IMG/VR virus record: IMGVR_UViG_3300037847_006528
Coordinates: 1-64,000 of that record
DNA from: a virus
Reading direction: 5' to 3' (one strand)
Length of the DNA stretch: 64,000 nucleotides
Shown: positions 1 through 64,000 of the stretch, piece after piece
How positions within the stretch are numbered: position 1 is the stretch's first letter
How the letters are laid out: each line of letters starts with the position of its first letter
Translations under genes and position numbers: made by a program
Notes under the pieces: model-generated
Databases searched by the model: none
Told to the model about the DNA's origin: nothing
What the model saw: only the letters and a program-made list of their open reading frames with translations

Positions 1-1788
1 TACAGCAGAAATTGTTACCTCCGCTGGTGAGGATGGATTAGCCTTAAGAGTATGAAACTGCTCATGATTATTTGAGGTATTACAACCTTTATATGGTTGG
101 TATCCCTCTGAATTACAGTTCTCTAACTGTGTTCGTATTGTAGTTTTGCAATCATCTGTAGGAGAGGTGCTTCCTAGACCACATCCAAAAGATAAGGATC
201 TAAACTCGTCTACATTATTTGCCGTGCTTTTAAAAGCTTGCCAAAAAACATTAGATCCATCCGCACTAGAGTCACAATTTGCTGAAATTGTTCCTGATAT
301 TGTCGTTACGCAACCGTCAGCACTTGAATTAAAGGTAATGCCGTCACCTGCTTTTAGACCTCTAAATTTAGCTGGTTTCTTAGTGTCAGCCACATAAGCC
401 CACCAATCAGCAGCGCCATCTGATAAATCTCCACAATTACCATAAGAGCTTTCTCCTGCTGCTCCTGTTTCAACATCAATTGTTGTTACACAACCATCAG
501 CAGTTGTATTAAAATGAACTCCAGAACCCGCTTTTAGACCTCTAAATTTAGCTGGTCTTTTGGTGTTTGCTACATAAGCCCACCAATCAGCCGCACCGTC
601 TGACAAATCTCCACAATTACCATAAGAGCTTTCAATTCCTCCCGTATCAATACTTATTTTAGTGACGCAATAATCTGCATCAGAGCCAGCAGCGCCAGCA
701 GATGTTAGTTGATCAAAAAATACACCAGTTCCAGCTTTTAGACCCCTAAACTTAGCTGGTCGCACACTATCTTCTACATAAGCCCAATGATCAGCAAGAG
801 TTAAAGTCCCACAATTCTGATCCTCTGATTTGATCTCGATTGTGCTTTGGCCTTCTGCCCAAGTAATTTCTACGTTTTCTTCACCAGTAAGAGTTCTAAA
901 CTCAGAAGGCATTAAGGTATACTCATTATAAACTTGAGCGCCACCGCCTATGTTTTCTCCTGACCATTGTCCACTAGTAGACTCTCCTGACCCTGATGAT
1001 TCGACCGCGATGATGATCATCTTGTCGTCTTCAGAGTAAGATATTTTCACATCGCCGCTACCAGATAAGTATCTAACTCTTACAGGTTCATCTTCATTTT
1101 GATGACCACTTTCTTGTAAAATTTCAGCGCAGTTTGGACCCAAGCTGCCACCCTCTCCTGATCTCCCGTATTGGAGGAACTGCCTATCTGATAAAATAAT
1201 ATCACTACGCTGATATAATTCAGCTAACTGGCCATCAATTAATCTACAAATAGGATAATATCCTGTAAAACTAAATCCTGAAACTCCACTGCCTTCTTTA
1301 GCCCCCGCTAAATCAAGGCCATTATCTTCTTCTATTCTTTCGAATAAAATATGCGGGAAGTTTGTATCAATCTTTTGTAATGTTTCTTTATCTTCTATGA
1401 TATCATAACCTGTATATATAGCTGATTGAATTAAAAAGTTATATTTATTTATTACAACCTCAACATAATATTGTCTTTCATGTTCTTTGGGAAGCTCCTC
1501 CTTGTTGCCAAGCCCCATTTGTTGTATCTTCCGTATCAGAGGCTCTTGAAGCTGCGATTCAGAAATTCTATTATAGATATATGCTTGGTTCCAAGAGACA
1601 TCATACCCCTTAATGGCACCCATAGGGTCGTCTTCCTCGTCATTAAACCTTACCTCTATATTAGGGACAAATGGCGCAGATTCCTCTACTGAAAATCCCT
1701 CTCCAGCAGACCCCTTCCACTGCATGTCTGCATTCGCGACCTCTTCGTCTTCCCAAGCGTCTCTCCGTGATGCTGGTTCTTCAGACAT
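1..1788 (-). CDS. Fibre-like repeat protein, C-terminus beyond left edge
   Basis: The minus frame is open from an ATG at 1788 to the window edge, giving 596 visible residues and no stop, so the C-terminus is missing. The N-terminal part is acidic and without a recognised domain. The second half holds about four tandem modules of roughly 60 aa, each with the pattern NCG-x-L-(x)-W-AYV-(x)-PAKFRGLKAG. The modules nearest the middle are almost identical at DNA level and the outer ones are worn. Modular repeats of this kind are typical of phage fibres or adhesins, so I infer a virion surface protein. The start overlaps the stop of the upstream gene by one base (TAATG). No catalytic motif is visible. 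Confidence 0.75.
   Translation of the reverse strand, partial: MSEEPASRRDAWEDEEVANADMQWKGSAGEGFSVEESAPFVPNIEVRFNDEEDDPMGAIKGYDVSWNQAYIYNRISESQLQEPLIRKIQQMGLGNKEELPKEHERQYYVEVVINKYNFLIQSAIYTGYDIIEDKETLQKIDTNFPHILFERIEEDNGLDLAGAKEGSGVSGFSFTGYYPICRLIDGQLAELYQRSDIILSDRQFLQYGRSGEGGSLGPNCAEILQESGHQNEDEPVRVRYLSGSGDVKISYSEDDKMIIIAVESSGSGESTSGQWSGENIGGGAQVYNEYTLMPSEFRTLTGEENVEITWAEGQSTIEIKSEDQNCGTLTLADHWAYVEDSVRPAKFRGLKAGTGVFFDQLTSAGAAGSDADYCVTKISIDTGGIESSYGNCGDLSDGAADWWAYVANTKRPAKFRGLKAGSGVHFNTTADGCVTTIDVETGAAGESSYGNCGDLSDGAADWWAYVADTKKPAKFRGLKAGDGITFNSSADGCVTTISGTISANCDSSADGSNVFWQAFKSTANNVDEFRSLSFGCGLGSTSPTDDCKTTIRTQLENCNSEGYQPYKGCNTSNNHEQFHTLKANPSSPAEVTISAV
300..660 (-). repeat. Two tandem 180-bp repeats in the fibre-like gene
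   Basis: Positions 300-480 and 480-660 repeat with a period of exactly 180 bp and long identical stretches, for example around 350-375 and 530-555. A third, diverged copy follows at about 660-840 and a worn fourth at about 110-298. The period is in frame (60 codons), so copy number could change by recombination without breaking the gene. Confidence 0.85.
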
Positions 1789-2132
1789 TATGCTTCATCT
1801 TTCACAAGTGTAGATGAAGTTTTTTCTAGATTGCCATTGTCTATCTGACACACTGAGCCATCCTCATCAAAATAAAATAAACGATCAAACCAGTTAAACC
1901 TAAGATAGTTTAATGGTTTAATTTCTTTCTCTATTTCGTCTCCATGAAGAGTTGAATGGAAGTATTTGATACCTCCTCGTTTTAGAGAACCATCAGGCCA
2001 CAGATATTGTTTTTCAGCAAAGTAACAATCTTTTAACGTGCTATTACGCCAAACTTCAATATATGCAAAATCATTATCAAAGTCGTGCCGCTTTGTTTCT
2101 AGTCTTATTACCTTTTTTACGATGGTTTTCAC
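1788..2132 (-). CDS. Hypothetical 114-aa protein, GTG start
   Basis: An unrecognised protein rich in aromatic and charged residues, with no membrane segment or known motif. The start is GTG. No Shine-Dalgarno sequence precedes it, but a good promoter ends 7 nt upstream, so the mRNA is probably leaderless. It sits directly before the fibre-like gene with a TAATG junction, so the two are probably co-transcribed. Its position suggests a structural or assembly accessory role, but nothing in the sequence proves that. Confidence 0.6.
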   Translation of the reverse strand: MKTIVKKVIRLETKRHDFDNDFAYIEVWRNSTLKDCYFAEKQYLWPDGSLKRGGIKYFHSTLHGDEIEKEIKPLNYLRFNWFDRLFYFDEDGSVCQIDNGNLEKTSSTLVKDEA

Positions 2133-2139
2133 TTTAATA

Positions 2140-2168
2140 ATGATATAAAATACTTACACTTATTTCAA
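2140..2168 (-). promoter_or_regulatory. Promoter TTGAAA-17-TATCAT before the 114-aa gene
   Basis: On the minus strand TTGAAA (2163-2168), a 17-nt spacer and TATCAT (2140-2145) end 7 nt before the GTG at 2132. The predicted transcription start falls at or next to the start codon. Confidence 0.6.
2154..2159 (-). promoter_or_regulatory. GTGTAA element
   Basis: Lies inside the spacer of the promoter at 2140-2168, 21 nt before the GTG start at 2132. Confidence 0.4.
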
Positions 2169-2232
2169 ATATTTGTGACTTGATAGGTTTAAGTGACAAA
2201 ACTGAAACAAAACTATTCCCGCCTGTATTTTA

Positions 2233-2238
2233 TTACAC
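2233..2238 (-). promoter_or_regulatory. GTGTAA element
   Basis: Lies just after the stop of the secreted-protein gene and about 100 nt before the 114-aa gene, so it could start a transcript with a longer leader. Confidence 0.35.
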
Positions 2239-2247
2239 TAATTAAAA

Positions 2248-3357
2248 TTAATTTTTATTAAATGAAGGGGGGTTATGCCATTCAGCTATAACTCTGGCTA
2301 CCCCCCATTTTAGGGCTAATATTCTAGCAAAATCATAAGTGAATAAATCTGTATAAGGGGGAGTTCTTTGATTGATAGTAAACCAACCCGACCAAGGTTC
2401 ATATACTTCAGTTGTATATTGCACTTTTTGATTAACAAACCACCCAGCGTTAAAGTATGGTTGCCCATCACCCTGCCAAATTTCTATATATGGAAATATT
2501 TGCACTTTAGGTGGGGCATTTAGCAACCTAGTCGCTGTTTTTTTCTGAGCTAACCCAGCAGGAGGTAATATAACAACCTTACCGTGACGTTTTTTTTGTA
2601 TAGCTAGAGATGATGGGATGTAATCATATCCAGCATCTTCCCCATCGCTTCCTATTTTTCTCCACGCATCTGGCATAAATGGGAAATCACGAATATCTGA
2701 ATAATAATATTGGTCGTATTCTCCAGTTTGCTCTCTATAAATCCAGATGATGTCTCCATTTCTTCCTTTTTGAAAACCTCTTGAATTCTGTATCCCTGAC
2801 TCATTTAAAGTAATAGGCACAGGGTAACCTCTATTCAAAGAATTAAAACCTTCTATTAAGTTATAAACCATAGCTCCGCGTTTTACAAACCCGCCAAATC
2901 CTATTACCCAATCTACATCTTTTTTTGATTGTATCCAGAAACCATTGTTTTCTGGAATATAGTAATCTCCATAGTCAGCATCACCCCACCCTACAGCCTT
3001 CCAGCCTATTGATATGTTTTCAGGCTCGTCTCTTAAATCTTGATCATTGTAGTAAACTTGGGTCCAGTAAGACCCATCTTTAATCCAAATAATATCTGCA
3101 TCTCGCCAATATGGAGCAGATTTGAGACCTATCTCGTTATTGATCCCGAATGTTTCATTGATACTTTGATAGAGTCTGCCATCAGGGTTTCTGGTAACAT
3201 TAAAAGCAACTGGAGTAAAGCCATTAGCCTTGATGGTTTCTACATGAAAACCAACATAATCAGAAACAGAATAAGTCTGCTGCACCTGAGAGGTGCATAC
3301 AGAAGAAAATAATACAGGTAATATTAAAAACTTGAGATATGTCAGTGATTTGATCAC
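2248..3357 (-). CDS. Secreted protein with two internal repeats
   Basis: A 369-aa protein. The GTG start is preceded by AAGGGG at good spacing, and the nearby ATG is closed at once by TGA. Residues 1-23 form a signal peptide (charged start, hydrophobic core, small residues near SVCTS). The rest contains two related modules, each with an (A/G)DIIWI strand, a tyrosine-rich strand (QVYYND / QYYYSD), a Trp, and a DYxYIP-type element before a basic strand. This style recalls secreted repeat proteins common in Verrucomicrobiota, from memory and at low confidence. Phage genes for exported soluble proteins are unusual; a host-surface or host-derived role is possible. No enzyme motif is seen. Confidence 0.7.
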   Translation of the reverse strand: MIKSLTYLKFLILPVLFSSVCTSQVQQTYSVSDYVGFHVETIKANGFTPVAFNVTRNPDGRLYQSINETFGINNEIGLKSAPYWRDADIIWIKDGSYWTQVYYNDQDLRDEPENISIGWKAVGWGDADYGDYYIPENNGFWIQSKKDVDWVIGFGGFVKRGAMVYNLIEGFNSLNRGYPVPITLNESGIQNSRGFQKGRNGDIIWIYREQTGEYDQYYYSDIRDFPFMPDAWRKIGSDGEDAGYDYIPSSLAIQKKRHGKVVILPPAGLAQKKTATRLLNAPPKVQIFPYIEIWQGDGQPYFNAGWFVNQKVQYTTEVYEPWSGWFTINQRTPPYTDLFTYDFARILALKWGVARVIAEWHNPPSFNKN

Positions 3358-3381
3358 CTCATTATCCCCTTATTTGACTGA

Positions 3382-3387
3382 TTACAC
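3382..3387 (-). promoter_or_regulatory. GTGTAA element before the secreted-protein gene
   Basis: It ends 24 nt upstream of the GTG at 3357. Unlike most copies it leaves room for a real leader, and this gene does have a Shine-Dalgarno sequence. Confidence 0.45.
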
Positions 3388-3404
3388 GCATTTTTAATTA
3401 TTTT

Positions 3405-3431
3405 TAATTATCTACAGACCGTAGATTATTA
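3405..3431 (-). repeat. Imperfect inverted repeat in intergenic gap
   Basis: Arms at 3405-3415 and 3421-3431 pair at 10 of 11 positions around a 5-nt loop, just after the stop of the 538-aa gene. It lacks a clear U-run, so it is a weak terminator candidate or an mRNA 3-prime-end hairpin. Confidence 0.35.
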
Positions 3432-3440
3432 ACAAGATCC

Positions 3441-5057
3441 TCATCCACCCTTAGGTTTAGGCTTGGGTTTAGGCTCTGGTTCTGGCTCTGGCTCTGTTTC
3501 TGAGCCTTTGGCTCTTTGAACTTGATCTTCAGTAGGAGCGCCCTTTTCACCTTTTTTCCTCATTTTTTCCCCAGAACCCCTCTTGATTCTCTCTCTTTTC
3601 TTTCTGATGTTCTCCCAGAGACTGCTATCAGATTTCTCTTTTTCTTTTAGAATCTCCTTGTGACGCTTCATAAAAGCTTCATGGTTGGGTCCAGCCATGT
3701 AAAGAGTCTTGCCATCCTCGGTTTTATGAGTATGAACTCCTTTCAAACCCATCTTTTCAGCATCTTTCATAGCTTTCTCTTTGCTGTCAAAGTAGTGGTC
3801 CTTTTCATCTGGAGATCCATAGGAATATTTTTTCTTTTTATCTCCGTAAGCAGCTTCGCTTTTTTGGCCTTTTTGCTTCTTTAATATTTCTTTTTGTAGC
3901 CAAGTGGGAAGTTTCTTTTGCTTTTCTGTAAGGCCAGCTTCATTTTCTTCCATTAGAGTGGCTCTGTCTTTTTTATATTGAACAGCACAAGCAGACATTG
4001 TTTGATCCATATCCATATCTTTAGTGTTTGTCATTTCCGCATCATTTCTCATGCAGTGACTCATATAAGATTTGAACATAGGCTTTTCTGTATCGTCCAT
4101 ATCCATGCCGTATACTTTGTTCTTCTTGTATGCGGCTTTAGCAATATCTTGATCTGCTTTTCTGTATGATTCTTTTACCTTGCCCCCTCTCATCATCTTA
4201 AGGAAGGTATTTACTCTAGCCATAGCCCAGCCATGACGAGACATATTAGGACGGTGAGATGTGCTGAAAGCGCCAGCACCCCTTCTGTATACCCTCTTAA
4301 GTTGACCTAGAGTCACTTTCTTTGAGTATTTGGCGTTATGGGCTTTTACTTTTTCTTTTAAAGTATTCGTGGTTTTCTCACTGAATGTGATCTTTCCTCC
4401 ACCCTTTTTCGCACTTCCCTTTGGATTTCTTTTAGAACCCTTTTTTCTTTCACTCGGCTCTGCTGGTGTTTGTGCGCCACTCTTTGGTCCTCTCCTTTTT
4501 GCAGCTTCAGAAACTTCAGCTAAAGCTGGGCAGTCCCTAAGCAACTCTTCATGGTCAAAAAAAGTTTCGCCATCCCACTCATACTCCTCAGACCCTTTCG
4601 TCACATTTGTGACGCTTTTCTTGCTCCACATTTTACAAGACCAGTAGCGAGCTTTTGTTTTTGGCCCTGCATTATCGCAGTTATGACGGCTTCTGAAAGC
4701 CTTTCTTCTCTTCGGGTCATCCCTTTTAATCTCCATGTTGGGATCTCCAAAGTTCACCTTAACGATGTTTCCTTTTTCGTTTTTTACATAAACAGAGAAC
4801 TTTTTCGGGCCTTTTGGAGTTCTGAAAGGCTTGTTTAAGGTTTTGTTCTCGTTAGCTGCTTCTGTAAAGAAAAGAGATGTATCGTCTCCATCTTCAAAAA
4901 CAACAGATGCTTTAGACTCAGCATCTTTAAAAATGTTCATACAAACAGCCACTCGCTGCTTGTTATCATTGAATTCACCTTTTTCAGTTAAATCAGAAAC
5001 ACAGCGACCCATGAAATCGCCACGTTTTTCATTGTTTTTTGGAGTTGGTAATGGCAT
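3441..5057 (-). CDS. Lysine-rich multi-domain phage protein (538 aa)
   Basis: I place the start at ATG 5057 rather than further upstream, because it gives the family-typical N-terminus MPLPTPKNN and does not run into the preceding gene. Visible modules in order: an N-terminal DFMGRC...QRVAVC motif; a Cys/Trp motif (HNCDN...ARYWSCKMW); a basic linker; a GAFSTSHRP...WAMARVNTFL module; a KKYSYGSPDEKDHYFDS module with a conserved YMAGPNHEAF; and a C-terminal tail of EP then KP dipeptides. These modules recur in proteins of marine phages and large DNA viruses as domains of unknown function (DUF5824-like, from memory). Probably virion-associated or late; no catalytic residues are recognised. Confidence 0.75.
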   Translation of the reverse strand: MPLPTPKNNEKRGDFMGRCVSDLTEKGEFNDNKQRVAVCMNIFKDAESKASVVFEDGDDTSLFFTEAANENKTLNKPFRTPKGPKKFSVYVKNEKGNIVKVNFGDPNMEIKRDDPKRRKAFRSRHNCDNAGPKTKARYWSCKMWSKKSVTNVTKGSEEYEWDGETFFDHEELLRDCPALAEVSEAAKRRGPKSGAQTPAEPSERKKGSKRNPKGSAKKGGGKITFSEKTTNTLKEKVKAHNAKYSKKVTLGQLKRVYRRGAGAFSTSHRPNMSRHGWAMARVNTFLKMMRGGKVKESYRKADQDIAKAAYKKNKVYGMDMDDTEKPMFKSYMSHCMRNDAEMTNTKDMDMDQTMSACAVQYKKDRATLMEENEAGLTEKQKKLPTWLQKEILKKQKGQKSEAAYGDKKKKYSYGSPDEKDHYFDSKEKAMKDAEKMGLKGVHTHKTEDGKTLYMAGPNHEAFMKRHKEILKEKEKSDSSLWENIRKKRERIKRGSGEKMRKKGEKGAPTEDQVQRAKGSETEPEPEPEPKPKPKPKGG

Positions 5058-5065
5058 AATTATTT

Positions 5066-5071
5066 TTACAC
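5066..5071 (-). promoter_or_regulatory. GTGTAA element 8 nt before ATG 5057
   Basis: It overlaps the stop codon of the upstream nuclease-like gene and ends 8 nt before the 538-aa gene, which has no Shine-Dalgarno sequence. This is the tightest spacing of the set. Confidence 0.55.
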
Positions 5072-5604
5072 TACAAAAGTTCCATAGGGGAACGGTATTC
5101 TTCATATGGTAAGAACCAATGTTCACAAGTATTTAGTATATCATATAGTAAAACAGTGGTCATTAAGTCCTCTCTACCCTTCCTCGTATATCCTTTATAC
5201 AGGGAATCTTTGAAATTTGAGACCTTTTTAGTCCAGTCACAAGTATGAGCGAGGTCAAATAAATCGTCATTTTTAACACATAAGAAGAAAGCCCCATAAT
5301 CAAACGCGATCCAAGCTGGTTTTTGTTCGCCGTTACACCAACCCATCTTCCCTTGCACATTCTTTATCTCTAAGACTACCTTACCTTCCTTTTGTGTTTG
5401 TTTTAGCCCTTTTACGTCAAATCCGACCCCATCAACTACAAAATCAGTATGATTTTTTATATCGTTATGCTGACTTGTTTTCTTAATTTCTTTACCTGCT
5501 GCTCTACAAGAGTCGTAGAATCTTTGTTGACCTTCATGGCCAGTATTTATTGATTTTTTAATATGCCCAGCAGATGACATATTTTTAGCTTTGTCTGATA
5601 TCAT
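5071..5604 (-). CDS. PD-(D/E)XK-like nuclease candidate (177 aa)
   Basis: The core segment reads GVGFDVKGLK followed by a strand with V-LEIKNV, which fits the D...ExK signature of the restriction-endonuclease fold. A hydrophobic strand (AWIAFDYGAFFLCV) follows. The N-terminus has a helix with GHEGQQRFYDSCRAAG, similar in position to the first helix of such nucleases. ATG 5604 overlaps the phosphatase stop (ATGA), so it is the last member of the heptose operon by position, although its predicted role is unrelated. It could be a Holliday-junction or recombination-type nuclease. Family assignment is inference. Confidence 0.55.
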   Translation of the reverse strand: MISDKAKNMSSAGHIKKSINTGHEGQQRFYDSCRAAGKEIKKTSQHNDIKNHTDFVVDGVGFDVKGLKQTQKEGKVVLEIKNVQGKMGWCNGEQKPAWIAFDYGAFFLCVKNDDLFDLAHTCDWTKKVSNFKDSLYKGYTRKGREDLMTTVLLYDILNTCEHWFLPYEEYRSPMELL

Positions 5605-5942
5605 AAAGTCATTGATTTTGTTTCGCCTGTCCTCACATCTGTCATGAAAAAATCCCTTACATTAAATGCCTTGTCGTCTATCCAGTAATCATATGGTGGT
5701 TTACCCATTCTTAACTCCGTCCTTTTCACCCCCCATTGGTCTAGTTGTTTTTTAGTCAACTCGCTATGATCTACTCCACTGTTACCTCCTCTAGCAGTCC
5801 AATAAATTATGGTATGTCCAGCATCATATAATTGATTAAAGAAATCTATTCTTTCTTTTATTGGTTTCGCTCTACTATACGGAGTTGTGCGGCTATCATG
5901 TCGGCAAATAGTGCCGTCAATATCTACAATGTAAGTTTTCAT
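5601..5942 (-). CDS. Small HAD-superfamily phosphatase, GmhB-like role possible
   Basis: 113 aa. It starts with the HAD nucleophile motif DIDGT (residues 7-11, DxD type), then the motif-II-like IIYWTARGG, a lysine within GKPPYDYWIDD, and the acidic DD of the final HAD motif. It is much shorter than classic GmhB (about 190 aa) and resembles the minimal phosphatases found beside sugar-nucleotide genes. It follows hldE2 and hldE1 homologues with 4-bp overlaps, so the natural role would be removal of the 7-phosphate from heptose 1,7-bisphosphate. That substrate is inferred from context only. Confidence 0.75.
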   Translation of the reverse strand: MKTYIVDIDGTICRHDSRTTPYSRAKPIKERIDFFNQLYDAGHTIIYWTARGGNSGVDHSELTKKQLDQWGVKRTELRMGKPPYDYWIDDKAFNVRDFFMTDVRTGETKSMTL

Positions 5943-6433
5943 TTTATTTTTTTAATAATATTTGAAGTGCTAGCGCCCTCTAAAAGAGGCACTATTCTTA
6001 CGGCACTGTTTCCTTTGGCTTTTAGTTCTCTTTTATTTAAGTCCTCTAATTTATAATCTCCTCCTTTAAACCAGAAGTCAGGTTCCAGTTCTTTTAATTG
6101 TTTTGATACTGTTTTCGTATCATAAATAAAAACATAATCAACAGCTTCATGACAAGCTACGGTATATGCCCTCTGAGCAGCGGGGATTATTGGGCGACTA
6201 TCTCCTTTTAGAGATTTTACGCTTTTATCGCTATTCACTCCCACAATTAGTCTTGAATTGTTACTGGAAGATTCTTTTATAGTGTTTAGTAAATAAGCGT
6301 GTCCTGTATGGAATAAATCAAAACATCCGTTTGTGAAAGCTACAAATTTTTTAATACCGCATAACTCCATCTGACGAAATTGTTCTCTTTCTTTCAAGAT
6401 GTCCTCAAAAGTAAATATTTTTTTATGCTTCAT
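5939..6433 (-). CDS. hldE2: D,D-heptose-1-phosphate adenylyltransferase (HldE C-domain)
   Basis: 164 aa from the ATG at 6433, chosen because it makes an ATGA overlap with the kinase stop; an upstream in-frame start would overlap more deeply. The cytidylyltransferase signature is clear: FTNGCFDLFHTGH at the N-terminus, then VNSDKSVKSLKGDSRP, KGGDY and the C-terminal STSNIIKKI that closes HldE proteins. It should transfer AMP from ATP to D,D-heptose 1-phosphate, giving ADP-D,D-heptose. In E. coli this domain is fused to the kinase; here the two are separate adjacent genes, as in organisms with split HldA/HldC. Confidence 0.9.
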   Translation of the reverse strand: MKHKKIFTFEDILKEREQFRQMELCGIKKFVAFTNGCFDLFHTGHAYLLNTIKESSSNNSRLIVGVNSDKSVKSLKGDSRPIIPAAQRAYTVACHEAVDYVFIYDTKTVSKQLKELEPDFWFKGGDYKLEDLNKRELKAKGNSAVRIVPLLEGASTSNIIKKIK

Positions 6434-7176
6434 ACTGTAGATACCCCCTTCTTCCTTATTACTTTTTGGCAACAATCTTGTGCGAAAATAATAGCTGTTT
6501 TTATGTTTTGTGTAGATGTGAACCCGTAAGAAAAAGCTGCCAAAAAAGTATCTCCAGCACCAGAAACATCTCTTATCTCTGATGGGTTTTTTAATTTAAA
6601 ATCCTCATCTTTATAAGTGCAGCCTCTTTCTGCTTTTGTCACAATTACATTTTCCGCTCTATGTTTCCATCCGTTCTCTAAATACTCTTTTTCGTTAATT
6701 TTTACAAACGTAAAATAATCTGCCCAATCAATATTAAATTGTTTTTTAGTATCCAAGAAAGATAGCTTGGCTCTCCTAGCTATTTCCACAAGGTCCAAAT
6801 CTTTTAAGAATCCTTTATTGTAATCTGAAACCACAACAGCATTATATTCTTCTATGTTTTCTGGAAGTTCACCACAATGAGTATAGCTATCTGTATCTAC
6901 TCTTAGGAACATTTGGTTTGATGTTGAGTCAATATACCTTGTTTTGTGACCATTTGCCTCGTTTGTAAATAAATCAATAGTATTTTCAAAAGGCATATCT
7001 TTTGTAGTTTCTTTTTCTATGGCTACAAGGTTATTATAAACATTTGTTGCCATTCCTAGATTATTTATACCCTCGCTAGGTATAAACACAGGGGCGGGAG
7101 CTTCGGGGCATAAACGATCAGCTTTGCCGTAGCAAAACCTATCACTACAAGTTTCTCCTATTACTAGAAACTTCAT
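6430..7176 (-). CDS. hldE1: D,D-heptose-7-phosphate kinase (HldE N-domain, PfkB family)
   Basis: 248 aa, PfkB-type sugar kinase. The N-terminal GETCSDRFCYG and (R)LCPEAPAPV match the HldE N-domain (DRYWYG...ISPEAPVPV), and the anion-hole/catalytic motif DVSGAGDTF sits near the C-terminus. It is about 70 aa shorter than typical HldE kinase domains. It should phosphorylate D-glycero-D-manno-heptose 7-phosphate at C1. It overlaps the cupin upstream and the adenylyltransferase downstream by 4 bp each. Confidence 0.88.
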   Translation of the reverse strand: MKFLVIGETCSDRFCYGKADRLCPEAPAPVFIPSEGINNLGMATNVYNNLVAIEKETTKDMPFENTIDLFTNEANGHKTRYIDSTSNQMFLRVDTDSYTHCGELPENIEEYNAVVVSDYNKGFLKDLDLVEIARRAKLSFLDTKKQFNIDWADYFTFVKINEKEYLENGWKHRAENVIVTKAERGCTYKDEDFKLKNPSEIRDVSGAGDTFLAAFSYGFTSTQNIKTAIIFAQDCCQKVIRKKGVSTV

Positions 7177-7544
7177 TGTGAGGAACCCTTTTCTACTCTA
7201 TAAGAATCTTCGTTGAAATGTTGAGTGCTGACCTCAAAAACATGAGCATCCTCTAAAGCGGTTAACTTATGGGGTATACAGGGCTTCAAGTGAACCACAT
7301 CACCCTCCACTAATTCTTTCTCTAGCCTTTCAGCTTTCTCAAGATCAAAATATTCTAGCTTTAGTTTGCCCTGAGTAACACACCAAGTTTCTTCTTTTCT
7401 TATGTGGTAATGCATAGAAAAGGCTGAACCCTTCTTGAATCTCAATATTTTACCACAATATTTTTCATTGTTGGTAATCCACAATTCATCACCCCAACCC
7501 TTAGGGTGTGGTTCTAAGCGACTAAAAGAAGGCTGTATACTCAT
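7173..7544 (-). CDS. Cupin, sugar-phosphate-isomerase-like
   Basis: 123 aa single-domain cupin. The metal-binding pattern is visible: H-Y-H-I-(x)-E in MHYHIRKEE, and a later PHK in CIPHKL. The N-terminal HPKGWGDELWI resembles the mannose-6-phosphate isomerase type II / phosphoheptose-associated cupins. It leads the heptose operon, with a promoter whose -10 ends 7 nt before its ATG. It may isomerise or bind a sugar phosphate feeding the kinase, possibly standing in for GmhA, which is not seen here. The substrate is inferred. Confidence 0.75.
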   Translation of the reverse strand: MSIQPSFSRLEPHPKGWGDELWITNNEKYCGKILRFKKGSAFSMHYHIRKEETWCVTQGKLKLEYFDLEKAERLEKELVEGDVVHLKPCIPHKLTALEDAHVFEVSTQHFNEDSYRVEKGSSQ

Positions 7545-7551
7545 TCAGAGT

Positions 7552-7579
7552 ATTATAGCTTTCTTTATGTAATATTCAA
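7552..7579 (-). promoter_or_regulatory. Promoter TTGAAT-16-TATAAT of the heptose operon
   Basis: The -35 TTGAAT (7574-7579), a 16-nt spacer and a consensus -10 TATAAT (7552-7557) end 7 nt before the cupin ATG. No ribosome site fits between them. Confidence 0.7.
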
Positions 7580-7584
7580 GGAAA

Positions 7585-7773
7585 TTATTCCCCTTTATCT
7601 TTACTCTTACCGATATTTAAAGCAGCCCAATCAATAAGTGCATAGATTTTAGCCCAAAAAGTTCCCTTTTTAGGAGTAGGGGTTGCTGCGGTAATAGCAG
7701 AGGCGAGAGCAACAGCAGAAGCTACTACACCCCACCAAGGATTGTCCTGAATCAATTGAATAATTGTGTCCAT
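7585..7773 (-). CDS. Small single-TM holin-like protein
   Basis: 62 aa. A short N-terminal helix leads into one hydrophobic segment (about residues 13-32, WWGVVASAVALASAITA), followed by a TPTPKKGTFW turn, an amphipathic helix (AKIYALIDWAALNIG) and a charged KSKDKGE tail. This shape is shared with small putative holins in many marine phages. Another holin candidate lies at 10276-10593, so one may be an antiholin or pinholin. A TATAAT box ends 5 nt before the ATG. Confidence 0.6.
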   Translation of the reverse strand: MDTIIQLIQDNPWWGVVASAVALASAITAATPTPKKGTFWAKIYALIDWAALNIGKSKDKGE

Positions 7774-7778
7774 AGTAA

Positions 7779-7784
7779 ATTATA
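7779..7784 (-). promoter_or_regulatory. TATAAT -10 box before the small holin-like gene
   Basis: A consensus -10 ends 5 nt before the ATG at 7773. The -35 position holds TAGTGT, part of the GTGTAA element at 7800-7805, rather than TTGACA. Confidence 0.45.
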
Positions 7785-7799
7785 TGCCTTTTCCATATA

Positions 7800-7805
7800 T
7801 TACAC
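7800..7805 (-). promoter_or_regulatory. GTGTAA element upstream of the small holin-like gene
   Basis: Ends 26 nt before the ATG at 7773, with GGAAAAGG in between as a possible ribosome site. Confidence 0.45.
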
Positions 7806-7825
7806 TACTCAAATTTTGAGGGGAA

Positions 7826-8716
7826 TTATATTCTAGTATACGAATAAGTCCTTCCCATATCGTATTTTAAAGTATTAAAATACTGCCAACCAAAATCCAC
7901 CCATGTGTTAAACTCACTAAACCCACTGCTTAATGGGTCAAAACTAGCAGACTGGAAACAAGGTGGTTCATTTGATTCTTTCATTATTATTTTCTTAGAT
8001 ATATGAGGATAGCAATTAGCTATATGGATAGGGCCGCTATTTATTCCGATAAAAATCGAACTTTCTGATATAGTTTTTACTGTATCCCAAATTTTTAAGC
8101 CCCTCTTATCTATAAAAGGAGACGGGTTGTCTGTTTTTGCACCCACTTGTATTATGTTGTAATTAGCATACCTTTTAGCTATAGTTTGCAATACTTCGTC
8201 AGGTATGAATTGTAATTTACAATTATTACTTGGACCAACGTGTATTGTTATTTGGTCTGGCTTAACATTAAGAGGATCTTCGTGTTTATATAAACGTGGA
8301 CCTCTTGGTAGACATAGTTGAGGTCTTGTCCAATCTTGTATACCTAGTGTTTTATAAAACCATCGAGACCTACTATAACACCCCAATTGATTTGGAGGAT
8401 GCCATAAATTAATTATTTTAGTTTTTTGGCGGGGTGTCGGCACCTCAACTGGCTCAACCCAATCGTGAGGTTTACAATACACAGCGGGATAACCGTCAAT
8501 ATCTTTATTAGTTTCAGCCTCTTTAAAGCGCAAGATACCTATGTCATTTTTGTGAAAAAGTCTGCGAACGTATGGATTTCTATCAAAAACCCAACATCTA
8601 TGAACATCTATTAACTTTATTCCATACCATTTATAAAACGCTTCGGGTATACAAGAGTATTGAACCTTATCGCCAATTCCTACTGCTCCTCTTAAATCTA
8701 TACCTATGTTTTTCAT
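7826..8716 (-). CDS. GT9-like (heptosyltransferase-type) glycosyltransferase
   Basis: 296 aa. The N-terminus (IGIDLRGAVGIGDKVQY) has the glycine-rich start of GT9 GT-B enzymes. The C-terminal half has a new Rossmann strand (TIHVGPSN), and the donor-site motif FIGINSGPIHIANCYP matches the (D/N)SG..H.A hallmark of ADP-heptose:LPS heptosyltransferases. It is somewhat shorter than the usual 320-350 aa. With the ADP-heptose genes nearby, heptose transfer to LPS core or to a virion protein is the likely job; donor and acceptor are inferred. The start overlaps the 97-aa gene stop (TAATG). Confidence 0.75.
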   Translation of the reverse strand: MKNIGIDLRGAVGIGDKVQYSCIPEAFYKWYGIKLIDVHRCWVFDRNPYVRRLFHKNDIGILRFKEAETNKDIDGYPAVYCKPHDWVEPVEVPTPRQKTKIINLWHPPNQLGCYSRSRWFYKTLGIQDWTRPQLCLPRGPRLYKHEDPLNVKPDQITIHVGPSNNCKLQFIPDEVLQTIAKRYANYNIIQVGAKTDNPSPFIDKRGLKIWDTVKTISESSIFIGINSGPIHIANCYPHISKKIIMKESNEPPCFQSASFDPLSSGFSEFNTWVDFGWQYFNTLKYDMGRTYSYTRI

Positions 8717-9009
8717 TAAGACAGGTCTAAAGAATCGGGAGCGATTTCCTCTAGCTCTTCACACAACCTATCTATCTCATCAGGCATCATGTGCCTAGCG
8801 TTGTTTCTGAGTTTTGTTACTTCCCACTCAAACTTGCAGAATTTATCATCCTGAGTTATATTTTTCTTTTCTTTGCTATCATAAATAAATGTATCAAAAA
8901 CCTCGTATCTTAAAGGGTCGATGCATTTTTCGATAGGATCAAATGTAGAACGCTTAGTGACATAATCAAAGATGTCATACCTGCTTACTTTAATTTTGAC
9001 TTTTTGCAT
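8716..9009 (-). CDS. Hypothetical 97-aa acidic protein
   Basis: Unrecognised, with a basic N-terminal strand (KVKIKVSRYDIFDYV) and an acidic C-terminal helix (PDEIDRLCEELEEIAPDSLDLS). It has no signal or membrane segment. It lies between the endolysin and the GT9 gene. A near-perfect palindrome and a TATATT box directly precede its ATG and there is no Shine-Dalgarno sequence, so its expression may be separately controlled. Confidence 0.6.
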   Translation of the reverse strand: MQKVKIKVSRYDIFDYVTKRSTFDPIEKCIDPLRYEVFDTFIYDSKEKKNITQDDKFCKFEWEVTKLRNNARHMMPDEIDRLCEELEEIAPDSLDLS

Positions 9010-9012
9010 TAG

Positions 9013-9042
9013 AGTCTAATATACCAGATTATATATTAGACT
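9013..9042 (-). promoter_or_regulatory. 11-bp perfect palindrome over a -10 box (operator-like)
   Basis: AGTCTAATATA (9013-9023) and TATATTAGACT (9032-9042) are perfect inverted repeats with an 8-nt spacer. On the minus strand a TATATT box lies in the arm nearest the 97-aa gene, 8 nt before its ATG. A repressor binding here would block that promoter; an RNA hairpin is the alternative. Confidence 0.55.
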
Positions 9043-9053
9043 ATACTAAAAAT

Positions 9054-9674
9054 CTAAAGAATTCTTATCCTGCTTCTGATCTTAGAAACGTGTCTCTTTT
9101 TCTCTAAAACAGAACCTCCTTCTCTGCTCCCTGCCCCGTTCGTATTGCCCTCAATCGTAACTACATAACCACTTGAGTCTGCGTCTTTTACAGCTAATCC
9201 AATGTGAGAGAAAGTAAATACGACAATATCACCTGCTTTAATATCTTCGTTTGTAGGCTTGCGAAGCTCGACTCCATTTGTGCTTTGTTGTTTAGCCCAA
9301 TTTTCAAAATCCCAAGCCCCAGCAGTTCTAGGTCTTTTGAATTTAACGTCCTCCCCCTCAATAGCCTCTCTTACTAGCCAGCAAATAAAAGCAGCGCACC
9401 AAGGCCAACCTTTATCAGCGTCTAACCATGTGGCAGCTTTGTATTCATCTACTCTTGGCCCACAATTACTACCGTCAACTTCGGATACTCCTATTTCTTC
9501 CCTAGCTAAAGAAACCATTTTTTCTGCTACGCTACCACCAGAGGCAATAGGGCTTTTTGTGGACATTTTTGCTAAAATAGCATTCCAAGTAACAGGACCA
9601 TCAGCACCATCAGCAGAAACCCCGAGAAGCTTCTGCACCGCCTTTACTACTTCTTTTTTGCCTTTAAAATTCAT
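9054..9674 (-). CDS. Endolysin: peptidoglycan-binding plus CHAP domain
   Basis: 206 aa from ATG 9674, which has AGAAGG 8 nt upstream (a GTG three codons earlier is less likely). The N-terminal repeat (KAVQKLLGVSADGADGPVTW) is a PG_binding_1-type module at about residues 5-38. The CHAP domain follows, with catalytic Cys in GWPWCAAFICW, His in FTFSHIGLAV and a polar residue in TIEGNTNG. It should cleave an amide bond in peptidoglycan. No signal peptide is seen, so it needs a holin for release. It overlaps the two-TM protein by TAATG. Confidence 0.88.
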   Translation of the reverse strand: MNFKGKKEVVKAVQKLLGVSADGADGPVTWNAILAKMSTKSPIASGGSVAEKMVSLAREEIGVSEVDGSNCGPRVDEYKAATWLDADKGWPWCAAFICWLVREAIEGEDVKFKRPRTAGAWDFENWAKQQSTNGVELRKPTNEDIKAGDIVVFTFSHIGLAVKDADSSGYVVTIEGNTNGAGSREGGSVLEKKRHVSKIRSRIRIL

Positions 9675-10279
9675 TATGAACACCTTCTGCTAAAACTAGC
9701 ACACACAGACATCACGATACATAGAACAACTGTTAGTATCATGAAGTTTTTGTAGTCAGTTATTTTTTCATTTAAAATCGCAGCTTGTTCCTCATTGTAA
9801 TACATTTTTGTATCCATGATGTTATTGATGGCTTCTATTGTTGGGTCAGTCATCTCATACATCGTAGGAACTGATGCTTTAATCAATTCAACATTGTTTG
9901 TATTGCCCCATTCAATTAATTGATTGACATAAAGATTTATTTTCTTTTCTTGTTCGAATACAAAATCTGCATACTCAACCTCTTTTGGGGTTATATCCTT
10001 CTTATAACCCTCTAAATATTCATCCTTATATACCCTCTCCTCTTCTAAGGTCTCTACCATTTCCGCTGGAGTTATGACTCCATGAGAGGTTTTTACGACC
10101 GAATCTACAATGATTACCCCATACCAATCAAAGCACATACCAATTTCCATAATGGAAGACTCTGATTGTCGAGCGTTCTCTTTTAGTGTGTTTTGAATGT
10201 TTTCAGTAAGGAAAAGACCTTTGAAACCAAAGGCCAAACAAATAGCGGCTAAACAATATACAATAAACTTTGGTCTCAT
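9674..10279 (-). CDS. Two-TM protein with a helical periplasmic domain, lysis-linked
   Basis: 201 aa. TM1 at about residues 5-25 (FIVYCLAAICLAFGFKGLF), a long helical, mostly charged region (about 30-170), then TM2 at about 172-193 (FMILTVVLCIVMSVCASF) and a short basic tail. This is the layout of the four-helix-bundle sensor domains of chemoreceptors but without any signalling module. It lies exactly between a holin-like gene and the endolysin with 4-bp and 1-bp overlaps, so it may be an antiholin or a lysis-timing sensor. That role is inferred from topology and position. Confidence 0.6.
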   Translation of the reverse strand: MRPKFIVYCLAAICLAFGFKGLFLTENIQNTLKENARQSESSIMEIGMCFDWYGVIIVDSVVKTSHGVITPAEMVETLEEERVYKDEYLEGYKKDITPKEVEYADFVFEQEKKINLYVNQLIEWGNTNNVELIKASVPTMYEMTDPTIEAINNIMDTKMYYNEEQAAILNEKITDYKNFMILTVVLCIVMSVCASFSRRCS

Positions 10280-10593
10280 TTTTTAAGAAATTTTTCTGGG
10301 TTTTTAGCAAATTTTTCGCCCATTCTTACTATCCCACTAATAACCTCTGGGCTTATTACACCAATAATCCCATAAGTAATTGCCTTAGTTAAAGATGAAA
10401 CATCAGTTTGCTCCAAAACAAACCAAGCTATGCCAGCAGCTAGGGCTGCTGTAATCACCCTTTTAAACTGTTGTTTAAGCGTTAATCCATTGTTACCTGA
10501 TAAGAGCCTAGCAAACATCGCAGCAGCACCCACAAGCGGGACCAACCAGCCTCCATTGAGGAATTCTTTGATTAAAGACTTTTCAGGTTCCAT
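10276..10593 (-). CDS. Holin candidate (class II/III type)
   Basis: 105 aa with hydrophobic segments at about 15-32 (GGWLVPLVGAAAMFARLL), 46-62 (VITAALAAGIAWFVL) and 70-88 (AITYGIIGVISPEVISGIV), and a basic C-terminus (FAKNPEKFLKK). Size, segment number and tail fit phage holins, and it directly precedes the two-TM protein and endolysin. A terminator separates it from the outer-membrane gene upstream, and a GTGTAG element lies 11 nt before the ATG, so it starts its own lysis transcript. Confidence 0.7.
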   Translation of the reverse strand: MEPEKSLIKEFLNGGWLVPLVGAAAMFARLLSGNNGLTLKQQFKRVITAALAAGIAWFVLEQTDVSSLTKAITYGIIGVISPEVISGIVRMGEKFAKNPEKFLKK

Positions 10594-10604
10594 GTAATTA
10601 ATTA

Positions 10605-10610
10605 CTACAC
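10605..10610 (-). promoter_or_regulatory. GTGTAG element 11 nt before the holin ATG
   Basis: Sits between the terminator and the holin start, so it is well placed to launch the lysis genes right after termination of the preceding unit. Confidence 0.55.
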
Positions 10611-10612
10611 AA

Positions 10613-10640
10613 AAAAAGCCACCCGTGCAGGTGGCTTTTT
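10613..10640 (-). terminator. Rho-independent terminator, bidirectional
   Basis: The stem AAAAAGCCACC pairs with GGTGGCTTTTT around a 6-nt loop, with seven U on the minus strand. It closes the outer-membrane protein gene (stop at 10667), so that gene is an isolated single-gene transcription unit. Confidence 0.9.
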
Positions 10641-10666
10641 AATTTTGTATTTAAAACTAATTTAAA

Positions 10667-11359
10667 TTAGAATTTATATGATACTCCTGCTCCTACAGAC
10701 CACTCATTGTCTAGGCTATATGCACTAGAAGAATCAAGGTCGTTATCATTGTAAGCCCCTTTAACAAAAACAGAAGCGCCGTCTGTAATTTTGTAAGCAG
10801 CAGCTAAACCTGCTTCAATAGCAGTGTATTCATCAGCAAGATTAAGTCCGACAAAAGGTGTCAACACAAGACCTTCTACTGGAGTAGCAATGTCGCGAGA
10901 GAGAATGAACTCTACGCCATAAGAGCCGCCAGAGCCTCCTCCAACTTCATGCCACGCAGTTGCTGTAAGGTCTGCAAGAGTATGACTATAAGTAAGGCCA
11001 ACGCCAACTTCGTCCCAACCTCCAAAGGAAGAATCAATCCTTTGAAAATAAAACTCAGCCCCGAGGTCTTGGCCAAGAAGGGTAACCCCCCTTGAGTAAG
11101 CAAGGGAGATGTCTTGTTCGTATCCCTCGTCAACGTCAAAAATGTCGATACCGACAGAAGCAGTGCCTCCAGCTTTTACTGGGGCAGAGAGTGTAAGTGA
11201 ATAACTAAAAGCGTCATCCCTAATGCCAACTCCTCCGCTAGTCGAAAGAGTGCTATATGAAACACCACCTTCTACAGAGACATCTGCCAAAGTGGTTGCT
11301 TTAACTGCGCCAACCATAGCAGCGCCCATAAGTAGTGTTGTAAGAATAAGTTTCTTCAT
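10667..11359 (-). CDS. Outer-membrane beta-barrel protein with signal peptide
   Basis: 230 aa. Signal peptide at residues 1-21 (MKKLILTTLLMGAAMVGAVKA). The rest is alternating amphipathic strands with turn residues and the C-terminal signature GVSYKF ending in Phe, the BAM recognition pattern. Size fits an 8-10-strand barrel. Its base composition is visibly more GC-rich than the flanks, and it has its own promoter and terminator, so it looks like an inserted cargo gene, perhaps taken from a host. Comparable phage proteins (lambda Lom and other superinfection-exclusion proteins) alter the infected cell surface; that role is inferred here. Confidence 0.8.
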   Translation of the reverse strand: MKKLILTTLLMGAAMVGAVKATTLADVSVEGGVSYSTLSTSGGVGIRDDAFSYSLTLSAPVKAGGTASVGIDIFDVDEGYEQDISLAYSRGVTLLGQDLGAEFYFQRIDSSFGGWDEVGVGLTYSHTLADLTATAWHEVGGGSGGSYGVEFILSRDIATPVEGLVLTPFVGLNLADEYTAIEAGLAAAYKITDGASVFVKGAYNDNDLDSSSAYSLDNEWSVGAGVSYKF

Positions 11360-11365
11360 GAGATT

Positions 11366-11394
11366 AATATATATTACAGAATTGTAATGGTCAA
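11366..11394 (-). promoter_or_regulatory. Promoter TTGACC-17-TATATT of the outer-membrane gene, with palindromic spacer
   Basis: TTGACC (11389-11394), 17 nt, TATATT (11366-11371), then 6 nt to the ATG. The spacer contains ATTACA-ATTC-TGTAAT, a 6-bp inverted repeat that could be an operator. No Shine-Dalgarno sequence is present. Confidence 0.7.
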
Positions 11395-11422
11395 GGGAAA
11401 AATTATCCAGAAATAAGAAAAA

Positions 11423-11629
11423 TTAAACAGCCTCTACAGGCTCAGCAAATTCAGGGTTATCGTCCTGTGTAATAGGAGTGTTATCAATGCCTCTGGCAGA
11501 TTCTCTGATTTTAGTGGCTAAAACTAATGCGTTTTGTGCTACGTTCAGCCCCTGTGATCTTACAGCTACATCTAAAAGGCCAATAAGTGCATTCATCTCC
11601 TCATCTGAGAATTCAATTGTAGTATTCAT
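11423..11629 (-). CDS. Hypothetical 68-aa protein
   Basis: Short, acidic and mostly helical (DEEMNALIGLLDVAVRSQG, NVAQNALVLATKIRE), without a known motif. It looks like the small helical proteins often found next to lysis or tail genes. A good promoter (TTGATT-16-TATAAT) ends 7 nt before its ATG. Function unknown. Confidence 0.6.
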   Translation of the reverse strand: MNTTIEFSDEEMNALIGLLDVAVRSQGLNVAQNALVLATKIRESARGIDNTPITQDDNPEFAEPVEAV

Positions 11630-11636
11630 ATGCAGT

Positions 11637-11664
11637 ATTATAAATTAATAATACAAAAAATCAA
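11637..11664 (-). promoter_or_regulatory. Promoter TTGATT-16-TATAAT before the 68-aa gene
   Basis: The -35 TTGATT (11659-11664) overlaps the end of the 94-aa gene. The consensus -10 (11637-11642) ends 7 nt before ATG 11629. Confidence 0.7.
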
Positions 11665-11945
11665 GGCCAAGTTACAAAATGTGTTTGGCCTGTATAGGAA
11701 TATCCTGCGTTGTATGGAGCTAGAAATAAACCTGTGGTTTCCCAGATACCAGACATCATGTCAACCTTCCTGTTATACTCCCTCATGTCATGATACGCCA
11801 AATCCATACCCTCAAATCCTGTGATACCAGATCCACTTAAGAAACGCCCTGTCAATTCAGCACGATAAACTTGCCAAACCCCACTCCCTGTAGCTGTTTC
11901 GGAGTGAATTTGACCTCTAAGTGGACTGCCTTCTTGATATGCCAT
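11661..11945 (-). CDS. Hypothetical 94-aa protein, possibly virion-associated
   Basis: Rich in Gly, Tyr and Thr with short beta-type stretches (GSGVWQVYRAELTG, AGYSYTGQTHFVTWP), similar in flavour to the tail proteins at 43-56 kb, which also carry SG-SGITG-type runs. No known domain. ATG 11945 lacks a Shine-Dalgarno sequence and has a GTGTAG element 9 nt upstream. Confidence 0.55.
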   Translation of the reverse strand: MAYQEGSPLRGQIHSETATGSGVWQVYRAELTGRFLSGSGITGFEGMDLAYHDMREYNRKVDMMSGIWETTGLFLAPYNAGYSYTGQTHFVTWP

Positions 11946-11954
11946 TACTAGAAT

Positions 11955-11960
11955 CTACAC
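11955..11960 (-). promoter_or_regulatory. GTGTAG element 9 nt before ATG 11945
   Basis: Lies in the 25-nt gap between the spanin-like lipoprotein stop and the 94-aa gene. Confidence 0.5.
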
Positions 11961-11970
11961 TTAAAAGTGT

Positions 11971-12240
11971 TTATTTCCCGCTAGGAAAATAAAGCTGCCT
12001 CTCTAAGCGCCTAAATCTAGCATCAGAATGCCAAACCTCATCTTGTTGTGGCGTATAAATCCCTTTACTTGTCTCTATTGGAATCCCTTTTGTCAAACTG
12101 AGAGTAGAAGGTTGATAGATGTTTAAAGGAGTTGTCTTCACGGATGAGTTCGTCGCGCAAGAGATCAGCACGGTCGGCATCACCGCCATTAGTCCTAATG
12201 TCTTCAAGTTCTTGAATGATTCTTTTTCTTTCTTCTTCAT
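11971..12240 (-). CDS. o-spanin candidate (Rz1-like lipoprotein)
   Basis: 89 aa with a lipoprotein signal: basic start, hydrophobic core LGLMAVMPTVLIS, and lipobox LISC placing the lipidated Cys at about residue 28. The mature part is short and ends in an Arg-rich helix (DARFRRLERQLYF). About 60% of the gene lies inside the 12065-12331 gene in another frame, the classic Rz/Rz1 overlap. It should anchor in the outer membrane and contact the i-spanin to fuse the membranes at lysis. Confidence 0.7.
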   Translation of the reverse strand: MKKKEKESFKNLKTLGLMAVMPTVLISCATNSSVKTTPLNIYQPSTLSLTKGIPIETSKGIYTPQQDEVWHSDARFRRLERQLYFPSGK

Positions 12241-12331
12241 GGTCTCGTTTTAATTGTAGGTAGAAAGTTTTATTTTTTAAAGATAAAAATAACTCAATTG
12301 ATTTTAAAACAGATTTAATTAAGGAAATCAT
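12065..12331 (-). CDS. i-spanin candidate (Rz-like)
   Basis: 88 aa. A moderately hydrophobic N-terminal helix (MISLIKSVLKSIELFLSL) is followed by a highly charged helix (HEEERKRIIQELEDI, DRADLLRDELIRE) typical of Rz coiled coils. The membrane anchor is weaker than usual. Support is mainly the out-of-frame overlap with a lipoprotein gene and the lysis-gene surroundings. It overlaps the HldD-type gene end by 17 nt. Confidence 0.6.
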   Translation of the reverse strand: MISLIKSVLKSIELFLSLKNKTFYLQLKRDHEEERKRIIQELEDIRTNGGDADRADLLRDELIREDNSFKHLSTFYSQFDKRDSNRDK

Positions 12332-13160
12332 TAATGTTTTCTTCTACATACTGATTTACACTTTTCCAGTCATATTCCCCTATAATTTCCAGTATTTTTG
12401 AATTATCGGACTTGGTAAACTTTTGATATTGCCCCTTTAACTCTTTAGGCATTGGTATCTCTGTTATTTTGCAATGGGCATTTGCTTTGACTATATCTGC
12501 TACATCTCTAAAAGAAATAGGGTTGCCTGTGCCTACATTAAAAATACCTGAAGCTGGATTGTTCAACATTCTATAGTGAACCTCACAAACATCTTCTACA
12601 GATATAAAATCTCTTTTATATTTTTCGCTATTCTCAAAAATCTTTATCTCTCCACTAGATAAAGCTTGCTTAATAAATTTAAACACAGGGCTAGCTTGAT
12701 CGCCTTTTTTATCTTCTCCCAACCCATAAACATTAAAATACCTGAAACCTTGGTAGGGGTAGTCTTGATTCATTAACCAGCAATCAAACATATACTTGCT
12801 AAAAGCATATGGACTCAAGGGTTTACAGAAATCAGATTCCTTAAACCCCCTTGATGTGCCGTAGACAGAGGCGCTACTGGCATACTGAAATTTAACGTCA
12901 TAACCCTCGCACAACTCATACAGCATCACTGAATACTCAAAATTTTGTTGTAGAATTTTTTTAAGGTCTTTTTCAGTAGTGGATGAATTTGCTCCTAAAT
13001 GTATGACGATATCTTGATTGCCAACGTCAGGCATCGCATTTGGATCACCTTTACTTATGTCAAATCTTGTAACATCATATCCACGATGTTCTAAGTATGA
13101 GCACAGGTTGCCGCCTATAAAGCCTTCGGAGCCTGTTACTAGAATTCTATTTAGAGTCAC
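12315..13160 (-). CDS. hldD: ADP-L-glycero-D-manno-heptose 6-epimerase (HldD-like)
   Basis: 281 aa extended SDR. N-terminal NAD site GSEGFIGGN, then GANSSTTE in the HldD-typical position, the catalytic SSASVYG and YAFSK (YxxxK), GFRYFNVYG, and a C-terminal LKGQYQKFTKSDNSKI that closely follows the HldD ending (LKGRYQAFTQAD). It should convert ADP-D,D-heptose to ADP-L,D-heptose, completing the route begun by the kinase and adenylyltransferase at 5.9-7.2 kb. It is about 30 aa shorter than the E. coli enzyme. A different sugar-nucleotide epimerase activity is less likely. Confidence 0.85.
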   Translation of the reverse strand: MTLNRILVTGSEGFIGGNLCSYLEHRGYDVTRFDISKGDPNAMPDVGNQDIVIHLGANSSTTEKDLKKILQQNFEYSVMLYELCEGYDVKFQYASSASVYGTSRGFKESDFCKPLSPYAFSKYMFDCWLMNQDYPYQGFRYFNVYGLGEDKKGDQASPVFKFIKQALSSGEIKIFENSEKYKRDFISVEDVCEVHYRMLNNPASGIFNVGTGNPISFRDVADIVKANAHCKITEIPMPKELKGQYQKFTKSDNSKILEIIGEYDWKSVNQYVEENINDFLN

Positions 13161-13635
13161 AATCGCAATCTTCTTCGCAATCCGAAGTGCATTCTTCTTC
13201 TTCTGGAGAGGGTTGTTTAAAATCTGCTAACTTGGGCATCTTATCAGATAACCCAAAAATCTCAGCAATTTTTTCCATTTTAAACTCGGAAGCTTTTATT
13301 TGATTTAAAAGATCGTCAAGTTCTTCCTCTCCCGTTACTTCTATTTCTGCTTCTGAAAAGTAATCGAAATCGTCAAAAAATTTAATGCTTTGCACTAATT
13401 CAACAACCAATTCGTCACCTTGGAATGATTTATGAAGAGAGTATGATGAATGTGTTTTTTCAAAAACTAGATCAGAGCTACGTTCACTTAAGTCTAGATC
13501 TCCTCCAGCTTTTCTATATTCCTTTAAAACCCAGACTTTTTTAGTATATTCTGAGGCTTCAGGGAACTGCATATCTGCGTCAAAGGATAAGCTTTGACGC
13601 AATTTGTCATCTAGGAACGTAACAGTGTAAGGCAT
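13147..13635 (-). CDS. Hypothetical 162-aa acidic protein with Cys-rich tail
   Basis: An N-terminal beta-type region is followed by helices and a very acidic end with four cysteines in CTSDCEEDCDCDSK, which might bind metal. No family recognised. It overlaps the HldD gene by 14 nt, so the two may be translationally coupled. ATG 13635 has a GTGTAA element 10 nt upstream and no Shine-Dalgarno sequence. Confidence 0.6.
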   Translation of the reverse strand: MPYTVTFLDDKLRQSLSFDADMQFPEASEYTKKVWVLKEYRKAGGDLDLSERSSDLVFEKTHSSYSLHKSFQGDELVVELVQSIKFFDDFDYFSEAEIEVTGEEELDDLLNQIKASEFKMEKIAEIFGLSDKMPKLADFKQPSPEEEECTSDCEEDCDCDSK

Positions 13636-13645
13636 TTTTAGTGTC

Positions 13646-13651
13646 TTACAC
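13646..13651 (-). promoter_or_regulatory. GTGTAA element 10 nt before ATG 13635
   Basis: Lies in the 19-nt gap after the 74-aa gene, where the replication operon ends and the HldD-containing unit begins. Confidence 0.5.
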
Positions 13652-13654
13652 CTA

Positions 13655-13879
13655 TTACGCCTTTTGACCCTCTGTTTTTTGCTGGGTTTCTTCTACTTTT
13701 TTAGAAAGTTCTTCAAGAGCCGATTCTTTTTCTTGATCAGACATCTCTTCTAAGTTTTTTTCTACCTCCCCAATAGCGATATTGTGGATAATATTAATAG
13801 ACTCAGCAAGAGTTACTCTTGAAACCATTTCTGCGGTGAGAAGATCTCTAAGTTTCTTTTCTTTTGTTTCAGAAAGCAT
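13655..13879 (-). CDS. Hypothetical 74-aa helical protein
   Basis: I prefer ATG 13879 (MLSETKEKK), which has AGAAGAG five bases upstream and follows the previous stop directly. ATG 13906 (MPAKKKKSN) is possible but lacks a ribosome site. The protein is almost entirely charged helix (LRDLLTAEMVSRVTLAES, ALEELSKKVEETQQK). Function unknown; last gene of the replication operon. Confidence 0.55.
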   Translation of the reverse strand: MLSETKEKKLRDLLTAEMVSRVTLAESINIIHNIAIGEVEKNLEEMSDQEKESALEELSKKVEETQQKTEGQKA

Positions 13880-13880
13880 A

Positions 13881-14099
13881 TTACTCTTCTTTTTCTTTGC
13901 TGGCATAGATTCTAATATCAGGCTGATTAGAGCCTTTTTCTTTAAATGTATTAGGGAAGCAAACAATTTTTACATCATTACCTTCTGAATCTTTGATAGA
14001 TCCACTATAGTAAGACTGTTTGTTTCCGTCAACTCTCCAGAGAGCGCCTAATTCGCGCTTGCTCCACTCACTTTTTTCTTTAGTATTATCTTCAGACAT
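13881..14099 (-). CDS. Small conserved phage protein, 72 aa
   Basis: The pattern (R)ELGALWRVDGNKQSYYSGSI, a central VKIVCFPN and PDIRIYAS matches a small protein seen in many phages and plasmids that resembles DUF736-type proteins, from memory. It probably forms a small beta-barrel. Function unknown. It starts a few bases after the 55-aa gene's stop. Confidence 0.6.
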   Translation of the reverse strand: MSEDNTKEKSEWSKRELGALWRVDGNKQSYYSGSIKDSEGNDVKIVCFPNTFKEKGSNQPDIRIYASKEKEE

Positions 14100-14104
14100 A
14101 AATT

Positions 14105-14272
14105 TTAATCTTGGTTATCAAATCGACCTTCCATTTTCTTCCAAAAAACTTCTGGGCCAAGCACATTATACTGCGACTTCAATCGCTTGTAAAGGTTTTT
14201 TTGAATTGCATTGCCATTTTTTTTGTCATATCCAATCAGTTGACGGATTTTTTTAGCTACTGAACCACTCAC
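14105..14272 (-). CDS. Small basic protein, 55 aa, GTG start
   Basis: GTG at 14272 overlaps the Clp-like gene stop as GTGA, and an in-frame TGA just upstream excludes earlier starts. The product begins VSGSVAKKIRQLIGY and ends MEGRFDNQD, is basic and probably helical. It fills an otherwise empty 165-bp gap in a gapless operon, which supports it as real. No family recognised. Confidence 0.55.
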   Translation of the reverse strand: MSGSVAKKIRQLIGYDKKNGNAIQKNLYKRLKSQYNVLGPEVFWKKMEGRFDNQD

Positions 14273-16617
14273 ACAATATCATCGTTGCTCCTTTGTTTTT
14301 TATCAACAAAAAGTTCTATATTTTTATCTCCCTTTAAGGTTTTATCAGATATGTATGGAGTTATTTCTGATAATATCTTTTTATTCAAAGCTTCTGTTTT
14401 GTTTTTAGATTTGCAAATTTCCTCAGTAACCCTCTTTATGTAATCAAAATCAAAGTTTAGATAAATATCATTATCTTCTAATCTATTTTTTAATCTTTTT
14501 AATTTCATCCACAACAGTCTCCGTAGATCTTTTTCGGTGAGTTCTTTTAGGATAAAATAATCATCTATTTGTGATAAAAGCTCTGGGTGAATCATTAGAT
14601 TGTTTTTACCTTCACCTGCTGCTTGAAATCCCATAGAGGATTGACTGTTTGACAGAGAGCATGTCAAAAATATTTTGCAGTTTGAAAAATCTGCGATATC
14701 CCCATTGGTCATTTGAAATCTTCCATGCTTAAAGATTTGACTAAAAATAGCGATTGAGGAGTTATCTATCTTGTGAAAGTCATCAATAATTAAAACGCTA
14801 TTAGGGGTGATGTTTATTTTTTCACATATTGATGTATTTGTTCCCTGCGAAGAAGCTATTTTATGTGGAGCGAAATTATCGGAAAAATGCACACCACTGT
14901 AAGATAAAACATTTACGCCTCTTTTTTGAAGAGAGTCTTTTAGTAGGTCTACAAAGTAAGATTTGCCACTAAAACTAGAACCGCTAACTACAAAGCAATC
15001 AGGTGACGAAAAGTTATCAGATTTTTTTAATCCTAACCCAGAGAGAATCAGTTTTTCTTTAAGGTTATTTAAGAAGTCTCTTTGGCCAACTAGACTTTTG
15101 GATAAGCATTTAAATAACTTGTCTATAGTGTCTTTATTACTTAATGGGTTCTTCTTCTTATCAAAGAAATCTTTTAAATGTTTAAGTTTTACTATAGGTG
15201 TTTTGTCTTCAACCCCTTCTGTCCACTTCTCTAAACTAGCATTTAGCTTTTCTAGTAATTCTGCGTGATCTTTCTCAGGATCAAGCGCAGCCTTAACTGT
15301 CTCGGTCTGTATGGCTTTTATTGAAGGTGTAACGTGCCAAAAATTAACTTTAGCTTGAGCGCCACAATGATCAATTACGTCTATAGCTTTATCTGGATAA
15401 AACTTATTGGGGATATACTTTTCACAATATTCTATTATATTGTTTAAGAATCTATCACTATACTCAACTGCATGGAAGTCTTCGTAATATGATACAATAG
15501 TTGGAAGAATTTCTTCCATTTGGAATTTAGATGGTTCTTTAATTGTAACCCTCTCAAACCTCCGATCTAATGCAGTATCTTTTTTTATCGTGTTTGTGTA
15601 TTCGTTGATTGTTGTAGCACCTATGCAACTTATTGTGCCTCTAGCAAGTTCTGGTTTGAGTATATTAGAAGCTTCTAGTGAATTATTTGTCGCTCCTCCT
15701 GCTCCTATTAAAGTGTGAACTTCATCTATGAACAGAATTAAGTTTGAGTATTGTTTAGCTTCATTAACAAAGTCCTCTAATCTTTTCTCAAACTGCCCTC
15801 TATATTCAGTGCCAGCAACCATACTAGATAAACTAACAGAATATATCACTTTATTTGCTATAAGTTCTGGAGCATCTCCAGCAACTATTTTAGCCGCTAA
15901 TCCTTCTACTAGAGAAGTTTTTCCTGTTCCCGCTGGACCTACTAGTATTGCGTTCGGTTTTTTCTTTCGGCAGAGAATCGTAGCCAGTTCGTCAATTTTC
16001 CCATCGAAATCAACAATCTTATCAAACTCCTTATTTAAAGCTTTTAAGTTTAAGTTTTCTGCAAATTGACACAGAATTGGATTCTGCTCAAACATGTCTA
16101 TCCAGTGGTCTGGAGTTTCGACATCTGCTTCTAAAGGACTAAAGGTGTCTTCAAATTCAAGATCTTTTATTCCTAAGGAGCATTCTGTTATGAACCCTAA
16201 AACTGTAGCATCTGATTTATCGTCTTTTTTAGGGTAAAGCTCTTTAATTACTTTAGGAGAATGAACATTATCAAAAAAAGTCATTAAGATTACTTCTGGG
16301 GGAATATAATCTAAGTTAAAACTTTCTTCAGCTATACTTTCAGCAGTTGCTAGAAGCTTTCTGACATCTGTTTTTACAGTTCTTTTTACATTCTTATTTT
16401 CTCTTTTTTTGCTTAAGCAATGCCTAGATTCTTTTAGCCATTCTTTTGGATCTATATGAACCCTCTTGAAAATAGAAGAGCAAGAAAGACTCAAATCGCT
16501 TAAGAAGCAGTGAAAAAATAAATCAATGTCTACCCCATTCCTTTTTAAAATGACAGATAGGTCTTGAGATTTTTCTAAAACTCCCTCTATGTGGGGTGTT
16601 AAAGGAAGTCTAGTCAC
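14269..16617 (-). CDS. ClpA/ClpC-like Hsp100 AAA+ ATPase with possible ClpP loop
   Basis: 782 aa. About 1-150: Clp N-type helical domain. AAA-1: Walker A GPAGTGKT (227-234), Walker B LILFIDEV (293-300), GAGGATNNS, arginine finger DRRFERV (351-357). There is no long middle domain, so it is ClpA-like. AAA-2: Walker A GSSFSGKS (546-553) and a modified Walker B (VLIIDD, 608-613), with Asp where the catalytic Glu normally stands. Just after the sensor-1 strand (FLTCSLSN) is SSMGFQ with MGF at 662-664, the spot of the IGL/IGF/VGF loop by which ClpA, ClpX and ClpC dock to ClpP. It may use host ClpP for proteolysis or act as an unfoldase for phage complexes. It lies in the replication operon after the polymerase. 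Confidence 0.85.
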   Translation of the reverse strand: MTRLPLTPHIEGVLEKSQDLSVILKRNGVDIDLFFHCFLSDLSLSCSSIFKRVHIDPKEWLKESRHCLSKKRENKNVKRTVKTDVRKLLATAESIAEESFNLDYIPPEVILMTFFDNVHSPKVIKELYPKKDDKSDATVLGFITECSLGIKDLEFEDTFSPLEADVETPDHWIDMFEQNPILCQFAENLNLKALNKEFDKIVDFDGKIDELATILCRKKKPNAILVGPAGTGKTSLVEGLAAKIVAGDAPELIANKVIYSVSLSSMVAGTEYRGQFEKRLEDFVNEAKQYSNLILFIDEVHTLIGAGGATNNSLEASNILKPELARGTISCIGATTINEYTNTIKKDTALDRRFERVTIKEPSKFQMEEILPTIVSYYEDFHAVEYSDRFLNNIIEYCEKYIPNKFYPDKAIDVIDHCGAQAKVNFWHVTPSIKAIQTETVKAALDPEKDHAELLEKLNASLEKWTEGVEDKTPIVKLKHLKDFFDKKKNPLSNKDTIDKLFKCLSKSLVGQRDFLNNLKEKLILSGLGLKKSDNFSSPDCFVVSGSSFSGKSYFVDLLKDSLQKRGVNVLSYSGVHFSDNFAPHKIASSQGTNTSICEKINITPNSVLIIDDFHKIDNSSIAIFSQIFKHGRFQMTNGDIADFSNCKIFLTCSLSNSQSSMGFQAAGEGKNNLMIHPELLSQIDDYFILKELTEKDLRRLLWMKLKRLKNRLEDNDIYLNFDFDYIKRVTEEICKSKNKTEALNKKILSEITPYISDKTLKGDKNIELFVDKKQRSNDDIV

Positions 16618-19168
16618 TTTTTACCTCCCTCAGTTTCATGTAAATGTCGGTATCAATTGGTTTAATTGTTTCGACAAAGAAGCTATCTCTGCTTTTAGAG
16701 CCATTTACAATAATAACTTGGGTTTTTTTCAATTTATTATACTGTAGAAAATCTGTTAGTTTATTACCTCTACTTGTGTCCATGAATAAAAAGTTCTTAG
16801 TAGCAGTATTATCCGCTAAAGATATTATCATATATTTGTTACCGTTTTGAGAGGTTCTTGTAAAGAAATCTTTTACCTCTCCCGCAACTTGGAATTGTTC
16901 TCTTTCAGGTAATTCTGAAATAACCTTTAGGTCTTGAAGGTTGGGGTATCTTTCTTTGAAGCATTCTCTTAAGTCATGAGAGTAACTATAACCAAGTAGT
17001 GAGCTTTCGTATCTCCACTTGGCAAACATCTCATGTTTTCTATTTTGAGAATATATTTTTTTATACTGATCGAACTTAGTTTTAAATGTTTTAAATCTCT
17101 TTTCAGACATGATAGGCTTGTTGTCATCTCCTAAGATTTCCTTGCCTATAACTTCTGATATTGCATCCAGTATATCATATCCAAACCTCTCCCCTATCTT
17201 ACAAAAGTTTCTTTTTTCTCTGTCTGTAAGAAGGTTGAATGCTTGTGCTTCTAGGACCATGCGGGTTCTATTGGTCCCCGCATGATCCATTGTTCCAGCT
17301 TGGATTAAAGCCGCAAGCACAGAGATGTTGATACCGCACTGTCTGGCAGCTAGAAATACCTCGTATTTGTTTGAAAATTCTATCCCTCTGAACTCTACAA
17401 GGCTCTCCATTGCCTTGAGAGAGATCCCTTTGATACTATTTAATCCGTATCTAATATTTTCTCCCTCTATCTTGAAATCGAAATCTGATTTAAATAAGCA
17501 AGGAGGAAGCATCTTCATCCCGAAATCCTCTAACTCTTCATTAACGCCAGATATAGTAGTTAATGGTTCTGGATCAAACTCAGCGCACTCAAGAACAGAC
17601 AGAAAGAATTCTTTAGGATAATTATGTTTTAGGAAAACTGTTTTAGCGGCTAAATCTGCATAAGCAAAACTGTGAGATTTGTTAAAAGAATAGTGGGAGG
17701 CGGCTATCAATGAATTCCAATAAAAGTCAGCTATCTGATCAGTCAGGTCTCTAGAACGAGCGGCTTCATAAATCCTATCTTTCCACTTGGGCATTTCATC
17801 AACTTTTTTCTTGCCAACAATTCTCCTTAACACCTCCGCTTCTTCAAGGGTGAGGCCGAAAACTTTGTGAGCTATCTGCATCAATTGCTCTTGATACAAG
17901 ATAACATTTTTTGACCAAGAAAGTATCTTGTCTAACTCAGGATGTATTTCCTGCACTAATGAGTTGTTTTTATTATCTCTATATGTGTCAACAAACTCAA
18001 GTGCTGCTGGTCGAGCTAGGGCTACAACGTCAGAAAGTTCATTTAAGTCATCTGGCTTGATCTGCCTACATACCTTAAAGTTTGTTTCAGCGGATATCTG
18101 AAAAAGACCTACAGGATGTCTAAAGTCCTGCAATATATCATAAATAATTTGAGAATTAGGATCTACATCTTCAATTTTTATACCAACTTTTTCGCAGGTT
18201 TTATGAGCAATCGTTAGTGTTCTTAAGCCAAGAATGTCAAACTTAACCATTAGGTCGGCAACATCTGACATATCATAACCCGTCACTAAATCTCCGTCTT
18301 TAGTTTTTTGCAATGGGACTACGTTCTCTATTTTCTCAGAACAGATTGCTATGCCAGATGGGTGGACCCCAGTATTCTTTGGCAAGTTCTCTATTTTTAA
18401 TGCATTTTTAAAAGTCCTTTTGTGCTCTCTTGCCCATCTTTTAAATTTACCACTTTCTTCTCTAGCTTGCTCTAAGGGAAACACATTACCGTGCAGTTTA
18501 GGTATCATGTCTGATACTTGATTAGCTTGATCTTCTTTTACTTCATCAAAGTATTTCGTAGCTTCTCTTATACACAGTTTGGCGCTAAAGGTGTTAAAGG
18601 TTAGTATTTTAGCAGTCTTTCCTTCATGCTTGCGCTCAATATATTGAATGACTTTATACCTTTGCTCGTAAGAAATATCTGAATCTACATCAGGTAAAAG
18701 GCTTCCAACTAGAAACTCTTTACCTCTTTTATCAGTGACTTTCTTTGCTCTAGATTTAGACACGAATCTCTCAAAAAACAAATCGTGGGGGATTGGGTCA
18801 ATGTTTGTTACTCCGAGCAGATATAGAACAAGAGAGCCAGCAGCAGAACCACGGCCAGCACCAGTTGGAATATTATTGTCATGACAAAAATTTAAAACGT
18901 CCCAGTTAAGCAAGATATAATCTGTAAAACCAAGCTCTTCAAAAGTTTCTAACTCTTGCTTTGCTCTATCAAAATAAACTTTTTTATTTTCATATTTTGT
19001 GATACCTTTATCACGCAAACCTTTTCTGGCTAGCTCATATAGAATCTCTTTTGTAGAACTATCAGGGCCAAGCCCTATTTCTTCTAGCTTAGTAGGGTCA
19101 ACGATTGTTTTGGGAAGCTCAACTCCCGCAGGTTCGCAATCATCATATGGTGTAAAGTCTTCAAACAT
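16610..19168 (-). CDS. dnaE: DNA polymerase III alpha core without PHP domain
   Basis: 852 aa, C-family polymerase. It starts where the palm begins. Nucleotide-binding GAGRGSAAGS (103-112), catalytic Asp pair in LPDVDSD (D162, D164), third acidic residue in KFDILGLRTL, fingers region with GLTLEEAEVLRR, and the (N)KSHSFAYA motif. A helix-hairpin-helix (LAALIQAGTMDH) and a C-terminal OB-fold (VAGEVKDFFTRTS...LADNTA) follow. The N-terminal PHP domain of normal DnaE (about 270 aa) is absent and encoded by a separate gene two positions upstream. It is the replicative polymerase of the phage. It overlaps the exonuclease stop by one base. Confidence 0.93.
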   Translation of the reverse strand: MFEDFTPYDDCEPAGVELPKTIVDPTKLEEIGLGPDSSTKEILYELARKGLRDKGITKYENKKVYFDRAKQELETFEELGFTDYILLNWDVLNFCHDNNIPTGAGRGSAAGSLVLYLLGVTNIDPIPHDLFFERFVSKSRAKKVTDKRGKEFLVGSLLPDVDSDISYEQRYKVIQYIERKHEGKTAKILTFNTFSAKLCIREATKYFDEVKEDQANQVSDMIPKLHGNVFPLEQAREESGKFKRWAREHKRTFKNALKIENLPKNTGVHPSGIAICSEKIENVVPLQKTKDGDLVTGYDMSDVADLMVKFDILGLRTLTIAHKTCEKVGIKIEDVDPNSQIIYDILQDFRHPVGLFQISAETNFKVCRQIKPDDLNELSDVVALARPAALEFVDTYRDNKNNSLVQEIHPELDKILSWSKNVILYQEQLMQIAHKVFGLTLEEAEVLRRIVGKKKVDEMPKWKDRIYEAARSRDLTDQIADFYWNSLIAASHYSFNKSHSFAYADLAAKTVFLKHNYPKEFFLSVLECAEFDPEPLTTISGVNEELEDFGMKMLPPCLFKSDFDFKIEGENIRYGLNSIKGISLKAMESLVEFRGIEFSNKYEVFLAARQCGINISVLAALIQAGTMDHAGTNRTRMVLEAQAFNLLTDREKRNFCKIGERFGYDILDAISEVIGKEILGDDNKPIMSEKRFKTFKTKFDQYKKIYSQNRKHEMFAKWRYESSLLGYSYSHDLRECFKERYPNLQDLKVISELPEREQFQVAGEVKDFFTRTSQNGNKYMIISLADNTATKNFLFMDTSRGNKLTDFLQYNKLKKTQVIIVNGSKSRDSFFVETIKPIDTDIYMKLREVKSD

Positions 19169-19782
19169 TATAAATCCATGTGTTTTTTAAGCTTAAGAAA
19201 TACTTGGTAGCACATCTTAATATCGTAAAGAGCATTGTGTAGCTTGCTCTCATCAAATTCTATATCAAAAAACTTTAAAAGTTGGTTTTGAGAAACCTTC
19301 GCTTTGAGGGTTCTGTCGTTAATTATCTTATATTGCCAACTCAGCAGATTACCCTTGGGTCTTTCTAGCTCTTCTCTGTAAGCTTTACCCAAAGCTCTTG
19401 TGTCTAAAATACGAGGCAAGTAAGAATAATCTGGCTCTTGTCCCAACAACCTTTGCAACACAGCAAGCATATAAACATCGAATCCCAACAAGTTTTGCCC
19501 CACTACAATGTATTGAGGGTCGAATATATACTTTTCAAACTTGCTCCAAACTTCATCTAAAGGCTTGGCTTTTCTGTTATAAGTATCCCAATTAAACCCC
19601 GTGATCTTCTTGACCACTTCGGGGATATTTAATTCTTTGTGAATTATAAACTCGTCATGAGTTTCTAATGTTTTATTTCCCTGACAGACTATCCAAGATA
19701 GCTGCCATGTTTTAGAAGAGAATAAATTTAAACCTTCTGTTTCAGTATCGAATACTAGATATTTTTGATTACTTGGCAACAT
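19168..19782 (-). CDS. dnaQ: DnaQ-like 3'-5' proofreading exonuclease
   Basis: 204 aa, DEDDh exonuclease. ExoI: VFDTETEG (residues 10-17); ExoII: VGQNLLGFDVYML; ExoIII-epsilon: LHNALYDIKMCY with the HxAxxD spacing. It should proofread for the C-family polymerase encoded next to it. It sits between the separate PHP and polymerase genes, an order that mirrors Firmicute PolC, in which the exonuclease is inserted in the PHP domain of one polypeptide. Confidence 0.9.
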   Translation of the reverse strand: MLPSNQKYLVFDTETEGLNLFSSKTWQLSWIVCQGNKTLETHDEFIIHKELNIPEVVKKITGFNWDTYNRKAKPLDEVWSKFEKYIFDPQYIVVGQNLLGFDVYMLAVLQRLLGQEPDYSYLPRILDTRALGKAYREELERPKGNLLSWQYKIINDRTLKAKVSQNQLLKFFDIEFDESKLHNALYDIKMCYQVFLKLKKHMDL

Positions 19783-20467
19783 TTTCTAAATATGATTCGT
19801 AGCAAAATTCGTTAGAGGAAAAATCATTAAGGCGAGGGTTGCTAAAGGTAGGCACTCTGCCCTGTTTTCTGTTGCAGACAGCTTTATACATTTGGAATGC
19901 TTCAAAGTCATCCTTATTTCTATAATATATGCTTTTGCACTTTTCTGTTTTGACTTTTAATTTCTTGAGTGCTGCGCTTATCTGAAAATCAAATGGGTGG
20001 TTATTAGATTCTTCTATGTAAAAGTGATCATACTTGTCTAAAAATAGATCGCACATTCCAAAATGAAAGATGTTGTTGAATACATATGAATCGTAGAATG
20101 GAACCCCAATGCTTACATCATCAAGTTCTCCTTCTCCTAGATCTGATAAATTTAAGCACTCCCCTACACTGGTAAAACATTTGGTATAAAGTTTTCTAAC
20201 AACATGCACTCCTTTGTTGTTTTTGGGGAAAAAAATTAATTTGCTTGTCTTTTCAGTAATACTTGACTGAACAACGGGAACCTTTACTCCATAAACCATA
20301 GGGATTTCAGCGTGGAGGAACGCTTTATTAACAACCCTAAACCCGTAGAAGTTATCTTCTACTAATATCATCTTCTTGACATCTCCGCTTTGAGCAATGT
20401 CAATAAGATCCTCTACTCTGAGTAAGGATCGACCTATGCTAAACGTGCTTTTAAATAAAGGAATCAC
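19769..20467 (-). CDS. Detached PHP domain of DNA polymerase III alpha
   Basis: 232 aa. The N-terminus follows the DnaE PHP pattern: a strand with S-x-x-S at the HxHSxYS position (KSTFSIGRSLL), a helix (VEDLIDIAQSGDVKKMILVED) where DnaE has the A-x-TDH block, and IPMVYGVKVPVV matching GIKPIIGxE. The last residues (NRKQGRVPTFSNPR...ESYLENVAK) align with the DnaE stretch that ends PHP. The metal-binding His residues are replaced, so it is probably catalytically dead and structural. GTG start with AGGA directly before it. Together with the 852-aa gene it rebuilds a normal-length DnaE. Assigned by pattern; needs structural comparison. Confidence 0.68.
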   Translation of the reverse strand: MIPLFKSTFSIGRSLLRVEDLIDIAQSGDVKKMILVEDNFYGFRVVNKAFLHAEIPMVYGVKVPVVQSSITEKTSKLIFFPKNNKGVHVVRKLYTKCFTSVGECLNLSDLGEGELDDVSIGVPFYDSYVFNNIFHFGMCDLFLDKYDHFYIEESNNHPFDFQISAALKKLKVKTEKCKSIYYRNKDDFEAFQMYKAVCNRKQGRVPTFSNPRLNDFSSNEFCYESYLENVAK

Positions 20468-20476
20468 TCCTGCACT

Positions 20477-21517
20477 TTACAGAAGCTCCATTGGCTTGTC
20501 AAATGAAAAAGCAGGGCATCCTTCATATTTGACTTTTTCTATTTTCAAATCCTTGCTTTGCTTATCTTTTAGGTCTTTTTTGAAATCGGCAGATGCGACT
20601 CTAGTGCCATCCTTGTCTACTAAAGCGTAGAACTCTCTAGGGAACTTGAAAGGGCAGTGCCACATTGGGGTCCCATCTTTTTTCAGTTGTCCTGCATATT
20701 CTGCTCTACCACAAACCACCCTACCAGCAAACCCATCATCTCTACCTAGATAACCTTTATCGTAAGCTAGATTTTTAGATGCTGAAACTTCATTAAAATT
20801 ATTAATAATTTGTTGCACTTCTGTTAAGAAGTATTCGAAGCCCTCTAACTCATCTTCATCTAAAGGCTCCATTTCACAACATCCATCATTGTTGCAGTCG
20901 AACTTTACAAACAAGAACTCCATCTTTCTTCTTAGGAAGTCTGGGTATAAATGTTTTACCGCCAAACAATACATTAAATTCTGCATATTGTCGGTATACT
21001 CCTTACCAGAAAAGATTTGTTTTGATGTTTTAAAATCTCTAATAAGAGCAGTCTTTTTTCTCTTAAACAGAAAAAGCTTATCAATAAATCCTAATATGCG
21101 ATAGTTTTTGCCTTGTTCATTTACAGAAATGTCAAAATCTTTCTCGCTTATAGACTTAGTTGGCTTCCCGTCTTTGTCTCCAAAAAAATCGTAATTAAGA
21201 CCCTCTACCGTCATTTGGTTTATCAGGTCCATATTCTCAAAATCATCTATATTGTGCTTTTTAGCATATGCCTCTATCATCCTTTTGACTGGAGGTGAGG
21301 CAAAAGCGTTTTGAGTTTTAATTATACGGGTATAATGTTTTTTATGCTTAGGATTGCCCAAGTTTTCAAAAACAGCGTGACATATCGTTCCACGCAAACT
21401 TCCCTCGTTAGCTTTGTCTGGGAGCTTCAAGTGGTATTTGCACCAATACTGCCAAGAACACATTTGTAGCGTCTTTATGCGCGATGCAGAAAGAGGCTTG
21501 TTCTCAGAAGTCGTCAT
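20477..21517 (-). CDS. PD-(D/E)XK nuclease, Cas4/RecB-like
   Basis: 346 aa. N-terminal LSASRIKTLQMCSWQYWCKY is the S-x-x..C start of Cas4/AddB-type nucleases, then RGTICHAVFEN (conserved His in the RG-x-x-H-x-x-(F/L)E motif), the catalytic LIRDFKTSK (D...xK), and (Y)xxNMQNLMYCLAVK, the Q-x-x-x-Y motif. Cysteines near the N-terminus and in VVCGRAEYAG / WHCPFKF could hold an Fe-S cluster. A 5'-3' exonuclease for recombination or end processing beside the RecA-like and helicase genes is likely. Confidence 0.85.
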   Translation of the reverse strand: MTTSENKPLSASRIKTLQMCSWQYWCKYHLKLPDKANEGSLRGTICHAVFENLGNPKHKKHYTRIIKTQNAFASPPVKRMIEAYAKKHNIDDFENMDLINQMTVEGLNYDFFGDKDGKPTKSISEKDFDISVNEQGKNYRILGFIDKLFLFKRKKTALIRDFKTSKQIFSGKEYTDNMQNLMYCLAVKHLYPDFLRRKMEFLFVKFDCNNDGCCEMEPLDEDELEGFEYFLTEVQQIINNFNEVSASKNLAYDKGYLGRDDGFAGRVVCGRAEYAGQLKKDGTPMWHCPFKFPREFYALVDKDGTRVASADFKKDLKDKQSKDLKIEKVKYEGCPAFSFDKPMELL

Positions 21518-22550
21518 AATGAAATGAGTTTTTCTTTATAAGCTTCGAAAAAGAAGAAGAAAAACTTTTGTTTACACCTCGTTGATTCATATCTTTAGCA
21601 ATCTTTATCACTTTAGACATGGATTCTTGATGTTGTATATTATAGCAATCTGAAGCGTATTTTTCTATTTGATCTTTAGACATTTCCCCGAAGTCATTCT
21701 CTTCGGGTGGAATAAAGTATATTTTGTCAAAATCAATCGACTCAACCAATTTAAAAATAGATTTAATTGCTCCTTCAAACCCTCTGTTCACAGAAGACGT
21801 ATGATCATTATTGAATGACACAAAAACTTTTTTTATAGGTAATAAAGATAGCCTTGCTATAAATTTTGGAGAAATATTCAAACCAAAGGAAACAAGAACA
21901 TTTTTTATGCCGTTGTTGTATAGAGAGAGACAGTCCCCTACGGACTCCACAATGTGAACCGCTTCCTTTTCTTCTATGGCTTTTCGCACCTTATCAATAT
22001 TGTAATATGGGAAAAACCAACCTGATGATTTGCCCATGTGTAACCACTTTGGCCTGTCATCGCTAGTTACCTTTCTGCCAGAAAACCCATGTATTCTACC
22101 ATCTTTCCTGAAAATTGGGAATATCACCCTTTGATACATTTTTCCAGACATGGCCAAGCCGCACTTAAAGTCCTCAAGGGTTTCCTTGCTAATACCTTTC
22201 TCTAGGTAAAAATCGTGATGTGGTAAAAGCTTTGTTAGGACTTCAGGAGAATATGTCTTCTCTTCTTTCAATAGGTGTTTTTGTTTTATTCTTACTCCTA
22301 TATTTACACCGTTGTCCTTTAAATAATGCTTTACTGCATTGGGGTCTTTTGTGTTTAGGGTTTTTTGCAGGAGAGCTTCAAAGGGCATGAACTGAGAATC
22401 TTCTACATAGTCTTTCCAAACCCCAGTGTCCTTATAGATTTGAAGTGCTGTGGAATTGTCTCCAGCCCTATATACTGCGTTAGTTCTCCAGTATGAGCCA
22501 TGATCCTTGAGGCGATACCCAAGGTTTTCCAAGACCTCTTTGTAATCCAT
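21504..22550 (-). CDS. DnaG-type DNA primase lacking an N-terminal zinc finger
   Basis: 348 aa. The middle has the primase RNA-polymerase-domain motifs (YLEKGISKETLEDFKCGLA, RVIFPIFRKDGRIHGFSGR), then a TOPRIM fold: HIVESVGDCLSLYNNGI with the catalytic Glu, and FNND-x-S in place of the usual D-x-D. No CHC2 zinc-binding cysteines are present at the N-terminus, which instead has a Trp/Tyr-rich domain (YWRTNAVYRAGDNSTALQIY). It should prime lagging-strand synthesis with the DnaB helicase encoded just upstream. Confidence 0.87.
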   Translation of the reverse strand: MDYKEVLENLGYRLKDHGSYWRTNAVYRAGDNSTALQIYKDTGVWKDYVEDSQFMPFEALLQKTLNTKDPNAVKHYLKDNGVNIGVRIKQKHLLKEEKTYSPEVLTKLLPHHDFYLEKGISKETLEDFKCGLAMSGKMYQRVIFPIFRKDGRIHGFSGRKVTSDDRPKWLHMGKSSGWFFPYYNIDKVRKAIEEKEAVHIVESVGDCLSLYNNGIKNVLVSFGLNISPKFIARLSLLPIKKVFVSFNNDHTSSVNRGFEGAIKSIFKLVESIDFDKIYFIPPEENDFGEMSKDQIEKYASDCYNIQHQESMSKVIKIAKDMNQRGVNKSFSSSFSKLIKKNSFHYDDF

Positions 22551-24088
22551 TAATCTCTAAGGTTGATCGGTATTTCTTCTACCTCGTTTGTTCTAACTTC
22601 TATACCCTCTCCATTGAATGCATCCACCACATCTTGCAAGTCTCCACACTCAGTGATTCTAAAATTTTCGATATTTAAATTAATAAAATTTTGCTTCTTT
22701 GTTCCGTCTGGCATTTCTACTGGGTGTATCGCCCTTAATGCGCTCTTGCCTAAGTGCCTAGACTTGAGGTTTATTAGCTTATGAGTCCCGAAGTTAGAGC
22801 CTTCCTCATGGATTTCGTCTGCAACTTTTCTGCGAAGTAGAAACAAATGAGAGCAAAACTGAGTAATACCGTCAGACAAGGAAACCACGCTTTCGTCGTC
22901 TACAATTGAACCAGCATTCCTATTGTTGGTGATACCAAGCCTATTAGATTGCACAGAGGTGATCATTGATACGCAAGGCTTTCCGTCAAAAGCTAAATCG
23001 CGGTGGATTGTTTGTTTAAACTTGTGAACCATGTAGGAAACTTGTTGCCAACCGTCAACTTTTCCAATGCTGCCAAAATCACTTTTAATATAATCGAAGC
23101 TAAAAATTAGTGGGTTGCCTCTACCAATCTTTGAGAAGTAAAACCTCTTTAAGAGAGAACACATTTCATCAGGAGATAGGCCAGCCACATTCTCATAATA
23201 AAACTTCATATTTTTTATTTTTGACCAAGCAGATCTAACCTTTGCAACCACTTCGTCTACGGACCAGTCCTTGTATGCTGTTGTTCTCCACTTGCCTGTC
23301 TGCAAGAGCCAAACAGGTATGCCTGTCATAGCGGAACACTGCCTGAAAATAAGTTCTTCTTCGCTCATTTCACCGTTATCGAAGTGGAGCACAGGAACGT
23401 CATGCTCAGCAGATGCCTTTGTCGTGAAATCCATACAGAAGTTTGTTTTACCCACCCCTGAGCGAGCTACAATCACTGATATATTGCCAGCGAGTAGCAA
23501 TGACCCATACATTTCATTCATTCTAGGGTGAGGGCCAAGCATTCCGAAGTCCTCTACTGGATTATTCCCTCTTTCCTCCACAACCTCCTCCATCATTTCA
23601 AAGAGGTTGACAGGCCCAGCTTCTGTCATCTCAAAGTCTTTTATGTTTTTATTATAGAGTTGATCTGATTGCTCTATCAGTTCTCCATATTTTAAGTTGG
23701 GATCGGCACTTTTTACAAATGAGGCTACCTTCTTGCAGCTATTGTATATCTCTCTGCGAGCAGTGTATTTTTTGAGTTCTCTTACAGAGGAAATTAAAAT
23801 CTTTTCTGTAATCTTATAGAAAGCTAGCGAGAAAATATATTCTCCTATGTCGATACTGTCAGGAAAGCTTGCCTTAAGCTGTTGGATTCTTTGGACTAAA
23901 ATAGTTTCATCAATATCCTCTGCATTATTAAGAGCATTTTTTAGTAATTTAAATATTGATACATTTACTTTAGAGTCCTCTGAATAAAAATCACTTTCAT
24001 TTAGAAAACTGGATACTTCTTCCCATTTGTGCTGATGTTGCAACAATCCGCTGAGAACTTTCTTTTCTAAATCATAAGAAAATATCAT
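22550..24088 (-). CDS. dnaB: DnaB-type replicative helicase
   Basis: 512 aa. N-terminal helical DnaB_N domain (LEKKVLSGLLQHQ..., about 5-110), linker, then the RecA-like C-terminal ATPase with Walker A VIVARSGVGKTN, Walker B FSFDYI, and the later SIVDDESVVSLSDGITQFCSHLFLLRR region. Length is close to bacterial DnaB (about 470). ATG 24088 overlaps the 76-aa stop by 4 bp and the stop overlaps the primase start by one base, a coupled helicase-primase pair. Confidence 0.92.
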   Translation of the reverse strand: MIFSYDLEKKVLSGLLQHQHKWEEVSSFLNESDFYSEDSKVNVSIFKLLKNALNNAEDIDETILVQRIQQLKASFPDSIDIGEYIFSLAFYKITEKILISSVRELKKYTARREIYNSCKKVASFVKSADPNLKYGELIEQSDQLYNKNIKDFEMTEAGPVNLFEMMEEVVEERGNNPVEDFGMLGPHPRMNEMYGSLLLAGNISVIVARSGVGKTNFCMDFTTKASAEHDVPVLHFDNGEMSEEELIFRQCSAMTGIPVWLLQTGKWRTTAYKDWSVDEVVAKVRSAWSKIKNMKFYYENVAGLSPDEMCSLLKRFYFSKIGRGNPLIFSFDYIKSDFGSIGKVDGWQQVSYMVHKFKQTIHRDLAFDGKPCVSMITSVQSNRLGITNNRNAGSIVDDESVVSLSDGITQFCSHLFLLRRKVADEIHEEGSNFGTHKLINLKSRHLGKSALRAIHPVEMPDGTKKQNFINLNIENFRITECGDLQDVVDAFNGEGIEVRTNEVEEIPINLRD

Positions 24089-24315
24089 AAACCTATTTCA
24101 CCTTCTTTTTTCGCCATAGCTAACTCTATTAATTTACTAAGAGCCATCTCTACGCAAGGGTTTTCTGTTTTGGTAGTCATACTAGGACAACCATTTTTGT
24201 CAACATAAAGAAGTAAAAACCCTCTATTACCACCGTTTGCAGAGCCAGTGGAGTCATAAATTTTATCAAGAAGAGATTGAGGTAATCCTTGTTGTTCATC
24301 GTCTTGTAACTTCAT
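24085..24315 (-). CDS. Hypothetical 76-aa protein
   Basis: Contains a strand-rich centre (RGFLLLYVDKNGCPSM) and a C-terminal helix (VEMALSKLIELAMAKKEG). It overlaps both neighbours by 4 bp in the replication operon, so it is translated with the helicase. No family recognised; an adaptor or loader role would only be a guess. Confidence 0.6.
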   Translation of the reverse strand: MKLQDDEQQGLPQSLLDKIYDSTGSANGGNRGFLLLYVDKNGCPSMTTKTENPCVEMALSKLIELAMAKKEGEIGL

Positions 24316-24728
24316 TTCAATAGCTTAATCAAACTTTTTGGGTATTTTTTTGAATCCAAGACATCAGACTCTAGGACTCTAATTAATTTAATTTTATTAA
24401 TTTCGCAGAAATATTCTTTCTTCTCATCTCTATGGAGTTGATGAAGGAATTTTTGGCGAGAATTAGAATGAAAAAACTGATTATATCTGTAGTGCTGATT
24501 ACCGTCCACTTCTACCGCTATTTTTTGTGTAGAGTTATAAAAATCTAAACTCATTCTAGTCCCCGCGACAGGAAACTCTTCAAAAACAACATCAGCAAAC
24601 CAATAATCTTTTAAGTGATTTTTTACGTCTTTTTGTATACCGCTTTTGCAGTCAGATTCCCAATCAATAAGATATTTGCTGACGTTTTTTATCTTCCTCT
24701 CTCGACCATTAGAGCATAAAAATATCAT
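24312..24728 (-). CDS. Vsr/DUF559-like PD-(D/E)XK endonuclease
   Basis: 138 aa. The signature is D-(x)n-VEVDGNQHY (strand with E-x-D/N-G-x-QH), then RDEKKEYFCEINKIKLIRV, the usual D-x-x-K-x-x-x-(C)-x...-g-(i)-x-(l)-IRV ending of very-short-patch-repair-like nucleases. Phages often carry such small nucleases in replication clusters, sometimes as freestanding homing endonucleases. ATGA overlaps at both ends show it is part of the operon rather than an insertion. Confidence 0.75.
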   Translation of the reverse strand: MIFLCSNGRERKIKNVSKYLIDWESDCKSGIQKDVKNHLKDYWFADVVFEEFPVAGTRMSLDFYNSTQKIAVEVDGNQHYRYNQFFHSNSRQKFLHQLHRDEKKEYFCEINKIKLIRVLESDVLDSKKYPKSLIKLLK

Positions 24729-25849
24729 TGCTTAAGAATATTCTGTTTTACAAAGTCAACGAGAAGGGAAGTTATTTTTTCATCTGACTCTAGAAACTCA
24801 TACACTGCTTTAATTCCTTGATACGAATCTTTTGTTTCGATTTTCTGTTCGTTTAAATAAGTTTTTACCTTTTCATCCAGTTTAATCCAAGCTCCAGATT
24901 TCTCTAGGTAGCCCCACATAAGTAGCATGTCAACAACTTCTCTCTCAAGCCAAATAGACCTGCCATTTTTCCTTCCGTGCTTTATTGGATAGGTTACAAT
25001 TTGACCTGTAGCCTCATTCGTTGATTTCAAGATCAGAACCTTGGCGTTATGTCCATAAATCTTGTTATCTGGCGTAATTTGCTCTGTTGGCTTCTCTAAA
25101 ATCTTGTCTCCTTTATTTTGTTTTTTAAATTGGAGAATCCAATCTGGGTAATGCAAAATTGCATTTCCACCACTACTGTCTGTTTGATTGTTTGGGTCTT
25201 GCTTAGCATACATGCTGGTAGTAATGCTTGATCTAACTTGAGAAATCATAATGCACATGTGTCCAAACTTGCTCATGCCCAAACTCACCCTCTTCAAAAA
25301 ATCAGAGGTCATTAAAGCTCCCCCTGCTACCTTTCTAGCATCAGAAGAACCTTTTTCTAAATCTTCTTTTGTAATCAAACCGTCCATGCTGTCGATTACA
25401 ATGCAGAATTTCTCTTTGTCGGGGTTGTTCTTCAGTAGCCCTCTGAGGAAATCAATCATAGTATCCATGATATGACACTCAAGAACTAGACATGTTCCCA
25501 CATCCCAATCTTCCGCTGAATGGACAAACTTAATACCCGCTCTATCTTTAATCTCTTGGCTGAGTCTTCCTTCAGCCATTACAAAAAGCCCTTTAGAATT
25601 TTCTACGGTTTTAAGCATGTTGTGCATAACATGCAGAGCTTCATTTGTTTTACCCCCTTCGTTAGCTCCAATAAACCTATGCAAGCCAGAACCAAAACCA
25701 CCGCCCAAAACGTGATCAAGAATCATAGATCCACTCGACACTAGATATGGTTCTGCCCCCTCTTCTAAATTGTAGTGGTATTCTTTGTTTGATTTGAGGA
25801 ATGCCTCTGTATAGTCCTTTGATCCGCTTTTCTTCTTCATTTTAGTCAT
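24725..25849 (-). CDS. RecA/UvsX-like recombinase
   Basis: 374 aa. Walker A in IGANEGGKTNEALH, Walker B FCIVIDSMDGLI, and the MISQVRSS strand typical of RecA family loop regions, followed by NNQTDSSGGNAILHYPDW in the L2 position. The C-terminal part is divergent from bacterial RecA. It should perform strand exchange in replication-linked recombination. ATG 25849 overlaps the zinc-ribbon gene; an ATG 9 bases later (25840) would avoid the overlap. Confidence 0.87.
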   Translation of the reverse strand: MTKMKKKSGSKDYTEAFLKSNKEYHYNLEEGAEPYLVSSGSMILDHVLGGGFGSGLHRFIGANEGGKTNEALHVMHNMLKTVENSKGLFVMAEGRLSQEIKDRAGIKFVHSAEDWDVGTCLVLECHIMDTMIDFLRGLLKNNPDKEKFCIVIDSMDGLITKEDLEKGSSDARKVAGGALMTSDFLKRVSLGMSKFGHMCIMISQVRSSITTSMYAKQDPNNQTDSSGGNAILHYPDWILQFKKQNKGDKILEKPTEQITPDNKIYGHNAKVLILKSTNEATGQIVTYPIKHGRKNGRSIWLEREVVDMLLMWGYLEKSGAWIKLDEKVKTYLNEQKIETKDSYQGIKAVYEFLESDEKITSLLVDFVKQNILKQ

Positions 25850-26285
25850 TTAAAAAATCTCTTAGTGTTCTAGTCTTTTTCTTCACAGTATCTTCTCCAA
25901 CTTTTATGCCCGTGTCAACAAATTTATCTTTCTCTGGTGGCTTGTAATTAAATTCCTTGTATTTTTTGCTTAAATATTCTTTTCCGTCTTTGGTTAAAAA
26001 ATATTTAATAGTGCCTTTTAATTCAAAAGGTGGTTTAATCTTGCTTAAAAAGTCGAGATCGTTGTCAAACTGTGCGAAAATTTTTGTCACAGTAGACATT
26101 TCAAAAACATAATTTATCGGCCTTGAGCCGCCGAGCATACGTTTTAAAAACTCTTTTCTTTCTTTGAAGAAAGGCTTAGCTTGCTTCTTAGCTTTTGGCA
26201 AAAACTCATGGCCACAATCACAGACTTTTACCCGCGCTCCGAGTAGAGTATTACAGGATGGGCATGACTTTTTACCTCTTGGCAT
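25842..26285 (-). CDS. Zinc-ribbon protein leading the replication operon
   Basis: 147 aa. N-terminal zinc ribbon CPSCN...CDCGHEF (about residues 8-28), a lysine-rich linker, then an alpha/beta region with no recognised match. The ribbon suggests nucleic-acid binding, for example a transcription or replication cofactor. Being first in a roughly 12.6-kb replication operon, with a promoter 6 nt before its ATG, it is probably made early. Confidence 0.65.
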   Translation of the reverse strand: MPRGKKSCPSCNTLLGARVKVCDCGHEFLPKAKKQAKPFFKERKEFLKRMLGGSRPINYVFEMSTVTKIFAQFDNDLDFLSKIKPPFELKGTIKYFLTKDGKEYLSKKYKEFNYKPPEKDKFVDTGIKVGEDTVKKKTRTLRDFLND

Positions 26286-26291
26286 ACAGTC

Positions 26292-26319
26292 AAGATAACT
26301 GCATATATGATAAAGTCAA
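26292..26319 (-). promoter_or_regulatory. Promoter TTGACT-16-TATCTT of the replication operon
   Basis: The -35 TTGACT (26314-26319), 16-nt spacer and -10 TATCTT (26292-26297) end 6 nt before ATG 26285, and no ribosome site is seen. It lies in the 38-nt gap after gmd. Confidence 0.65.
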
Positions 26320-26323
26320 TGCT

Positions 26324-27301
26324 TTAGACTTTTTTTTCCCAATATGAGACCATATCATGAACTAACCCTTTAAAATCAAATTTTGGTTTCCAATTAAGAG
26401 CTTTTCTTGCCCTAGTAGAGTCTCCTTTTAATACAGCGAGTTCCTCTGGTCTCATGAATTTTGGATCTTGGGATACATAATCTTTATAATCTAAATCAAA
26501 ATATCCAAAAGCTTCTTTACAGAAATCTCTAACAGAGTGACTTTCTTTAGATGAAATAACAAATTCATCTGGCTCATGATGTTGCAGCATCAAATACATT
26601 GCTTCAACATAATCTTTAGAATGACCCCAATCTCTATAAGCGTCTAGGTTTCCTAAAACCAACTTATCTTTTTTACCTGCTGCGATCTCTGCGACACCTT
26701 TAGCAATTTTTGCCGTCACGAAGTTCTCTCCCCGTCTAGGAGATTCATGATTAAAAAGAATCCCATTAGATGCAAAAAGGTTGTATGAGTTCCTGTAATT
26801 TCTCACGATACAGTAAGCTGCCAGTTTGGAGCATCCATATGGGCTAACAGGCTTCATGTTTGTGGTTTCCCTCTGGAAGCCGTCTTCGTCTATCTCATTG
26901 CCAAACATTTCTGATGAGCTAGCTTGATAAAATTTAGAATCAGGGCAAGAAAACCTATACGCCTCCAAGAGATTTAAAGTTCCTATCATGTTTGTTTGCA
27001 AGGTAAATTGAGGAACATCGAAGCTAACTCTTACATGACTTTGGGCGGCTAAATTATAAATTTCATCTGGCTTTATTGAGGCCATAAGTCTGTTTAGAGA
27101 TGATGGGTCCAATAAATCTGCATAGTGCGTGTTGACCAATCCCTTGCCTACCAAGTGGTCTATTCTGCTTTCCTGAGTGCTTGCTAAGGAATGTCTACGA
27201 ATAAGACCGTGAACTTCATAATCTTTCTCAAGTAAAAGTTCGGCTAAGTAACTGCCGTCTTGACCCGATATGCCAGTAATAAGAGCTTTTTTCTTTTTCA
27301 T
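26324..27301 (-). CDS. gmd: GDP-mannose 4,6-dehydratase
   Basis: 325 aa from ATG 27301, chosen because Gmd proteins begin M-K-K-x-ALITGI; an in-frame ATG 8 codons earlier overlaps the upstream gene. NADP site GISGQDGSYLAE, RR after the second strand (GLIRRHSLAST), catalytic SSSEMFG and YGCSKLAAY (YxxxK), and LFNHESPRRGENFVT are all Gmd hallmarks. It makes GDP-4-keto-6-deoxy-mannose, the precursor of GDP-fucose, perosamine, colitose and rhamnose. Its partners appear to be the aminotransferase and formyltransferase upstream. Confidence 0.95.
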   Translation of the reverse strand: MKKKKALITGISGQDGSYLAELLLEKDYEVHGLIRRHSLASTQESRIDHLVGKGLVNTHYADLLDPSSLNRLMASIKPDEIYNLAAQSHVRVSFDVPQFTLQTNMIGTLNLLEAYRFSCPDSKFYQASSSEMFGNEIDEDGFQRETTNMKPVSPYGCSKLAAYCIVRNYRNSYNLFASNGILFNHESPRRGENFVTAKIAKGVAEIAAGKKDKLVLGNLDAYRDWGHSKDYVEAMYLMLQHHEPDEFVISSKESHSVRDFCKEAFGYFDLDYKDYVSQDPKFMRPEELAVLKGDSTRARKALNWKPKFDFKGLVHDMVSYWEKKV

Positions 27302-27311
27302 TATCAGTCTA

Positions 27312-27902
27312 TTATAAGAAAACATCTAACTTTGTCAAGTCTGGCCAATCATCTACAACCCATTTTCTTGGTTTATCTTTAATTGCTTGAGGTAGTTTTT
27401 CTAAGCCAAGCTGCGCCGTTTCAGGAGTCATATAATAATGATAGCCGAAACTAGATATGTTTTGATTTCTCCAAGGAATATTGGGTTCTCTCCCATCGTA
27501 AGACATTTTTTTAAGTTCCTTAGCGGCAGTAGCGTCATCAGTTAATATCATACCCCCTCTACCAAGGCTCAAATGCTTTTGGAACTGAAAGCTCAAACAC
27601 ATAAAAGTTTTGGGTATGTAAGTATTCTTACCCCATAGCACGGCGGCATCTATTATGTTTGTTCCGTAAAGATAATAATAATCTTGCCAAGATTCCTCTT
27701 TCCAAGAAAGGGGGATCTTTAGTTTGTTGGCTAAAAAGGGTATAGAAATATAGGTTCTTTTGGGAATGCATAAATTTTTCACGTTTTTATATATCATACA
27801 TAACTCAATACCATGAGTGCATGAATCAACGGCAACTGCGTGAGTAGACCCAAAAAAGTCTGCTACTTGCTTTTCAAAATTTTCTACAGCTTCAAAACTC
27901 AT
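27312..27902 (-). CDS. Shortened DegT/DnrJ-type sugar aminotransferase
   Basis: 196 aa against about 370 for the family. The fold-type-I pattern is recognisable: VAVDSCTHGIEL at the (S)G-T-x-A-L site, NIIDAAVLWG matching the (E)DAA motif that stacks on PLP, and CLSFQFQKHLSLGRGGM with the PLP-binding lysine followed by G-R-GG. The middle segment and much of the C-terminal domain of normal enzymes are missing, so it is a compact form or is degenerating. With Gmd it would make a GDP-4-amino sugar such as perosamine. Activity needs testing. Confidence 0.7.
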   Translation of the reverse strand: MSFEAVENFEKQVADFFGSTHAVAVDSCTHGIELCMIYKNVKNLCIPKRTYISIPFLANKLKIPLSWKEESWQDYYYLYGTNIIDAAVLWGKNTYIPKTFMCLSFQFQKHLSLGRGGMILTDDATAAKELKKMSYDGREPNIPWRNQNISSFGYHYYMTPETAQLGLEKLPQAIKDKPRKWVVDDWPDLTKLDVFL

Positions 27903-27903
27903 T

Positions 27904-28509
27904 TTAATCGTATTTTAAATATATTTTTTCTCCTCTTTTGTTGTAATAGTATGCTAGTTCTTTGCCTTCGAAATCGAATGCTCTTGCATATCTTGTAAGA
28001 TCCTTGGCTTTTTGTATGTCTTTTTCGCGGTAAAGTTTTCGATTTTTGGTCTCTTGGGGTTTCAAAGAGAATTTTCCTTTTAATAGATTATTATACCAAT
28101 CTTGGAACATTTCTAAAATCATTTTTTCGCATTTATTAAAAACAACTTGAGCGGTATCTCCCTCACTAATCGAGAATTCTCTAACCTCTATAATTGGGCC
28201 TGTGTCTATACCTTCATCAATTTTGTGTAGAGATACACCCCCACTTTTCTCTCTGTTAATAATAAACCAGCTAGCCAAACCAACTCCCCTGTATTTAGGA
28301 AGGGGAGCGGGGTGGAAGTTAAAACACTGTTTTTTCTCGACCGTCTCTTTGGAAAGAATTTTATCGTATTTTACGGAAATGATTATATCGCTAGCCTCTA
28401 TATCGTCTGTTAGCGAAAAGCCCTGAGGGGTGTTTTCTTTAGCCCACTTTTTACACAGTTCACCTACAGGTCTAGCAGTGGCTATGCACACTTTTTTATC
28501 AACCGCCAT
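27904..28509 (-). CDS. Sugar N-formyltransferase, methionyl-tRNA formyltransferase fold
   Basis: 201 aa. The formyltransferase triad region is plain: FNFHPAPLPKYRGVG (N and H of the Asn-His-Asp set) and IDEGIDTGPII (Asp). It is shorter than Fmt and lacks its C-terminal tRNA domain, fitting the sugar formyltransferases that act on amino-sugar nucleotides using N10-formyl-tetrahydrofolate. Next to the aminotransferase and gmd, GDP-perosamine or a similar sugar is the expected acceptor (inferred). Confidence 0.8.
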   Translation of the reverse strand: MAVDKKVCIATARPVGELCKKWAKENTPQGFSLTDDIEASDIIISVKYDKILSKETVEKKQCFNFHPAPLPKYRGVGLASWFIINREKSGGVSLHKIDEGIDTGPIIEVREFSISEGDTAQVVFNKCEKMILEMFQDWYNNLLKGKFSLKPQETKNRKLYREKDIQKAKDLTRYARAFDFEGKELAYYYNKRGEKIYLKYD

Positions 28510-29311
28510 GAGAGAGTAGTGTGTGATTATTCAAAAGCCTCATATTATTACTAAATAGTATAGCAGACAGAGAAACGGCGCTATTTCTACCTATTAAATG
28601 TTTACATTTAGAGAGAGTTAAAACTTCTATAAATAATTCAATCCAAGCTTCTTCCGAATCTGCGAATTGTTTAGTTTTAGATATAAAACTATAGTCGTCT
28701 TCTGTGTCATTTTTAAATTTAAAGTTGGGGTAGTGAATAATTTTGTTGCCGTAAATATCTTTTAATTTTTTAATAGACTCATAATTATCACTGCTAACAA
28801 AAATTTTATCATATTTCTTTTCTATTCTATTAATTTTATCCAGATAATGAGAAAAATCGTAAACACCATGTTCTGAGTGCCAGTAATTCATGTCTGTAAG
28901 GCGAATATGAACACCTAGAGTTTTATCTGTTAGTTTTTTGAGAAAAAAATTATTTACTTTTTTAATTATATGTTTTTTAAATGCTACCTTAGAGAGAATT
29001 TTTTTTAAGTTTTTATAAGTTAGAGAATTTTTTGATAAAATTTCTCCGTTATACATTATGCCACCATTTTCTAGTAACGGGGATCTCCTGTGACCTTCTA
29101 AAATAATATCGGGATCTTCCTTTGATTTTGTTTGATCGACAACACAATTAAATGCGCTACCGCCTTGGTATATAGAGTCGAAAACAATGTCGAACTTCCG
29201 TTTCCTTCTCATTATCTCATCTTCATTAAAAAGATCAACAACTCTAAAAACACTTAATAAGAAGTGTCCTAAAGTTCCATTATCGCAATCATTTCTAACA
29301 AGAATTTTCAT
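28499..29311 (-). CDS. Fucosyltransferase-like glycosyltransferase
   Basis: 270 aa. GVHIRLTDM matches the HxRxxD donor motif of alpha-1,6/alpha-1,2/O-fucosyltransferases, with a following strand KIFVSSDN and the late LSKCKHLIGRNSAVSLSAIL, the S/N-x-S-x-(F/V)SxxA donor-site region. The N-terminal domain is divergent. GDP-fucose or another GDP-6-deoxy sugar is a likely donor. Confidence 0.7.
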   Translation of the reverse strand: MKILVRNDCDNGTLGHFLLSVFRVVDLFNEDEIMRRKRKFDIVFDSIYQGGSAFNCVVDQTKSKEDPDIILEGHRRSPLLENGGIMYNGEILSKNSLTYKNLKKILSKVAFKKHIIKKVNNFFLKKLTDKTLGVHIRLTDMNYWHSEHGVYDFSHYLDKINRIEKKYDKIFVSSDNYESIKKLKDIYGNKIIHYPNFKFKNDTEDDYSFISKTKQFADSEEAWIELFIEVLTLSKCKHLIGRNSAVSLSAILFSNNMRLLNNHTLLSHGG

Positions 29312-29847
29312 TTAGTAGACTCTACGTTCAAACTTATCAAGGTTCCTTTGTCTTTATCCATATGAGGTAGATAGGCTTGAGAACAATCGTCAATGTGAGA
29401 ATGATCAGTATCTCTCCAGTTATATTTTTTTATTGAATTGAACCCGACAGACTTAAGTAATGTAGACAAAGAATCAAAATCATACACAGTCTTATGATAG
29501 ATGGTTTCATTTGACATGGGCATCTTGCCATAAAGAGGGCCAAGAAATCTACTTAAAGGATATTCTTCGTTTATATATAATTTACTTATTTGATGAAAAT
29601 CAGGAACCGCTATCCTTAAAATGCCACCGAACTTAAGAACCCTAAACCATTCCTTTAAAACTGAAACGGCTTTTTCTCTGTCGAAATATTCAAACACATG
29701 AGAGGCATAAATAATATCTACAGATCTATCTTTAAATTTTAGTTTAGTAATATCTTCACCGTCAAGATGTTCATAATCGGCTCCATCAATGTGAGTCCAT
29801 TCATTACCAAAATTTTTAGAACCGCAACCTAAGTGTAATTTAATCAT
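29308..29847 (-). CDS. Class I SAM-dependent methyltransferase
   Basis: 179 aa from ATG 29847 (MIKLHLGCGSKNFGNEW), the usual start of this family; an ATG 13 codons earlier overlaps the upstream gene deeply. SAM motif I is LHLGCGSKNF; acidic loops follow at THIDGADYE and (H)VFEYFD; GGILRIAVPD is the post-III strand. It is commonly found in polysaccharide clusters as a sugar or lipid methyltransferase. Substrate unknown. Confidence 0.78.
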   Translation of the reverse strand: MIKLHLGCGSKNFGNEWTHIDGADYEHLDGEDITKLKFKDRSVDIIYASHVFEYFDREKAVSVLKEWFRVLKFGGILRIAVPDFHQISKLYINEEYPLSRFLGPLYGKMPMSNETIYHKTVYDFDSLSTLLKSVGFNSIKKYNWRDTDHSHIDDCSQAYLPHMDKDKGTLISLNVESTK

Positions 29848-30439
29848 TTCTGTTTCTGTGAGAACCGTGTATGTGGTAGAATTCATCGTAATATGAAAAG
29901 GGCTTATTCTTTATTTCCTCATATCGTTCATTCATGCTGATTATTCTTTTTGTTGCGGATTCTTTATCCAGTTTAACATCAGGGGGCAAAAGATTTTTTA
30001 ATTTTGAATACAAATTCTCTACGATTTGTTTTAGTGAGTATTCGGGTGTTTCATTTAATTCTTCAAATTGAATTCGCAGTAAATTTTCTTTCTGGTAATA
30101 TTTAGGATCAATAATTCTAGGCGGTTTTAATGATCGCCTCTCAGAGCAGACAAAATACCACTTCATCCCTCTACACTCTTGGTGTTGTGCTCCAGATAAA
30201 CGCTCTTCCCAATAATCTAAATCAGTATTATGAGTAACAATAATTTGTTTAGTTTCATCATTGCTTTTAGGGCAAGGTTCTGTAGGGCATATAAAGCCAT
30301 GTAGCAAGTTGTGTAAAACAGTGCTCGCCGTGCGTGGCGGCGAAGCTTGTATTATTTTATAAGAGTGATCTAAGATTGGCAACGGTGTCGGACCATTCTC
30401 AACAGCAGGGAAACCAAACTTAAATGTGTGTCTATTCAT
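29840..30439 (-). CDS. Sulfotransferase-like protein
   Basis: 199 aa. IIQASPPRTASTVLHNLL resembles the 5'-phosphosulfate loop of PAPS sulfotransferases (PRTGTT/S-type P-loop followed by a helix), and later strands (QIIVTHN, WYFVCSERR) fit the 3'-phosphate region. It is shorter than most family members. It could sulfate a glycan made by the neighbouring genes. Function is inferred from one motif and position. Confidence 0.5.
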   Translation of the reverse strand: MNRHTFKFGFPAVENGPTPLPILDHSYKIIQASPPRTASTVLHNLLHGFICPTEPCPKSNDETKQIIVTHNTDLDYWEERLSGAQHQECRGMKWYFVCSERRSLKPPRIIDPKYYQKENLLRIQFEELNETPEYSLKQIVENLYSKLKNLLPPDVKLDKESATKRIISMNERYEEIKNKPFSYYDEFYHIHGSHRNRND

Positions 30440-30848
30440 TATTTAAAAAGGTTTTATCTTTTGCTTGCCCCATGTATGGCCCTGTTTTTATTTCGTATAC
30501 TAAAGCGCCATCTTCTAAGGCTTGGTAATTATGCCCCCCTCTGAATGTGATTGTTGCGTCCCCTGCTTCTAGTATGTTTTCTTCTAAAAGATTATCTTCC
30601 TCATCGTAATGGAAGGTTTTAACTTTTCCTCCAATGACAATCCAGCATTCTTGAGTTATATCTGTTTCTCTGACAAGCCTTAAATGTTTGTGTCCCCTGA
30701 ATTTATGATTGTCGGGGATTTTTATAGCCGCAAGCTGCAAAAATTCTTTCTCAGTTGAGATGTCTTCCCTAAAATCTAACGCCTCTAAATCAGATTTTCT
30801 ATAAATTATATGAAGAGTTTGTCCTTCTTTGTTTTTTATTTCTTTCAT
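30432..30848 (-). CDS. Cupin-fold protein (WbuC-like)
   Basis: 138 aa. Metal-site pattern RGHKHLRLVRETDITQE (HxH plus E) and a second cupin motif TFRGGHNYQAL (G-x-H). The fold and position recall WbuC-type cupins of O-antigen clusters, whose reactions are poorly known. Overlaps neighbours by 8 and 4 bp. Confidence 0.72.
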   Translation of the reverse strand: MKEIKNKEGQTLHIIYRKSDLEALDFREDISTEKEFLQLAAIKIPDNHKFRGHKHLRLVRETDITQECWIVIGGKVKTFHYDEEDNLLEENILEAGDATITFRGGHNYQALEDGALVYEIKTGPYMGQAKDKTFLNNE

Positions 30849-31627
30849 AAGCTAATCCATTCTTTCGGGAATATATTCATATCAATACCTTTAATCCAAT
30901 TATCGGGATAAATAACTTTTTTATCTATATTTTTATTTAAAAACGCGCCCCACCAAGAAAAGGTAGAGTTCGCTATTATATTGTCTGAGCACAAAGACAT
31001 GCAACAAAGATCTATAAAAGCATTATACTGGGGAGGAAAACAGAAGAATCTATCTCCATCGAAATTTTCTTTAACCCAATCATAATCGTCAGAAAAAACT
31101 AAAAAACACTTTTCTGGGAAATGTTTTATAGCTTGCTCATAGTATTCCATGCTTTGCACGGGGTGACGGTCTATTTTTAAATAGTCTCCTCTCCTGACAT
31201 GAATTGAAACAGTTTGCCTGACATTTATTTTTAATTTATTTAAAATATCTTTTGCCTCCTTTATGGTTTTTTTGTTGAATTCGATTCCTAGATTATCAGA
31301 TAAGTCAAAATAGTCTTTGTTTTGGAAATAACCATCAAAATTAGTGTTGTCATTTATAGAGAATACTTCATGATCAAACATATTATCTTGATGTTCCCTA
31401 TAAACATACTGGATATATTTAGACAGGAATGTCGCGTCTTTTTTGGGTATCTTAATATCAAAACCCTCTTCTAGTTGCTGAATTCTTTGCCCAGAATGGT
31501 GCATAAATTCTTGAGAGGTTGGATAATACGCTTTATATTTAGTTTTTTGAGCTACTCTTAATAGAAAATAATAATTAAAAAGAGCATTGCCTATAGCTCT
31601 ATTACATATATCTAAACATGTAATCAT
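30845..31627 (-). CDS. GT11 alpha-1,2-fucosyltransferase-like
   Basis: 260 aa. The GT11 motifs HVRRGDY (motif I) and NSTFSWWGAFLN (motif III) are clear, with CFLVFSDDYDWV between them. The N-terminus lacks the usual GGLGNQ stretch and has RAIGNALFNYYFL in its place. It should transfer fucose, or a related GDP-6-deoxy sugar, to galactose or another hexose. Confidence 0.88.
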   Translation of the reverse strand: MITCLDICNRAIGNALFNYYFLLRVAQKTKYKAYYPTSQEFMHHSGQRIQQLEEGFDIKIPKKDATFLSKYIQYVYREHQDNMFDHEVFSINDNTNFDGYFQNKDYFDLSDNLGIEFNKKTIKEAKDILNKLKINVRQTVSIHVRRGDYLKIDRHPVQSMEYYEQAIKHFPEKCFLVFSDDYDWVKENFDGDRFFCFPPQYNAFIDLCCMSLCSDNIIANSTFSWWGAFLNKNIDKKVIYPDNWIKGIDMNIFPKEWISL

Positions 31628-32283
31628 TTGTAAGTATCAAATTGTTTTTCTATGGTATCTTGTCGAGGGCTAACGAATCCATCTATATCTGAATATCCGT
31701 TATATTGACAGGCGCAAAGCTTGTTGGGCATATATGAATTTCCCTCTTTTTGATATTTTCTAAGATGTATATCATGACAAACATTTGCTGATGTCCAGTC
31801 AATCCAAGATGATCTATCATTCCTCTCAGGAAAATCTTTTACATAGCGTAAAGCGAAATCTCTATTGTAAGTTATAGCGTGGGCAGTCCCAGCACACATT
31901 ACCTTTAGTAAAAAACTTTCTTTAGTTTTTTCTAGTGGATTTTCAACCCCTTCCTCTCTGGGAGCACACCCCCAATATAAAAGATCCCAATCATTATTTT
32001 TTAGGCTATTTAGACATTTAGATATTAAAGAAGCTGTATAATCATAAAAAAATATATCATCCTCAAAAATAGTAAATTGATCTTCTCCGCTTGATAATCC
32101 AAGTGTTATAGCGTTCCGATGAGCCGCAGAGCAACCCGCTCGCGTGATTGAGCTATCCCCCGAGCCAAAATCCACACCATCAACCCTTGTCAAAAGAGAC
32201 TCATCATCTATTGAAGAAAATTGAGATTTAAATAACTTCCACCTATCTTTTCTTTTTTCTAAGTTAATAACATAATATTTCAT
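31624..32283 (-). CDS. GT25 family LPS-type glycosyltransferase
   Basis: 219 aa. Starts YYVINLEKRKDRW, the GT25 signature, followed by GCSAAHRNAITLG and the ExD motif in FTIFEDDIFFYD. GT25 enzymes add galactose or glucose to LPS core or lipooligosaccharide. This one is slightly short at the C-terminus. Confidence 0.85.
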   Translation of the reverse strand: MKYYVINLEKRKDRWKLFKSQFSSIDDESLLTRVDGVDFGSGDSSITRAGCSAAHRNAITLGLSSGEDQFTIFEDDIFFYDYTASLISKCLNSLKNNDWDLLYWGCAPREEGVENPLEKTKESFLLKVMCAGTAHAITYNRDFALRYVKDFPERNDRSSWIDWTSANVCHDIHLRKYQKEGNSYMPNKLCACQYNGYSDIDGFVSPRQDTIEKQFDTYK

Positions 32284-33103
32284 TTACTTGACCACACTCT
32301 GGAATTACTATTTCTTCTAAAACTTCACCAGTTTGTTTATTCATTTTAACAACACCTCCATCACACCCTTTGTGACGCTCAGCCGTAGAAGCTTTTGCAG
32401 ATGCGCCAACATACAAAAAATTTTCATCAGTAGCCAACCCTCTTAATAAATAAACCGCCTCAGTCTCAATATGATTTAATGTTTCTAGTTGGGGTGAGGT
32501 ATCTGGATTTTTTACATGATGTTCCTTGTTGACAGAAAAAACACGACCGTTCAGTGAGTCACAAATCCAAAACCTATCCCGAAAATATAAAATGCTATGA
32601 GAGTGATCTCCAAGAAACCTAGATAAGCATAGCATTTCTTGTGTGTGTGGGTTGAATTCATATAAACAAGATTGTGCATCGAAGCTATCTCTATGACAAA
32701 TTATCAATAACCTGTCATTATGTCTTTTAATTGTGTTCATGTGCGATCTTTGGCAACTAGGTATGCCTTCATGAACTTGCAAGACCTCTCCTTGAAAATT
32801 TGTTTGATATATCCTGTTTGTTTTTGTGGATAGGATATAAATAGAATCTTCAAAGATCTCTATTCCATGAACATCTTCACAACCTTTTATATCAAATTTA
32901 TTTTTTAAGTTTAAAGATTCATCAAATGAGCATATTCTTGTATCGTGACTCAAACCTGAGTGACTGCCAATTCTAAAGGCTGCGAAAAGTGTTTTGTTAG
33001 CCTTTTTTGTTTTTGCTAATCCAAAACAAACACCCTCATTTTCGTGTGTATATTCCTTTGAGGTTAAATTATAAATACCTCTTGATGTAGAGCATAAAAT
33101 CAT
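32264..33103 (-). CDS. Beta-propeller-like protein in the glycan island
   Basis: 279 aa of repeated short strands with DVHGIEIFEDSIYILS, HSHSILYFRDRFWICDS and LLRGLATDENFLYVGAS, giving a blade-like periodicity of about 45-50 aa. No signal peptide. It resembles cytoplasmic propeller proteins found in sugar clusters but no family is certain. It may bind or tailor a sugar. It overlaps the GT25 gene by 20 nt. Confidence 0.6.
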   Translation of the reverse strand: MILCSTSRGIYNLTSKEYTHENEGVCFGLAKTKKANKTLFAAFRIGSHSGLSHDTRICSFDESLNLKNKFDIKGCEDVHGIEIFEDSIYILSTKTNRIYQTNFQGEVLQVHEGIPSCQRSHMNTIKRHNDRLLIICHRDSFDAQSCLYEFNPHTQEMLCLSRFLGDHSHSILYFRDRFWICDSLNGRVFSVNKEHHVKNPDTSPQLETLNHIETEAVYLLRGLATDENFLYVGASAKASTAERHKGCDGGVVKMNKQTGEVLEEIVIPECGQVNEILCY

Positions 33104-33945
33104 TTATTTTTAATCCAATCTTCTAAATTATTTTTTGCTTCCCAGTTTAGATGTTTTTTAGCTAGCTCCGCGTTACATTCAACACTTTGTGCCTCCCCTT
33201 TTTTGTCTTCAAGGTAAGTTATGCCAAATGATGGTTTGTAAAGTTTTGCTGCCTCGTTTAGAGAGAACTTTCTACCTCTTCCTAGCTCAAAAATTATTCC
33301 GTAGCTTTGTGTTTCCCATATCTTAACTAGGCCATCTACTATATCATCAACATGGGTGAAATCTCTCTCCTTGCTTCCATCGCCGTAAATAGTTAAAGGT
33401 TTTTTCTCTCTATGAGCCTTATCCCATCTTGCTATTACAGTGGCATATTCTCCATCCTCTATGTGGTTCGGGCCATAAACATTGTAGAATCTAGCTATAC
33501 TTTGTTTTAAACCGTAAATCTTATCAAATAGCTGGCAGAGTTCCTCTGAAGAGTCTTTGGTGAAGGTGTAAGGATTTTTAAACTTGCCACTATGATGAGA
33601 AGATGAGCCAGAAAAAATCACAGGGATTCCAAAGGCAGAGCAAAGCTGACAAACATTAAATGTTCCAATTACATTTGAATCAAAATATTTTTTAGGGTGA
33701 CTAAATGATGGTTGAATGCGAGCAAGAGCAGCTAGGTGAAAAACAACACTAGCTCCTTGAATAAGATTTTCCATCGCATCATAATCAGAAATGTCTTGTG
33801 AAATATATTCTACAGATTCTATATGGTTTGATGTAAGTCCTGTCGAATAATTGTCAATAGAGGTAACATCGTGTCCTAAAGAAACCAATTTCTTGCATAA
33901 ATTATAGCCAATAAACCCCGCTCCTCCTGTTACAATAGCTTTCAT
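33100..33945 (-). CDS. NAD-dependent sugar-nucleotide epimerase/dehydratase
   Basis: 281 aa extended SDR. NAD site GGAGFIGYN, then NYSTG and HLAALARIQPS typical of UDP-glucose 4-epimerase relatives, catalytic SGSSSHHSG and YTFTK (YxxxK), ARFYNVYGP, and a DFTHVDDIVDGL end-domain motif. It is about 30-40 aa shorter than GalE. A 4-epimerase on a UDP- or GDP-sugar is most likely. Confidence 0.85.
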   Translation of the reverse strand: MKAIVTGGAGFIGYNLCKKLVSLGHDVTSIDNYSTGLTSNHIESVEYISQDISDYDAMENLIQGASVVFHLAALARIQPSFSHPKKYFDSNVIGTFNVCQLCSAFGIPVIFSGSSSHHSGKFKNPYTFTKDSSEELCQLFDKIYGLKQSIARFYNVYGPNHIEDGEYATVIARWDKAHREKKPLTIYGDGSKERDFTHVDDIVDGLVKIWETQSYGIIFELGRGRKFSLNEAAKLYKPSFGITYLEDKKGEAQSVECNAELAKKHLNWEAKNNLEDWIKNK

Positions 33946-34790
33946 TTATATTTATTATAGAGATTTAAAATATTCTGAGCAACAGTAAATTTAGAAAACT
34001 TATACTGCGCCCACTGTGTCCATTCGCTTAATATAACTGAATGATAGTGGGTAAAGTGATTTAATAATCTGTTATATGTATCATTAATGGATTTTTCATT
34101 AGGCTCCGCTACACAAAAGTCAGGGCAAAGATTTGAGTTTGGGTTGTCGCTGCAAACAAGAGGTATAGCCCCACAAGCCATTGCCTCTAAAGCCGTTAGA
34201 CCTAATCCTTCAAACTTAGAAGGCAAAGCGACTATTTTGCTTGAATTATAAAATTGATTAAGGACTACATCGCTCACATCTCCCACATAAGAGGAATTTG
34301 GGAAATGTCCTTGCGGTCCAATAACATATTTTTCTATATTATCTAATAGATTAAATCTTTTATTTGGATCTCCGTAACGCCCAACATACAGACAGTTTAT
34401 TTCTCTTTTTACGTTTGGGTCAAAAGATACGTCTTTGATGGGATTCCATATAATGTGAGAATCTACTCCAATTTTTTTTAATTGTTCTTTTACAGGAGGG
34501 CTTATACAGGTAACAATATCCGCTTCTGAGAGTTGCTCTTTTAGAGTTTGTATAGGAAAGTCTGGTATATGAGGAGGTATATCTAAAACATTAAAAATCT
34601 TAAAGCCGTTTTGAGATAAAGCAGAATCTCTGTGTTGGCTGTCTATATCGGAATAATCAAAGTTATTACTATAAATAAAATCATAGTCATCTCCGACCAC
34701 AATGTCGTTTCCTAGACCTAAAAAGCCCTCTCCTATTCTGAGTATTTGGCATTTATATCCCTTGTTTCCATATAGTTTTATCTTAGTCAT
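33942..34790 (-). CDS. GT4-type glycosyltransferase
   Basis: 282 aa GT-B enzyme. The donor-domain motif PSKFEGLGLTALEAMACGAIPL (E-x7-E) is textbook GT4, preceded by CLYVGRYGDPNKRF. The N-terminal acceptor domain is compact. Sugar and acceptor are not predictable. Overlaps both neighbours by 4-8 bp. Confidence 0.87.
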   Translation of the reverse strand: MTKIKLYGNKGYKCQILRIGEGFLGLGNDIVVGDDYDFIYSNNFDYSDIDSQHRDSALSQNGFKIFNVLDIPPHIPDFPIQTLKEQLSEADIVTCISPPVKEQLKKIGVDSHIIWNPIKDVSFDPNVKREINCLYVGRYGDPNKRFNLLDNIEKYVIGPQGHFPNSSYVGDVSDVVLNQFYNSSKIVALPSKFEGLGLTALEAMACGAIPLVCSDNPNSNLCPDFCVAEPNEKSINDTYNRLLNHFTHYHSVILSEWTQWAQYKFSKFTVAQNILNLYNKYK

Positions 34791-35547
34791 CGTAAATACT
34801 GCTCACTTTAGGAATTGGCTCGCCTGTCTTTTTATAATATTCTTCATCAAACTCTAGGCAATGGTTTTCGTGGTTCCACTTGTAAGAGCAAGCCCCAAAA
34901 TGTCTGTGTTGATACTCAACCTTTCTTTTGCCTATCCTGTCATTCAGCCAACTATAGTGTTTTATTAAGGCAACTCCCTCGGGGATGGTTGTTAATTCTT
35001 CTACTTGGCTGTGTCTGAAGAATTCCCCATCCTTGCCATAGGCAATATCATTATCCCAAATAAACTGCGCTAGTCTATAATCGTTAATCTTTGTTTTAAA
35101 TATTCTCGGTGGACAGAAAGGTTCTTGTAAGTAATGATCTGTATCAAAAACAAAGTTTCTCAGACTTATTTTAAATAAATTTTTATCAGAATTTTCTACA
35201 TATCTTTCTATCTCTTCAATATCTCTTTCGGTATAAAACTCGTCAGAGTCAACTAGCCAAATGTAGTCTAAATCATATTTTGTTAAATAAAACAATGCGT
35301 AATTCCTAGCTTCTGCTTCAGAAACATATTGAGGCGTGTCTACTAAGTATTTTAGCCTCTTTTGTTCGACTAATTCTCTAAGTAGATCTGTCGTGTGGTC
35401 ATGTAACAAATCTATACCTTTGTATTCTTTGAATGGGACAGAAACAGCAGATACTATATGGTTATCCCTTTTAAGAAAAGGCTCAATAGACTCTAATACA
35501 TATTCTTCAGTATTGTAGCCGCAAAATATAATTCCAAATTTTTTCAT
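34783..35547 (-). CDS. GT2-like glycosyltransferase
   Basis: 254 aa, GT-A fold. YIWLVDSDEFYTE supplies the DxD-type metal site, after an N-terminal strand FGIIFCGYNTEEYV and the helix VSEAEARNYALFYL. The C-terminus (IKHYSWLNDRIGKRKV) is similar to other phage and bacterial GT2-like proteins that act on surface glycans. Confidence 0.75.
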   Translation of the reverse strand: MKKFGIIFCGYNTEEYVLESIEPFLKRDNHIVSAVSVPFKEYKGIDLLHDHTTDLLRELVEQKRLKYLVDTPQYVSEAEARNYALFYLTKYDLDYIWLVDSDEFYTERDIEEIERYVENSDKNLFKISLRNFVFDTDHYLQEPFCPPRIFKTKINDYRLAQFIWDNDIAYGKDGEFFRHSQVEELTTIPEGVALIKHYSWLNDRIGKRKVEYQHRHFGACSYKWNHENHCLEFDEEYYKKTGEPIPKVSSIYDD

Positions 35548-36320
35548 AAGCTAGGCCAAAGTGGTATTGGTAAATTATGTGGTTGTTTTCTGGGGTCTCC
35601 AGATTTTACTTCTTCTGGTTCAAAGTCTGGTGAGTCTATACCAGTTTTTCTCTTGTGCCAGATTTTTCCCCAAAAGTTTTTGTTTATCTTGTTTTTGTCT
35701 TCTAGGTTAAGATATCCCAAGTGGATTATTTTGGGATCATGTTCAGCAAAAGACACTCGACCTATACATGGAATTAGATGACCATTGTCATCAATCAATT
35801 CACAGGTGTCGCTTTTTTCAGGATCAAAAGTGCCATCCTTATTTAAGGAGAAATTTACAGCGCCCCTATTTGTCCCATCCCTCGTATGAATATACCATTT
35901 ATAACCTATATTAACAAAGCTGTGAACATCTTCATAGAGATCTATTGTAGGCAACATTATGCTACAAGGAAAGTCATGTTTATTGATTTCAAGAAACAAG
36001 TCTTTAAATGTATATTTAGACCCAGATATTCTTTCATCTAGATCTAATTGTATGACAGAATTGTGGCTACACGCCTTAAGACCCGCATCTTTTAGCTTTC
36101 CGTCCCAGTATAAATCTTTATTTGGGTCCAAATCAGTAGATACAATTTTTATGCGGTCAGAAAAAGTTGTTTTGTTTATTTCTGTCTTAATTTCTTCAAC
36201 CTGATCTTCCAAGGTGCTAATAACCACCTCATCAACGTAATAAAACCAATTTTCAAATACTTGCTTAAAACAAAAGTCGAAGTTGTTTAAATTGAATGCA
36301 GTTGTATATAATGAGATCAT
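35544..36320 (-). CDS. GT2-like glycosyltransferase
   Basis: 258 aa. Begins ISLYTTAFNLNNF, with the acidic site VIQLDLDERIS (DxD) and a preceding NSVIQ strand. Related in layout to the two neighbouring glycosyltransferase-like genes but clearly diverged, so the three may be old duplicates. Confidence 0.7.
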   Translation of the reverse strand: MISLYTTAFNLNNFDFCFKQVFENWFYYVDEVVISTLEDQVEEIKTEINKTTFSDRIKIVSTDLDPNKDLYWDGKLKDAGLKACSHNSVIQLDLDERISGSKYTFKDLFLEINKHDFPCSIMLPTIDLYEDVHSFVNIGYKWYIHTRDGTNRGAVNFSLNKDGTFDPEKSDTCELIDDNGHLIPCIGRVSFAEHDPKIIHLGYLNLEDKNKINKNFWGKIWHKRKTGIDSPDFEPEEVKSGDPRKQPHNLPIPLWPSL

Positions 36321-37156
36321 TTGAATATGGGTTTAAAAATTGAAAAATCATGCTTATCAATTAAGCCCTCTCTCTGATCTAGAATCTCATACCTATACCA
36401 GTCGTTTAAAAACTTGTCGAAATCAATGCACTCGCGCATATCGTCGGTTAAATGATTCTTTAAGCAATCCTCGACAGATTTTATATCGAGAGGATCAAAT
36501 CCTTGATCATAGATTTCTTTCAAAAGTTTCGCTCTGTTTTGGTATCTTTTTTTAATTAGATTCTGATCATTTTCAAAACCTAAAATAAGGTGATTACTGT
36601 TCGGGAAAAAGTAATACTTAAAATTGTGCTTAATAAAATGATATGGATCTTGCCTTCTTTCGGATCTTACATTTTTTTGATACTCTTTTTTCCAAAAAGG
36701 CTGGTTCGAAATTTCCATTGTTTTTGAAACACCCGTGATTCCTTCGTGCGGGTTATTAACAAAACGGGTTTCTTCATTTAATTTAAATAAGAATCTTTTA
36801 TTATAAAGGTAAGTGCCATCAATATTTAAATCATCTAAATCTGCACATAATGTCTTTAAGTTTTTTGTAAAATCTGGTGAAAGTCGCTCTAGACTGTCTA
36901 TCGTCAAAAACCAATCACCTATTTTAATTGGACCCTGAAACAAGCAATGGTTTCTGCTAAAATCTAGTCTGTTACACCATTTGGTATAGATGATCTCCCC
37001 TTCTCCTTTGACGCTTTCTAGATAATCTGCGCCGTTATCCTTGGGATAATGAAAAGTCCAGACCAAGCCATCAAAATCATCTTTGATTGGTTCTATAAGT
37101 TCGCGAAGATCTTTTTCATGACCTTCGTTAGTTACTCCTATAAGCCATAATCTCAT
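36317..37156 (-). CDS. Glycosyltransferase-like protein
   Basis: 279 aa. WCNRLDFSRNHCL and GDWFLTIDSLERL resemble the GT2 R-N-x-x-L and D-x-(D/S) region, although the second Asp is replaced by Ser. The middle contains (F)VNNPHEGITG, seen in GT2-type proteins that decorate surface glycans. A weakened metal site could mean altered activity. Confidence 0.6.
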   Translation of the reverse strand: MRLWLIGVTNEGHEKDLRELIEPIKDDFDGLVWTFHYPKDNGADYLESVKGEGEIIYTKWCNRLDFSRNHCLFQGPIKIGDWFLTIDSLERLSPDFTKNLKTLCADLDDLNIDGTYLYNKRFLFKLNEETRFVNNPHEGITGVSKTMEISNQPFWKKEYQKNVRSERRQDPYHFIKHNFKYYFFPNSNHLILGFENDQNLIKKRYQNRAKLLKEIYDQGFDPLDIKSVEDCLKNHLTDDMRECIDFDKFLNDWYRYEILDQREGLIDKHDFSIFKPIFK

Positions 37157-37887
37157 CCTATGTGTTCTGAATATATTTTATTAGTATTAAAAAAGGAAAA
37201 TGGCGTTCTTGAATTTGTTGCACCTTTTAATAAATCACCAGACATTAGCTCGCAGTGATAAGAACCAAGTTTGTCTAAATAGTTTTGAGCAGATTTCCAA
37301 GCAATAAAAATCTCTGTAGTTCTGTTTATATTTGGCTGGAAAGTGAATGTAGGACCATATTTAGTATAGTTAATTGCTTGAGTATATATATTATCATTCT
37401 CAACTAAGTGTTTTCCCTCAGGCTCTCCGAAGTCTTTAGCTCCGTTAAACCTTACGCAAAGTTGATCTGGATTATCATCAAGAAATTTTAAGGAATCTTT
37501 AAAAGCCTCCTCTAAGCAAACTTTGGAATTAAATATCCAGTCGTCTTCCAACCATAGAGAATATTTTTGTTTTCTAATTTCTAGGTCCGAGTATGCTGTA
37601 TAAATATCTTTAAAATATCCTGCGGAGTGAGATAAGTGGTTCTCAGAGTGGTGAACTATATCTTCTTTTGATTCTAGAACCCTAATATCGAGATATGAGC
37701 AAAATGATTTTATTTCATATGCTATCTCTTCTTCTCCATCTCTTGATTTCAGGTGAAGAAGTTTGTTAGCGAAAATTGACAGGTCTATCTTACTATGAAG
37801 TTTATTAAGACAATCCTGATAAGTGTGTCTGCCACCATGACCCATAGTGGTGCTAAAAACAATAAGATTTAAAGGAAGTGTAGACAT
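37153..37887 (-). CDS. Glycosyltransferase-like, first gene of the glycan operon
   Basis: 244 aa. YSLWLEDDWIFN carries an E-DD acidic site typical of GT-A enzymes. The remainder is divergent, so the family is uncertain. Its start is unusual: the ribosome site AGAGG lies in the 3' arm of a perfect 10-bp hairpin directly before the ATG, so translation of the operon's first gene may be gated. Confidence 0.65.
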   Translation of the reverse strand: MSTLPLNLIVFSTTMGHGGRHTYQDCLNKLHSKIDLSIFANKLLHLKSRDGEEEIAYEIKSFCSYLDIRVLESKEDIVHHSENHLSHSAGYFKDIYTAYSDLEIRKQKYSLWLEDDWIFNSKVCLEEAFKDSLKFLDDNPDQLCVRFNGAKDFGEPEGKHLVENDNIYTQAINYTKYGPTFTFQPNINRTTEIFIAWKSAQNYLDKLGSYHCELMSGDLLKGATNSRTPFSFFNTNKIYSEHIG

Positions 37888-37889
37888 AA

Positions 37890-37922
37890 AACCTCTGGGC
37901 CTAAGTATCAGACCCAGAGGTT
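37890..37922 (-). promoter_or_regulatory. Leader hairpin that traps the ribosome site of the glycan operon
   Basis: AACCTCTGGG and CCCAGAGGTT pair perfectly (10 bp) around a 13-nt loop on the minus strand. The 3' arm contains AGAGG, 4 nt before ATG 37887. It could be a translational switch (RNA thermometer or protein-binding site). A weak terminator is the alternative, as only four U follow. Confidence 0.7.
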
Positions 37923-37959
37923 ACTATGACCTCAAGGAAATAAATCCTCGACCTGTCTT

Positions 37960-37988
37960 ATTGTAGAATTAATTGTTGTTTTTGTCAA
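37960..37988 (-). promoter_or_regulatory. Strong promoter TTGACA-17-TACAAT of the glycan operon
   Basis: Consensus -35 (37983-37988), 17-nt spacer, -10 TACAAT (37960-37965). The predicted start leaves a leader of about 65 nt that includes the hairpin at 37890-37922. Unlike the leaderless units, this one has a true 5' leader. Confidence 0.75.
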
Positions 37989-38108
37989 CTAATCCTCAAT
38001 AATCTCTTCACTGATTCGCCCTAGTATATAGGCAAGTGTTTCATCAGTCTCGAAATCTGAGTCAGGAATATCTATTTCCTCATCGTTTATTGTATGCAGG
38101 TCAGTCAT
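37989..38108 (-). CDS. Small acidic peptide, 39 aa
   Basis: An ATG at 38108 runs to TAG at 37989 and encodes a highly acidic peptide (MTDLHTINDEEIDIPDSDFE start, helix ETLAYILGRISEEIIED). No ribosome site, but a GTGTAG element lies 11 nt upstream, the same arrangement as several larger genes. A DNA-mimic or inhibitor-like role is possible for such an acidic peptide, but that is a guess. Too short for certainty. Confidence 0.42.
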   Translation of the reverse strand: MTDLHTINDEEIDIPDSDFETDETLAYILGRISEEIIED

Positions 38109-38119
38109 AGTATGACTTA

Positions 38120-38125
38120 CTACAC
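38120..38125 (-). promoter_or_regulatory. GTGTAG element 11 nt before ATG 38108
   Basis: Lies between the nrdA stop and the 39-aa reading frame, and is the main argument that the small frame is expressed. Confidence 0.45.
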
Positions 38126-38145
38126 GCAAAATTTAGAAAATGGAA

Positions 38146-39792
38146 TTAACCCTCGCAAGAAGAACAATTTAGTATAGATCTGGCTAGTTCTTGGCTAGGA
38201 TTTGCACTTCTTTGATAATAAAAGCTCTTAACTCCTTGTTCCCATCCAAAAATAAGAAGTTCGCTTACCTGCTTGGGTGGGCATTTCGGGGAAATCATCA
38301 CATTTAAGCTCTGGCCTTGATCAATATATTTTTGTCTTTGTGCGGCCTGTATTACTATTTCCTTCTGAGAAATCTCTCCAAAAGTTTTAAATACGTCTTT
38401 TTCGTGATCTGAAAGAAAATCTAAGTGCTGGACTGATCCTCCTTTTACTAAAATAGACTTCCAAGTAGTCGCATTATTTTTACCCTTCTCTTCAAGAAGT
38501 TGTTCTAGGTGGGGGTTTTTATATGTAAATTTACCCTTGGCTAAATCTTTAGTAAAATAATTACTATTTAATGGTTCAATGGATGGAGAAACTTGACCGA
38601 GAATGAACGAGCTAGATGTAGTAGGGGCAATCGCCATAGTGGTCATATTGCGTCTACCGTAACCGCGAAGATGTTCTGGTTCTCCAAACTCCTCTGCTAG
38701 TTTTGAAGTAGCTCTGTCGCAACGCTCTCTTATAATGTTGTGAATTTCTGCATTTAGAAATTGAGCTTCTAAACCCTCAAATGCAATGTTCTTAGATTGC
38801 AGTAATGAATGCCAACCCAAAACACCGAGACCCAATGCTCTTTGTCTTTTGGCAAAGTTATGACAAGATTTCATGAAGGGAATATTTTCTGTTTTATAGA
38901 TATATTCCTCCATAACTGCATCAAGAAACCAAACAAGTGTTTCTACAGCGTCTGTCTCTTTAATTTCATCCCATCTAAGTAAGTTCAGAGAAGATAAACA
39001 ACACACAAAAGATTCATCTTCTGATGAGTGGAGCGCAATTTCACTGCAAAGATTAGAAGCGTGAATCTTCAGCTTTTTATCTTTATATGCTTGAGGTGCA
39101 TTGTTGTTAGCGTTGTCGGTGAAGAAAATGTAGGGATAACCTGTTTCAAATCTTTTCTTTATAATGTTCGCCCAAACCTTCCTTTTGTCTTTATCTCCCT
39201 CAACCATTGATTCCATCCACTTGTCATCAATGCAGACGGCAAAAGACATTTCTTGAATAGGATTACCTTCGCTTCTTATTCTCAAGAACTCCTCTATGTC
39301 AGGATGATCAACTGGAAGGTAAGCTGCGAAAGATCCTCTTCTTACATGACCTTGAGAAACAATCGCGGCAACTTTATCATACAACTCCATGAAATATACT
39401 GCTCCAGCAGAAACTCCACCAACACTAATGGGGACACCTCTTCCCCTCAAATCGCCAAAGTAACCAGACGTTCCTGAGCCGTGTTTGGTTTGCATCCCGA
39501 CTTCCGCTTGTTTGCGGAGAATGGAATCCATCTTGTCGTCAATATATACGCCGTTGCAAGATATGGGTAGTCCTCTATCCTTGCCAAAGTTAGACCACAC
39601 TGGACTTGAGAGAGAGTAGAATCCTCTCTTCATGTAATCTTCAAACTTATCTGCAAATCCGCTTTGCCTGAGATATTTTTCAGCCGCCTCCGCAATAGCC
39701 CTTATTCTTTTTTTAGGACTCTCTCCTTTTTGCAAGTAGCCCCTTTCAAGGAACTGTTTTGAATCTTCGTTTAACCAGTAATAATCTTTCAT
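38146..39792 (-). CDS. nrdA: Class I ribonucleotide reductase, large subunit
   Basis: 548 aa, phage-short form without the N-terminal ATP cone, so it should lack dATP activity control. Redox Cys in ISCNGVYI (C79), radical-site triad SNLCSEIALHS (N247, C249, E251), partner Cys in FVCCLSS, the PTTSSSFI loop, the SFYYQRSAN radical-transfer tyrosines, and a C-terminal CSSCEG that reduces the active site. It makes dNTP precursors for phage replication. It follows nrdB with a TAATG junction. Confidence 0.95.
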   Translation of the reverse strand: MKDYYWLNEDSKQFLERGYLQKGESPKKRIRAIAEAAEKYLRQSGFADKFEDYMKRGFYSLSSPVWSNFGKDRGLPISCNGVYIDDKMDSILRKQAEVGMQTKHGSGTSGYFGDLRGRGVPISVGGVSAGAVYFMELYDKVAAIVSQGHVRRGSFAAYLPVDHPDIEEFLRIRSEGNPIQEMSFAVCIDDKWMESMVEGDKDKRKVWANIIKKRFETGYPYIFFTDNANNNAPQAYKDKKLKIHASNLCSEIALHSSEDESFVCCLSSLNLLRWDEIKETDAVETLVWFLDAVMEEYIYKTENIPFMKSCHNFAKRQRALGLGVLGWHSLLQSKNIAFEGLEAQFLNAEIHNIIRERCDRATSKLAEEFGEPEHLRGYGRRNMTTMAIAPTTSSSFILGQVSPSIEPLNSNYFTKDLAKGKFTYKNPHLEQLLEEKGKNNATTWKSILVKGGSVQHLDFLSDHEKDVFKTFGEISQKEIVIQAAQRQKYIDQGQSLNVMISPKCPPKQVSELLIFGWEQGVKSFYYQRSANPSQELARSILNCSSCEG

Positions 39793-40763
39793 TAGAATAA
39801 ATCCTCTGCGTCAAATGTTTGCGAATTTTTCGCGTATTCAACAGGTCGAGTGTGGAAGAAATCTGTGGCGTTATTGCCGAGCAGTTCTTCCTCAAACCAA
39901 ATTGTATTCACTAAAAGAGTCTTGTCAACATCAAAAGCTTTAGGGAAACCAATTTGTTCTAATGATTCATTGATTCTGTTTTTTATAAATTCTTTTAAAA
40001 TAGGTGCTGTTAATCCTTTTTCTTGATATCCGTTTATCATCCAATCAACAATCTGCGATTCTGCTTTAAAGGCGGCTTCAGATTCTTGAATTATTCTGTT
40101 CTCTAGCTCCTCATCAAATAGTTCTGGGTGCTCTTCTCTAATCGTATTGATTATTTTTATTCCAGCCAAAGCATGAATATTTTCCTCATTTCTAGTATAC
40201 TTGACCTGCTGGCCAGTATCCTTGAGGACATTTTTATATCTATTGAACCAGTTGATAATGTAGAACTGAGAAAACAGCGACACATTCTCTACAAATAGGG
40301 TAAAAAGAATAATAGAATAAACATATTGCTTCTTGGAGTCCTTGTAGAACCTATGATTATATTTTCTCAGGTAATTAACGCGGCCCTCGATAAAATCTAA
40401 TTTTAAATTTTCCTCAAAAATATCTTCTAAACCTAAAACTTTCAGTAGCCTTTCATAAGCATTGTTGTGAATAACCTCTACATTAGCCATAACGTAACCG
40501 AGGTCCGTTAAGCTGGGATGGGGTAAGTTATCTCCCAACTTGCTCCAGAACTTTTTAACAGCCACCTCAATTTGGCCAATAGCGGAAAGCGTTCTGATTA
40601 TAATCTCTTTTTCTGTATCGTTTAAATTTACGTTAAAGTCTTGGACATCGCTGGTGAAACTAAACTCTTTGTCAGTCCAAAACCCATTATGCATAGCCTC
40701 AATGAATTCCTGCGCCCAAGGGTAATGGTCTGGTTTTCTGGAAATCTGCTCGTTAAAAATCAT
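39792..40763 (-). CDS. nrdB: Class I ribonucleotide reductase, small subunit
   Basis: 323 aa ferritin-fold radical subunit. Predicted metal ligands E66 (where E. coli has D84), E96, H99, E159, E194 and H197, with a tyrosine at Y103 in the E-x-x-H-x-x-x-Y position of the radical Tyr. The first-ligand Glu together with a retained Tyr is a slightly unusual pairing. A promoter and a GTGTAA element both precede the ATG. Confidence 0.93.
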   Translation of the reverse strand: MIFNEQISRKPDHYPWAQEFIEAMHNGFWTDKEFSFTSDVQDFNVNLNDTEKEIIIRTLSAIGQIEVAVKKFWSKLGDNLPHPSLTDLGYVMANVEVIHNNAYERLLKVLGLEDIFEENLKLDFIEGRVNYLRKYNHRFYKDSKKQYVYSIILFTLFVENVSLFSQFYIINWFNRYKNVLKDTGQQVKYTRNEENIHALAGIKIINTIREEHPELFDEELENRIIQESEAAFKAESQIVDWMINGYQEKGLTAPILKEFIKNRINESLEQIGFPKAFDVDKTLLVNTIWFEEELLGNNATDFFHTRPVEYAKNSQTFDAEDLF

Positions 40764-40765
40764 CT

Positions 40766-40777
40766 TGTAAAGTTACA
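40766..40777 (-). promoter_or_regulatory. TGTAA-2-TTACA palindrome in the nrdB leader
   Basis: A 5-bp inverted repeat between the nrdB promoter and its ATG. Similar TGTAA/TTACA arms occur before the tape-measure gene and in the outer-membrane gene promoter, with different spacings. Confidence 0.35.
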
Positions 40778-40778
40778 C
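40773..40778 (-). promoter_or_regulatory. GTGTAA element 9 nt before nrdB
   Basis: Directly after the -10 TAAAAT of the nrdB promoter, so nrdB may be driven by two promoters at different times. Confidence 0.45.
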
Positions 40779-40807
40779 ATTTTAGGAGGGGGCAAGAACT
40801 GGGTCAA
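40779..40807 (-). promoter_or_regulatory. Promoter TTGACC-17-TAAAAT of nrdBA
   Basis: The -35 TTGACC (40802-40807) and -10 TAAAAT (40779-40784) are 17 nt apart, with 15 nt to the nrdB ATG. Confidence 0.65.
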
Positions 40808-40819
40808 CCCCTTTTTGTG

Positions 40820-40838
40820 AAAAAAATGCCGAAGGCAT
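40820..40838 (-). terminator. Rho-independent terminator of the candidate small RNA
   Basis: AATGCC and GGCATT form a 6-bp stem with a UUC loop followed by at least seven U on the minus strand. It lies upstream of the nrdB promoter, so it does not end nrd transcription. Confidence 0.75.
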
Positions 40839-40873
40839 TAAATTAATATGAACGTAGTGAATATTAATTTAAT
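40837..40873 (-). repeat. 13-bp perfect inverted repeat, AT-only arms
   Basis: ATTAAATTAATAT (40837-40849) and ATATTAATTTAAT (40861-40873) flank an 11-nt loop. The arm shares two bases with the terminator stem, so the two hairpins compete slightly. It could be part of the RNA or a DNA-unwinding or operator site. Confidence 0.8.
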
Positions 40874-40874
40874 T

Positions 40875-40904
40875 CGTATCCTTTACGCTCGTATCCAATA
40901 CGCT
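40875..40904. repeat. Two tandem 15-bp iteron-like repeats
   Basis: CGTATCCTTTACGCT (40875-40889) and CGTATCCAATACGCT (40890-40904) are identical at 13 of 15 positions. Each is itself partly palindromic (CGTAT...ATACG). They lie at the start of the predicted small RNA. Confidence 0.8.
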
Positions 40905-40914
40905 CAATAATTAG

Positions 40915-40942
40915 ATTTTAGATCGTTTTTTTGGGCTGTCAA
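40915..40942 (-). promoter_or_regulatory. Promoter TTGACA-16-TAAAAT of the candidate small RNA
   Basis: Consensus -35 (40937-40942), 16-nt spacer, -10 TAAAAT (40915-40920). It points away from the sigma gene promoter, 14 nt to its left. Confidence 0.65.
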
Positions 40943-40955
40943 GGAAAAAATAAAA

Positions 40956-40984
40956 TTGATATTTTGGCCTGAACAACGTATAGT
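40956..40984 (+). promoter_or_regulatory. Promoter TTGATA-17-TATAGT of the sigma-factor operon
   Basis: The -35 TTGATA (40956-40961), 17 nt, -10 TATAGT (40979-40984). The -10 ends 9 nt before the TTG start at 40994, and no ribosome site is present. Confidence 0.7.
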
Positions 40985-40993
40985 ATAGCACAA

Positions 40994-41590
40994 TTGATCG
41001 AAGATTTAACAGATTGCGCTCTCACTGATTTAATCAAAGAAGACAATAATGAAGATGCCTTAAACGAGTTGATTTCAAGGCATTCTGGGATATATGTCGA
41101 TATGCTCAAAAAATTTGGATTCAAATGCTTGACAAGCAATCAAGTTCAGGACATTATGAGCGAAAAGGACTATGTTATATACAAAGCGGCCCTTGAATAT
41201 GATGAAACCAAAGCGAAGTTCTCTACTCATTTAGCTAATAAAGCTAAATATCTTTGTTTAACACAGAAGACTAAAAACAAAAACAATAAGATATCTTCAA
41301 ATTTCGAAGATGTGCAGTTTTCCCAAAAAGATAAAGGTTGCAACCCAGCAGAATCTTGTGATTTAAATGATTCTTTTGCTAGAATATTAAACTTGATTAA
41401 CAAACACAAGGATAAGAGGCTCCAGACTATATTCCACGAAAGATACTTTTGTGGTAGAAGGGGAAAACTACAACCTTGGAAAGAAGTAGCTAAAAAATTA
41501 AATCTTTCTGCTCAAGGCTGTATAAATATACACGATAAAGCCATAAAAGAATTAAACTACAAAATCAATAATGAGACGATTAAATTTTGA
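40994..41590 (+). CDS. Sigma-70-family RNA polymerase sigma factor, phage type
   Basis: 198 aa, TTG start forced by an in-frame TGA upstream; the next ATG would cut away the first conserved helices. Region 2: ALNELISRHSGIYVDMLKKF and YDETKAKFSTHLANKAKYL (2.1-2.4-like). Region 4: PWKEVAKKLNLSAQGCINIHDKAIKEL, a helix-turn-helix for the -35 region. Its size resembles T4 gp55, the late sigma factor. It is the best candidate to read the GTGTA(A/G) elements, though that link is inferred. The predicted transcript begins almost at the start codon. Confidence 0.75.
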   Translation: MIEDLTDCALTDLIKEDNNEDALNELISRHSGIYVDMLKKFGFKCLTSNQVQDIMSEKDYVIYKAALEYDETKAKFSTHLANKAKYLCLTQKTKNKNNKISSNFEDVQFSQKDKGCNPAESCDLNDSFARILNLINKHKDKRLQTIFHERYFCGRRGKLQPWKEVAKKLNLSAQGCINIHDKAIKELNYKINNETIKF

Positions 41591-42662
41591 CGGTCCTATA
41601 AATGGTTTAAGTTTGGGCAACGTATCTCTTAATATGCTAAGAGAGCTAAAGGATAGGGAAATAGATCTTGGAATTTTTCCTATAGGTGATAAAGGCGAAT
41701 TTGAAGCTTATGATAAACTGAGTGAAGATTTCAAACAATGGATAGGAGCTTTATCCATGAATCGCCTTAAGAAAATTCATCCAGAAACACCCACTTTAAA
41801 AGTGTGGCACATTAATGGTTCAGAAAGAACTCTAGCTGATCAATATTTATATACTTTTTATGAAGTAGATTCCCCAACAGAAGAAGAAATTAATATTGTA
41901 AAACTACAAAAACATGTTTTTTTCTCTTCCTCAGAGGCTGCGGAGTGTTTTAAAGAAAAAGGTTGTGAAAATGTATCTCATATCCCCTTAGGTTTTGATA
42001 AAGATTTCCACGAAACAGACAAAGAATATTTAGACGATGACATAATTCACTTTGGATTAATAGGCAAGTTTGAAAGAAGGAAGAACACGCAAGCCATAAT
42101 CCAATTATGGGCAAACGAATTTGGAAACAATCCAAAATATCAGCTTAGTTGCTTGGTTACTAATCCGTTCTTCAATCAAGAACAAATGACCAAGGCAATC
42201 CAATCTTCTACAGGAGGAGCGTCTTTATCTAATATAAACTTTTTACCACGACTTGTTAGTAACTCAGAAGTTAACGACTTTATGAATTCAATAGATATTG
42301 ATCTTTCTGGCTTGTCTAACGGAGAGGGCTGGAATCTACCAGCATTTAATTGCACAGCTTTAGGTAAATGGTCTGTAGTTAGCAACTGCACATCTCATAA
42401 AGATTGGGCAACCAAAGAAAACTCTATTTTAGTTGATCCAATTGGTAAACAACCCTGTTATGACAATTTCTTCTTCAAAGAAGGTATGCCGTTTAATCAA
42501 GGGCAATATTACAAGTTAAACGGTGATGATATGCTTGAAGCCATGAGAGAGGCTGTTAAAAAAGCGGGACAAAAGAACACTGAAGGGACAAAATTAAGGG
42601 ACAAATTTACCTATTCGGAGACCGTGGATTTAATTTTAGACCGTATTTATAGCGATTCTTGA
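41571..42662 (+). CDS. GT4-type glycosyltransferase
   Basis: 363 aa GT-B enzyme. HFGLIGKFERRKNTQ opens the donor domain and SGLSNGEGWNLPAFNCTALGKW is the E-x7-type donor motif (GEGWNLPA). The N-terminal domain contains KVWHINGSE. It overlaps the sigma gene by 20 nt, so a sugar-transfer enzyme is co-expressed with a transcription factor. Confidence 0.8.
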   Translation: MRRLNFDGPINGLSLGNVSLNMLRELKDREIDLGIFPIGDKGEFEAYDKLSEDFKQWIGALSMNRLKKIHPETPTLKVWHINGSERTLADQYLYTFYEVDSPTEEEINIVKLQKHVFFSSSEAAECFKEKGCENVSHIPLGFDKDFHETDKEYLDDDIIHFGLIGKFERRKNTQAIIQLWANEFGNNPKYQLSCLVTNPFFNQEQMTKAIQSSTGGASLSNINFLPRLVSNSEVNDFMNSIDIDLSGLSNGEGWNLPAFNCTALGKWSVVSNCTSHKDWATKENSILVDPIGKQPCYDNFFFKEGMPFNQGQYYKLNGDDMLEAMREAVKKAGQKNTEGTKLRDKFTYSETVDLILDRIYSDS

Positions 42663-42687
42663 AATGGCACGGTTAATGTTATATAAT
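42659..42687 (+). promoter_or_regulatory. Promoter TTGAAA-17-TATAAT of the Hsp20 gene
   Basis: The -35 overlaps the stop of the glycosyltransferase gene. The consensus -10 (42682-42687) ends 8 nt before ATG 42696 and no ribosome site is present. Confidence 0.7.
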
Positions 42688-42695
42688 AATATATT

Positions 42696-43022
42696 ATGAA
42701 CTATAAATTAAACACTCACCTATTAGATAATTTTTTTGATGCATTCGGGACTAGCAAACACGCTGATGTGAAAGATTGCGGAGATGTATATTCTGCTGAA
42801 TTTGAGCTAGCAGGATTTGCCAAAGAAGATATTGAGATAACTGCCACTAACGACAACCTAGTCATCAAGGCAAAAAATGATAAGCGCCAAAAGGATTTTA
42901 AATTAAATTTATATGGTGCTGTTTCTGTTGAGGACATTTCTTGTGACACAGAAAATGGACTTCTAACGGTAACTATGCCTAAAAAATGTGTTAGCGAGCA
43001 ACGAAAGATCAAAATTCAGTAG
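42696..43022 (+). CDS. Small heat-shock protein, Hsp20/alpha-crystallin family
   Basis: 108 aa. The alpha-crystallin domain runs from FELAGFAKEDIEITATNDNLVIKA to NGLLTVTMPKK, with the G-x-L-x-(V/I)-x-(M/V)-P signature. The N-terminal arm is short and a C-terminal I-x-I (KIKI) may support oligomerisation. Similar genes occur in T4-like marine phages. It probably protects phage proteins from aggregation. Confidence 0.92.
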   Translation: MNYKLNTHLLDNFFDAFGTSKHADVKDCGDVYSAEFELAGFAKEDIEITATNDNLVIKAKNDKRQKDFKLNLYGAVSVEDISCDTENGLLTVTMPKKCVSEQRKIKIQ

Positions 43023-43402
43023 TGCCGATTTACATCTACAAGCATCCAGAGGAGGATATATATGAAGAGGTCGTTCAGGGAATGAACGACCCTCATGTAT
43101 TTTCTAAAGACGGAATTGAGTGGCAAAGAGTTTTTCTCTCTCCAAACGCAGCGATATCAAGCAGTGATGATCCTTTCAGCAGCAACGCTTTCGTAGAAAA
43201 AACAGCTAATATGAAAGGCACCTTCGGGGACATGATGGATTATTCCGCAGAACTGAGTCAGAAAAGAGCAGAAAAATCAGGTGGAGAAGATCCTTTGAAG
43301 AAAAAAATGTTTTCAGACTACGAAAAAAGAGTCGGCAAAAAACACTTCGCAGACAAAAATACTAGCTTTGAAAAAAACGGAATCAAGATAGATCTTGATT
43401 AA
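43022..43402 (+). CDS. FmdB-like small protein without zinc-binding cysteines
   Basis: 126 aa, GTG start overlapping the Hsp20 stop. It begins MPIYIYKHPEEDIYEEV, the FmdB-type ribbon start, but the CxxC pairs are replaced, as in several marine phage homologues. The rest is charged and probably helical. Function unknown. It ends tail-to-tail with the fibre gene, sharing 4 nt. Confidence 0.6.
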   Translation: MPIYIYKHPEEDIYEEVVQGMNDPHVFSKDGIEWQRVFLSPNAAISSSDDPFSSNAFVEKTANMKGTFGDMMDYSAELSQKRAEKSGGEDPLKKKMFSDYEKRVGKKHFADKNTSFEKNGIKIDLD

Positions 43403-44247
43403 GAAACATGAGGAGGAGGCGTTGTTAAGCCAACGCCATACCAAGTAGCTCCCACAGACACGCAGAGTGTTTGACCTGAGATTGCCATAGCTCCTCTCTG
43501 CTGGCTCATATTCATCCCCTCCCAAGCTGGCAGCTTAAATCCGCTAACAAAATCTTTTATACCGTGGATTGTCTGATCTTCACTTAGATCTACAAATCTT
43601 CCTGTCGTATAGCCCGTTACGTCATGTATTGTAGCAATATCATAACCAGTCAAAAATCCACTGGTCTGTATTTCAAATTTCCCAGAAACAATGCCAGAAT
43701 TGTTTATACTAACACTGTTCCCGAAATAATTTTGACCATCTTCAAAATAATGGCCAGAGGCAAACTGCACATAAAATCTATTAGGATCTCCCACTGTTAA
43801 AGTGGAGCTTGATTGATCTTTTATAGCCGCACAACCAGTTGCAGCTTTTGCAAAAGTAACTCCAGCACCTCCTAGTGAAGTATTACTCTGACTTCCAGTA
43901 TTGAAAACTATTGAGTTTCCATTCAATACGACATTATTGATACCGCTAACTCTAGTTGAATTAGCCACAATCCCTATATTGTTTGTTCCAGCTAATTGAG
44001 TATTAGACCCAGCCAATAGAACATTACCGCTTTCTACAAGAAAGCTGTTATCTCCTGTGCTGGCAGTTCCGAAAACTTTTTTGTCTCTTATTCTTAAGTC
44101 GCCAGTAAAATTAAAATCACCAGTTAAATTTCTAGATAAAACTAGACTAATCCCAGTATCACTACTTTGATCAATGTGAAAATCTCCAGATGGCCCTAAA
44201 AAAGTGGGCATCTGAAGCTGTTCTGGTTGAATTTTATTAAAAGGCAT
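43399..44247 (-). CDS. Tail fibre-like protein
   Basis: 282 aa from ATG 44247 (MPFNKIQPEQLQMPTF). The middle is a series of short NxG-type turns (GNVLLAGSNTQLAGTNNIG, VSGINNVVLNGNSIVF), a beta-helix or YadA-head-like pattern. The later DLSEDQTIHGIKDFVSGF is a common phage fibre element, and the end (AISGQTLCVSVGATWYGVGL) looks like a receptor-proximal tip. It is the only minus-strand gene among the plus-strand genes from 41 to 48.4 kb. Confidence 0.75.
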   Translation of the reverse strand: MPFNKIQPEQLQMPTFLGPSGDFHIDQSSDTGISLVLSRNLTGDFNFTGDLRIRDKKVFGTASTGDNSFLVESGNVLLAGSNTQLAGTNNIGIVANSTRVSGINNVVLNGNSIVFNTGSQSNTSLGGAGVTFAKAATGCAAIKDQSSSTLTVGDPNRFYVQFASGHYFEDGQNYFGNSVSINNSGIVSGKFEIQTSGFLTGYDIATIHDVTGYTTGRFVDLSEDQTIHGIKDFVSGFKLPAWEGMNMSQQRGAMAISGQTLCVSVGATWYGVGLTTPPPHVS

Positions 44248-44257
44248 CCTACAATAG

Positions 44258-44286
44258 ATTATCTTTAATAGATTACACGAATTCAA
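44258..44286 (-). promoter_or_regulatory. Promoter TTGAAT-17-GATAAT of the fibre gene
   Basis: The -35 (44281-44286) touches the start codon of the divergent SSB-like gene. The -10 (44258-44263) ends 10 nt before ATG 44247. Confidence 0.55.
44273..44278 (-). promoter_or_regulatory. GTGTAA element in the fibre-gene promoter
   Basis: Inside the spacer of the promoter at 44258-44286, ending 25 nt before ATG 44247. Confidence 0.45.
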
Positions 44287-44852
44287 TGAAATTTACTCTT
44301 TATAAGCCAAACTCTAAAAATACAGGGGCAGCTTTTAGCTTTGACCTAGCTAAAGACAAGAAGGGCAACGCAGTTATGTATGTATCAATGATCCAACAAC
44401 ATAGTTGGAATGATAAGACCAAAAGCGGCTCTTTCAAAGAAAATGCTAAAAATCCTGAAAAATCAGGCACAATTAAGCTCTCTGCAAATGAAGCTGGAGA
44501 GATCCTTTCTTCATTTAAAACAAGAATACCATTTGTTGCTTTTCATAGAAATAATGAAGACACAACAATTATTAAATTTACACCTTGGGATAAAAAAAGA
44601 AAAATTATGGGCAAAGACGGAGATGAGTGGCACGAAACTCCAGCCTTCGGGATAACCGTAAGTAGGAACTCATCTCAAGTATATAAACTCCCTCTTGAAG
44701 CGGGAGAAACGGAAGTGTTATCAGAATTGCTAAAAAAATATATTTTAAATTCTTTTGTTACAAATGATTCTTACACAACTCAACCTCCAAAAGAAGAAGC
44801 TCGCAAATCTGAAAAAGCCGCAGAACTTGAAGATTTAGATGTCCCATTCTAA
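44286..44852 (+). CDS. Putative single-stranded DNA-binding protein
   Basis: 188 aa. A beta-rich core (MKFTLYKPNSKNTGAAFSF, VMYVSMIQQHSWN, IPFVAFHRN, TIIKFTPWD) is followed by a flexible linker and an acidic tail ending AELEDLDVPF. That tail mirrors the acidic D-D-I-P-F tip by which SSB proteins recruit partners. The core does not look like a standard SSB OB-fold, so it may be a different fold with a convergent tip. No other SSB is visible in this window. Function is inferred. Confidence 0.6.
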   Translation: MKFTLYKPNSKNTGAAFSFDLAKDKKGNAVMYVSMIQQHSWNDKTKSGSFKENAKNPEKSGTIKLSANEAGEILSSFKTRIPFVAFHRNNEDTTIIKFTPWDKKRKIMGKDGDEWHETPAFGITVSRNSSQVYKLPLEAGETEVLSELLKKYILNSFVTNDSYTTQPPKEEARKSEKAAELEDLDVPF

Positions 44853-46542
44853 GAAACTAAAAGTTTTAATTCACTCTAATCATTCTCGGTTAGTCACTGG
44901 ATTTGGCAAAAACGCAAGAAATGTATTACTTGGTCTGAATGAAGATCCAGATATAGAAGTAATAGAAGCAGCGAACGGACCAAGATATGGTGCTGACTTA
45001 ATGACACCTTGGGAATCTTATGGGACACAACCTATAAATTCTTCCTTGATACAGGCTATTCAAGGAGACCCTGCTAAAGAGAGAGGTGCTAGCTATGGCT
45101 TCTATACCATAGATCAAATTATAGATGAATGTAAGCCAGATGTATATCTTGGGATTGAGGACATATGGGCTTTTGGAGGATACGAACACAAGCCTTGGTG
45201 GAACAAAATAAATAAAGTTCTCTGGACAACCTTGGATAGTTTACCGATTTTAGATCAAGCCTTACAAATGGAACCTCATTGTGATAAGATGCTAGTTTGG
45301 GCATCTTTCGCAGAGGAAGAAATGAAAAGACTAGGTTATAAAAACGTAGAGACCCTCCACGGTGCTGTAGATTATACAAACTTTAAACCTCTTGATAATA
45401 AAAAAGAACTAAGAGAAAAATTTAATCTTCAAGATAATTATGTAATTGGTTTTGTTTTTAAAAACCAACTAAGAAAATCTGTCCCAAATCTTTTAAGAGG
45501 ATTTAAAATTTTAAAAGAAAAAAATCCAGACTTAAAACCTAAATTGCTTTTGCATACAGATTGGGGGGAAAGGGGCTGGGATATTCCTAAATACATAAAA
45601 GAACTAGAATTAGATCCTAGTGATATTCTATCCACTTACGTTTGCCACGCTTGTGATCATTATTCAGTCTTACCATATGAAGGCGAGGACAGAAAATGCC
45701 CAAGTTGCAATGCAGAAAAATCCTTTAAAACCAAGACAAGCTCTAAAGGAGTGGGTGAAAAAGAATTAAATGAAATTTATAATTTAATGGATGTTTATTG
45801 CCACCCATTCACCAGCGGTGGTCAAGAACTTCCAGTGCAAGAAGCTAAAGCCGCTGGGTTAATAACTTTAGTCACAGAGTATTCCTGTGGGACAGACTCT
45901 TGTTATGAACATCAAGGAGGAATTCCACTAAAATGGAATGAATACAGAGAACCTCATACTCAGTTTATTAAAGCCTCCACATGCCCCCACGACATAGCTC
46001 AACAGTTGCAAAAAGTTGGTAGAATGAGTGATGATGATAAATTTATTCTATCAAATAAAGGAACCAAGTATGTAAAAGAAAATTTTTCCGTTTCAGCCAC
46101 CGTCGAAAAGCTTAAGAAAATTCTTCTTGATCTTAAAAAACCCACTAAAGAAGAACAAGAGGAAAAAGCTACTGAACAACCTCTAATGCTTAATGATGTT
46201 CTTGATGATGAGGGCCAAGAAAACAGAATAGCAGTTGTTCTGCCAGAGTCGGCAGGAGATATATTAATATTGAATTCTCTAATGGATAACCTCAAAAACC
46301 TTTATCCAGAAAAAAACATATATGTATTCACTAAACCTGAGTTTTACCAAATGATTGATGATAATCCAAATGTGCATAAACTTCTGCCATATCAACAATC
46401 TTTAGATAACTTGCTTTATTTAGAGGGAAGAGCAGATCATGAAGGATTCTTTCAAATGGCGTTTTTGCCAAACATTGGGACTCAAAGACATCTTAACTAT
46501 CTTCACAATGGTGAAGATAAAACGCAATTTCAATTAACATGA
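44839..46542 (+). CDS. GT4 glycosyltransferase with zinc finger, fused to half a GT9 domain
   Basis: 567 aa. Residues about 8-430 form a GT4 enzyme (FGKNARNVLLGL, VIGFVFKNQLRKSVPNLLRGF, and donor motif HPFTSGGQELPVQEAKAAG). A zinc-finger insert, CHACDH...CPSCNAEK, sits in the donor domain. From about 460 a new domain begins (RIAVVLPESAGDILILNSL), the N-terminal half of a GT9 heptosyltransferase, and the protein stops there. The C-terminal half is the next gene. The zinc insert and the split are both unusual. Confidence 0.78.
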   Translation: MSHSKKLKVLIHSNHSRLVTGFGKNARNVLLGLNEDPDIEVIEAANGPRYGADLMTPWESYGTQPINSSLIQAIQGDPAKERGASYGFYTIDQIIDECKPDVYLGIEDIWAFGGYEHKPWWNKINKVLWTTLDSLPILDQALQMEPHCDKMLVWASFAEEEMKRLGYKNVETLHGAVDYTNFKPLDNKKELREKFNLQDNYVIGFVFKNQLRKSVPNLLRGFKILKEKNPDLKPKLLLHTDWGERGWDIPKYIKELELDPSDILSTYVCHACDHYSVLPYEGEDRKCPSCNAEKSFKTKTSSKGVGEKELNEIYNLMDVYCHPFTSGGQELPVQEAKAAGLITLVTEYSCGTDSCYEHQGGIPLKWNEYREPHTQFIKASTCPHDIAQQLQKVGRMSDDDKFILSNKGTKYVKENFSVSATVEKLKKILLDLKKPTKEEQEEKATEQPLMLNDVLDDEGQENRIAVVLPESAGDILILNSLMDNLKNLYPEKNIYVFTKPEFYQMIDDNPNVHKLLPYQQSLDNLLYLEGRADHEGFFQMAFLPNIGTQRHLNYLHNGEDKTQFQLT

Positions 46543-47663
46543 GTCATCTAGCAGAAGAATACGCCAAGTGCTGCGGAGTTAAAATAGGAAAACCTATTTT
46601 AAAACCTCACTATTTTCCTGTTCTTTACGATAAGTATATAACAATACATAACGATAGAAAAGTTCAAGCAAAAGAGTATGACATGTGGCCTGATGTTATC
46701 CAAATACTTAGGCCATATTTAGGAGATATAAAAATTATACAAATAGGAGCACAAGGAGAAGAAACAATACAGGGCGTAGACAAGCATATTCCTACAGCAT
46801 CTCTTAAGCAGTCTTCTTATATTATAGATAAGGGGCTAGGTCATGTAGGAATAGACAGTGTGCCAGTTCATATAGCTTCAGCCTTAGATAAGCCAGTTGT
46901 TGGTATTTATGCACATACTTACGCTAATACATGTAAACCCTTGTGGAACGACAAATCAAAATCAATACAAATTGAATCACACAGAAATGGAAGGAAGCCT
47001 TCTTTCTCTTTAGAAGAACATCCCAAAACAATCAACCTAATCAAACCAGAAGAAATAGCTCAAGCTATGCTTGATGTATTAGAGATAGATAAAAAAATAA
47101 CACATGAAACTATTTTTATTGGCGATCACTATACTTCTAATTTTGTGGAAGTAATTCCATCTCAGCCAACCACCGTTAAAGCCCCCCTGATTGATGTAAG
47201 AATGGATATTTGCCATAATGAAGAAGTGCTCGGTGGAGTTCTAGAAAGAAACGATGTAGAAGTCACCACAAATAAACCCATTCCGTTACCTCTATTAGAT
47301 ACAAGAAAAATTAAAAAAATTGTTTATAAAAGTGATTTTTTTGACTTAGACTTTTGTGAAGCTGTGAAAAGCAGAGCGATACCAATGTCCTTAGAGTGCA
47401 AGTCTTCAGATAATCTAAAAAAACAAAGAGCCAGACTTTTTGATTATTTGATAAATTCATTAGACGAGAATGAGATAATAAAAAAGAATAAAAAAAGACT
47501 ACCACAAGAAGATCTTGGGAAAATCAATATTGCGAGTAATAAAAAAGTTATTTGTGGAGATCAAATTTATGAAAGTATGTATCATTTGAATGACAAAAAA
47601 AATTCAGACGATTTTTATCTTGATTTAGATTTTTATAGAGTTTATACTGATTCAAATGAGTGA
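46539..47663 (+). CDS. GT9 C-terminal half plus extra domain
   Basis: 374 aa. It starts in the middle of a GT9 fold (SHLAEEYAKCCGV), continues with YITIHNDRKVQ and KIIQIGAQGEE, and carries the donor motif GHVGIDSVPVHIASALDKP near residue 110. After about 190 a second, lysine-rich region with no known domain follows. ATGA joins it to the preceding gene; together they rebuild one complete GT9 enzyme from two polypeptides. A frameshift-fused product is also possible. Confidence 0.75.
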   Translation: MSHLAEEYAKCCGVKIGKPILKPHYFPVLYDKYITIHNDRKVQAKEYDMWPDVIQILRPYLGDIKIIQIGAQGEETIQGVDKHIPTASLKQSSYIIDKGLGHVGIDSVPVHIASALDKPVVGIYAHTYANTCKPLWNDKSKSIQIESHRNGRKPSFSLEEHPKTINLIKPEEIAQAMLDVLEIDKKITHETIFIGDHYTSNFVEVIPSQPTTVKAPLIDVRMDICHNEEVLGGVLERNDVEVTTNKPIPLPLLDTRKIKKIVYKSDFFDLDFCEAVKSRAIPMSLECKSSDNLKKQRARLFDYLINSLDENEIIKKNKKRLPQEDLGKINIASNKKVICGDQIYESMYHLNDKKNSDDFYLDLDFYRVYTDSNE

Positions 47664-48435
47664 GAAAAAGATCTACGGACCAGATATCTACAAGCGTAAC
47701 GAGCATGGGTTGCTTGAAAATGTAGACTATAAATTTAACGAGGACGGCTCTGTCAACTGGAGAGCCATGATCAAGGAAGAGTTTCTCTACCCTAACAAAG
47801 ATTGGTTTGCATCTAGGAAGAAAGATGTCCCTACTTCTGTTGAGGGTCTCTCTGATAAGCAACTTCTCATTATGCTTGGAGGCATCAAAGAGCTAGCTAA
47901 AATGAGGGGCTATCATTCTATTGATTTTAAAGTGAATAATGTTTCAAGTGATTATGTCACCGCCAAATGCCAAATAGACTGGATAGAAAATTATGAGAGC
48001 GCCAATACTGGCATATATCCTCGATATACAGATATAGCGAATGCCACCCTTGCAAATACAGACGCTTTTTGTGCTAAATTCCTAGAAACAATCGCCTGTA
48101 ATCGTGCTTTTGTCCGTTGTGTGCGTAATTATCTCAATATCCACATTGTGGGTGCAGATGAGATTGATAAGTCAAAAGGAGCTAATAATTCCAATGCTGT
48201 TGAATATGATGCCTCTAGCGACTCTGCTATGCTGCCTTTAACGCCCTCAGGAGCACTCCAGAAGGCTTTGGATGAGGATAACGGGGTAAAGTCCTTCGAC
48301 AAGTTCAAAGAGCTTCTACGGGCCTTGTGGAAGGAAGAAATCTACAGAAATGAACAAGCTGCAAACTGGAAGTCTTATGAAGACATCCCAGCCAAGGAGT
48401 GCAGAAAGCTCATTGCAATCTGTAAAAAATCATAA
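47656..48435 (+). CDS. Possible DNA-annealing (Rad52/Sak-like) protein
   Basis: 259 aa. The central region (GYHSIDFKVNNVSSDYVTAKCQIDWIE, then TDIANATLANTDAFCAKFLETIACNRAF) has the strand-then-helix pattern of phage annealing proteins, where a beta-sheet is followed by a helix with A-x-x-A-F and R-x-F residues. It lies with the SSB-like gene. No decisive motif is seen, so the assignment is tentative; an uncharacterised conserved phage protein is equally possible. Confidence 0.4.
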   Translation: MSEKKIYGPDIYKRNEHGLLENVDYKFNEDGSVNWRAMIKEEFLYPNKDWFASRKKDVPTSVEGLSDKQLLIMLGGIKELAKMRGYHSIDFKVNNVSSDYVTAKCQIDWIENYESANTGIYPRYTDIANATLANTDAFCAKFLETIACNRAFVRCVRNYLNIHIVGADEIDKSKGANNSNAVEYDASSDSAMLPLTPSGALQKALDEDNGVKSFDKFKELLRALWKEEIYRNEQAANWKSYEDIPAKECRKLIAICKKS

Positions 48436-51033
48436 TTTAAGCCTATTTCTCTGAGTCGCATTATATGTGCTAGGCACATTTGACTTAGAATTCATAGCCT
48501 CCATTCCTTTATTCATCAATAACTCAGGATCTGGCGGTATTAACTTAATACTAGATTCTGAAATTGTCGTTGTAATTCCTTGCGGCCCTATCGACACAGA
48601 AACAGAGTTCATTGTTGATTTAAAGGCAGGTATATGTAACCCATATAAAGTTCTAGACGAGGAAGACGGTCTATCTGACTGCTCCCTGTATTCTCCCCTC
48701 AAGCCTTTCAAAACTTCTATTTCTGCCATAGACCCATTATGAGTCGAAAGACTTAAGTGATTTAAAATATTTGGAGCAGTTGGAGCCTCAAGGGTATAAG
48801 ACTTAAGATCAAATCTATCTGCAAGGTCTGACATTTTTTGAGAACTCTCATCACCCCTAGCTATATCTCTATCCTCTTTGTCTGCCCTATCTTTTTCCTC
48901 CTCTTCTTCATCCACCTTATTAACTCTTGTTTTACTTCTAGTATATTCTAATCTTATTCGCTTGTTAACATTCTTAGCCATTGCTACCTCATAGTTTATG
49001 GCAGACTGTCTAGCTATCTCAAGAACCGAAAGAAATATATTTTTACCGTTTTGTAAGGTTGGTCCCCCGAGATACCACAAAGAGTTTCTTCTAGGGTGTT
49101 GAAAAAATTCTAATTTATTAAAAACAGGATCAAAGTCTATTGCTTTATCTGTTTTTTCGGCTTCTGCTTTTTTCTCCTCAACATTTTTCTTCTCAAGCTT
49201 TGGTATGTTTCTTATAGCTAAAAAGAAAAAGGACTCTCCTATAGCTTCAGATTTTACAGCCTCATCATTTGTAAACTGCTGCATCTCTCCTACTTTTCTT
49301 TTTTCTTTAGGAACACCCAAATGATCTAACAGATCATTTAACTCAGCAAGTTCATCTACGTCAGCGATATTCTTATCTTCAGAGAGAGGTCCAAATATAG
49401 TTATATTGTTTGTATTAGTAAACTGCATCCTCTCTACCTTATATTTGCTATAACCATTTGATATAAAAATACCTCCAGCCACAGCAAAATAAGCCGCCAT
49501 CATTTCCCTCATTTTTGTCCCTGATGGCTTGGGTAATGGTTTCACTATATCTTGATCTGCCGCCAACAACCCTCCACGCTTGCCTAAATAAGTTAAAAGT
49601 TTGTAATAAAATCCAGCCGTGCCAGACCTCATCATTGGTTTACCATCATCAAGTCCATTGTGAGTTATTTTGCTTGGGTTTTCTTGATCAAATTTCCAAC
49701 CATGACTACCTTGCCACACGAAATCAAATTCATCTGGGTTGGCATCATGTTTTGCTTGCCACGCCTTCATTTCATCTTTAGGATCTTTTACAGACTTACC
49801 CCAAGCAAACAGCGTCCCACAATTCGGTTTTTGCATGTAAAGACTTGATTTTATCCTTACCTCTTCATTATCATTTAGCGCCCACAAAGGAGGCATCTCA
49901 TTAGGATTATTAACTCTATTTAAATGCATTAAAGCAAAAGTATATTTATCAAAAACTTCTGCATCGTCAGCCACGCCTTGGTTAAATAAAGCAAACCAGA
50001 ATTTTAAATCCCTAGCCTTCATTGGGAACCTTATATCATCCCAAGCTTGTTCAAGATCAACTCTTTTGAAAAATATTGGCCTTGGTCTGTCTTCAGGAGG
50101 GCCAGTAGATTCATTTTCTTGTTTTTCTCCACTTCCAATATAACTATTTACAATTTTAGTGGTCACCAAGCTCTCTGTAAAGCTGGCGCTTATCACATTA
50201 GAATCATCAGTTTCCGTATAATCGTCTACTGGTATAGAAGCTGCCGATTGAGTATTAACAAACTCAAGGCCACCAGTATCTGGATTTACATACCAAAAAT
50301 AACCAAAATAAGAAGCAATAGCCCCAACAACGCTTTCCAGTGTCCCACTGACCTCAAACAAAACATCGTCTGATACTGGCAACCCCTTGGCATCAATCCC
50401 CACTAAACCAAGCATTGATTTAAATTCACTTAAAGTATATCCAAACTTTAATTCATACTGAGCCAAATCTGGAGACGATAAATATTGATTACTAACGGCA
50501 TCAATATTAAGAGATAATTCTGGGACTAATTCATGCTGATGATAACACAAGCCAACCTTCATCCCGTCAAATTGTGCTCCAGCCTCATAGTTATAAACCT
50601 TTCCAGCTAATATAGTTGCTCCATGAAGACTTGGGCCGCTAGCTGGGAAGGGCTTCAAAGGACTTCCAATAACTTCACTAAAGTAAGGGACCGCCCCAGT
50701 ATACTCTTTACCAAAAACTGGAGCATTCACACCTCTGACCAAAACTACATAAGATTTTAAAGTCAAGGAGGTTCTATCTACATATTTTCTACTTATAGAT
50801 CTTCTGGTTGGACCAGAGTTTCTTGTTAATTCAGTGCAAACAAAGTTTTCAAGTGCTTTTTGTATTTTATCATTGGAAAAATTGTTAACATCACCCAAGG
50901 GACCAATAACTGTTCCGAGACCTTCAGTTCCATCTAAATTTTTCGCGCTCAATACAGTGCTCACGCTCGCCGTGTGACCGCCTCCTGAGTTTGTAAAATT
51001 TAAATCTACTTTTGTAATAGTCTCTTTCTTCAT
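48430..51033 (-). CDS. Large tail hub / tip-associated protein
   Basis: 867 aa. The last gene of the tail module, several genes after the tape measure, in the place of tail-tip or hub proteins. The N-terminal and central beta-rich regions (GYTLSEFKSMLGLVGIDAKG, GAIASYFGYFWYVNPDTGG) recall hub proteins of siphophages and myophages. A charged helical stretch (VDEEEEEKDRADKEDRD) lies near residue 730. No enzymatic domain is visible. It ends tail-to-tail with the annealing-like gene, overlapping by 6 nt. Confidence 0.7.
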   Translation of the reverse strand: MKKETITKVDLNFTNSGGGHTASVSTVLSAKNLDGTEGLGTVIGPLGDVNNFSNDKIQKALENFVCTELTRNSGPTRRSISRKYVDRTSLTLKSYVVLVRGVNAPVFGKEYTGAVPYFSEVIGSPLKPFPASGPSLHGATILAGKVYNYEAGAQFDGMKVGLCYHQHELVPELSLNIDAVSNQYLSSPDLAQYELKFGYTLSEFKSMLGLVGIDAKGLPVSDDVLFEVSGTLESVVGAIASYFGYFWYVNPDTGGLEFVNTQSAASIPVDDYTETDDSNVISASFTESLVTTKIVNSYIGSGEKQENESTGPPEDRPRPIFFKRVDLEQAWDDIRFPMKARDLKFWFALFNQGVADDAEVFDKYTFALMHLNRVNNPNEMPPLWALNDNEEVRIKSSLYMQKPNCGTLFAWGKSVKDPKDEMKAWQAKHDANPDEFDFVWQGSHGWKFDQENPSKITHNGLDDGKPMMRSGTAGFYYKLLTYLGKRGGLLAADQDIVKPLPKPSGTKMREMMAAYFAVAGGIFISNGYSKYKVERMQFTNTNNITIFGPLSEDKNIADVDELAELNDLLDHLGVPKEKRKVGEMQQFTNDEAVKSEAIGESFFFLAIRNIPKLEKKNVEEKKAEAEKTDKAIDFDPVFNKLEFFQHPRRNSLWYLGGPTLQNGKNIFLSVLEIARQSAINYEVAMAKNVNKRIRLEYTRSKTRVNKVDEEEEEKDRADKEDRDIARGDESSQKMSDLADRFDLKSYTLEAPTAPNILNHLSLSTHNGSMAEIEVLKGLRGEYREQSDRPSSSSRTLYGLHIPAFKSTMNSVSVSIGPQGITTTISESSIKLIPPDPELLMNKGMEAMNSKSNVPSTYNATQRNRLKL

Positions 51034-51857
51034 AAGCTTAGATTATCGGTATAAAGTCCATTCCTTAAACCGCTATTCACACTAGCACTTACACCAGATT
51101 TGATCATCTCGACACCAGTGTAAGTTTCCAAATAGTCGTCAGGATGCTGTAAAACGCCGTTAATATAGAAACTAGTCCTACCTTCTACGAACCCTGTGTC
51201 GCTATACAAATCTGGGGATAGTCCTGTTACTGAATGAGTCCTTACACCTTTCTTGTAGGCAGTGTATTTAAATTTATTTTTATTACTACTAGTAACCACT
51301 CCTCCTCCCGCCGAGAAATCAGGCTGATTTGCAGCAGAAGCTCCAACCCCAAGGCCAGAATAAACTTTTTGACCATTTAGAAAATATTCAAAATCTACAA
51401 AATTGTCTGCCGCTGACGCAAAGGCGGGGTATCTGTCCTCTATGCTTGTTTTAAGAGATGCCCCCAAATCACCAGTTCCGATAAAAATCCCACCAGTATC
51501 AAAGCTGTAAATACCTCTATAATTAGATTTATGAGAAGTAGTGGACACAAAATTCAATACATTTCTTTCAACAGGATCTACTCCTGTTCCTTTGACGAAA
51601 AAATCTCCCGTTTCTATTTTAAATACAGTTTTATTTGTGATCACTGTTTGAGAAGGGACTTCTTGAGTATAATTCATCCCATTCATAGACAACCTTATAG
51701 TATCCTGCCCAGTGACTATTTTTGGATTATAATGAAACTCATCAAGAGTTCCCCCAACTTCTAAATTAAAACCATTAAAATTATTAGTTGAAAGATCCTT
51801 TGAGTGACAACCAGAAACAGTTTTATCACCTGTGACTATAGTGAAATCGTAAATCAT
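51030..51857 (-). CDS. Tail structural protein
   Basis: 275 aa, all-beta composition rich in Gly, Ser, Thr and Asn, with (F)YINGVLQHPDDYLETYTGVE near the end, a motif common in phage tail and fibre adaptor proteins. It overlaps both neighbours by 4 bp. Exact role not predictable. Confidence 0.7.
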   Translation of the reverse strand: MIYDFTIVTGDKTVSGCHSKDLSTNNFNGFNLEVGGTLDEFHYNPKIVTGQDTIRLSMNGMNYTQEVPSQTVITNKTVFKIETGDFFVKGTGVDPVERNVLNFVSTTSHKSNYRGIYSFDTGGIFIGTGDLGASLKTSIEDRYPAFASAADNFVDFEYFLNGQKVYSGLGVGASAANQPDFSAGGGVVTSSNKNKFKYTAYKKGVRTHSVTGLSPDLYSDTGFVEGRTSFYINGVLQHPDDYLETYTGVEMIKSGVSASVNSGLRNGLYTDNLSL

Positions 51858-53263
51858 AATCCTATCTGCCCCCCTAAATATTTAATAAAGTTTTTCTTAA
51901 GAGTATAAGAATCGCCTAAGAAATGAACTCCAGAAGACGCTGGAATTTGTTGATTTATAACAGTTTCATAAAGAGGTTCTTGAATAACCCCGCTAATACC
52001 AGAAGTCACTCCTGTTTGCATCCTAGACCCAAAAAGCTGGACAGCCACTGTCGCAGCCCCAGAGATGCCTTTTTGTTCAACATATTCATTTACTGCAATA
52101 TCTATATCCCTTAAACCTAATGTATCAAAAGCTTGCTCTCCTGTTGGCGTATATTGGTAACCTGAACCCATACTCCCATATAAAGCGCCAACTTCTTCTT
52201 TTACAAAAGTGCTAACACCGCTATCAGATAACGCATCATTAAAAGAACGATATACAAAGTATCTGTCGCCTTCTCCAGTATTTACGCTTGTGGCATTAAA
52301 AAAACTACCAGTTAACATATATCTTCCTGTAGATATATTAACACTGCCTGTGCTTTCGTAGTCGTAACCCGTTATACCAGTTTTATATACTATAGTCTGC
52401 GAATACCCAGTTACGTTCTTCTTGAAAGTAGTGGTCCCTGCATTTTCAAAGTAATTCCCCACCAAACCACTACCAAAATCAAACATTACGTTTGCGGGTA
52501 TATATCCACTTAGCAATGCAAAAGAATTTAAACTAACATTAGCGGTCTTAAATGAACCATTAGTGCCTCTAAAGTATTCATCAGATCCTCCTATGTAAAA
52601 TTTATCATTATTGGATATGAATTTAGTATCTAATGAAAATGTTGAGCTATTAACAACATTATTCAAATAGTCGCAACTAAATAAAGATATACTATTAGCT
52701 CCTACGGAAAAACCAACAATATTTCTTTTGCTTAGCTCTATAGAACTATCAAACTTAATAAAATCACCCTTTTCATTAAAGCTCTGATAGAAAAGATGAC
52801 CTCTGTCAGTTAGACCAAAATTATACCCTTTAGCCCCAATAAAAACTTCGTCATTCACAGTGTTAGAAGTTTTTTCTAAAGAACCAAATAAAACACAATT
52901 ACCTACTTGGTTGTTGAATTCAAAATCAAATAAAGCAGAGCATGAAGAAAAATCCAAACTAGAGATTCCAGTTACCTCAATATTGGAGTCGTTCAAATGA
53001 GCTTGATCACCATTTAGAAAAGTTCCAGTAGTAAAAAGTAAAGAGGTTGCTTCCACCGCATGTGCAGAATCTCTAACGATGCCGCTATAAAGACCTGTAT
53101 TAAAAGCGGGATCTGAGTTTTCAAAAACGGTGTAATACAAAGAATCATCAAGGTTATCACCCATACTTCTCCCGCTAAGCCCAGAAAAATCATAATAAGC
53201 CAGCAAACGCTTGTTACTACCAAACGTGGCTTTCGTGATATAATCCATAGATTGTCGGCTCAT
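51854..53263 (-). CDS. Tail protein with lectin-like (LamG-type) domain
   Basis: 469 aa. LLAYYDFSGLSG at the N-terminus, GNCVLFGSLEK, YNFGLTDRGHLFYQS and NDKFYIGGSDEYFRG follow the strand pattern of concanavalin-like LamG jelly rolls, often used by phage tails to bind glycans. The C-terminal part is generic tail-type beta structure. It may contact host surface sugars. Confidence 0.65.
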   Translation of the reverse strand: MSRQSMDYITKATFGSNKRLLAYYDFSGLSGRSMGDNLDDSLYYTVFENSDPAFNTGLYSGIVRDSAHAVEATSLLFTTGTFLNGDQAHLNDSNIEVTGISSLDFSSCSALFDFEFNNQVGNCVLFGSLEKTSNTVNDEVFIGAKGYNFGLTDRGHLFYQSFNEKGDFIKFDSSIELSKRNIVGFSVGANSISLFSCDYLNNVVNSSTFSLDTKFISNNDKFYIGGSDEYFRGTNGSFKTANVSLNSFALLSGYIPANVMFDFGSGLVGNYFENAGTTTFKKNVTGYSQTIVYKTGITGYDYESTGSVNISTGRYMLTGSFFNATSVNTGEGDRYFVYRSFNDALSDSGVSTFVKEEVGALYGSMGSGYQYTPTGEQAFDTLGLRDIDIAVNEYVEQKGISGAATVAVQLFGSRMQTGVTSGISGVIQEPLYETVINQQIPASSGVHFLGDSYTLKKNFIKYLGGQIGL

Positions 53264-53264
53264 A

Positions 53265-54890
53265 TTAGTAGTATCTACTTAGATTATAAGAAATAGTTTG
53301 ATCATTTAAACTACTAGATTCACTAAATTTGTAAACCCCAGTAGAATAACCACTAACTACGTCCATTAATTCAGGCATTTTCCCAGTTCCTCCTTCGCAG
53401 GTGGCGCTAATTGCCCATTGCCCAGCACTCCTCTTCATAATTAATTGTTTAGCGAAACCACCTATACTTGGAACAATACCACTTTTTTCAATCGGTTTAA
53501 TATCGTTGATTGACAATTGCAATCCAGTCAAATTACCTGAGGCTAAATCTACTTTATTATCAAATGATGCAGAATAAGTTATAGTAGAAGTGTTTGGGTC
53601 TTTTGAGAAATCTTCTGATTTTGCCTCGCTATTAACATAATTACCACTTATATGATAGCCCGTCCCAACCTCTCTAAAATCTTGCAAAGCTTCTATAGCA
53701 AAATTCAATAATCCAGAATTTTCTATAACTCCGCTAAAAACACTATCAACCTCTAAAAACCTTGCTCCTGTTGCTGGGTCTCCTGTTCCTAATACATCAA
53801 AAGGTCCATTATAAGAAAGGTTACCGTTAACAGAAATGTTCACAATACTTTCATCTTTAGATGTAGATACATTTGCTGTTCTTTTATGCAAGACGTTCCC
53901 AATTTGATCTGTGTTATCTGGATCTTGAAAACTAAAAGTATAATCTACTTTATTAACACCACTATCTATCCTGTAAGAGACTGACTTTGGACCTCTGTTT
54001 ATAAAACTATAAGCACCACTCTCATAATCTGAAAGAGAGGACGCTACAGCGTTAACTGCTATCTCTGTGGCTTGAGTGGAAGTAAACATACCTGTATCAA
54101 CCAAACCATCTGTATTCTTTGTGGCATCCATGTTGCCTTGAACAGATGCGTTAACATTCACACTTAAACCCGCATCTTTATCAAATGCTATCTGAGTTGA
54201 AGACGTAAAGAAGCCAGAGACATTCTTTATTGGATTTTCACTAGTGCTATATTTATAGTTCTCAATTATCCCGTAAGTGTTTGAAGCTTTATCTATGTTC
54301 TCTGTCCTTGATATAAGATATGCGCCACCAGCTACAGCACCTCCTTCGGCACCTGTTTGAAAAAGGCTAATGTTTCTACATCCAGTCGCTCTTCCCGTAA
54401 CAAAATTAATTGCATTTACTAACGGAGCAGTGTTGTCAATTTTAACACCTTGCGCCGAAACAGTATGGGTAGCTGCGGTTATTTTACCAACCTCTTCCGT
54501 GAAGCTCCAATTATCTACAGGACTTTGAACTCCAAAATATTCTGAAAAAACTCCAGAGGAAAAAGATTCAAAACTAACGCTATAGGGAAGAACAGTCGTT
54601 AAATCCGAATCGCTGAAAGAAATTGAAGTAGGCTTTGAACATGTAAATTCTTTATTAGAGTCATCATTCGATACTGTCAGGGTCTCGTATTCCGACATCA
54701 ACCCGCTAATCATTTGCATTTTTTGCAAATGCAACCCGCTCAAATTTGCACCCGTCAAATTACCTATAAGCTCCACACCATCTTGATAGTGGTCTAGCTT
54801 ACCCGCCACATAAACAGGATTCACGCTCTGGCCAACCAAAGGAGTGGGGTCAGGGAAAGTATATGAACCGTATGTTATGCTTTCAGCCAT
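53265..54890 (-). CDS. Tail structural protein (541 aa)
   Basis: Begins TYGSYTFPDPTPLVGQS and continues as Ser/Thr/Asn-rich beta structure. It contains HLQKMQMISGLMSEYETLTVS, similar in place to distal-tail or baseplate proteins that follow a tape measure. Related in style, though not obviously in sequence, to the 515-aa neighbour. Confidence 0.65.
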   Translation of the reverse strand: MAESITYGSYTFPDPTPLVGQSVNPVYVAGKLDHYQDGVELIGNLTGANLSGLHLQKMQMISGLMSEYETLTVSNDDSNKEFTCSKPTSISFSDSDLTTVLPYSVSFESFSSGVFSEYFGVQSPVDNWSFTEEVGKITAATHTVSAQGVKIDNTAPLVNAINFVTGRATGCRNISLFQTGAEGGAVAGGAYLISRTENIDKASNTYGIIENYKYSTSENPIKNVSGFFTSSTQIAFDKDAGLSVNVNASVQGNMDATKNTDGLVDTGMFTSTQATEIAVNAVASSLSDYESGAYSFINRGPKSVSYRIDSGVNKVDYTFSFQDPDNTDQIGNVLHKRTANVSTSKDESIVNISVNGNLSYNGPFDVLGTGDPATGARFLEVDSVFSGVIENSGLLNFAIEALQDFREVGTGYHISGNYVNSEAKSEDFSKDPNTSTITYSASFDNKVDLASGNLTGLQLSINDIKPIEKSGIVPSIGGFAKQLIMKRSAGQWAISATCEGGTGKMPELMDVVSGYSTGVYKFSESSSLNDQTISYNLSRYY

Positions 54891-54892
54891 TT

Positions 54893-56440
54893 TTATTCAT
54901 TTATATATAAAAAATTAATATTCCTACTAGATTTTCCTTCTCCTAATTTTACCGAGACTTTATCAGCAGTTATATGAGTTACACCCTCATCAACCAAATC
55001 AGTCATTTCTTGAGTTTTTGTTTCCAGAATATCCGCAGCTTTATATATACCCATGCTTTGACTCACTGTAGCTTCGGCTGTGACAGAAGCGGTGCCAAGC
55101 GTTTTTAAATCACTTGTTATAACTTGTTCCTCTAAATTTCCTAAATCTAATATTTTTTCAACTCGGTCTATCTGAAGTTGCTTATTCATAGTTAGTTTGA
55201 ACTTTAAAAGACCATCATCATTTGTTTTATAAGCTGGATCAGTGGTAAAAACAATTGAATCTTGAATAGTTCCTTCTGTCTTGCTAAAACTAGTAGACCT
55301 ACTTTTTTCATGAAACTCTTCCAGCGGGTGAAATAACCTTCTAACTCTGAGGTGATTTAAATCCTGACCACTTTTCCAAAAATCTCTACAATTATAAAAC
55401 TTATCTATTTTGTTTTTTCCTAAAGACTTATACATCATTGAAAGGTTATACTCTTTAAATTTGCCAGCTTTTTTCTGAGTTCCTGTATACGATAAGTTAT
55501 TATCTTGAGATTTGTTTGGGTCAGTTGAAAACTGAATAGTCAAGGTGGCATTGATGCCATCCTTTGTTATGCCTTTCGAAATAGAAAACGGAGATCCAAA
55601 CTCCTGCTCCTCATTAGATTTAACTTCATCCACTATTTCACCAAGAGCTTTTGTTAATGTATTCTCAGAATCTTGCCTCAATGACGTTAATTGAATATTA
55701 ACAGTTTTTTCTAAAAACCCCTGTGGAGTTATTTTTATGTCTTGAGTCTCTTTCCTGCCTACATTTTTATTAGGATCTACTATCGAAGTCGTAACTGTTT
55801 CAGTTAAACTTACATTTAAATTTATAAGGTCGTAAGTCTCTGAAATGTTTCCTCTGAAATTCTCATCTATTTTTGCTTTTTCAGAAATCCCATCTTCCTG
55901 ATATCCTAAAGATGGCCTGTTAGCGAAATAATAATTAGTTAAAAATGTTTTCGCATTATTTAAAAACTGATCTCCAGCTTCTTGAGCATAGCCTATAGAA
56001 ACTTTTCGCGTAGAAGTATAGTCCCCACCAGTTCTTGAAAAATCATAAGTTTCTGAAAATGAAGTGAGCGCGTGAGGGTTTGGAATATATTTGGCGAATT
56101 CAGAAGAAGAGTAGTCATCTAGTCTTCTTTTTTCTATTATGCTTATGCTAACCGTCTCTGCGCCGACTAAGGTGCCTCCTTCAAAGTTATAACTTTGTAT
56201 TTGACCATTCAGATAGTCGTCTGCACCTATCCTTGCTACTAGATTAGGTCTTCCATAAGCCTCTTTAATCGCATCTCTACCTGACAATAAAGTTGTGTCA
56301 TTCTGCTCAAACTTTAAATCAGATATATCTACCTGATAGTTACCTTTTACAGTATATCCAAAAAGCTCTATTGTTCCTTGGTAATCATAAGTGATCTCTA
56401 CAGAAGAACTTAAAACATTATTTACGATTAAAGATGCCAT
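54893..56440 (-). CDS. Tail structural protein (515 aa)
   Basis: First gene after the tape measure, so by synteny a distal-tail-type protein. The N-terminus (SSSVEITYDYQGTIELFGYTV) and the long beta-rich body with RLDDYSSSEFAKYIPNPHAL are typical of phage tail proteins; the C-terminal third is more helical. No enzyme motif. Confidence 0.65.
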   Translation of the reverse strand: MASLIVNNVLSSSVEITYDYQGTIELFGYTVKGNYQVDISDLKFEQNDTTLLSGRDAIKEAYGRPNLVARIGADDYLNGQIQSYNFEGGTLVGAETVSISIIEKRRLDDYSSSEFAKYIPNPHALTSFSETYDFSRTGGDYTSTRKVSIGYAQEAGDQFLNNAKTFLTNYYFANRPSLGYQEDGISEKAKIDENFRGNISETYDLINLNVSLTETVTTSIVDPNKNVGRKETQDIKITPQGFLEKTVNIQLTSLRQDSENTLTKALGEIVDEVKSNEEQEFGSPFSISKGITKDGINATLTIQFSTDPNKSQDNNLSYTGTQKKAGKFKEYNLSMMYKSLGKNKIDKFYNCRDFWKSGQDLNHLRVRRLFHPLEEFHEKSRSTSFSKTEGTIQDSIVFTTDPAYKTNDDGLLKFKLTMNKQLQIDRVEKILDLGNLEEQVITSDLKTLGTASVTAEATVSQSMGIYKAADILETKTQEMTDLVDEGVTHITADKVSVKLGEGKSSRNINFLYINE

Positions 56441-56446
56441 GTCTCA

Positions 56447-59400
56447 TTATGATCCTTCGCTAGCTGGTTCTAGTGCAGTTGCTCCTGTTCCCTCTGCGGG
56501 TTCTTCATCCATTAAGTCTTTAATTAAATTCTCCATAGAAATCATCTTGTTCGCCAACATCTTCATGCTGTTAGTAGCAGATTTAGCAAACTTAGCTTGC
56601 TCTGCCAAAAACGGCTGCAAATCTTTAGAAGCCTGTAGATTTTCATCTAAGAATTCCAAGACCTGATCTACGCTAGCCTCTCCACTTTCTATTTTTTCTT
56701 GTGTTTCTTTGAGTTTTTTAGCAATGTCAGCAGTATCTGAATCTGTTGCGAATTTCTCCCAAGCTTTTGTAGCTTGCGCCATAGCTTTATTCAATCCTCT
56801 TTGAGTCTCTAGTAACTCATCCATTTCTGCGGTCGCGTCTAATCCTTTGGCATCGTCCATCATGTCTTTAAATGATTCACCTTCCCCAGACCTTAATTGC
56901 ATAAGCATGTTTTTGCCTTCGCCCCCTACCAGCCCAGCATCTGCCACTTTCGCTAGCACCTCCTCTAATTTTCCCTGATGAACACCAAACAGAGTAACTA
57001 GCTTATCTATACTGACCCCAGTTCCTTGATCATCATATTCAGACATCATCATGCCGATTTTCTCGTAATCAATATCAGCAGGATCTTTCAACATTTCATC
57101 AGCAATCTCTTTACCTTGAGCATGAACATAATCTAAGTCCATACCGCCTTGACCGAATGCTTGCTGAATATGGCTAACTTGAGCTTGAATTGTTTGTGCT
57201 GTGAGTTCAGCCATTTTCTTTTCATTGGCCATCTGCAAGTCGCCAACCTGCTTCATCTTAGAAAGTATATCTATACCAGCCTTTCTAGCTGCACTTTCAA
57301 ATTGCTGGCTAGCTTTCTCAAGGTTATTCCTTGCGGCCAAACTTCCCTGCAACATCTCCCGATTTGTTGCAGTCCTTCCCTGCTCTGACGCAGTTTTTGA
57401 AGTCTCTGCATATGCCGTATCAACACCTGTTTGGGCGTTTATTATAGCACCCCTAAACTGATCCAACCCTCTCTGCTGAGTTTGGAATCCAGCCCCCATG
57501 TTCATGGCCAGAGCATTAGGACCAGTAGCAAGAGCTTGCACCAAGGCTTGTTGATCTTGAGCCTGAGCAAACGCATCGGCAGTCTTCAGAGTTATCTTAG
57601 ACTGTCTTTCTTGGAGATCTGATAGAGTGTTTGCGTAATCTTTGTGAGCTTGCGCTAATGTCGCAGTAGCCTCATCCATATCAGCTTGCCAAGACATTTG
57701 CATTTGCAAGTCTTTATATTTCCAACCTGATATATTAGCTATGACATTTGCTAACTTGTCTTGCTCCTTAGCAAGTTTGTCATCGGATTCCCGTAGTTGT
57801 TTTGCTAATTTATTTCTTTTCTTTGACCCATCCTTAGCGTCTTCAGCGGCTGCTAAAAGCTCATCGCTTTTTTTCTGTTGTTCTTCAACAGCTTTGGCTG
57901 CTTTATCATAAGCATCTGCAAGTGCTTTTGGGTCAGCGGCGTTAGCCATACCCTCTTCTAAACTTTTATTTAAAAATTCTATTTGCGACTTCTTATCCCC
58001 GAACCCCTCAAAATCAGGGGCTTTGTCAAATTTTGTCCTCCCTACTCCTACTGCTTTTTGAGTTGCCGCAATTTTTTCTTTAGCTTCCGCTATTGCTTTC
58101 TCCTTAGGAGTTAACGCTTCTGCTGCTTTCCCAGCCGCCATGCCTCCTCCGACAGCCCCTATTATACCGCCTCCGAATGTCGTGATCGCAGCAACTAGTG
58201 GGGCAGCGGGTCCGAGAAAAGGAGCTAACACAGCCCCAAGTTTAGCGCCCCCAGCAGCCCCTGCCAGCCCTCCTGCGATTGCTCCACCGCTTTCAGATAC
58301 ACCTACAATTTTTTGCCGCTTAGTTAAATCTTCGTTCATCAAGGTCGAGCCAATATCATAAGCCCCAAATAGTGCTGCGGCGGCTCCACCTCCTCTTATA
58401 AACCTCGCCCTCTTTCCCGCTTTTTGAGCTTCAACCATTCTATTGGGCTGACCCTTGAGCTTCTCCGCAGTTTTCATCTTAGTGCCTCTGCCGCTAAAAA
58501 AGCTTCCCGCCCTTGTTTTACCTACAGCCCTGCCTAGACCACCTCTAGTCGCCATATTCAATGCCGCTAAAGCACCCAAAGCTATAGCTGCCGACTTAGC
58601 AGCCTGTGCCAACCTAACATAAACAGGAGGTTGTTTTTTAATCTCATCCAATAGCCTCATTTCTTCTTGGATCAAAGCTCTTTTCATCAAGAAGTTTTCA
58701 TCTGAAGCTTCGATTTCTTCTATCCGCTTTTGTGTAGCGGCTTCCATGACAGTGATCTGTTTTTCGTATGCCGCTTCAACAAAACCTATAACACTTGATA
58801 TTGCACCAAAAGCAAACTGGAGACCAAATCCCACGCTGGTAATCGAATCGAAGATACCCATCAACTTACCAATTGATCCTCCACCTACCGCAGAAGCGCC
58901 TCCCATTTTCATCCCCCTCGCATATCTAGGTATATGACCACCAGCAAATGCCTTTGTGCCTCTCCTGACCTCTCTGGTGACAAATTTTACACTGCCTTTT
59001 GCAGCGTCCTCGTTAGCAATTTTTTTAGCGAAACTTGCTACGCTGTTTTTTCTAGAATTTTCTTTGTAATCAAATATATTAGCTTTTGGATTAGAAACTC
59101 CAAAAAGCTTTCTTATAGCTCCAGCCTTCTTGCCTGATACACCCTTCACATCAAAGTCACCACCCTCTACTTTTCTTGCAGGGCTAATATCTAAAGCGGC
59201 ATTAACTGAAGCTTCAAAAGCCGCGCCAACAATTCCCTTAAGTGCTCCTTTACCTCCTCCTTGAGACTTTAGTTTTTGAAGTATTTTTGCTGGCGAAGGC
59301 TTTCCTAAAACTGGTTTAAGGAGTCCCGCAAAGTTCGCAGCATTTGTAGTAACACTTCTTGTTATATTTTTCTTTAAATTTTCATCATGTGGGTCGGCAG

Positions 59401-61522
59401 CTTGATCAACCGCTTTCGGAACTTTGGGTCCGTCAACTTCCAAAGGTCCACCATATTCAAAGCCCATGTGTTTCCCTCCGAATTTAAATCTCCCTCTGGT
59501 CTTTTTTCCTATTGTTGCGGATCTACCAATACTAGGGATAAGCATACCCATGTTTTTAGGAGTAACCAAGACGACCTGCTCTGTCTTTTTTGCTTTTGGT
59601 CCCTTCTTGGCCGCACCAAACCGCTGACTAACTTGACTTGGCGAATATCCTGCTGCTATTGCTTGGTCGCGAGTGGTAATATCGTCTCTTTCCGAAAGTG
59701 GTTTTGATGGCCTCCCCAATCTTACTTGTCCTCTACCTCCAGCATATCTAGGAATATTGCCGCCAGCATACAGCGGAATCACAGCAGAGTCGGACCCTCC
59801 CGCAAAACGAGGGACTTCCACCTCATAATTGTTCATAATGAAGTCTTTGCCATTTATCTTTCCCGTCCCCATATGAGCTTGAACATCATCGGGTGCTCCC
59901 AGCATCCTTGCTGATGCCTCCTCTGCCATGAAACCATGAGAGAAAGTTCTCCCCCTTCTGCCCGTGAAACCACTTCCCTGAGTAAATCCTCCAACACCTC
60001 TGGCAGCAGCGGCAGCAGCCAAACTTCTCATGAGAGCGGCTTGTTGCGTTAAAAGAGCGTTTTCTCTTTTTATAGCAGCTATAACCGCCTGTTCCTTTTG
60101 AAGCTGAGTCGCTGTAGTGCTTTGTATTACTTTCCTTAAAGCAGAGTCTCTTGATAATAAACCAACAATTCCTCCTTGGATATTTTTAAGCTTTTCAGCC
60201 TCAGTCCCCATTTTGAATAGGGCTTTCATTCCGTCTAAAGCAAACTTACCCACAAGTTTCGCTATCTTTAAGAAAGCCGCCGTAAATATAACAACAGCGG
60301 GACCGCTAAGAAACGTGCTTATAGCCTTAAAGAAACCTCTTATAAAATTATTCCCTTTTTCTGGGTCTAGTGCATTGTCTAAAAACTCTGTAAACTTTAT
60401 GGCTATTCCAACAAGGTTTTCTAATAATGGCCCAAATGTGATTGAACCCACCTTTTCTCCTAAACTGGTTAACCCAACTATAAGCCTGTTTATGTTGTGA
60501 GCCATGCTTTCGCTCAAGGCTGCATTTTTCTCAAATGCTTGGTTGGTTGCTTGCACCCCTGTTTGTGTAGCTTTTGCAAAAATGGATGTCTCGCTTCCTA
60601 TATCTTTTAAAGCGGCACTAACTACGTTGATTTGGAAAACACCACCAGCTAACTCTTTAATCTTAGAAACAACAGTTGGATCTGCTATATTTTCTATAGC
60701 CATAGAGAGAGCTTGTAGCTTTTGCACACCACTCATAGTAGCGTCAATCGCTACACCTAACTCTTGAAGCTCATCAATTGTTGTTCCTCTTTGTAATCTT
60801 GTAAAAATTGATTTAAATGCGTTACCGATAACGGCTCCACCTCTCGCAGTTTTTTGTTCAACTGCTGTAACAAGACCAAGTAATTGATCAAAACTAACCC
60901 CAGCATCCTCTGCTGTAGAACCCGCTCGACTAAAAGCCTCTGCCAAATCTTGAGCAGACACCGCAAAAGCCGTATCCACAGCAACCATCTTATTAACAAT
61001 CTGGTTGGCACTTAAACCAGCGGAAGTAAATCCATTGATCGCAGCAGTTAATGACTTAACAGATTTTTCTGCGTCTAGACCCGATATCCTTGTTAACACC
61101 AATGCAGCCTTTAACCTTTTCGCGGTTTCTTCAGCACTTAGACCTTGACGAGCTAACTCAGCAGCACCCTCTGCAACTGTGCTAAATGATTGGCCAGTCT
61201 CTTTAGCTACTTGGAAAATTGAATTCCTGAACCTGTTAAAAGTGGTTTCTGTAGCCTGAAAAATAGAATTAATTTCTATTAATCTTTTTTCTACCTCTAT
61301 AGTAGTTGCTACAAGCTTTTTAAAAGACTGTGTTATACTGTTTAAGACTACAGTGGTAGCTCCAAATGCAAAAACACGGGCTGTAGAAGCATCCAGAGAT
61401 TTTTGAAACTCTGACGCTTGTCCAGTAATTCTTCCTAATGCATTAGATATCTGCTTAGTCGAAGCATTTAGACTAGCAGTATTTAACTGAACATTTAGGG
61501 AAGCATTGAAACTTTGAGCCAT
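56447..61522 (-). CDS. Tail tape measure protein with an embedded nuclease-like domain
   Basis: 1691 aa. Residues about 60-330 form the TP901-type tape-measure core (AAELARQGLSAEETAKRLKAALVL and QDLAEAFSRAGSTAEDAG). A glycine-rich zone (about 510-700) has PRFAGG and PRYAGG repeats, one more PRYARG copy at 865. Residues about 758-860 look like a PD-(D/E)XK nuclease: FE (769-770), GGDFDVKG (787-794), FDYKEN (817-822). Hydrophobic stretches at about 404-425 and 1080-1130 (Gly/Ala-rich) may insert into membrane. The last third is coiled coil. Length suggests a long tail. Confidence 0.9.
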   Translation of the reverse strand: MAQSFNASLNVQLNTASLNASTKQISNALGRITGQASEFQKSLDASTARVFAFGATTVVLNSITQSFKKLVATTIEVEKRLIEINSIFQATETTFNRFRNSIFQVAKETGQSFSTVAEGAAELARQGLSAEETAKRLKAALVLTRISGLDAEKSVKSLTAAINGFTSAGLSANQIVNKMVAVDTAFAVSAQDLAEAFSRAGSTAEDAGVSFDQLLGLVTAVEQKTARGGAVIGNAFKSIFTRLQRGTTIDELQELGVAIDATMSGVQKLQALSMAIENIADPTVVSKIKELAGGVFQINVVSAALKDIGSETSIFAKATQTGVQATNQAFEKNAALSESMAHNINRLIVGLTSLGEKVGSITFGPLLENLVGIAIKFTEFLDNALDPEKGNNFIRGFFKAISTFLSGPAVVIFTAAFLKIAKLVGKFALDGMKALFKMGTEAEKLKNIQGGIVGLLSRDSALRKVIQSTTATQLQKEQAVIAAIKRENALLTQQAALMRSLAAAAAARGVGGFTQGSGFTGRRGRTFSHGFMAEEASARMLGAPDDVQAHMGTGKINGKDFIMNNYEVEVPRFAGGSDSAVIPLYAGGNIPRYAGGRGQVRLGRPSKPLSERDDITTRDQAIAAGYSPSQVSQRFGAAKKGPKAKKTEQVVLVTPKNMGMLIPSIGRSATIGKKTRGRFKFGGKHMGFEYGGPLEVDGPKVPKAVDQAADPHDENLKKNITRSVTTNAANFAGLLKPVLGKPSPAKILQKLKSQGGGKGALKGIVGAAFEASVNAALDISPARKVEGGDFDVKGVSGKKAGAIRKLFGVSNPKANIFDYKENSRKNSVASFAKKIANEDAAKGSVKFVTREVRRGTKAFAGGHIPRYARGMKMGGASAVGGGSIGKLMGIFDSITSVGFGLQFAFGAISSVIGFVEAAYEKQITVMEAATQKRIEEIEASDENFLMKRALIQEEMRLLDEIKKQPPVYVRLAQAAKSAAIALGALAALNMATRGGLGRAVGKTRAGSFFSGRGTKMKTAEKLKGQPNRMVEAQKAGKRARFIRGGGAAAALFGAYDIGSTLMNEDLTKRQKIVGVSESGGAIAGGLAGAAGGAKLGAVLAPFLGPAAPLVAAITTFGGGIIGAVGGGMAAGKAAEALTPKEKAIAEAKEKIAATQKAVGVGRTKFDKAPDFEGFGDKKSQIEFLNKSLEEGMANAADPKALADAYDKAAKAVEEQQKKSDELLAAAEDAKDGSKKRNKLAKQLRESDDKLAKEQDKLANVIANISGWKYKDLQMQMSWQADMDEATATLAQAHKDYANTLSDLQERQSKITLKTADAFAQAQDQQALVQALATGPNALAMNMGAGFQTQQRGLDQFRGAIINAQTGVDTAYAETSKTASEQGRTATNREMLQGSLAARNNLEKASQQFESAARKAGIDILSKMKQVGDLQMANEKKMAELTAQTIQAQVSHIQQAFGQGGMDLDYVHAQGKEIADEMLKDPADIDYEKIGMMMSEYDDQGTGVSIDKLVTLFGVHQGKLEEVLAKVADAGLVGGEGKNMLMQLRSGEGESFKDMMDDAKGLDATAEMDELLETQRGLNKAMAQATKAWEKFATDSDTADIAKKLKETQEKIESGEASVDQVLEFLDENLQASKDLQPFLAEQAKFAKSATNSMKMLANKMISMENLIKDLMDEEPAEGTGATALEPASEGS

Positions 61523-61532
61523 ATAGTGTAAA

Positions 61533-61538
61533 TTACAC
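61533..61538 (-). promoter_or_regulatory. GTGTAA element 10 nt before the tape-measure ATG
   Basis: It forms one arm of GTGTAA-A-TTACAC (61526-61538), the best palindromic copy of the element. The gene has no ribosome site. Confidence 0.5.
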
Positions 61539-62426
61539 CTATCCGCTCAAAAAGTCTTCGGCTTTAAGCTCTCCACCCCTTGCTTTAATCTTGGCTTTTA
61601 GGTCTTCCGTGCCATGAGATACCTTTCTGTCAGCCTCATCTGGCTTCTCCTCATAGTTAAACATTTTAACTGGATCTCCGTAAATCTCATCGGGTATTGA
61701 GGTATTTCTAATTTTATTCAATAAAGAGCTAGACAAAACTAATAGAGTTTTTTGAAAAACTGTTATTTCTTGAAATGTGGTATCAATCAAACCGATAGGA
61801 TTATTTCTTTGGGTTACATAAAGATCAAAGAAACCGCCTTTGTAAGAAGCTTCTAATACCCTTTCATGGCTCATTAAATCATTATACCTAGAAAATAACA
61901 TAACCGTTAAAGCGTCCCTGTTTTTGGGGTCTGGGGCTGAATCAAAATCTTTAGAAGAAAAGACACAGCGATCATAAGTTCTCTTAACTTTTTTAAGCTC
62001 TGCTAAATGTTCTGCGCTATATGCTATTAATTTACCCCTTTCAGCCTGAATCTCTTTTAAGTCTTTTTCTTGAGAGAGCAGTGAATTATTGAAAATCTTT
62101 CTTTGAGTGGGGTCAGTAATTTTTGCCAAAGCCGCAGTAGATTTTTTAATCATCCACTTTTGCGATTTAATAGACTCTTCTTTTTCCTTCGACCAAGCTC
62201 CTGATTGTATAGCTTGTTCTATAAGTTCATCAGACGTAGAGATACCTGATTTTATTGATTTTTTTATGTCCTCTATTTGTTCATTATCGACTTCAATAGC
62301 ATCCATTAACTTCAGATGCTTGAAGTAATATTGCTGACCAGAATACTCTAAAACACTAAAACCTCTTATTATGTCTAATAAGTCAATAGAAGCGTTCTCA
62401 TACCTCTTCTTCTTTTTCTCCTTCAT
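61539..62426 (-). CDS. Tail assembly chaperone-like protein, downstream frame
   Basis: 295 aa. Highly charged and helical, with several Lys/Glu stretches, and located directly before the tape measure as gpT-type or second tail-chaperone genes are. It starts inside the upstream gene (29-nt overlap, +1 frame) within an A/G-rich run. In many phages the two chaperone frames are joined by ribosomal slippage; here joining would need +1 or -2. Function by synteny. Confidence 0.6.
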   Translation of the reverse strand: MKEKKKKRYENASIDLLDIIRGFSVLEYSGQQYYFKHLKLMDAIEVDNEQIEDIKKSIKSGISTSDELIEQAIQSGAWSKEKEESIKSQKWMIKKSTAALAKITDPTQRKIFNNSLLSQEKDLKEIQAERGKLIAYSAEHLAELKKVKRTYDRCVFSSKDFDSAPDPKNRDALTVMLFSRYNDLMSHERVLEASYKGGFFDLYVTQRNNPIGLIDTTFQEITVFQKTLLVLSSSLLNKIRNTSIPDEIYGDPVKMFNYEEKPDEADRKVSHGTEDLKAKIKARGGELKAEDFLSG

Positions 62427-63216
62427 CCTCGCTGAAAAGATCCTTCAAGGTCTTATCTATCGACTTTTGATCTGTTGCTAATTTGTTATACCAAATAGTA
62501 ATAACCCTTATTAGTGTTTCAAAAGAAGAATTATAAAGAGTTTTTAATCTAAGTAAATGAGGGTCTTTTGTCTCTTCCTCTTCTAGATCTTGTAAATCTA
62601 CAAGAAATTCTCGCCTTTCTTTAAAACTCTCTCCTTCAAACAAAGGAAAGAGTTCTTTCTTACCTTCCTTGTCGTCTTTTACTTCATCTTCGTAATACGA
62701 AAAGTTAACAACAAACCATTCGACTAGTTTTTGTTCTGCCTTAGCATCAGCGGTCTGGCTGAATTGATCCCTTAAGCTAGATTCATATTGATGAATTGAT
62801 TTTTGAGTTGAAGCAAAAGTTAGCTTAGCTTCTTTTAACTTTTCTTTTTGCTCCTCATCCAAATCTTTCGCGCCCTCAAAAAATTCAATAACCCTGCTAG
62901 CCTCAAGGTTTTCTAAGACCATTTCAGATATCGCATCATCGGTCCTCTTTGAAGTCATTCCTCCAAGATCGCCCATTTTTTTAGCGAGCATCGCCTTAGT
63001 TAAAAACCCAGCATTAATAAAAGAATTATACTTTTGACCAAAATAAAACTCCGCATCCTCCATATCGCTGATAGTAGGCTTTATGATAGCCATTCTTGTC
63101 TGCACGGTTTTTTTTTGTTTTTTAGTGCTCTCTACAGGGCCATTCTTGGTTTTTTTAATATAAGGGACTTCCTTTATAATTTCCCTTTTTACATCAAATG
63201 AGTATAGCTCTTTCAT
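62398..63216 (-). CDS. Tail assembly chaperone-like protein, upstream frame
   Basis: 272 aa, charged and helical, ending in an acidic FSEDEGEKEEEV tail encoded by the A/G run that overlaps the next gene. Position two genes before the tape measure fits gpG-type tail chaperones. A promoter (TTGATT-16-TATAAT) ends 7 nt before its ATG. Confidence 0.6.
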   Translation of the reverse strand: MKELYSFDVKREIIKEVPYIKKTKNGPVESTKKQKKTVQTRMAIIKPTISDMEDAEFYFGQKYNSFINAGFLTKAMLAKKMGDLGGMTSKRTDDAISEMVLENLEASRVIEFFEGAKDLDEEQKEKLKEAKLTFASTQKSIHQYESSLRDQFSQTADAKAEQKLVEWFVVNFSYYEDEVKDDKEGKKELFPLFEGESFKERREFLVDLQDLEEEETKDPHLLRLKTLYNSSFETLIRVITIWYNKLATDQKSIDKTLKDLFSEDEGEKEEEV

Positions 63217-63223
63217 CTATATT

Positions 63224-63251
63224 ATTATATAAATAAAATAGCTAAAATCAA
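63224..63251 (-). promoter_or_regulatory. Promoter TTGATT-16-TATAAT before the tail chaperone genes
   Basis: The -35 (63246-63251), 16-nt spacer and consensus -10 (63224-63229) end 7 nt before ATG 63216, and no ribosome site is present. Confidence 0.65.
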
Positions 63252-63263
63252 TCTTTTTTAACC

Positions 63264-63695
63264 TTAGACTGCATCAGTCATGATTGATTCTATTCCACTG
63301 ATATCTACAAAAGCTGTAGAATTTCCATGTTTATGGAAAAGAGCAAAATTAACTTCTCCTATCTCAGTGACAGGAGCACCAGTTATCAGCATACCGTTCG
63401 CCATCAATACATCATTGTGATAATATGAATAACCCTCGCTACTATCTCCACCTCCCCATTTAAATTTAATATTAAAAGGAACTCCGCTTTCATAGCCCCC
63501 AAAAAACTTTCCGCTCTGATCAAACAAGTATCCACTAACTCCCGAAACTGTCATCATATTATTCGTTCGAAAAGTTCCACCTAAAACCCCTGTTTCCATC
63601 ATCGCAAACTCAAACCCACTTTCAGGGGTATGAATATTTAAATCTACACTATATGTAGATGTCTGTAGTCCATTAAAACCTCCAGTAGCTATCAT
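63264..63695 (-). CDS. Tail structural protein (143 aa)
   Basis: Small all-beta protein (MMETGVLGGTFRTNNMMTVSG, PFNIKFKWGGGDSSEGYSYY, EVNFALFHKHGNSTAFVDIS). Position before the chaperones and tape measure suggests a tail tube or tail completion protein. ATG overlaps the upstream stop (ATGA). Confidence 0.6.
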   Translation of the reverse strand: MIATGGFNGLQTSTYSVDLNIHTPESGFEFAMMETGVLGGTFRTNNMMTVSGVSGYLFDQSGKFFGGYESGVPFNIKFKWGGGDSSEGYSYYHNDVLMANGMLITGAPVTEIGEVNFALFHKHGNSTAFVDISGIESIMTDAV

Positions 63696-64000
63696 TTTAA
63701 TATTGGGAAATAGTATGAGAAATCAACAGAAGTATTATCATCTAAATCAGTCGATTCGTCTATTGATTCTAAACAACATCCACTTGTAGTAAAATCCATA
63801 ACAGAGTTGCCTTCATTGTCTTTTAAATCAATTTTAATTACACCACTCTGACAGACTAGGCTCGATAAGTCTATTCCAGTCACTTGATTTTTAACAGCAC
63901 TAAAAGAAAGACTGCCTTGGCTGGGTAAGTCTGGATATCTGAATTTTGGAGTTCTTGTCCCAAGTCTAGTAACTTTTTTTCTAGGAGTATCTACTGATAA
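63692..64000 (-). CDS. Tail protein, N-terminus beyond right edge
   Basis: The frame is open from the right edge to a stop at 63692, giving 102 visible C-terminal residues that begin LSVDTPRKKVTRLGTRTP. An internal GTG at 63883 could be mistaken for a start, but the open frame continues through it without a stop. The visible part is beta-rich (GVIKIDLKDNEGNSVMDFTTSG). It is probably another tail tube or related structural protein. Confidence 0.65.
   Translation of the reverse strand, partial: LSVDTPRKKVTRLGTRTPKFRYPDLPSQGSLSFSAVKNQVTGIDLSSLVCQSGVIKIDLKDNEGNSVMDFTTSGCCLESIDESTDLDDNTSVDFSYYFPILK

Follow-up and report, generated by a model that had tools for sequence, protein, structure and literature searches.

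The 64,000-nucleotide stretch of DNA analysed here (the window) is part of an IMG/VR virus record of 82,224 bases. In order of transcription, its minus strand encodes a DnaB-like replicative helicase (22550–24088; PHROG_19, E 1.4e-33), a DnaG-type primase with catalytic core and Toprim domain (21504–22550; DNAG_N, E 6.9e-8; PHROG_47, E 2.2e-23), a Cas4-like PD-(D/E)XK nuclease (20477–21517; PDDEXK_1, E 2.2e-15), a free-standing PHP protein of the DnaE type (19769–20467), a DnaQ-like DEDDh 3′-5′ exonuclease (19168–19782), a DnaE-type polymerase without PHP domain (16610–19168) and a Clp-like protein with two AAA modules (14269–16617; PHROG_4871 ATP-dependent protease, E 4e-103). A gene for a UvsX/RecA-like recombinase (24725–25849; PHROG_97, E 1.3e-31) is located on the same strand.

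The PHP protein (PHP, 232 amino acids, GTG start), the exonuclease (Exo, 204 amino acids) and the polymerase (Pol, 852 amino acids) are referred to as the trio. There is an overlap of 14 nt between PHP and Exo, and a single base is shared by the Exo stop codon and the Pol start codon (TAATG). The nuclease gene is a conserved upstream neighbour of the trio. The Clp-like gene directly follows Pol in the clade to which the window belongs; next to the Pol genes of L062–L076, a distant clade, it was not found. The original prediction for this locus was that a DNA polymerase III alpha subunit is encoded as two proteins, PHP and polymerase, with a DEDDh exonuclease gene between them. The three open reading frames were confirmed at these positions, all on the minus strand, and the analyses below bear out the identity of each.

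Pol is matched by the Pfam families DNA_pol3_alpha (E 4.4e-62), finger (3.2e-32) and HHH_6 (1.4e-17) and contains palm, thumb, fingers, a helix-hairpin-helix (HhH) and a C-terminal OB fold. According to the alignment, the catalytic aspartates of the window's Pol are residues 162, 164 and 311. The OB fold follows the HhH (strands 758–837) and gave weak matches to PDB OB folds, which rank after DnaE. The AlphaFold2 model (pLDDT 85.7) starts with a short disordered part followed by helices preceding the palm; no PHP barrel is present and no PHP match was obtained, as expected for a polymerase predicted to lack this domain. Inspection of the alignment by eye revealed no QxxLF-like beta-clamp motif between HhH and OB, and no beta clamp (PF02768) was found in ten records, which may be fragments.

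Several features vary within the Pol family. In all 14 distant loci L062–L076 the second aspartate of the DxD motif has given way to asparagine (PDVDIN), with both remaining catalytic aspartates kept; this site corresponds to D403 of E. coli (own numbering). Intein-like or homing-endonuclease interruptions are found in the Pol genes of L044 (7995–8700, GAGRG|C), L158 (9372–13250) and L173 (9614–12598), the latter two near the YSFNKSHS motif. Polymerases of the trio family also carry an insertion of approximately 15 amino acids directly before the catalytic PDVDSD (window 18690–18732, about residues 146–160). Its site is the split point of the DnaE of Cellulophaga phage phiST (L182:43652-45229).

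The profile PHROG_405, which represents phage DnaE and has 1190 positions, is matched by PHP at positions 50–273 (E 3.6e-8) and by Pol at positions 325–1083, the Pol match beginning at 325; the two proteins are therefore collinear with a single DnaE. In an alignment with 13 full-length DnaEs of bacteria and phages, PHP stops and Pol starts at adjoining positions, both within the final helical portion of the PHP domain. Profile matches and alignment both identify the two proteins as the parts of one split DnaE alpha subunit. The predicted exact coincidence of the PHP protein's end with the end of the DnaE PHP domain holds only nearly, since a shortened remnant of about 17 amino acids (MFEDFTPYDDCEPAGVE) remains in register on the N-terminus of Pol. 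No intein joining PHP to Pol was seen in a search by eye.

The sequence evidence for the 232 amino acid protein is marginal: its match to Pfam PHP (E 1.6e-4) lies below the family cut-off of 26.4 bits, which is passed by two of four relatives tested (L061 with 32.1 and L072 with 27.7 bits). A search of PDB sequences with the HMM of the PHP family gave nothing meaningful, and the relationship is visible by fold comparison only. The AlphaFold2 model, made with 28 relatives as input, has a mean pLDDT of 90.2 and a pTM of 0.88. Thus, structure prediction of this protein alone, which had been proposed as a check, yielded the PHP fold. In a Foldseek comparison, the closest PDB structure is E. coli Pol III alpha, matched in its PHP domain (E 3.6e-11, TM 0.75 by query). 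PHP domains of DnaEs range from 3.6e-11 to 1.6e-7, those of PolC from 3.6e-8 to 1.3e-7, and generic PHP enzymes follow far behind at about 7e-4. This ranking identifies the protein as specifically DnaE-type.

The metal site of active PHP nucleases is HHDHEH[C/H]DH (PMC12926913). The predicted loss of the metal-binding residues applies to the whole family: none of the nine ligand positions is kept in any of the 112 PHP sequences. These positions are now occupied by hydrophobic, basic or polar residues; among other changes, the glutamate has become R or K, the fourth histidine K and the cysteine F. At the same time, the family has acquired new invariant residues and new conserved motifs (PFYDS and ExNxHPFD). 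Where dS was measurable, the dN/dS of PHP is 0.01–0.17, which indicates strong purifying selection. Judged from these sequences, the PHP chain is without a metal site yet retained by selection. At larger distances PHP is more variable than Pol, with identities often below 50% compared to about 70%.

Exo is matched by RNase_T (E 8.6e-12) and by PHROG_192, DNA polymerase exonuclease subunit (E 1.9e-22). Residues D12, E14, D102, H182 and D187 are invariant in the alignment, a full DEDDh set, in agreement with the predicted exonuclease between PHP and Pol. Its C-terminus extends only 17 residues past the last catalytic aspartate in 105 of the 108 sequences counted, compared to 76 residues in E. 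coli DnaQ. Exo does not have the C-terminal alpha-binding tail that E. coli epsilon uses for contact with PHP, and thus any contact between Exo and PHP would be made in another way. Among four exonucleases scored with the Exo profile, a set that does not include PolC, the N-terminal exonuclease of the flavobacterial DnaE1 L194 reached 43 bits and the others 13–15 bits.

The search for the same split in related viruses was successful and revealed it in a large group of tailed phages that are uncultivated. IMG/VR searches returned 75 loci with Pol, 52 loci with PHP and at least 534 matching stretches with the PHP profile. Of 114 non-redundant loci with one or more of the genes, 107 contain all three; in these 107 the genes are located on one strand in the order PHP-Exo-Pol without exception. 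PHP and Exo are adjacent in 94 of the complete loci, Exo and Pol in 99. Four of the seven incomplete loci have one gene alone within the stretch fetched. A fused open reading frame carrying two of the three genes was not found among the 114 loci. PHP lies 3–5 kb from Exo in L048 and L073, and Exo 3.4 kb from Pol in L052, which shows that adjacency is not essential.

Ten contigs from metagenome-assembled genomes carry the trio, and several of them are labelled Flavobacteriales or Flavobacteriaceae. A tentative guess for the host is a marine flavobacterium. An ordinary full-length DnaE1 is encoded elsewhere in four of five trio-bearing genomes searched. Single-sequence tblastn with the PHP of the window and with that of L170 against 50,697 phage records gave no match, and at this sensitivity the trio is absent from the cultured phages of the collection. 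The distant PHP of L072 gave a single weak match in phage records (E 0.03), to a fecal contig. This candidate was discarded: its DnaE consists of two long open reading frames (PHP with most of Pol, then the rest), and its neighbours look bacterial. Another record, Pseudomonas phage Y1, a top match (OQ572403, L127), contains a full-length dnaE with lpxB- and rnhB-like neighbours, resembling a Pseudomonas chromosome; judged by this gene content, it looks like host contamination. Two loci, L002 and L012, have protein identities to the window of 100% for Exo and 88% for PHP; Pol is 100% identical in L002 and 88% in L012. This suggests that the three genes may be exchanged separately by recombination.

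In a maximum likelihood tree of 44 Pol cores all 26 members of the trio family form one clade with a support of 100/100. The other cores in the tree, all outside this clade, are those of six bacterial DnaE1, two DnaE2 and ten other phage DnaEs, with no PolC among them. The clade contains three deep groups, and identity to the window's Pol goes down to 38%. The single clade suggests that the split is probably single and old, and one fission in the ancestor of the clade would probably account for the data. Open reading frames that by eye resemble homing endonucleases are located in the gap between PHP and Exo in L044, L046 and L055 and in the gap between Exo and Pol in L066. Together with the HNH endonuclease gene between PHP and Pol of Arthrobacter phage Wollypog, these make invasion by homing-endonuclease-like elements a plausible origin of the break. 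Direct descent from a flavobacterial Exo-PHP-Pol fusion was also considered and is unsupported by the domain order or by the Pol tree.

The reading that we prefer for the split, its homology to DnaE, the lost metal site, the intact catalytic residues of Exo and Pol, the conservation and the selection is that the three chains are likely to be the replicase core of the phage itself, with PHP as a non-catalytic subunit or scaffold. An early, single break close to the C-terminus of the PHP domain would have divided a DnaE alpha subunit in this phage lineage, and a gene for a DnaQ-type exonuclease would have come to occupy the break. The PHP chain, its metal site gone, would persist without catalytic function, docking on Pol and holding Exo. 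Overlapping genes in the order PHP-Exo-Pol would favour coupled translation and assembly, and the helicase, primase and recombinase genes around the trio provide a supporting context. It has been reported that loss of PHP metal residues accompanies a separate proofreading exonuclease and that the role of the PHP domain is structural (PMC3666897). In isolation, PHP fragments of E. coli (residues 1–270 and 1–285) behave well and show full binding of the exonuclease (PMC3642679). The missing Exo tail, the non-adjacent genes in L048, L073 and L052 and the higher variability of PHP compared to Pol argue against such a three-chain core.

The same variability at larger distances, the new motifs and the kilobases that separate PHP in L048 and L073 would fit a PHP protein that has departed from the polymerase for a new job, for example binding of a host protein, leaving Pol to work with Exo alone or with host partners. 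We consider this unlikely, since PHP is located upstream of Exo and Pol on the same strand in every complete locus, still has the fold of DnaE PHP domains as well as their length, and has left an in-register remnant of its C-terminus on Pol. Moreover, damage to the PHP domain of E. coli alpha reduces the stability and the activity of the whole enzyme (PMC3666897).

Even less probable is a PHP chain that has remained catalytic with a changed chemistry, for instance as a pyrophosphatase or as a nuclease with a different metal site. For E. coli DnaE, a link between the PHP domain and a pyrophosphatase activity has been reported (PMC4822814), and the family has new invariant residues; against this stands the replacement of all nine canonical ligands throughout the family, with basic residues at the glutamate and the fourth histidine.

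The original prediction had also noted that the order PHP, Exo, Pol repeats the domain order of PolC and had proposed an intermediate or a convergent form. The order itself stands, and in NCBIfam Exo best matches the exonuclease of PolC (E 4e-12). The likeness to PolC is one of order only. Pol belongs to the DnaE type, with profile matches to PDB entries of E 2e-109 for DnaE and 5e-10 for PolC and structure matches (Foldseek) of 5.4e-40 and 1.4e-17, respectively. In PolC the exonuclease is inserted inside PHP and the OB fold is N-terminal (PMC3919608), whereas in the trio Exo is a separate gene after the PHP barrel, PHP and Pol are separate proteins and the OB fold of Pol is C-terminal. We therefore regard it as very improbable that the trio is a remnant or an intermediate form of PolC, or a three-chain PolC that arose by convergence. 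Chance, a sequencing or assembly error, and decay into gene fragments can be dismissed, since the trio occurs in 107 loci from separate contigs, is under strong purifying selection and has a separate gene between the two parts.

Our preferred reading, a replicase core of three chains, can be taken further. With somewhat less assurance we favour the view that the trio phages represent a widespread, hitherto undescribed class of C-family replicases whose three-chain core is obligate and where a dead PHP would serve solely as a scaffold in trans for a tail-less DEDDh exonuclease. The PHP domain has been described as strictly conserved in the single chain of C-family polymerases, though often inactive (PMC3666897, PMC12926913). 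If our view is true, the conserved duty of PHP would be structural and its covalent link to the polymerase unnecessary, contrary to the rule that PHP resides in the polymerase's own chain. Here PHP is off the polymerase and has lost its metal site, and is still retained in hundreds of phage contigs. The trio phages would thus be a natural test of the purpose of PHP: it could be omitted, restored or swapped in vitro with the polymerase unmutated.

The prediction that a three-protein replicase would be new applies in part. Fission between PHP and Pol already exists in Krampusvirus and Wollypogvirus; the trio of dead PHP, Exo and Pol is new. In the deposited annotation of the Microbacterium phages Krampus and Hiddenleaf (Krampusvirus), PHP and Pol are two "DnaE-like" genes of 345 and 767 amino acids. 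In Arthrobacter phage Wollypog they are likewise separate (308 and 739 amino acids), with a small open reading frame besides the HNH endonuclease gene between them. Unlike the trio, neither has an annotated exonuclease between PHP and Pol. The PHP metal motifs of Hiddenleaf look intact, whereas the trio PHP is devoid of ligands, and the Hiddenleaf break lies further towards the C-terminus, past the NVELP segment. In Krampus, where the two genes are gp56 and gp57, PHP may likewise still be active. Hiddenleaf Pol groups with the single-gene polymerase of Corynebacterium phage Darwin, which indicates that the Krampusvirus fission is independent. Together with these two phage groups, the trio shows that the border between PHP and Pol has been cut more than once. 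A search of the open-access literature, which covers few subscription papers and no preprints, gave no account of either the trio or the Krampusvirus split.

DnaE is also split elsewhere in the chain, in Cellulophaga phage phiST, Bacillus phage KLEB27-3 and Rossellomorea phage phiT1. Phage phiST is a marine flavobacterial phage whose DnaE is split into 525 and 673 amino acids; here the break lies in the palm just before the catalytic DxD, and one chain still combines PHP with the first part of the palm. The two phiST parts are adjacent open reading frames (L182:41629-45229) without a CDS row in the annotation table. In the group 2.2 jumbo phages, Pol III alpha is likewise split into separate proteins, but the split separates the NTP-binding from the DNA-binding part, the other Pol III domains including PHP are absent, and the proteins occur beside a family B polymerase (PMC7824862).

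Flavobacterial DnaE1 (L194 and L195, about 1460 amino acids) combines Exo, PHP and Pol in one system as the trio does, but as a single chain in the order Exo-PHP-Pol. PolC shares with the trio the linear position of the exonuclease between PHP and Pol and a related exonuclease domain; it differs as a single-chain enzyme from another branch of the C family (PMC3919608). The E. coli Pol III core resembles the trio in its inactive PHP, its separate DEDDh proofreader and its DnaE polymerase. However, alpha is one chain and epsilon binds PHP through a long C-terminal tail (PMC3642679, PMC3666897), which is absent in Exo. What is new in the trio compared to all of these is that a dead PHP is retained in trans, that an exonuclease gene lies between the two parts of DnaE, and how large and old the group is.
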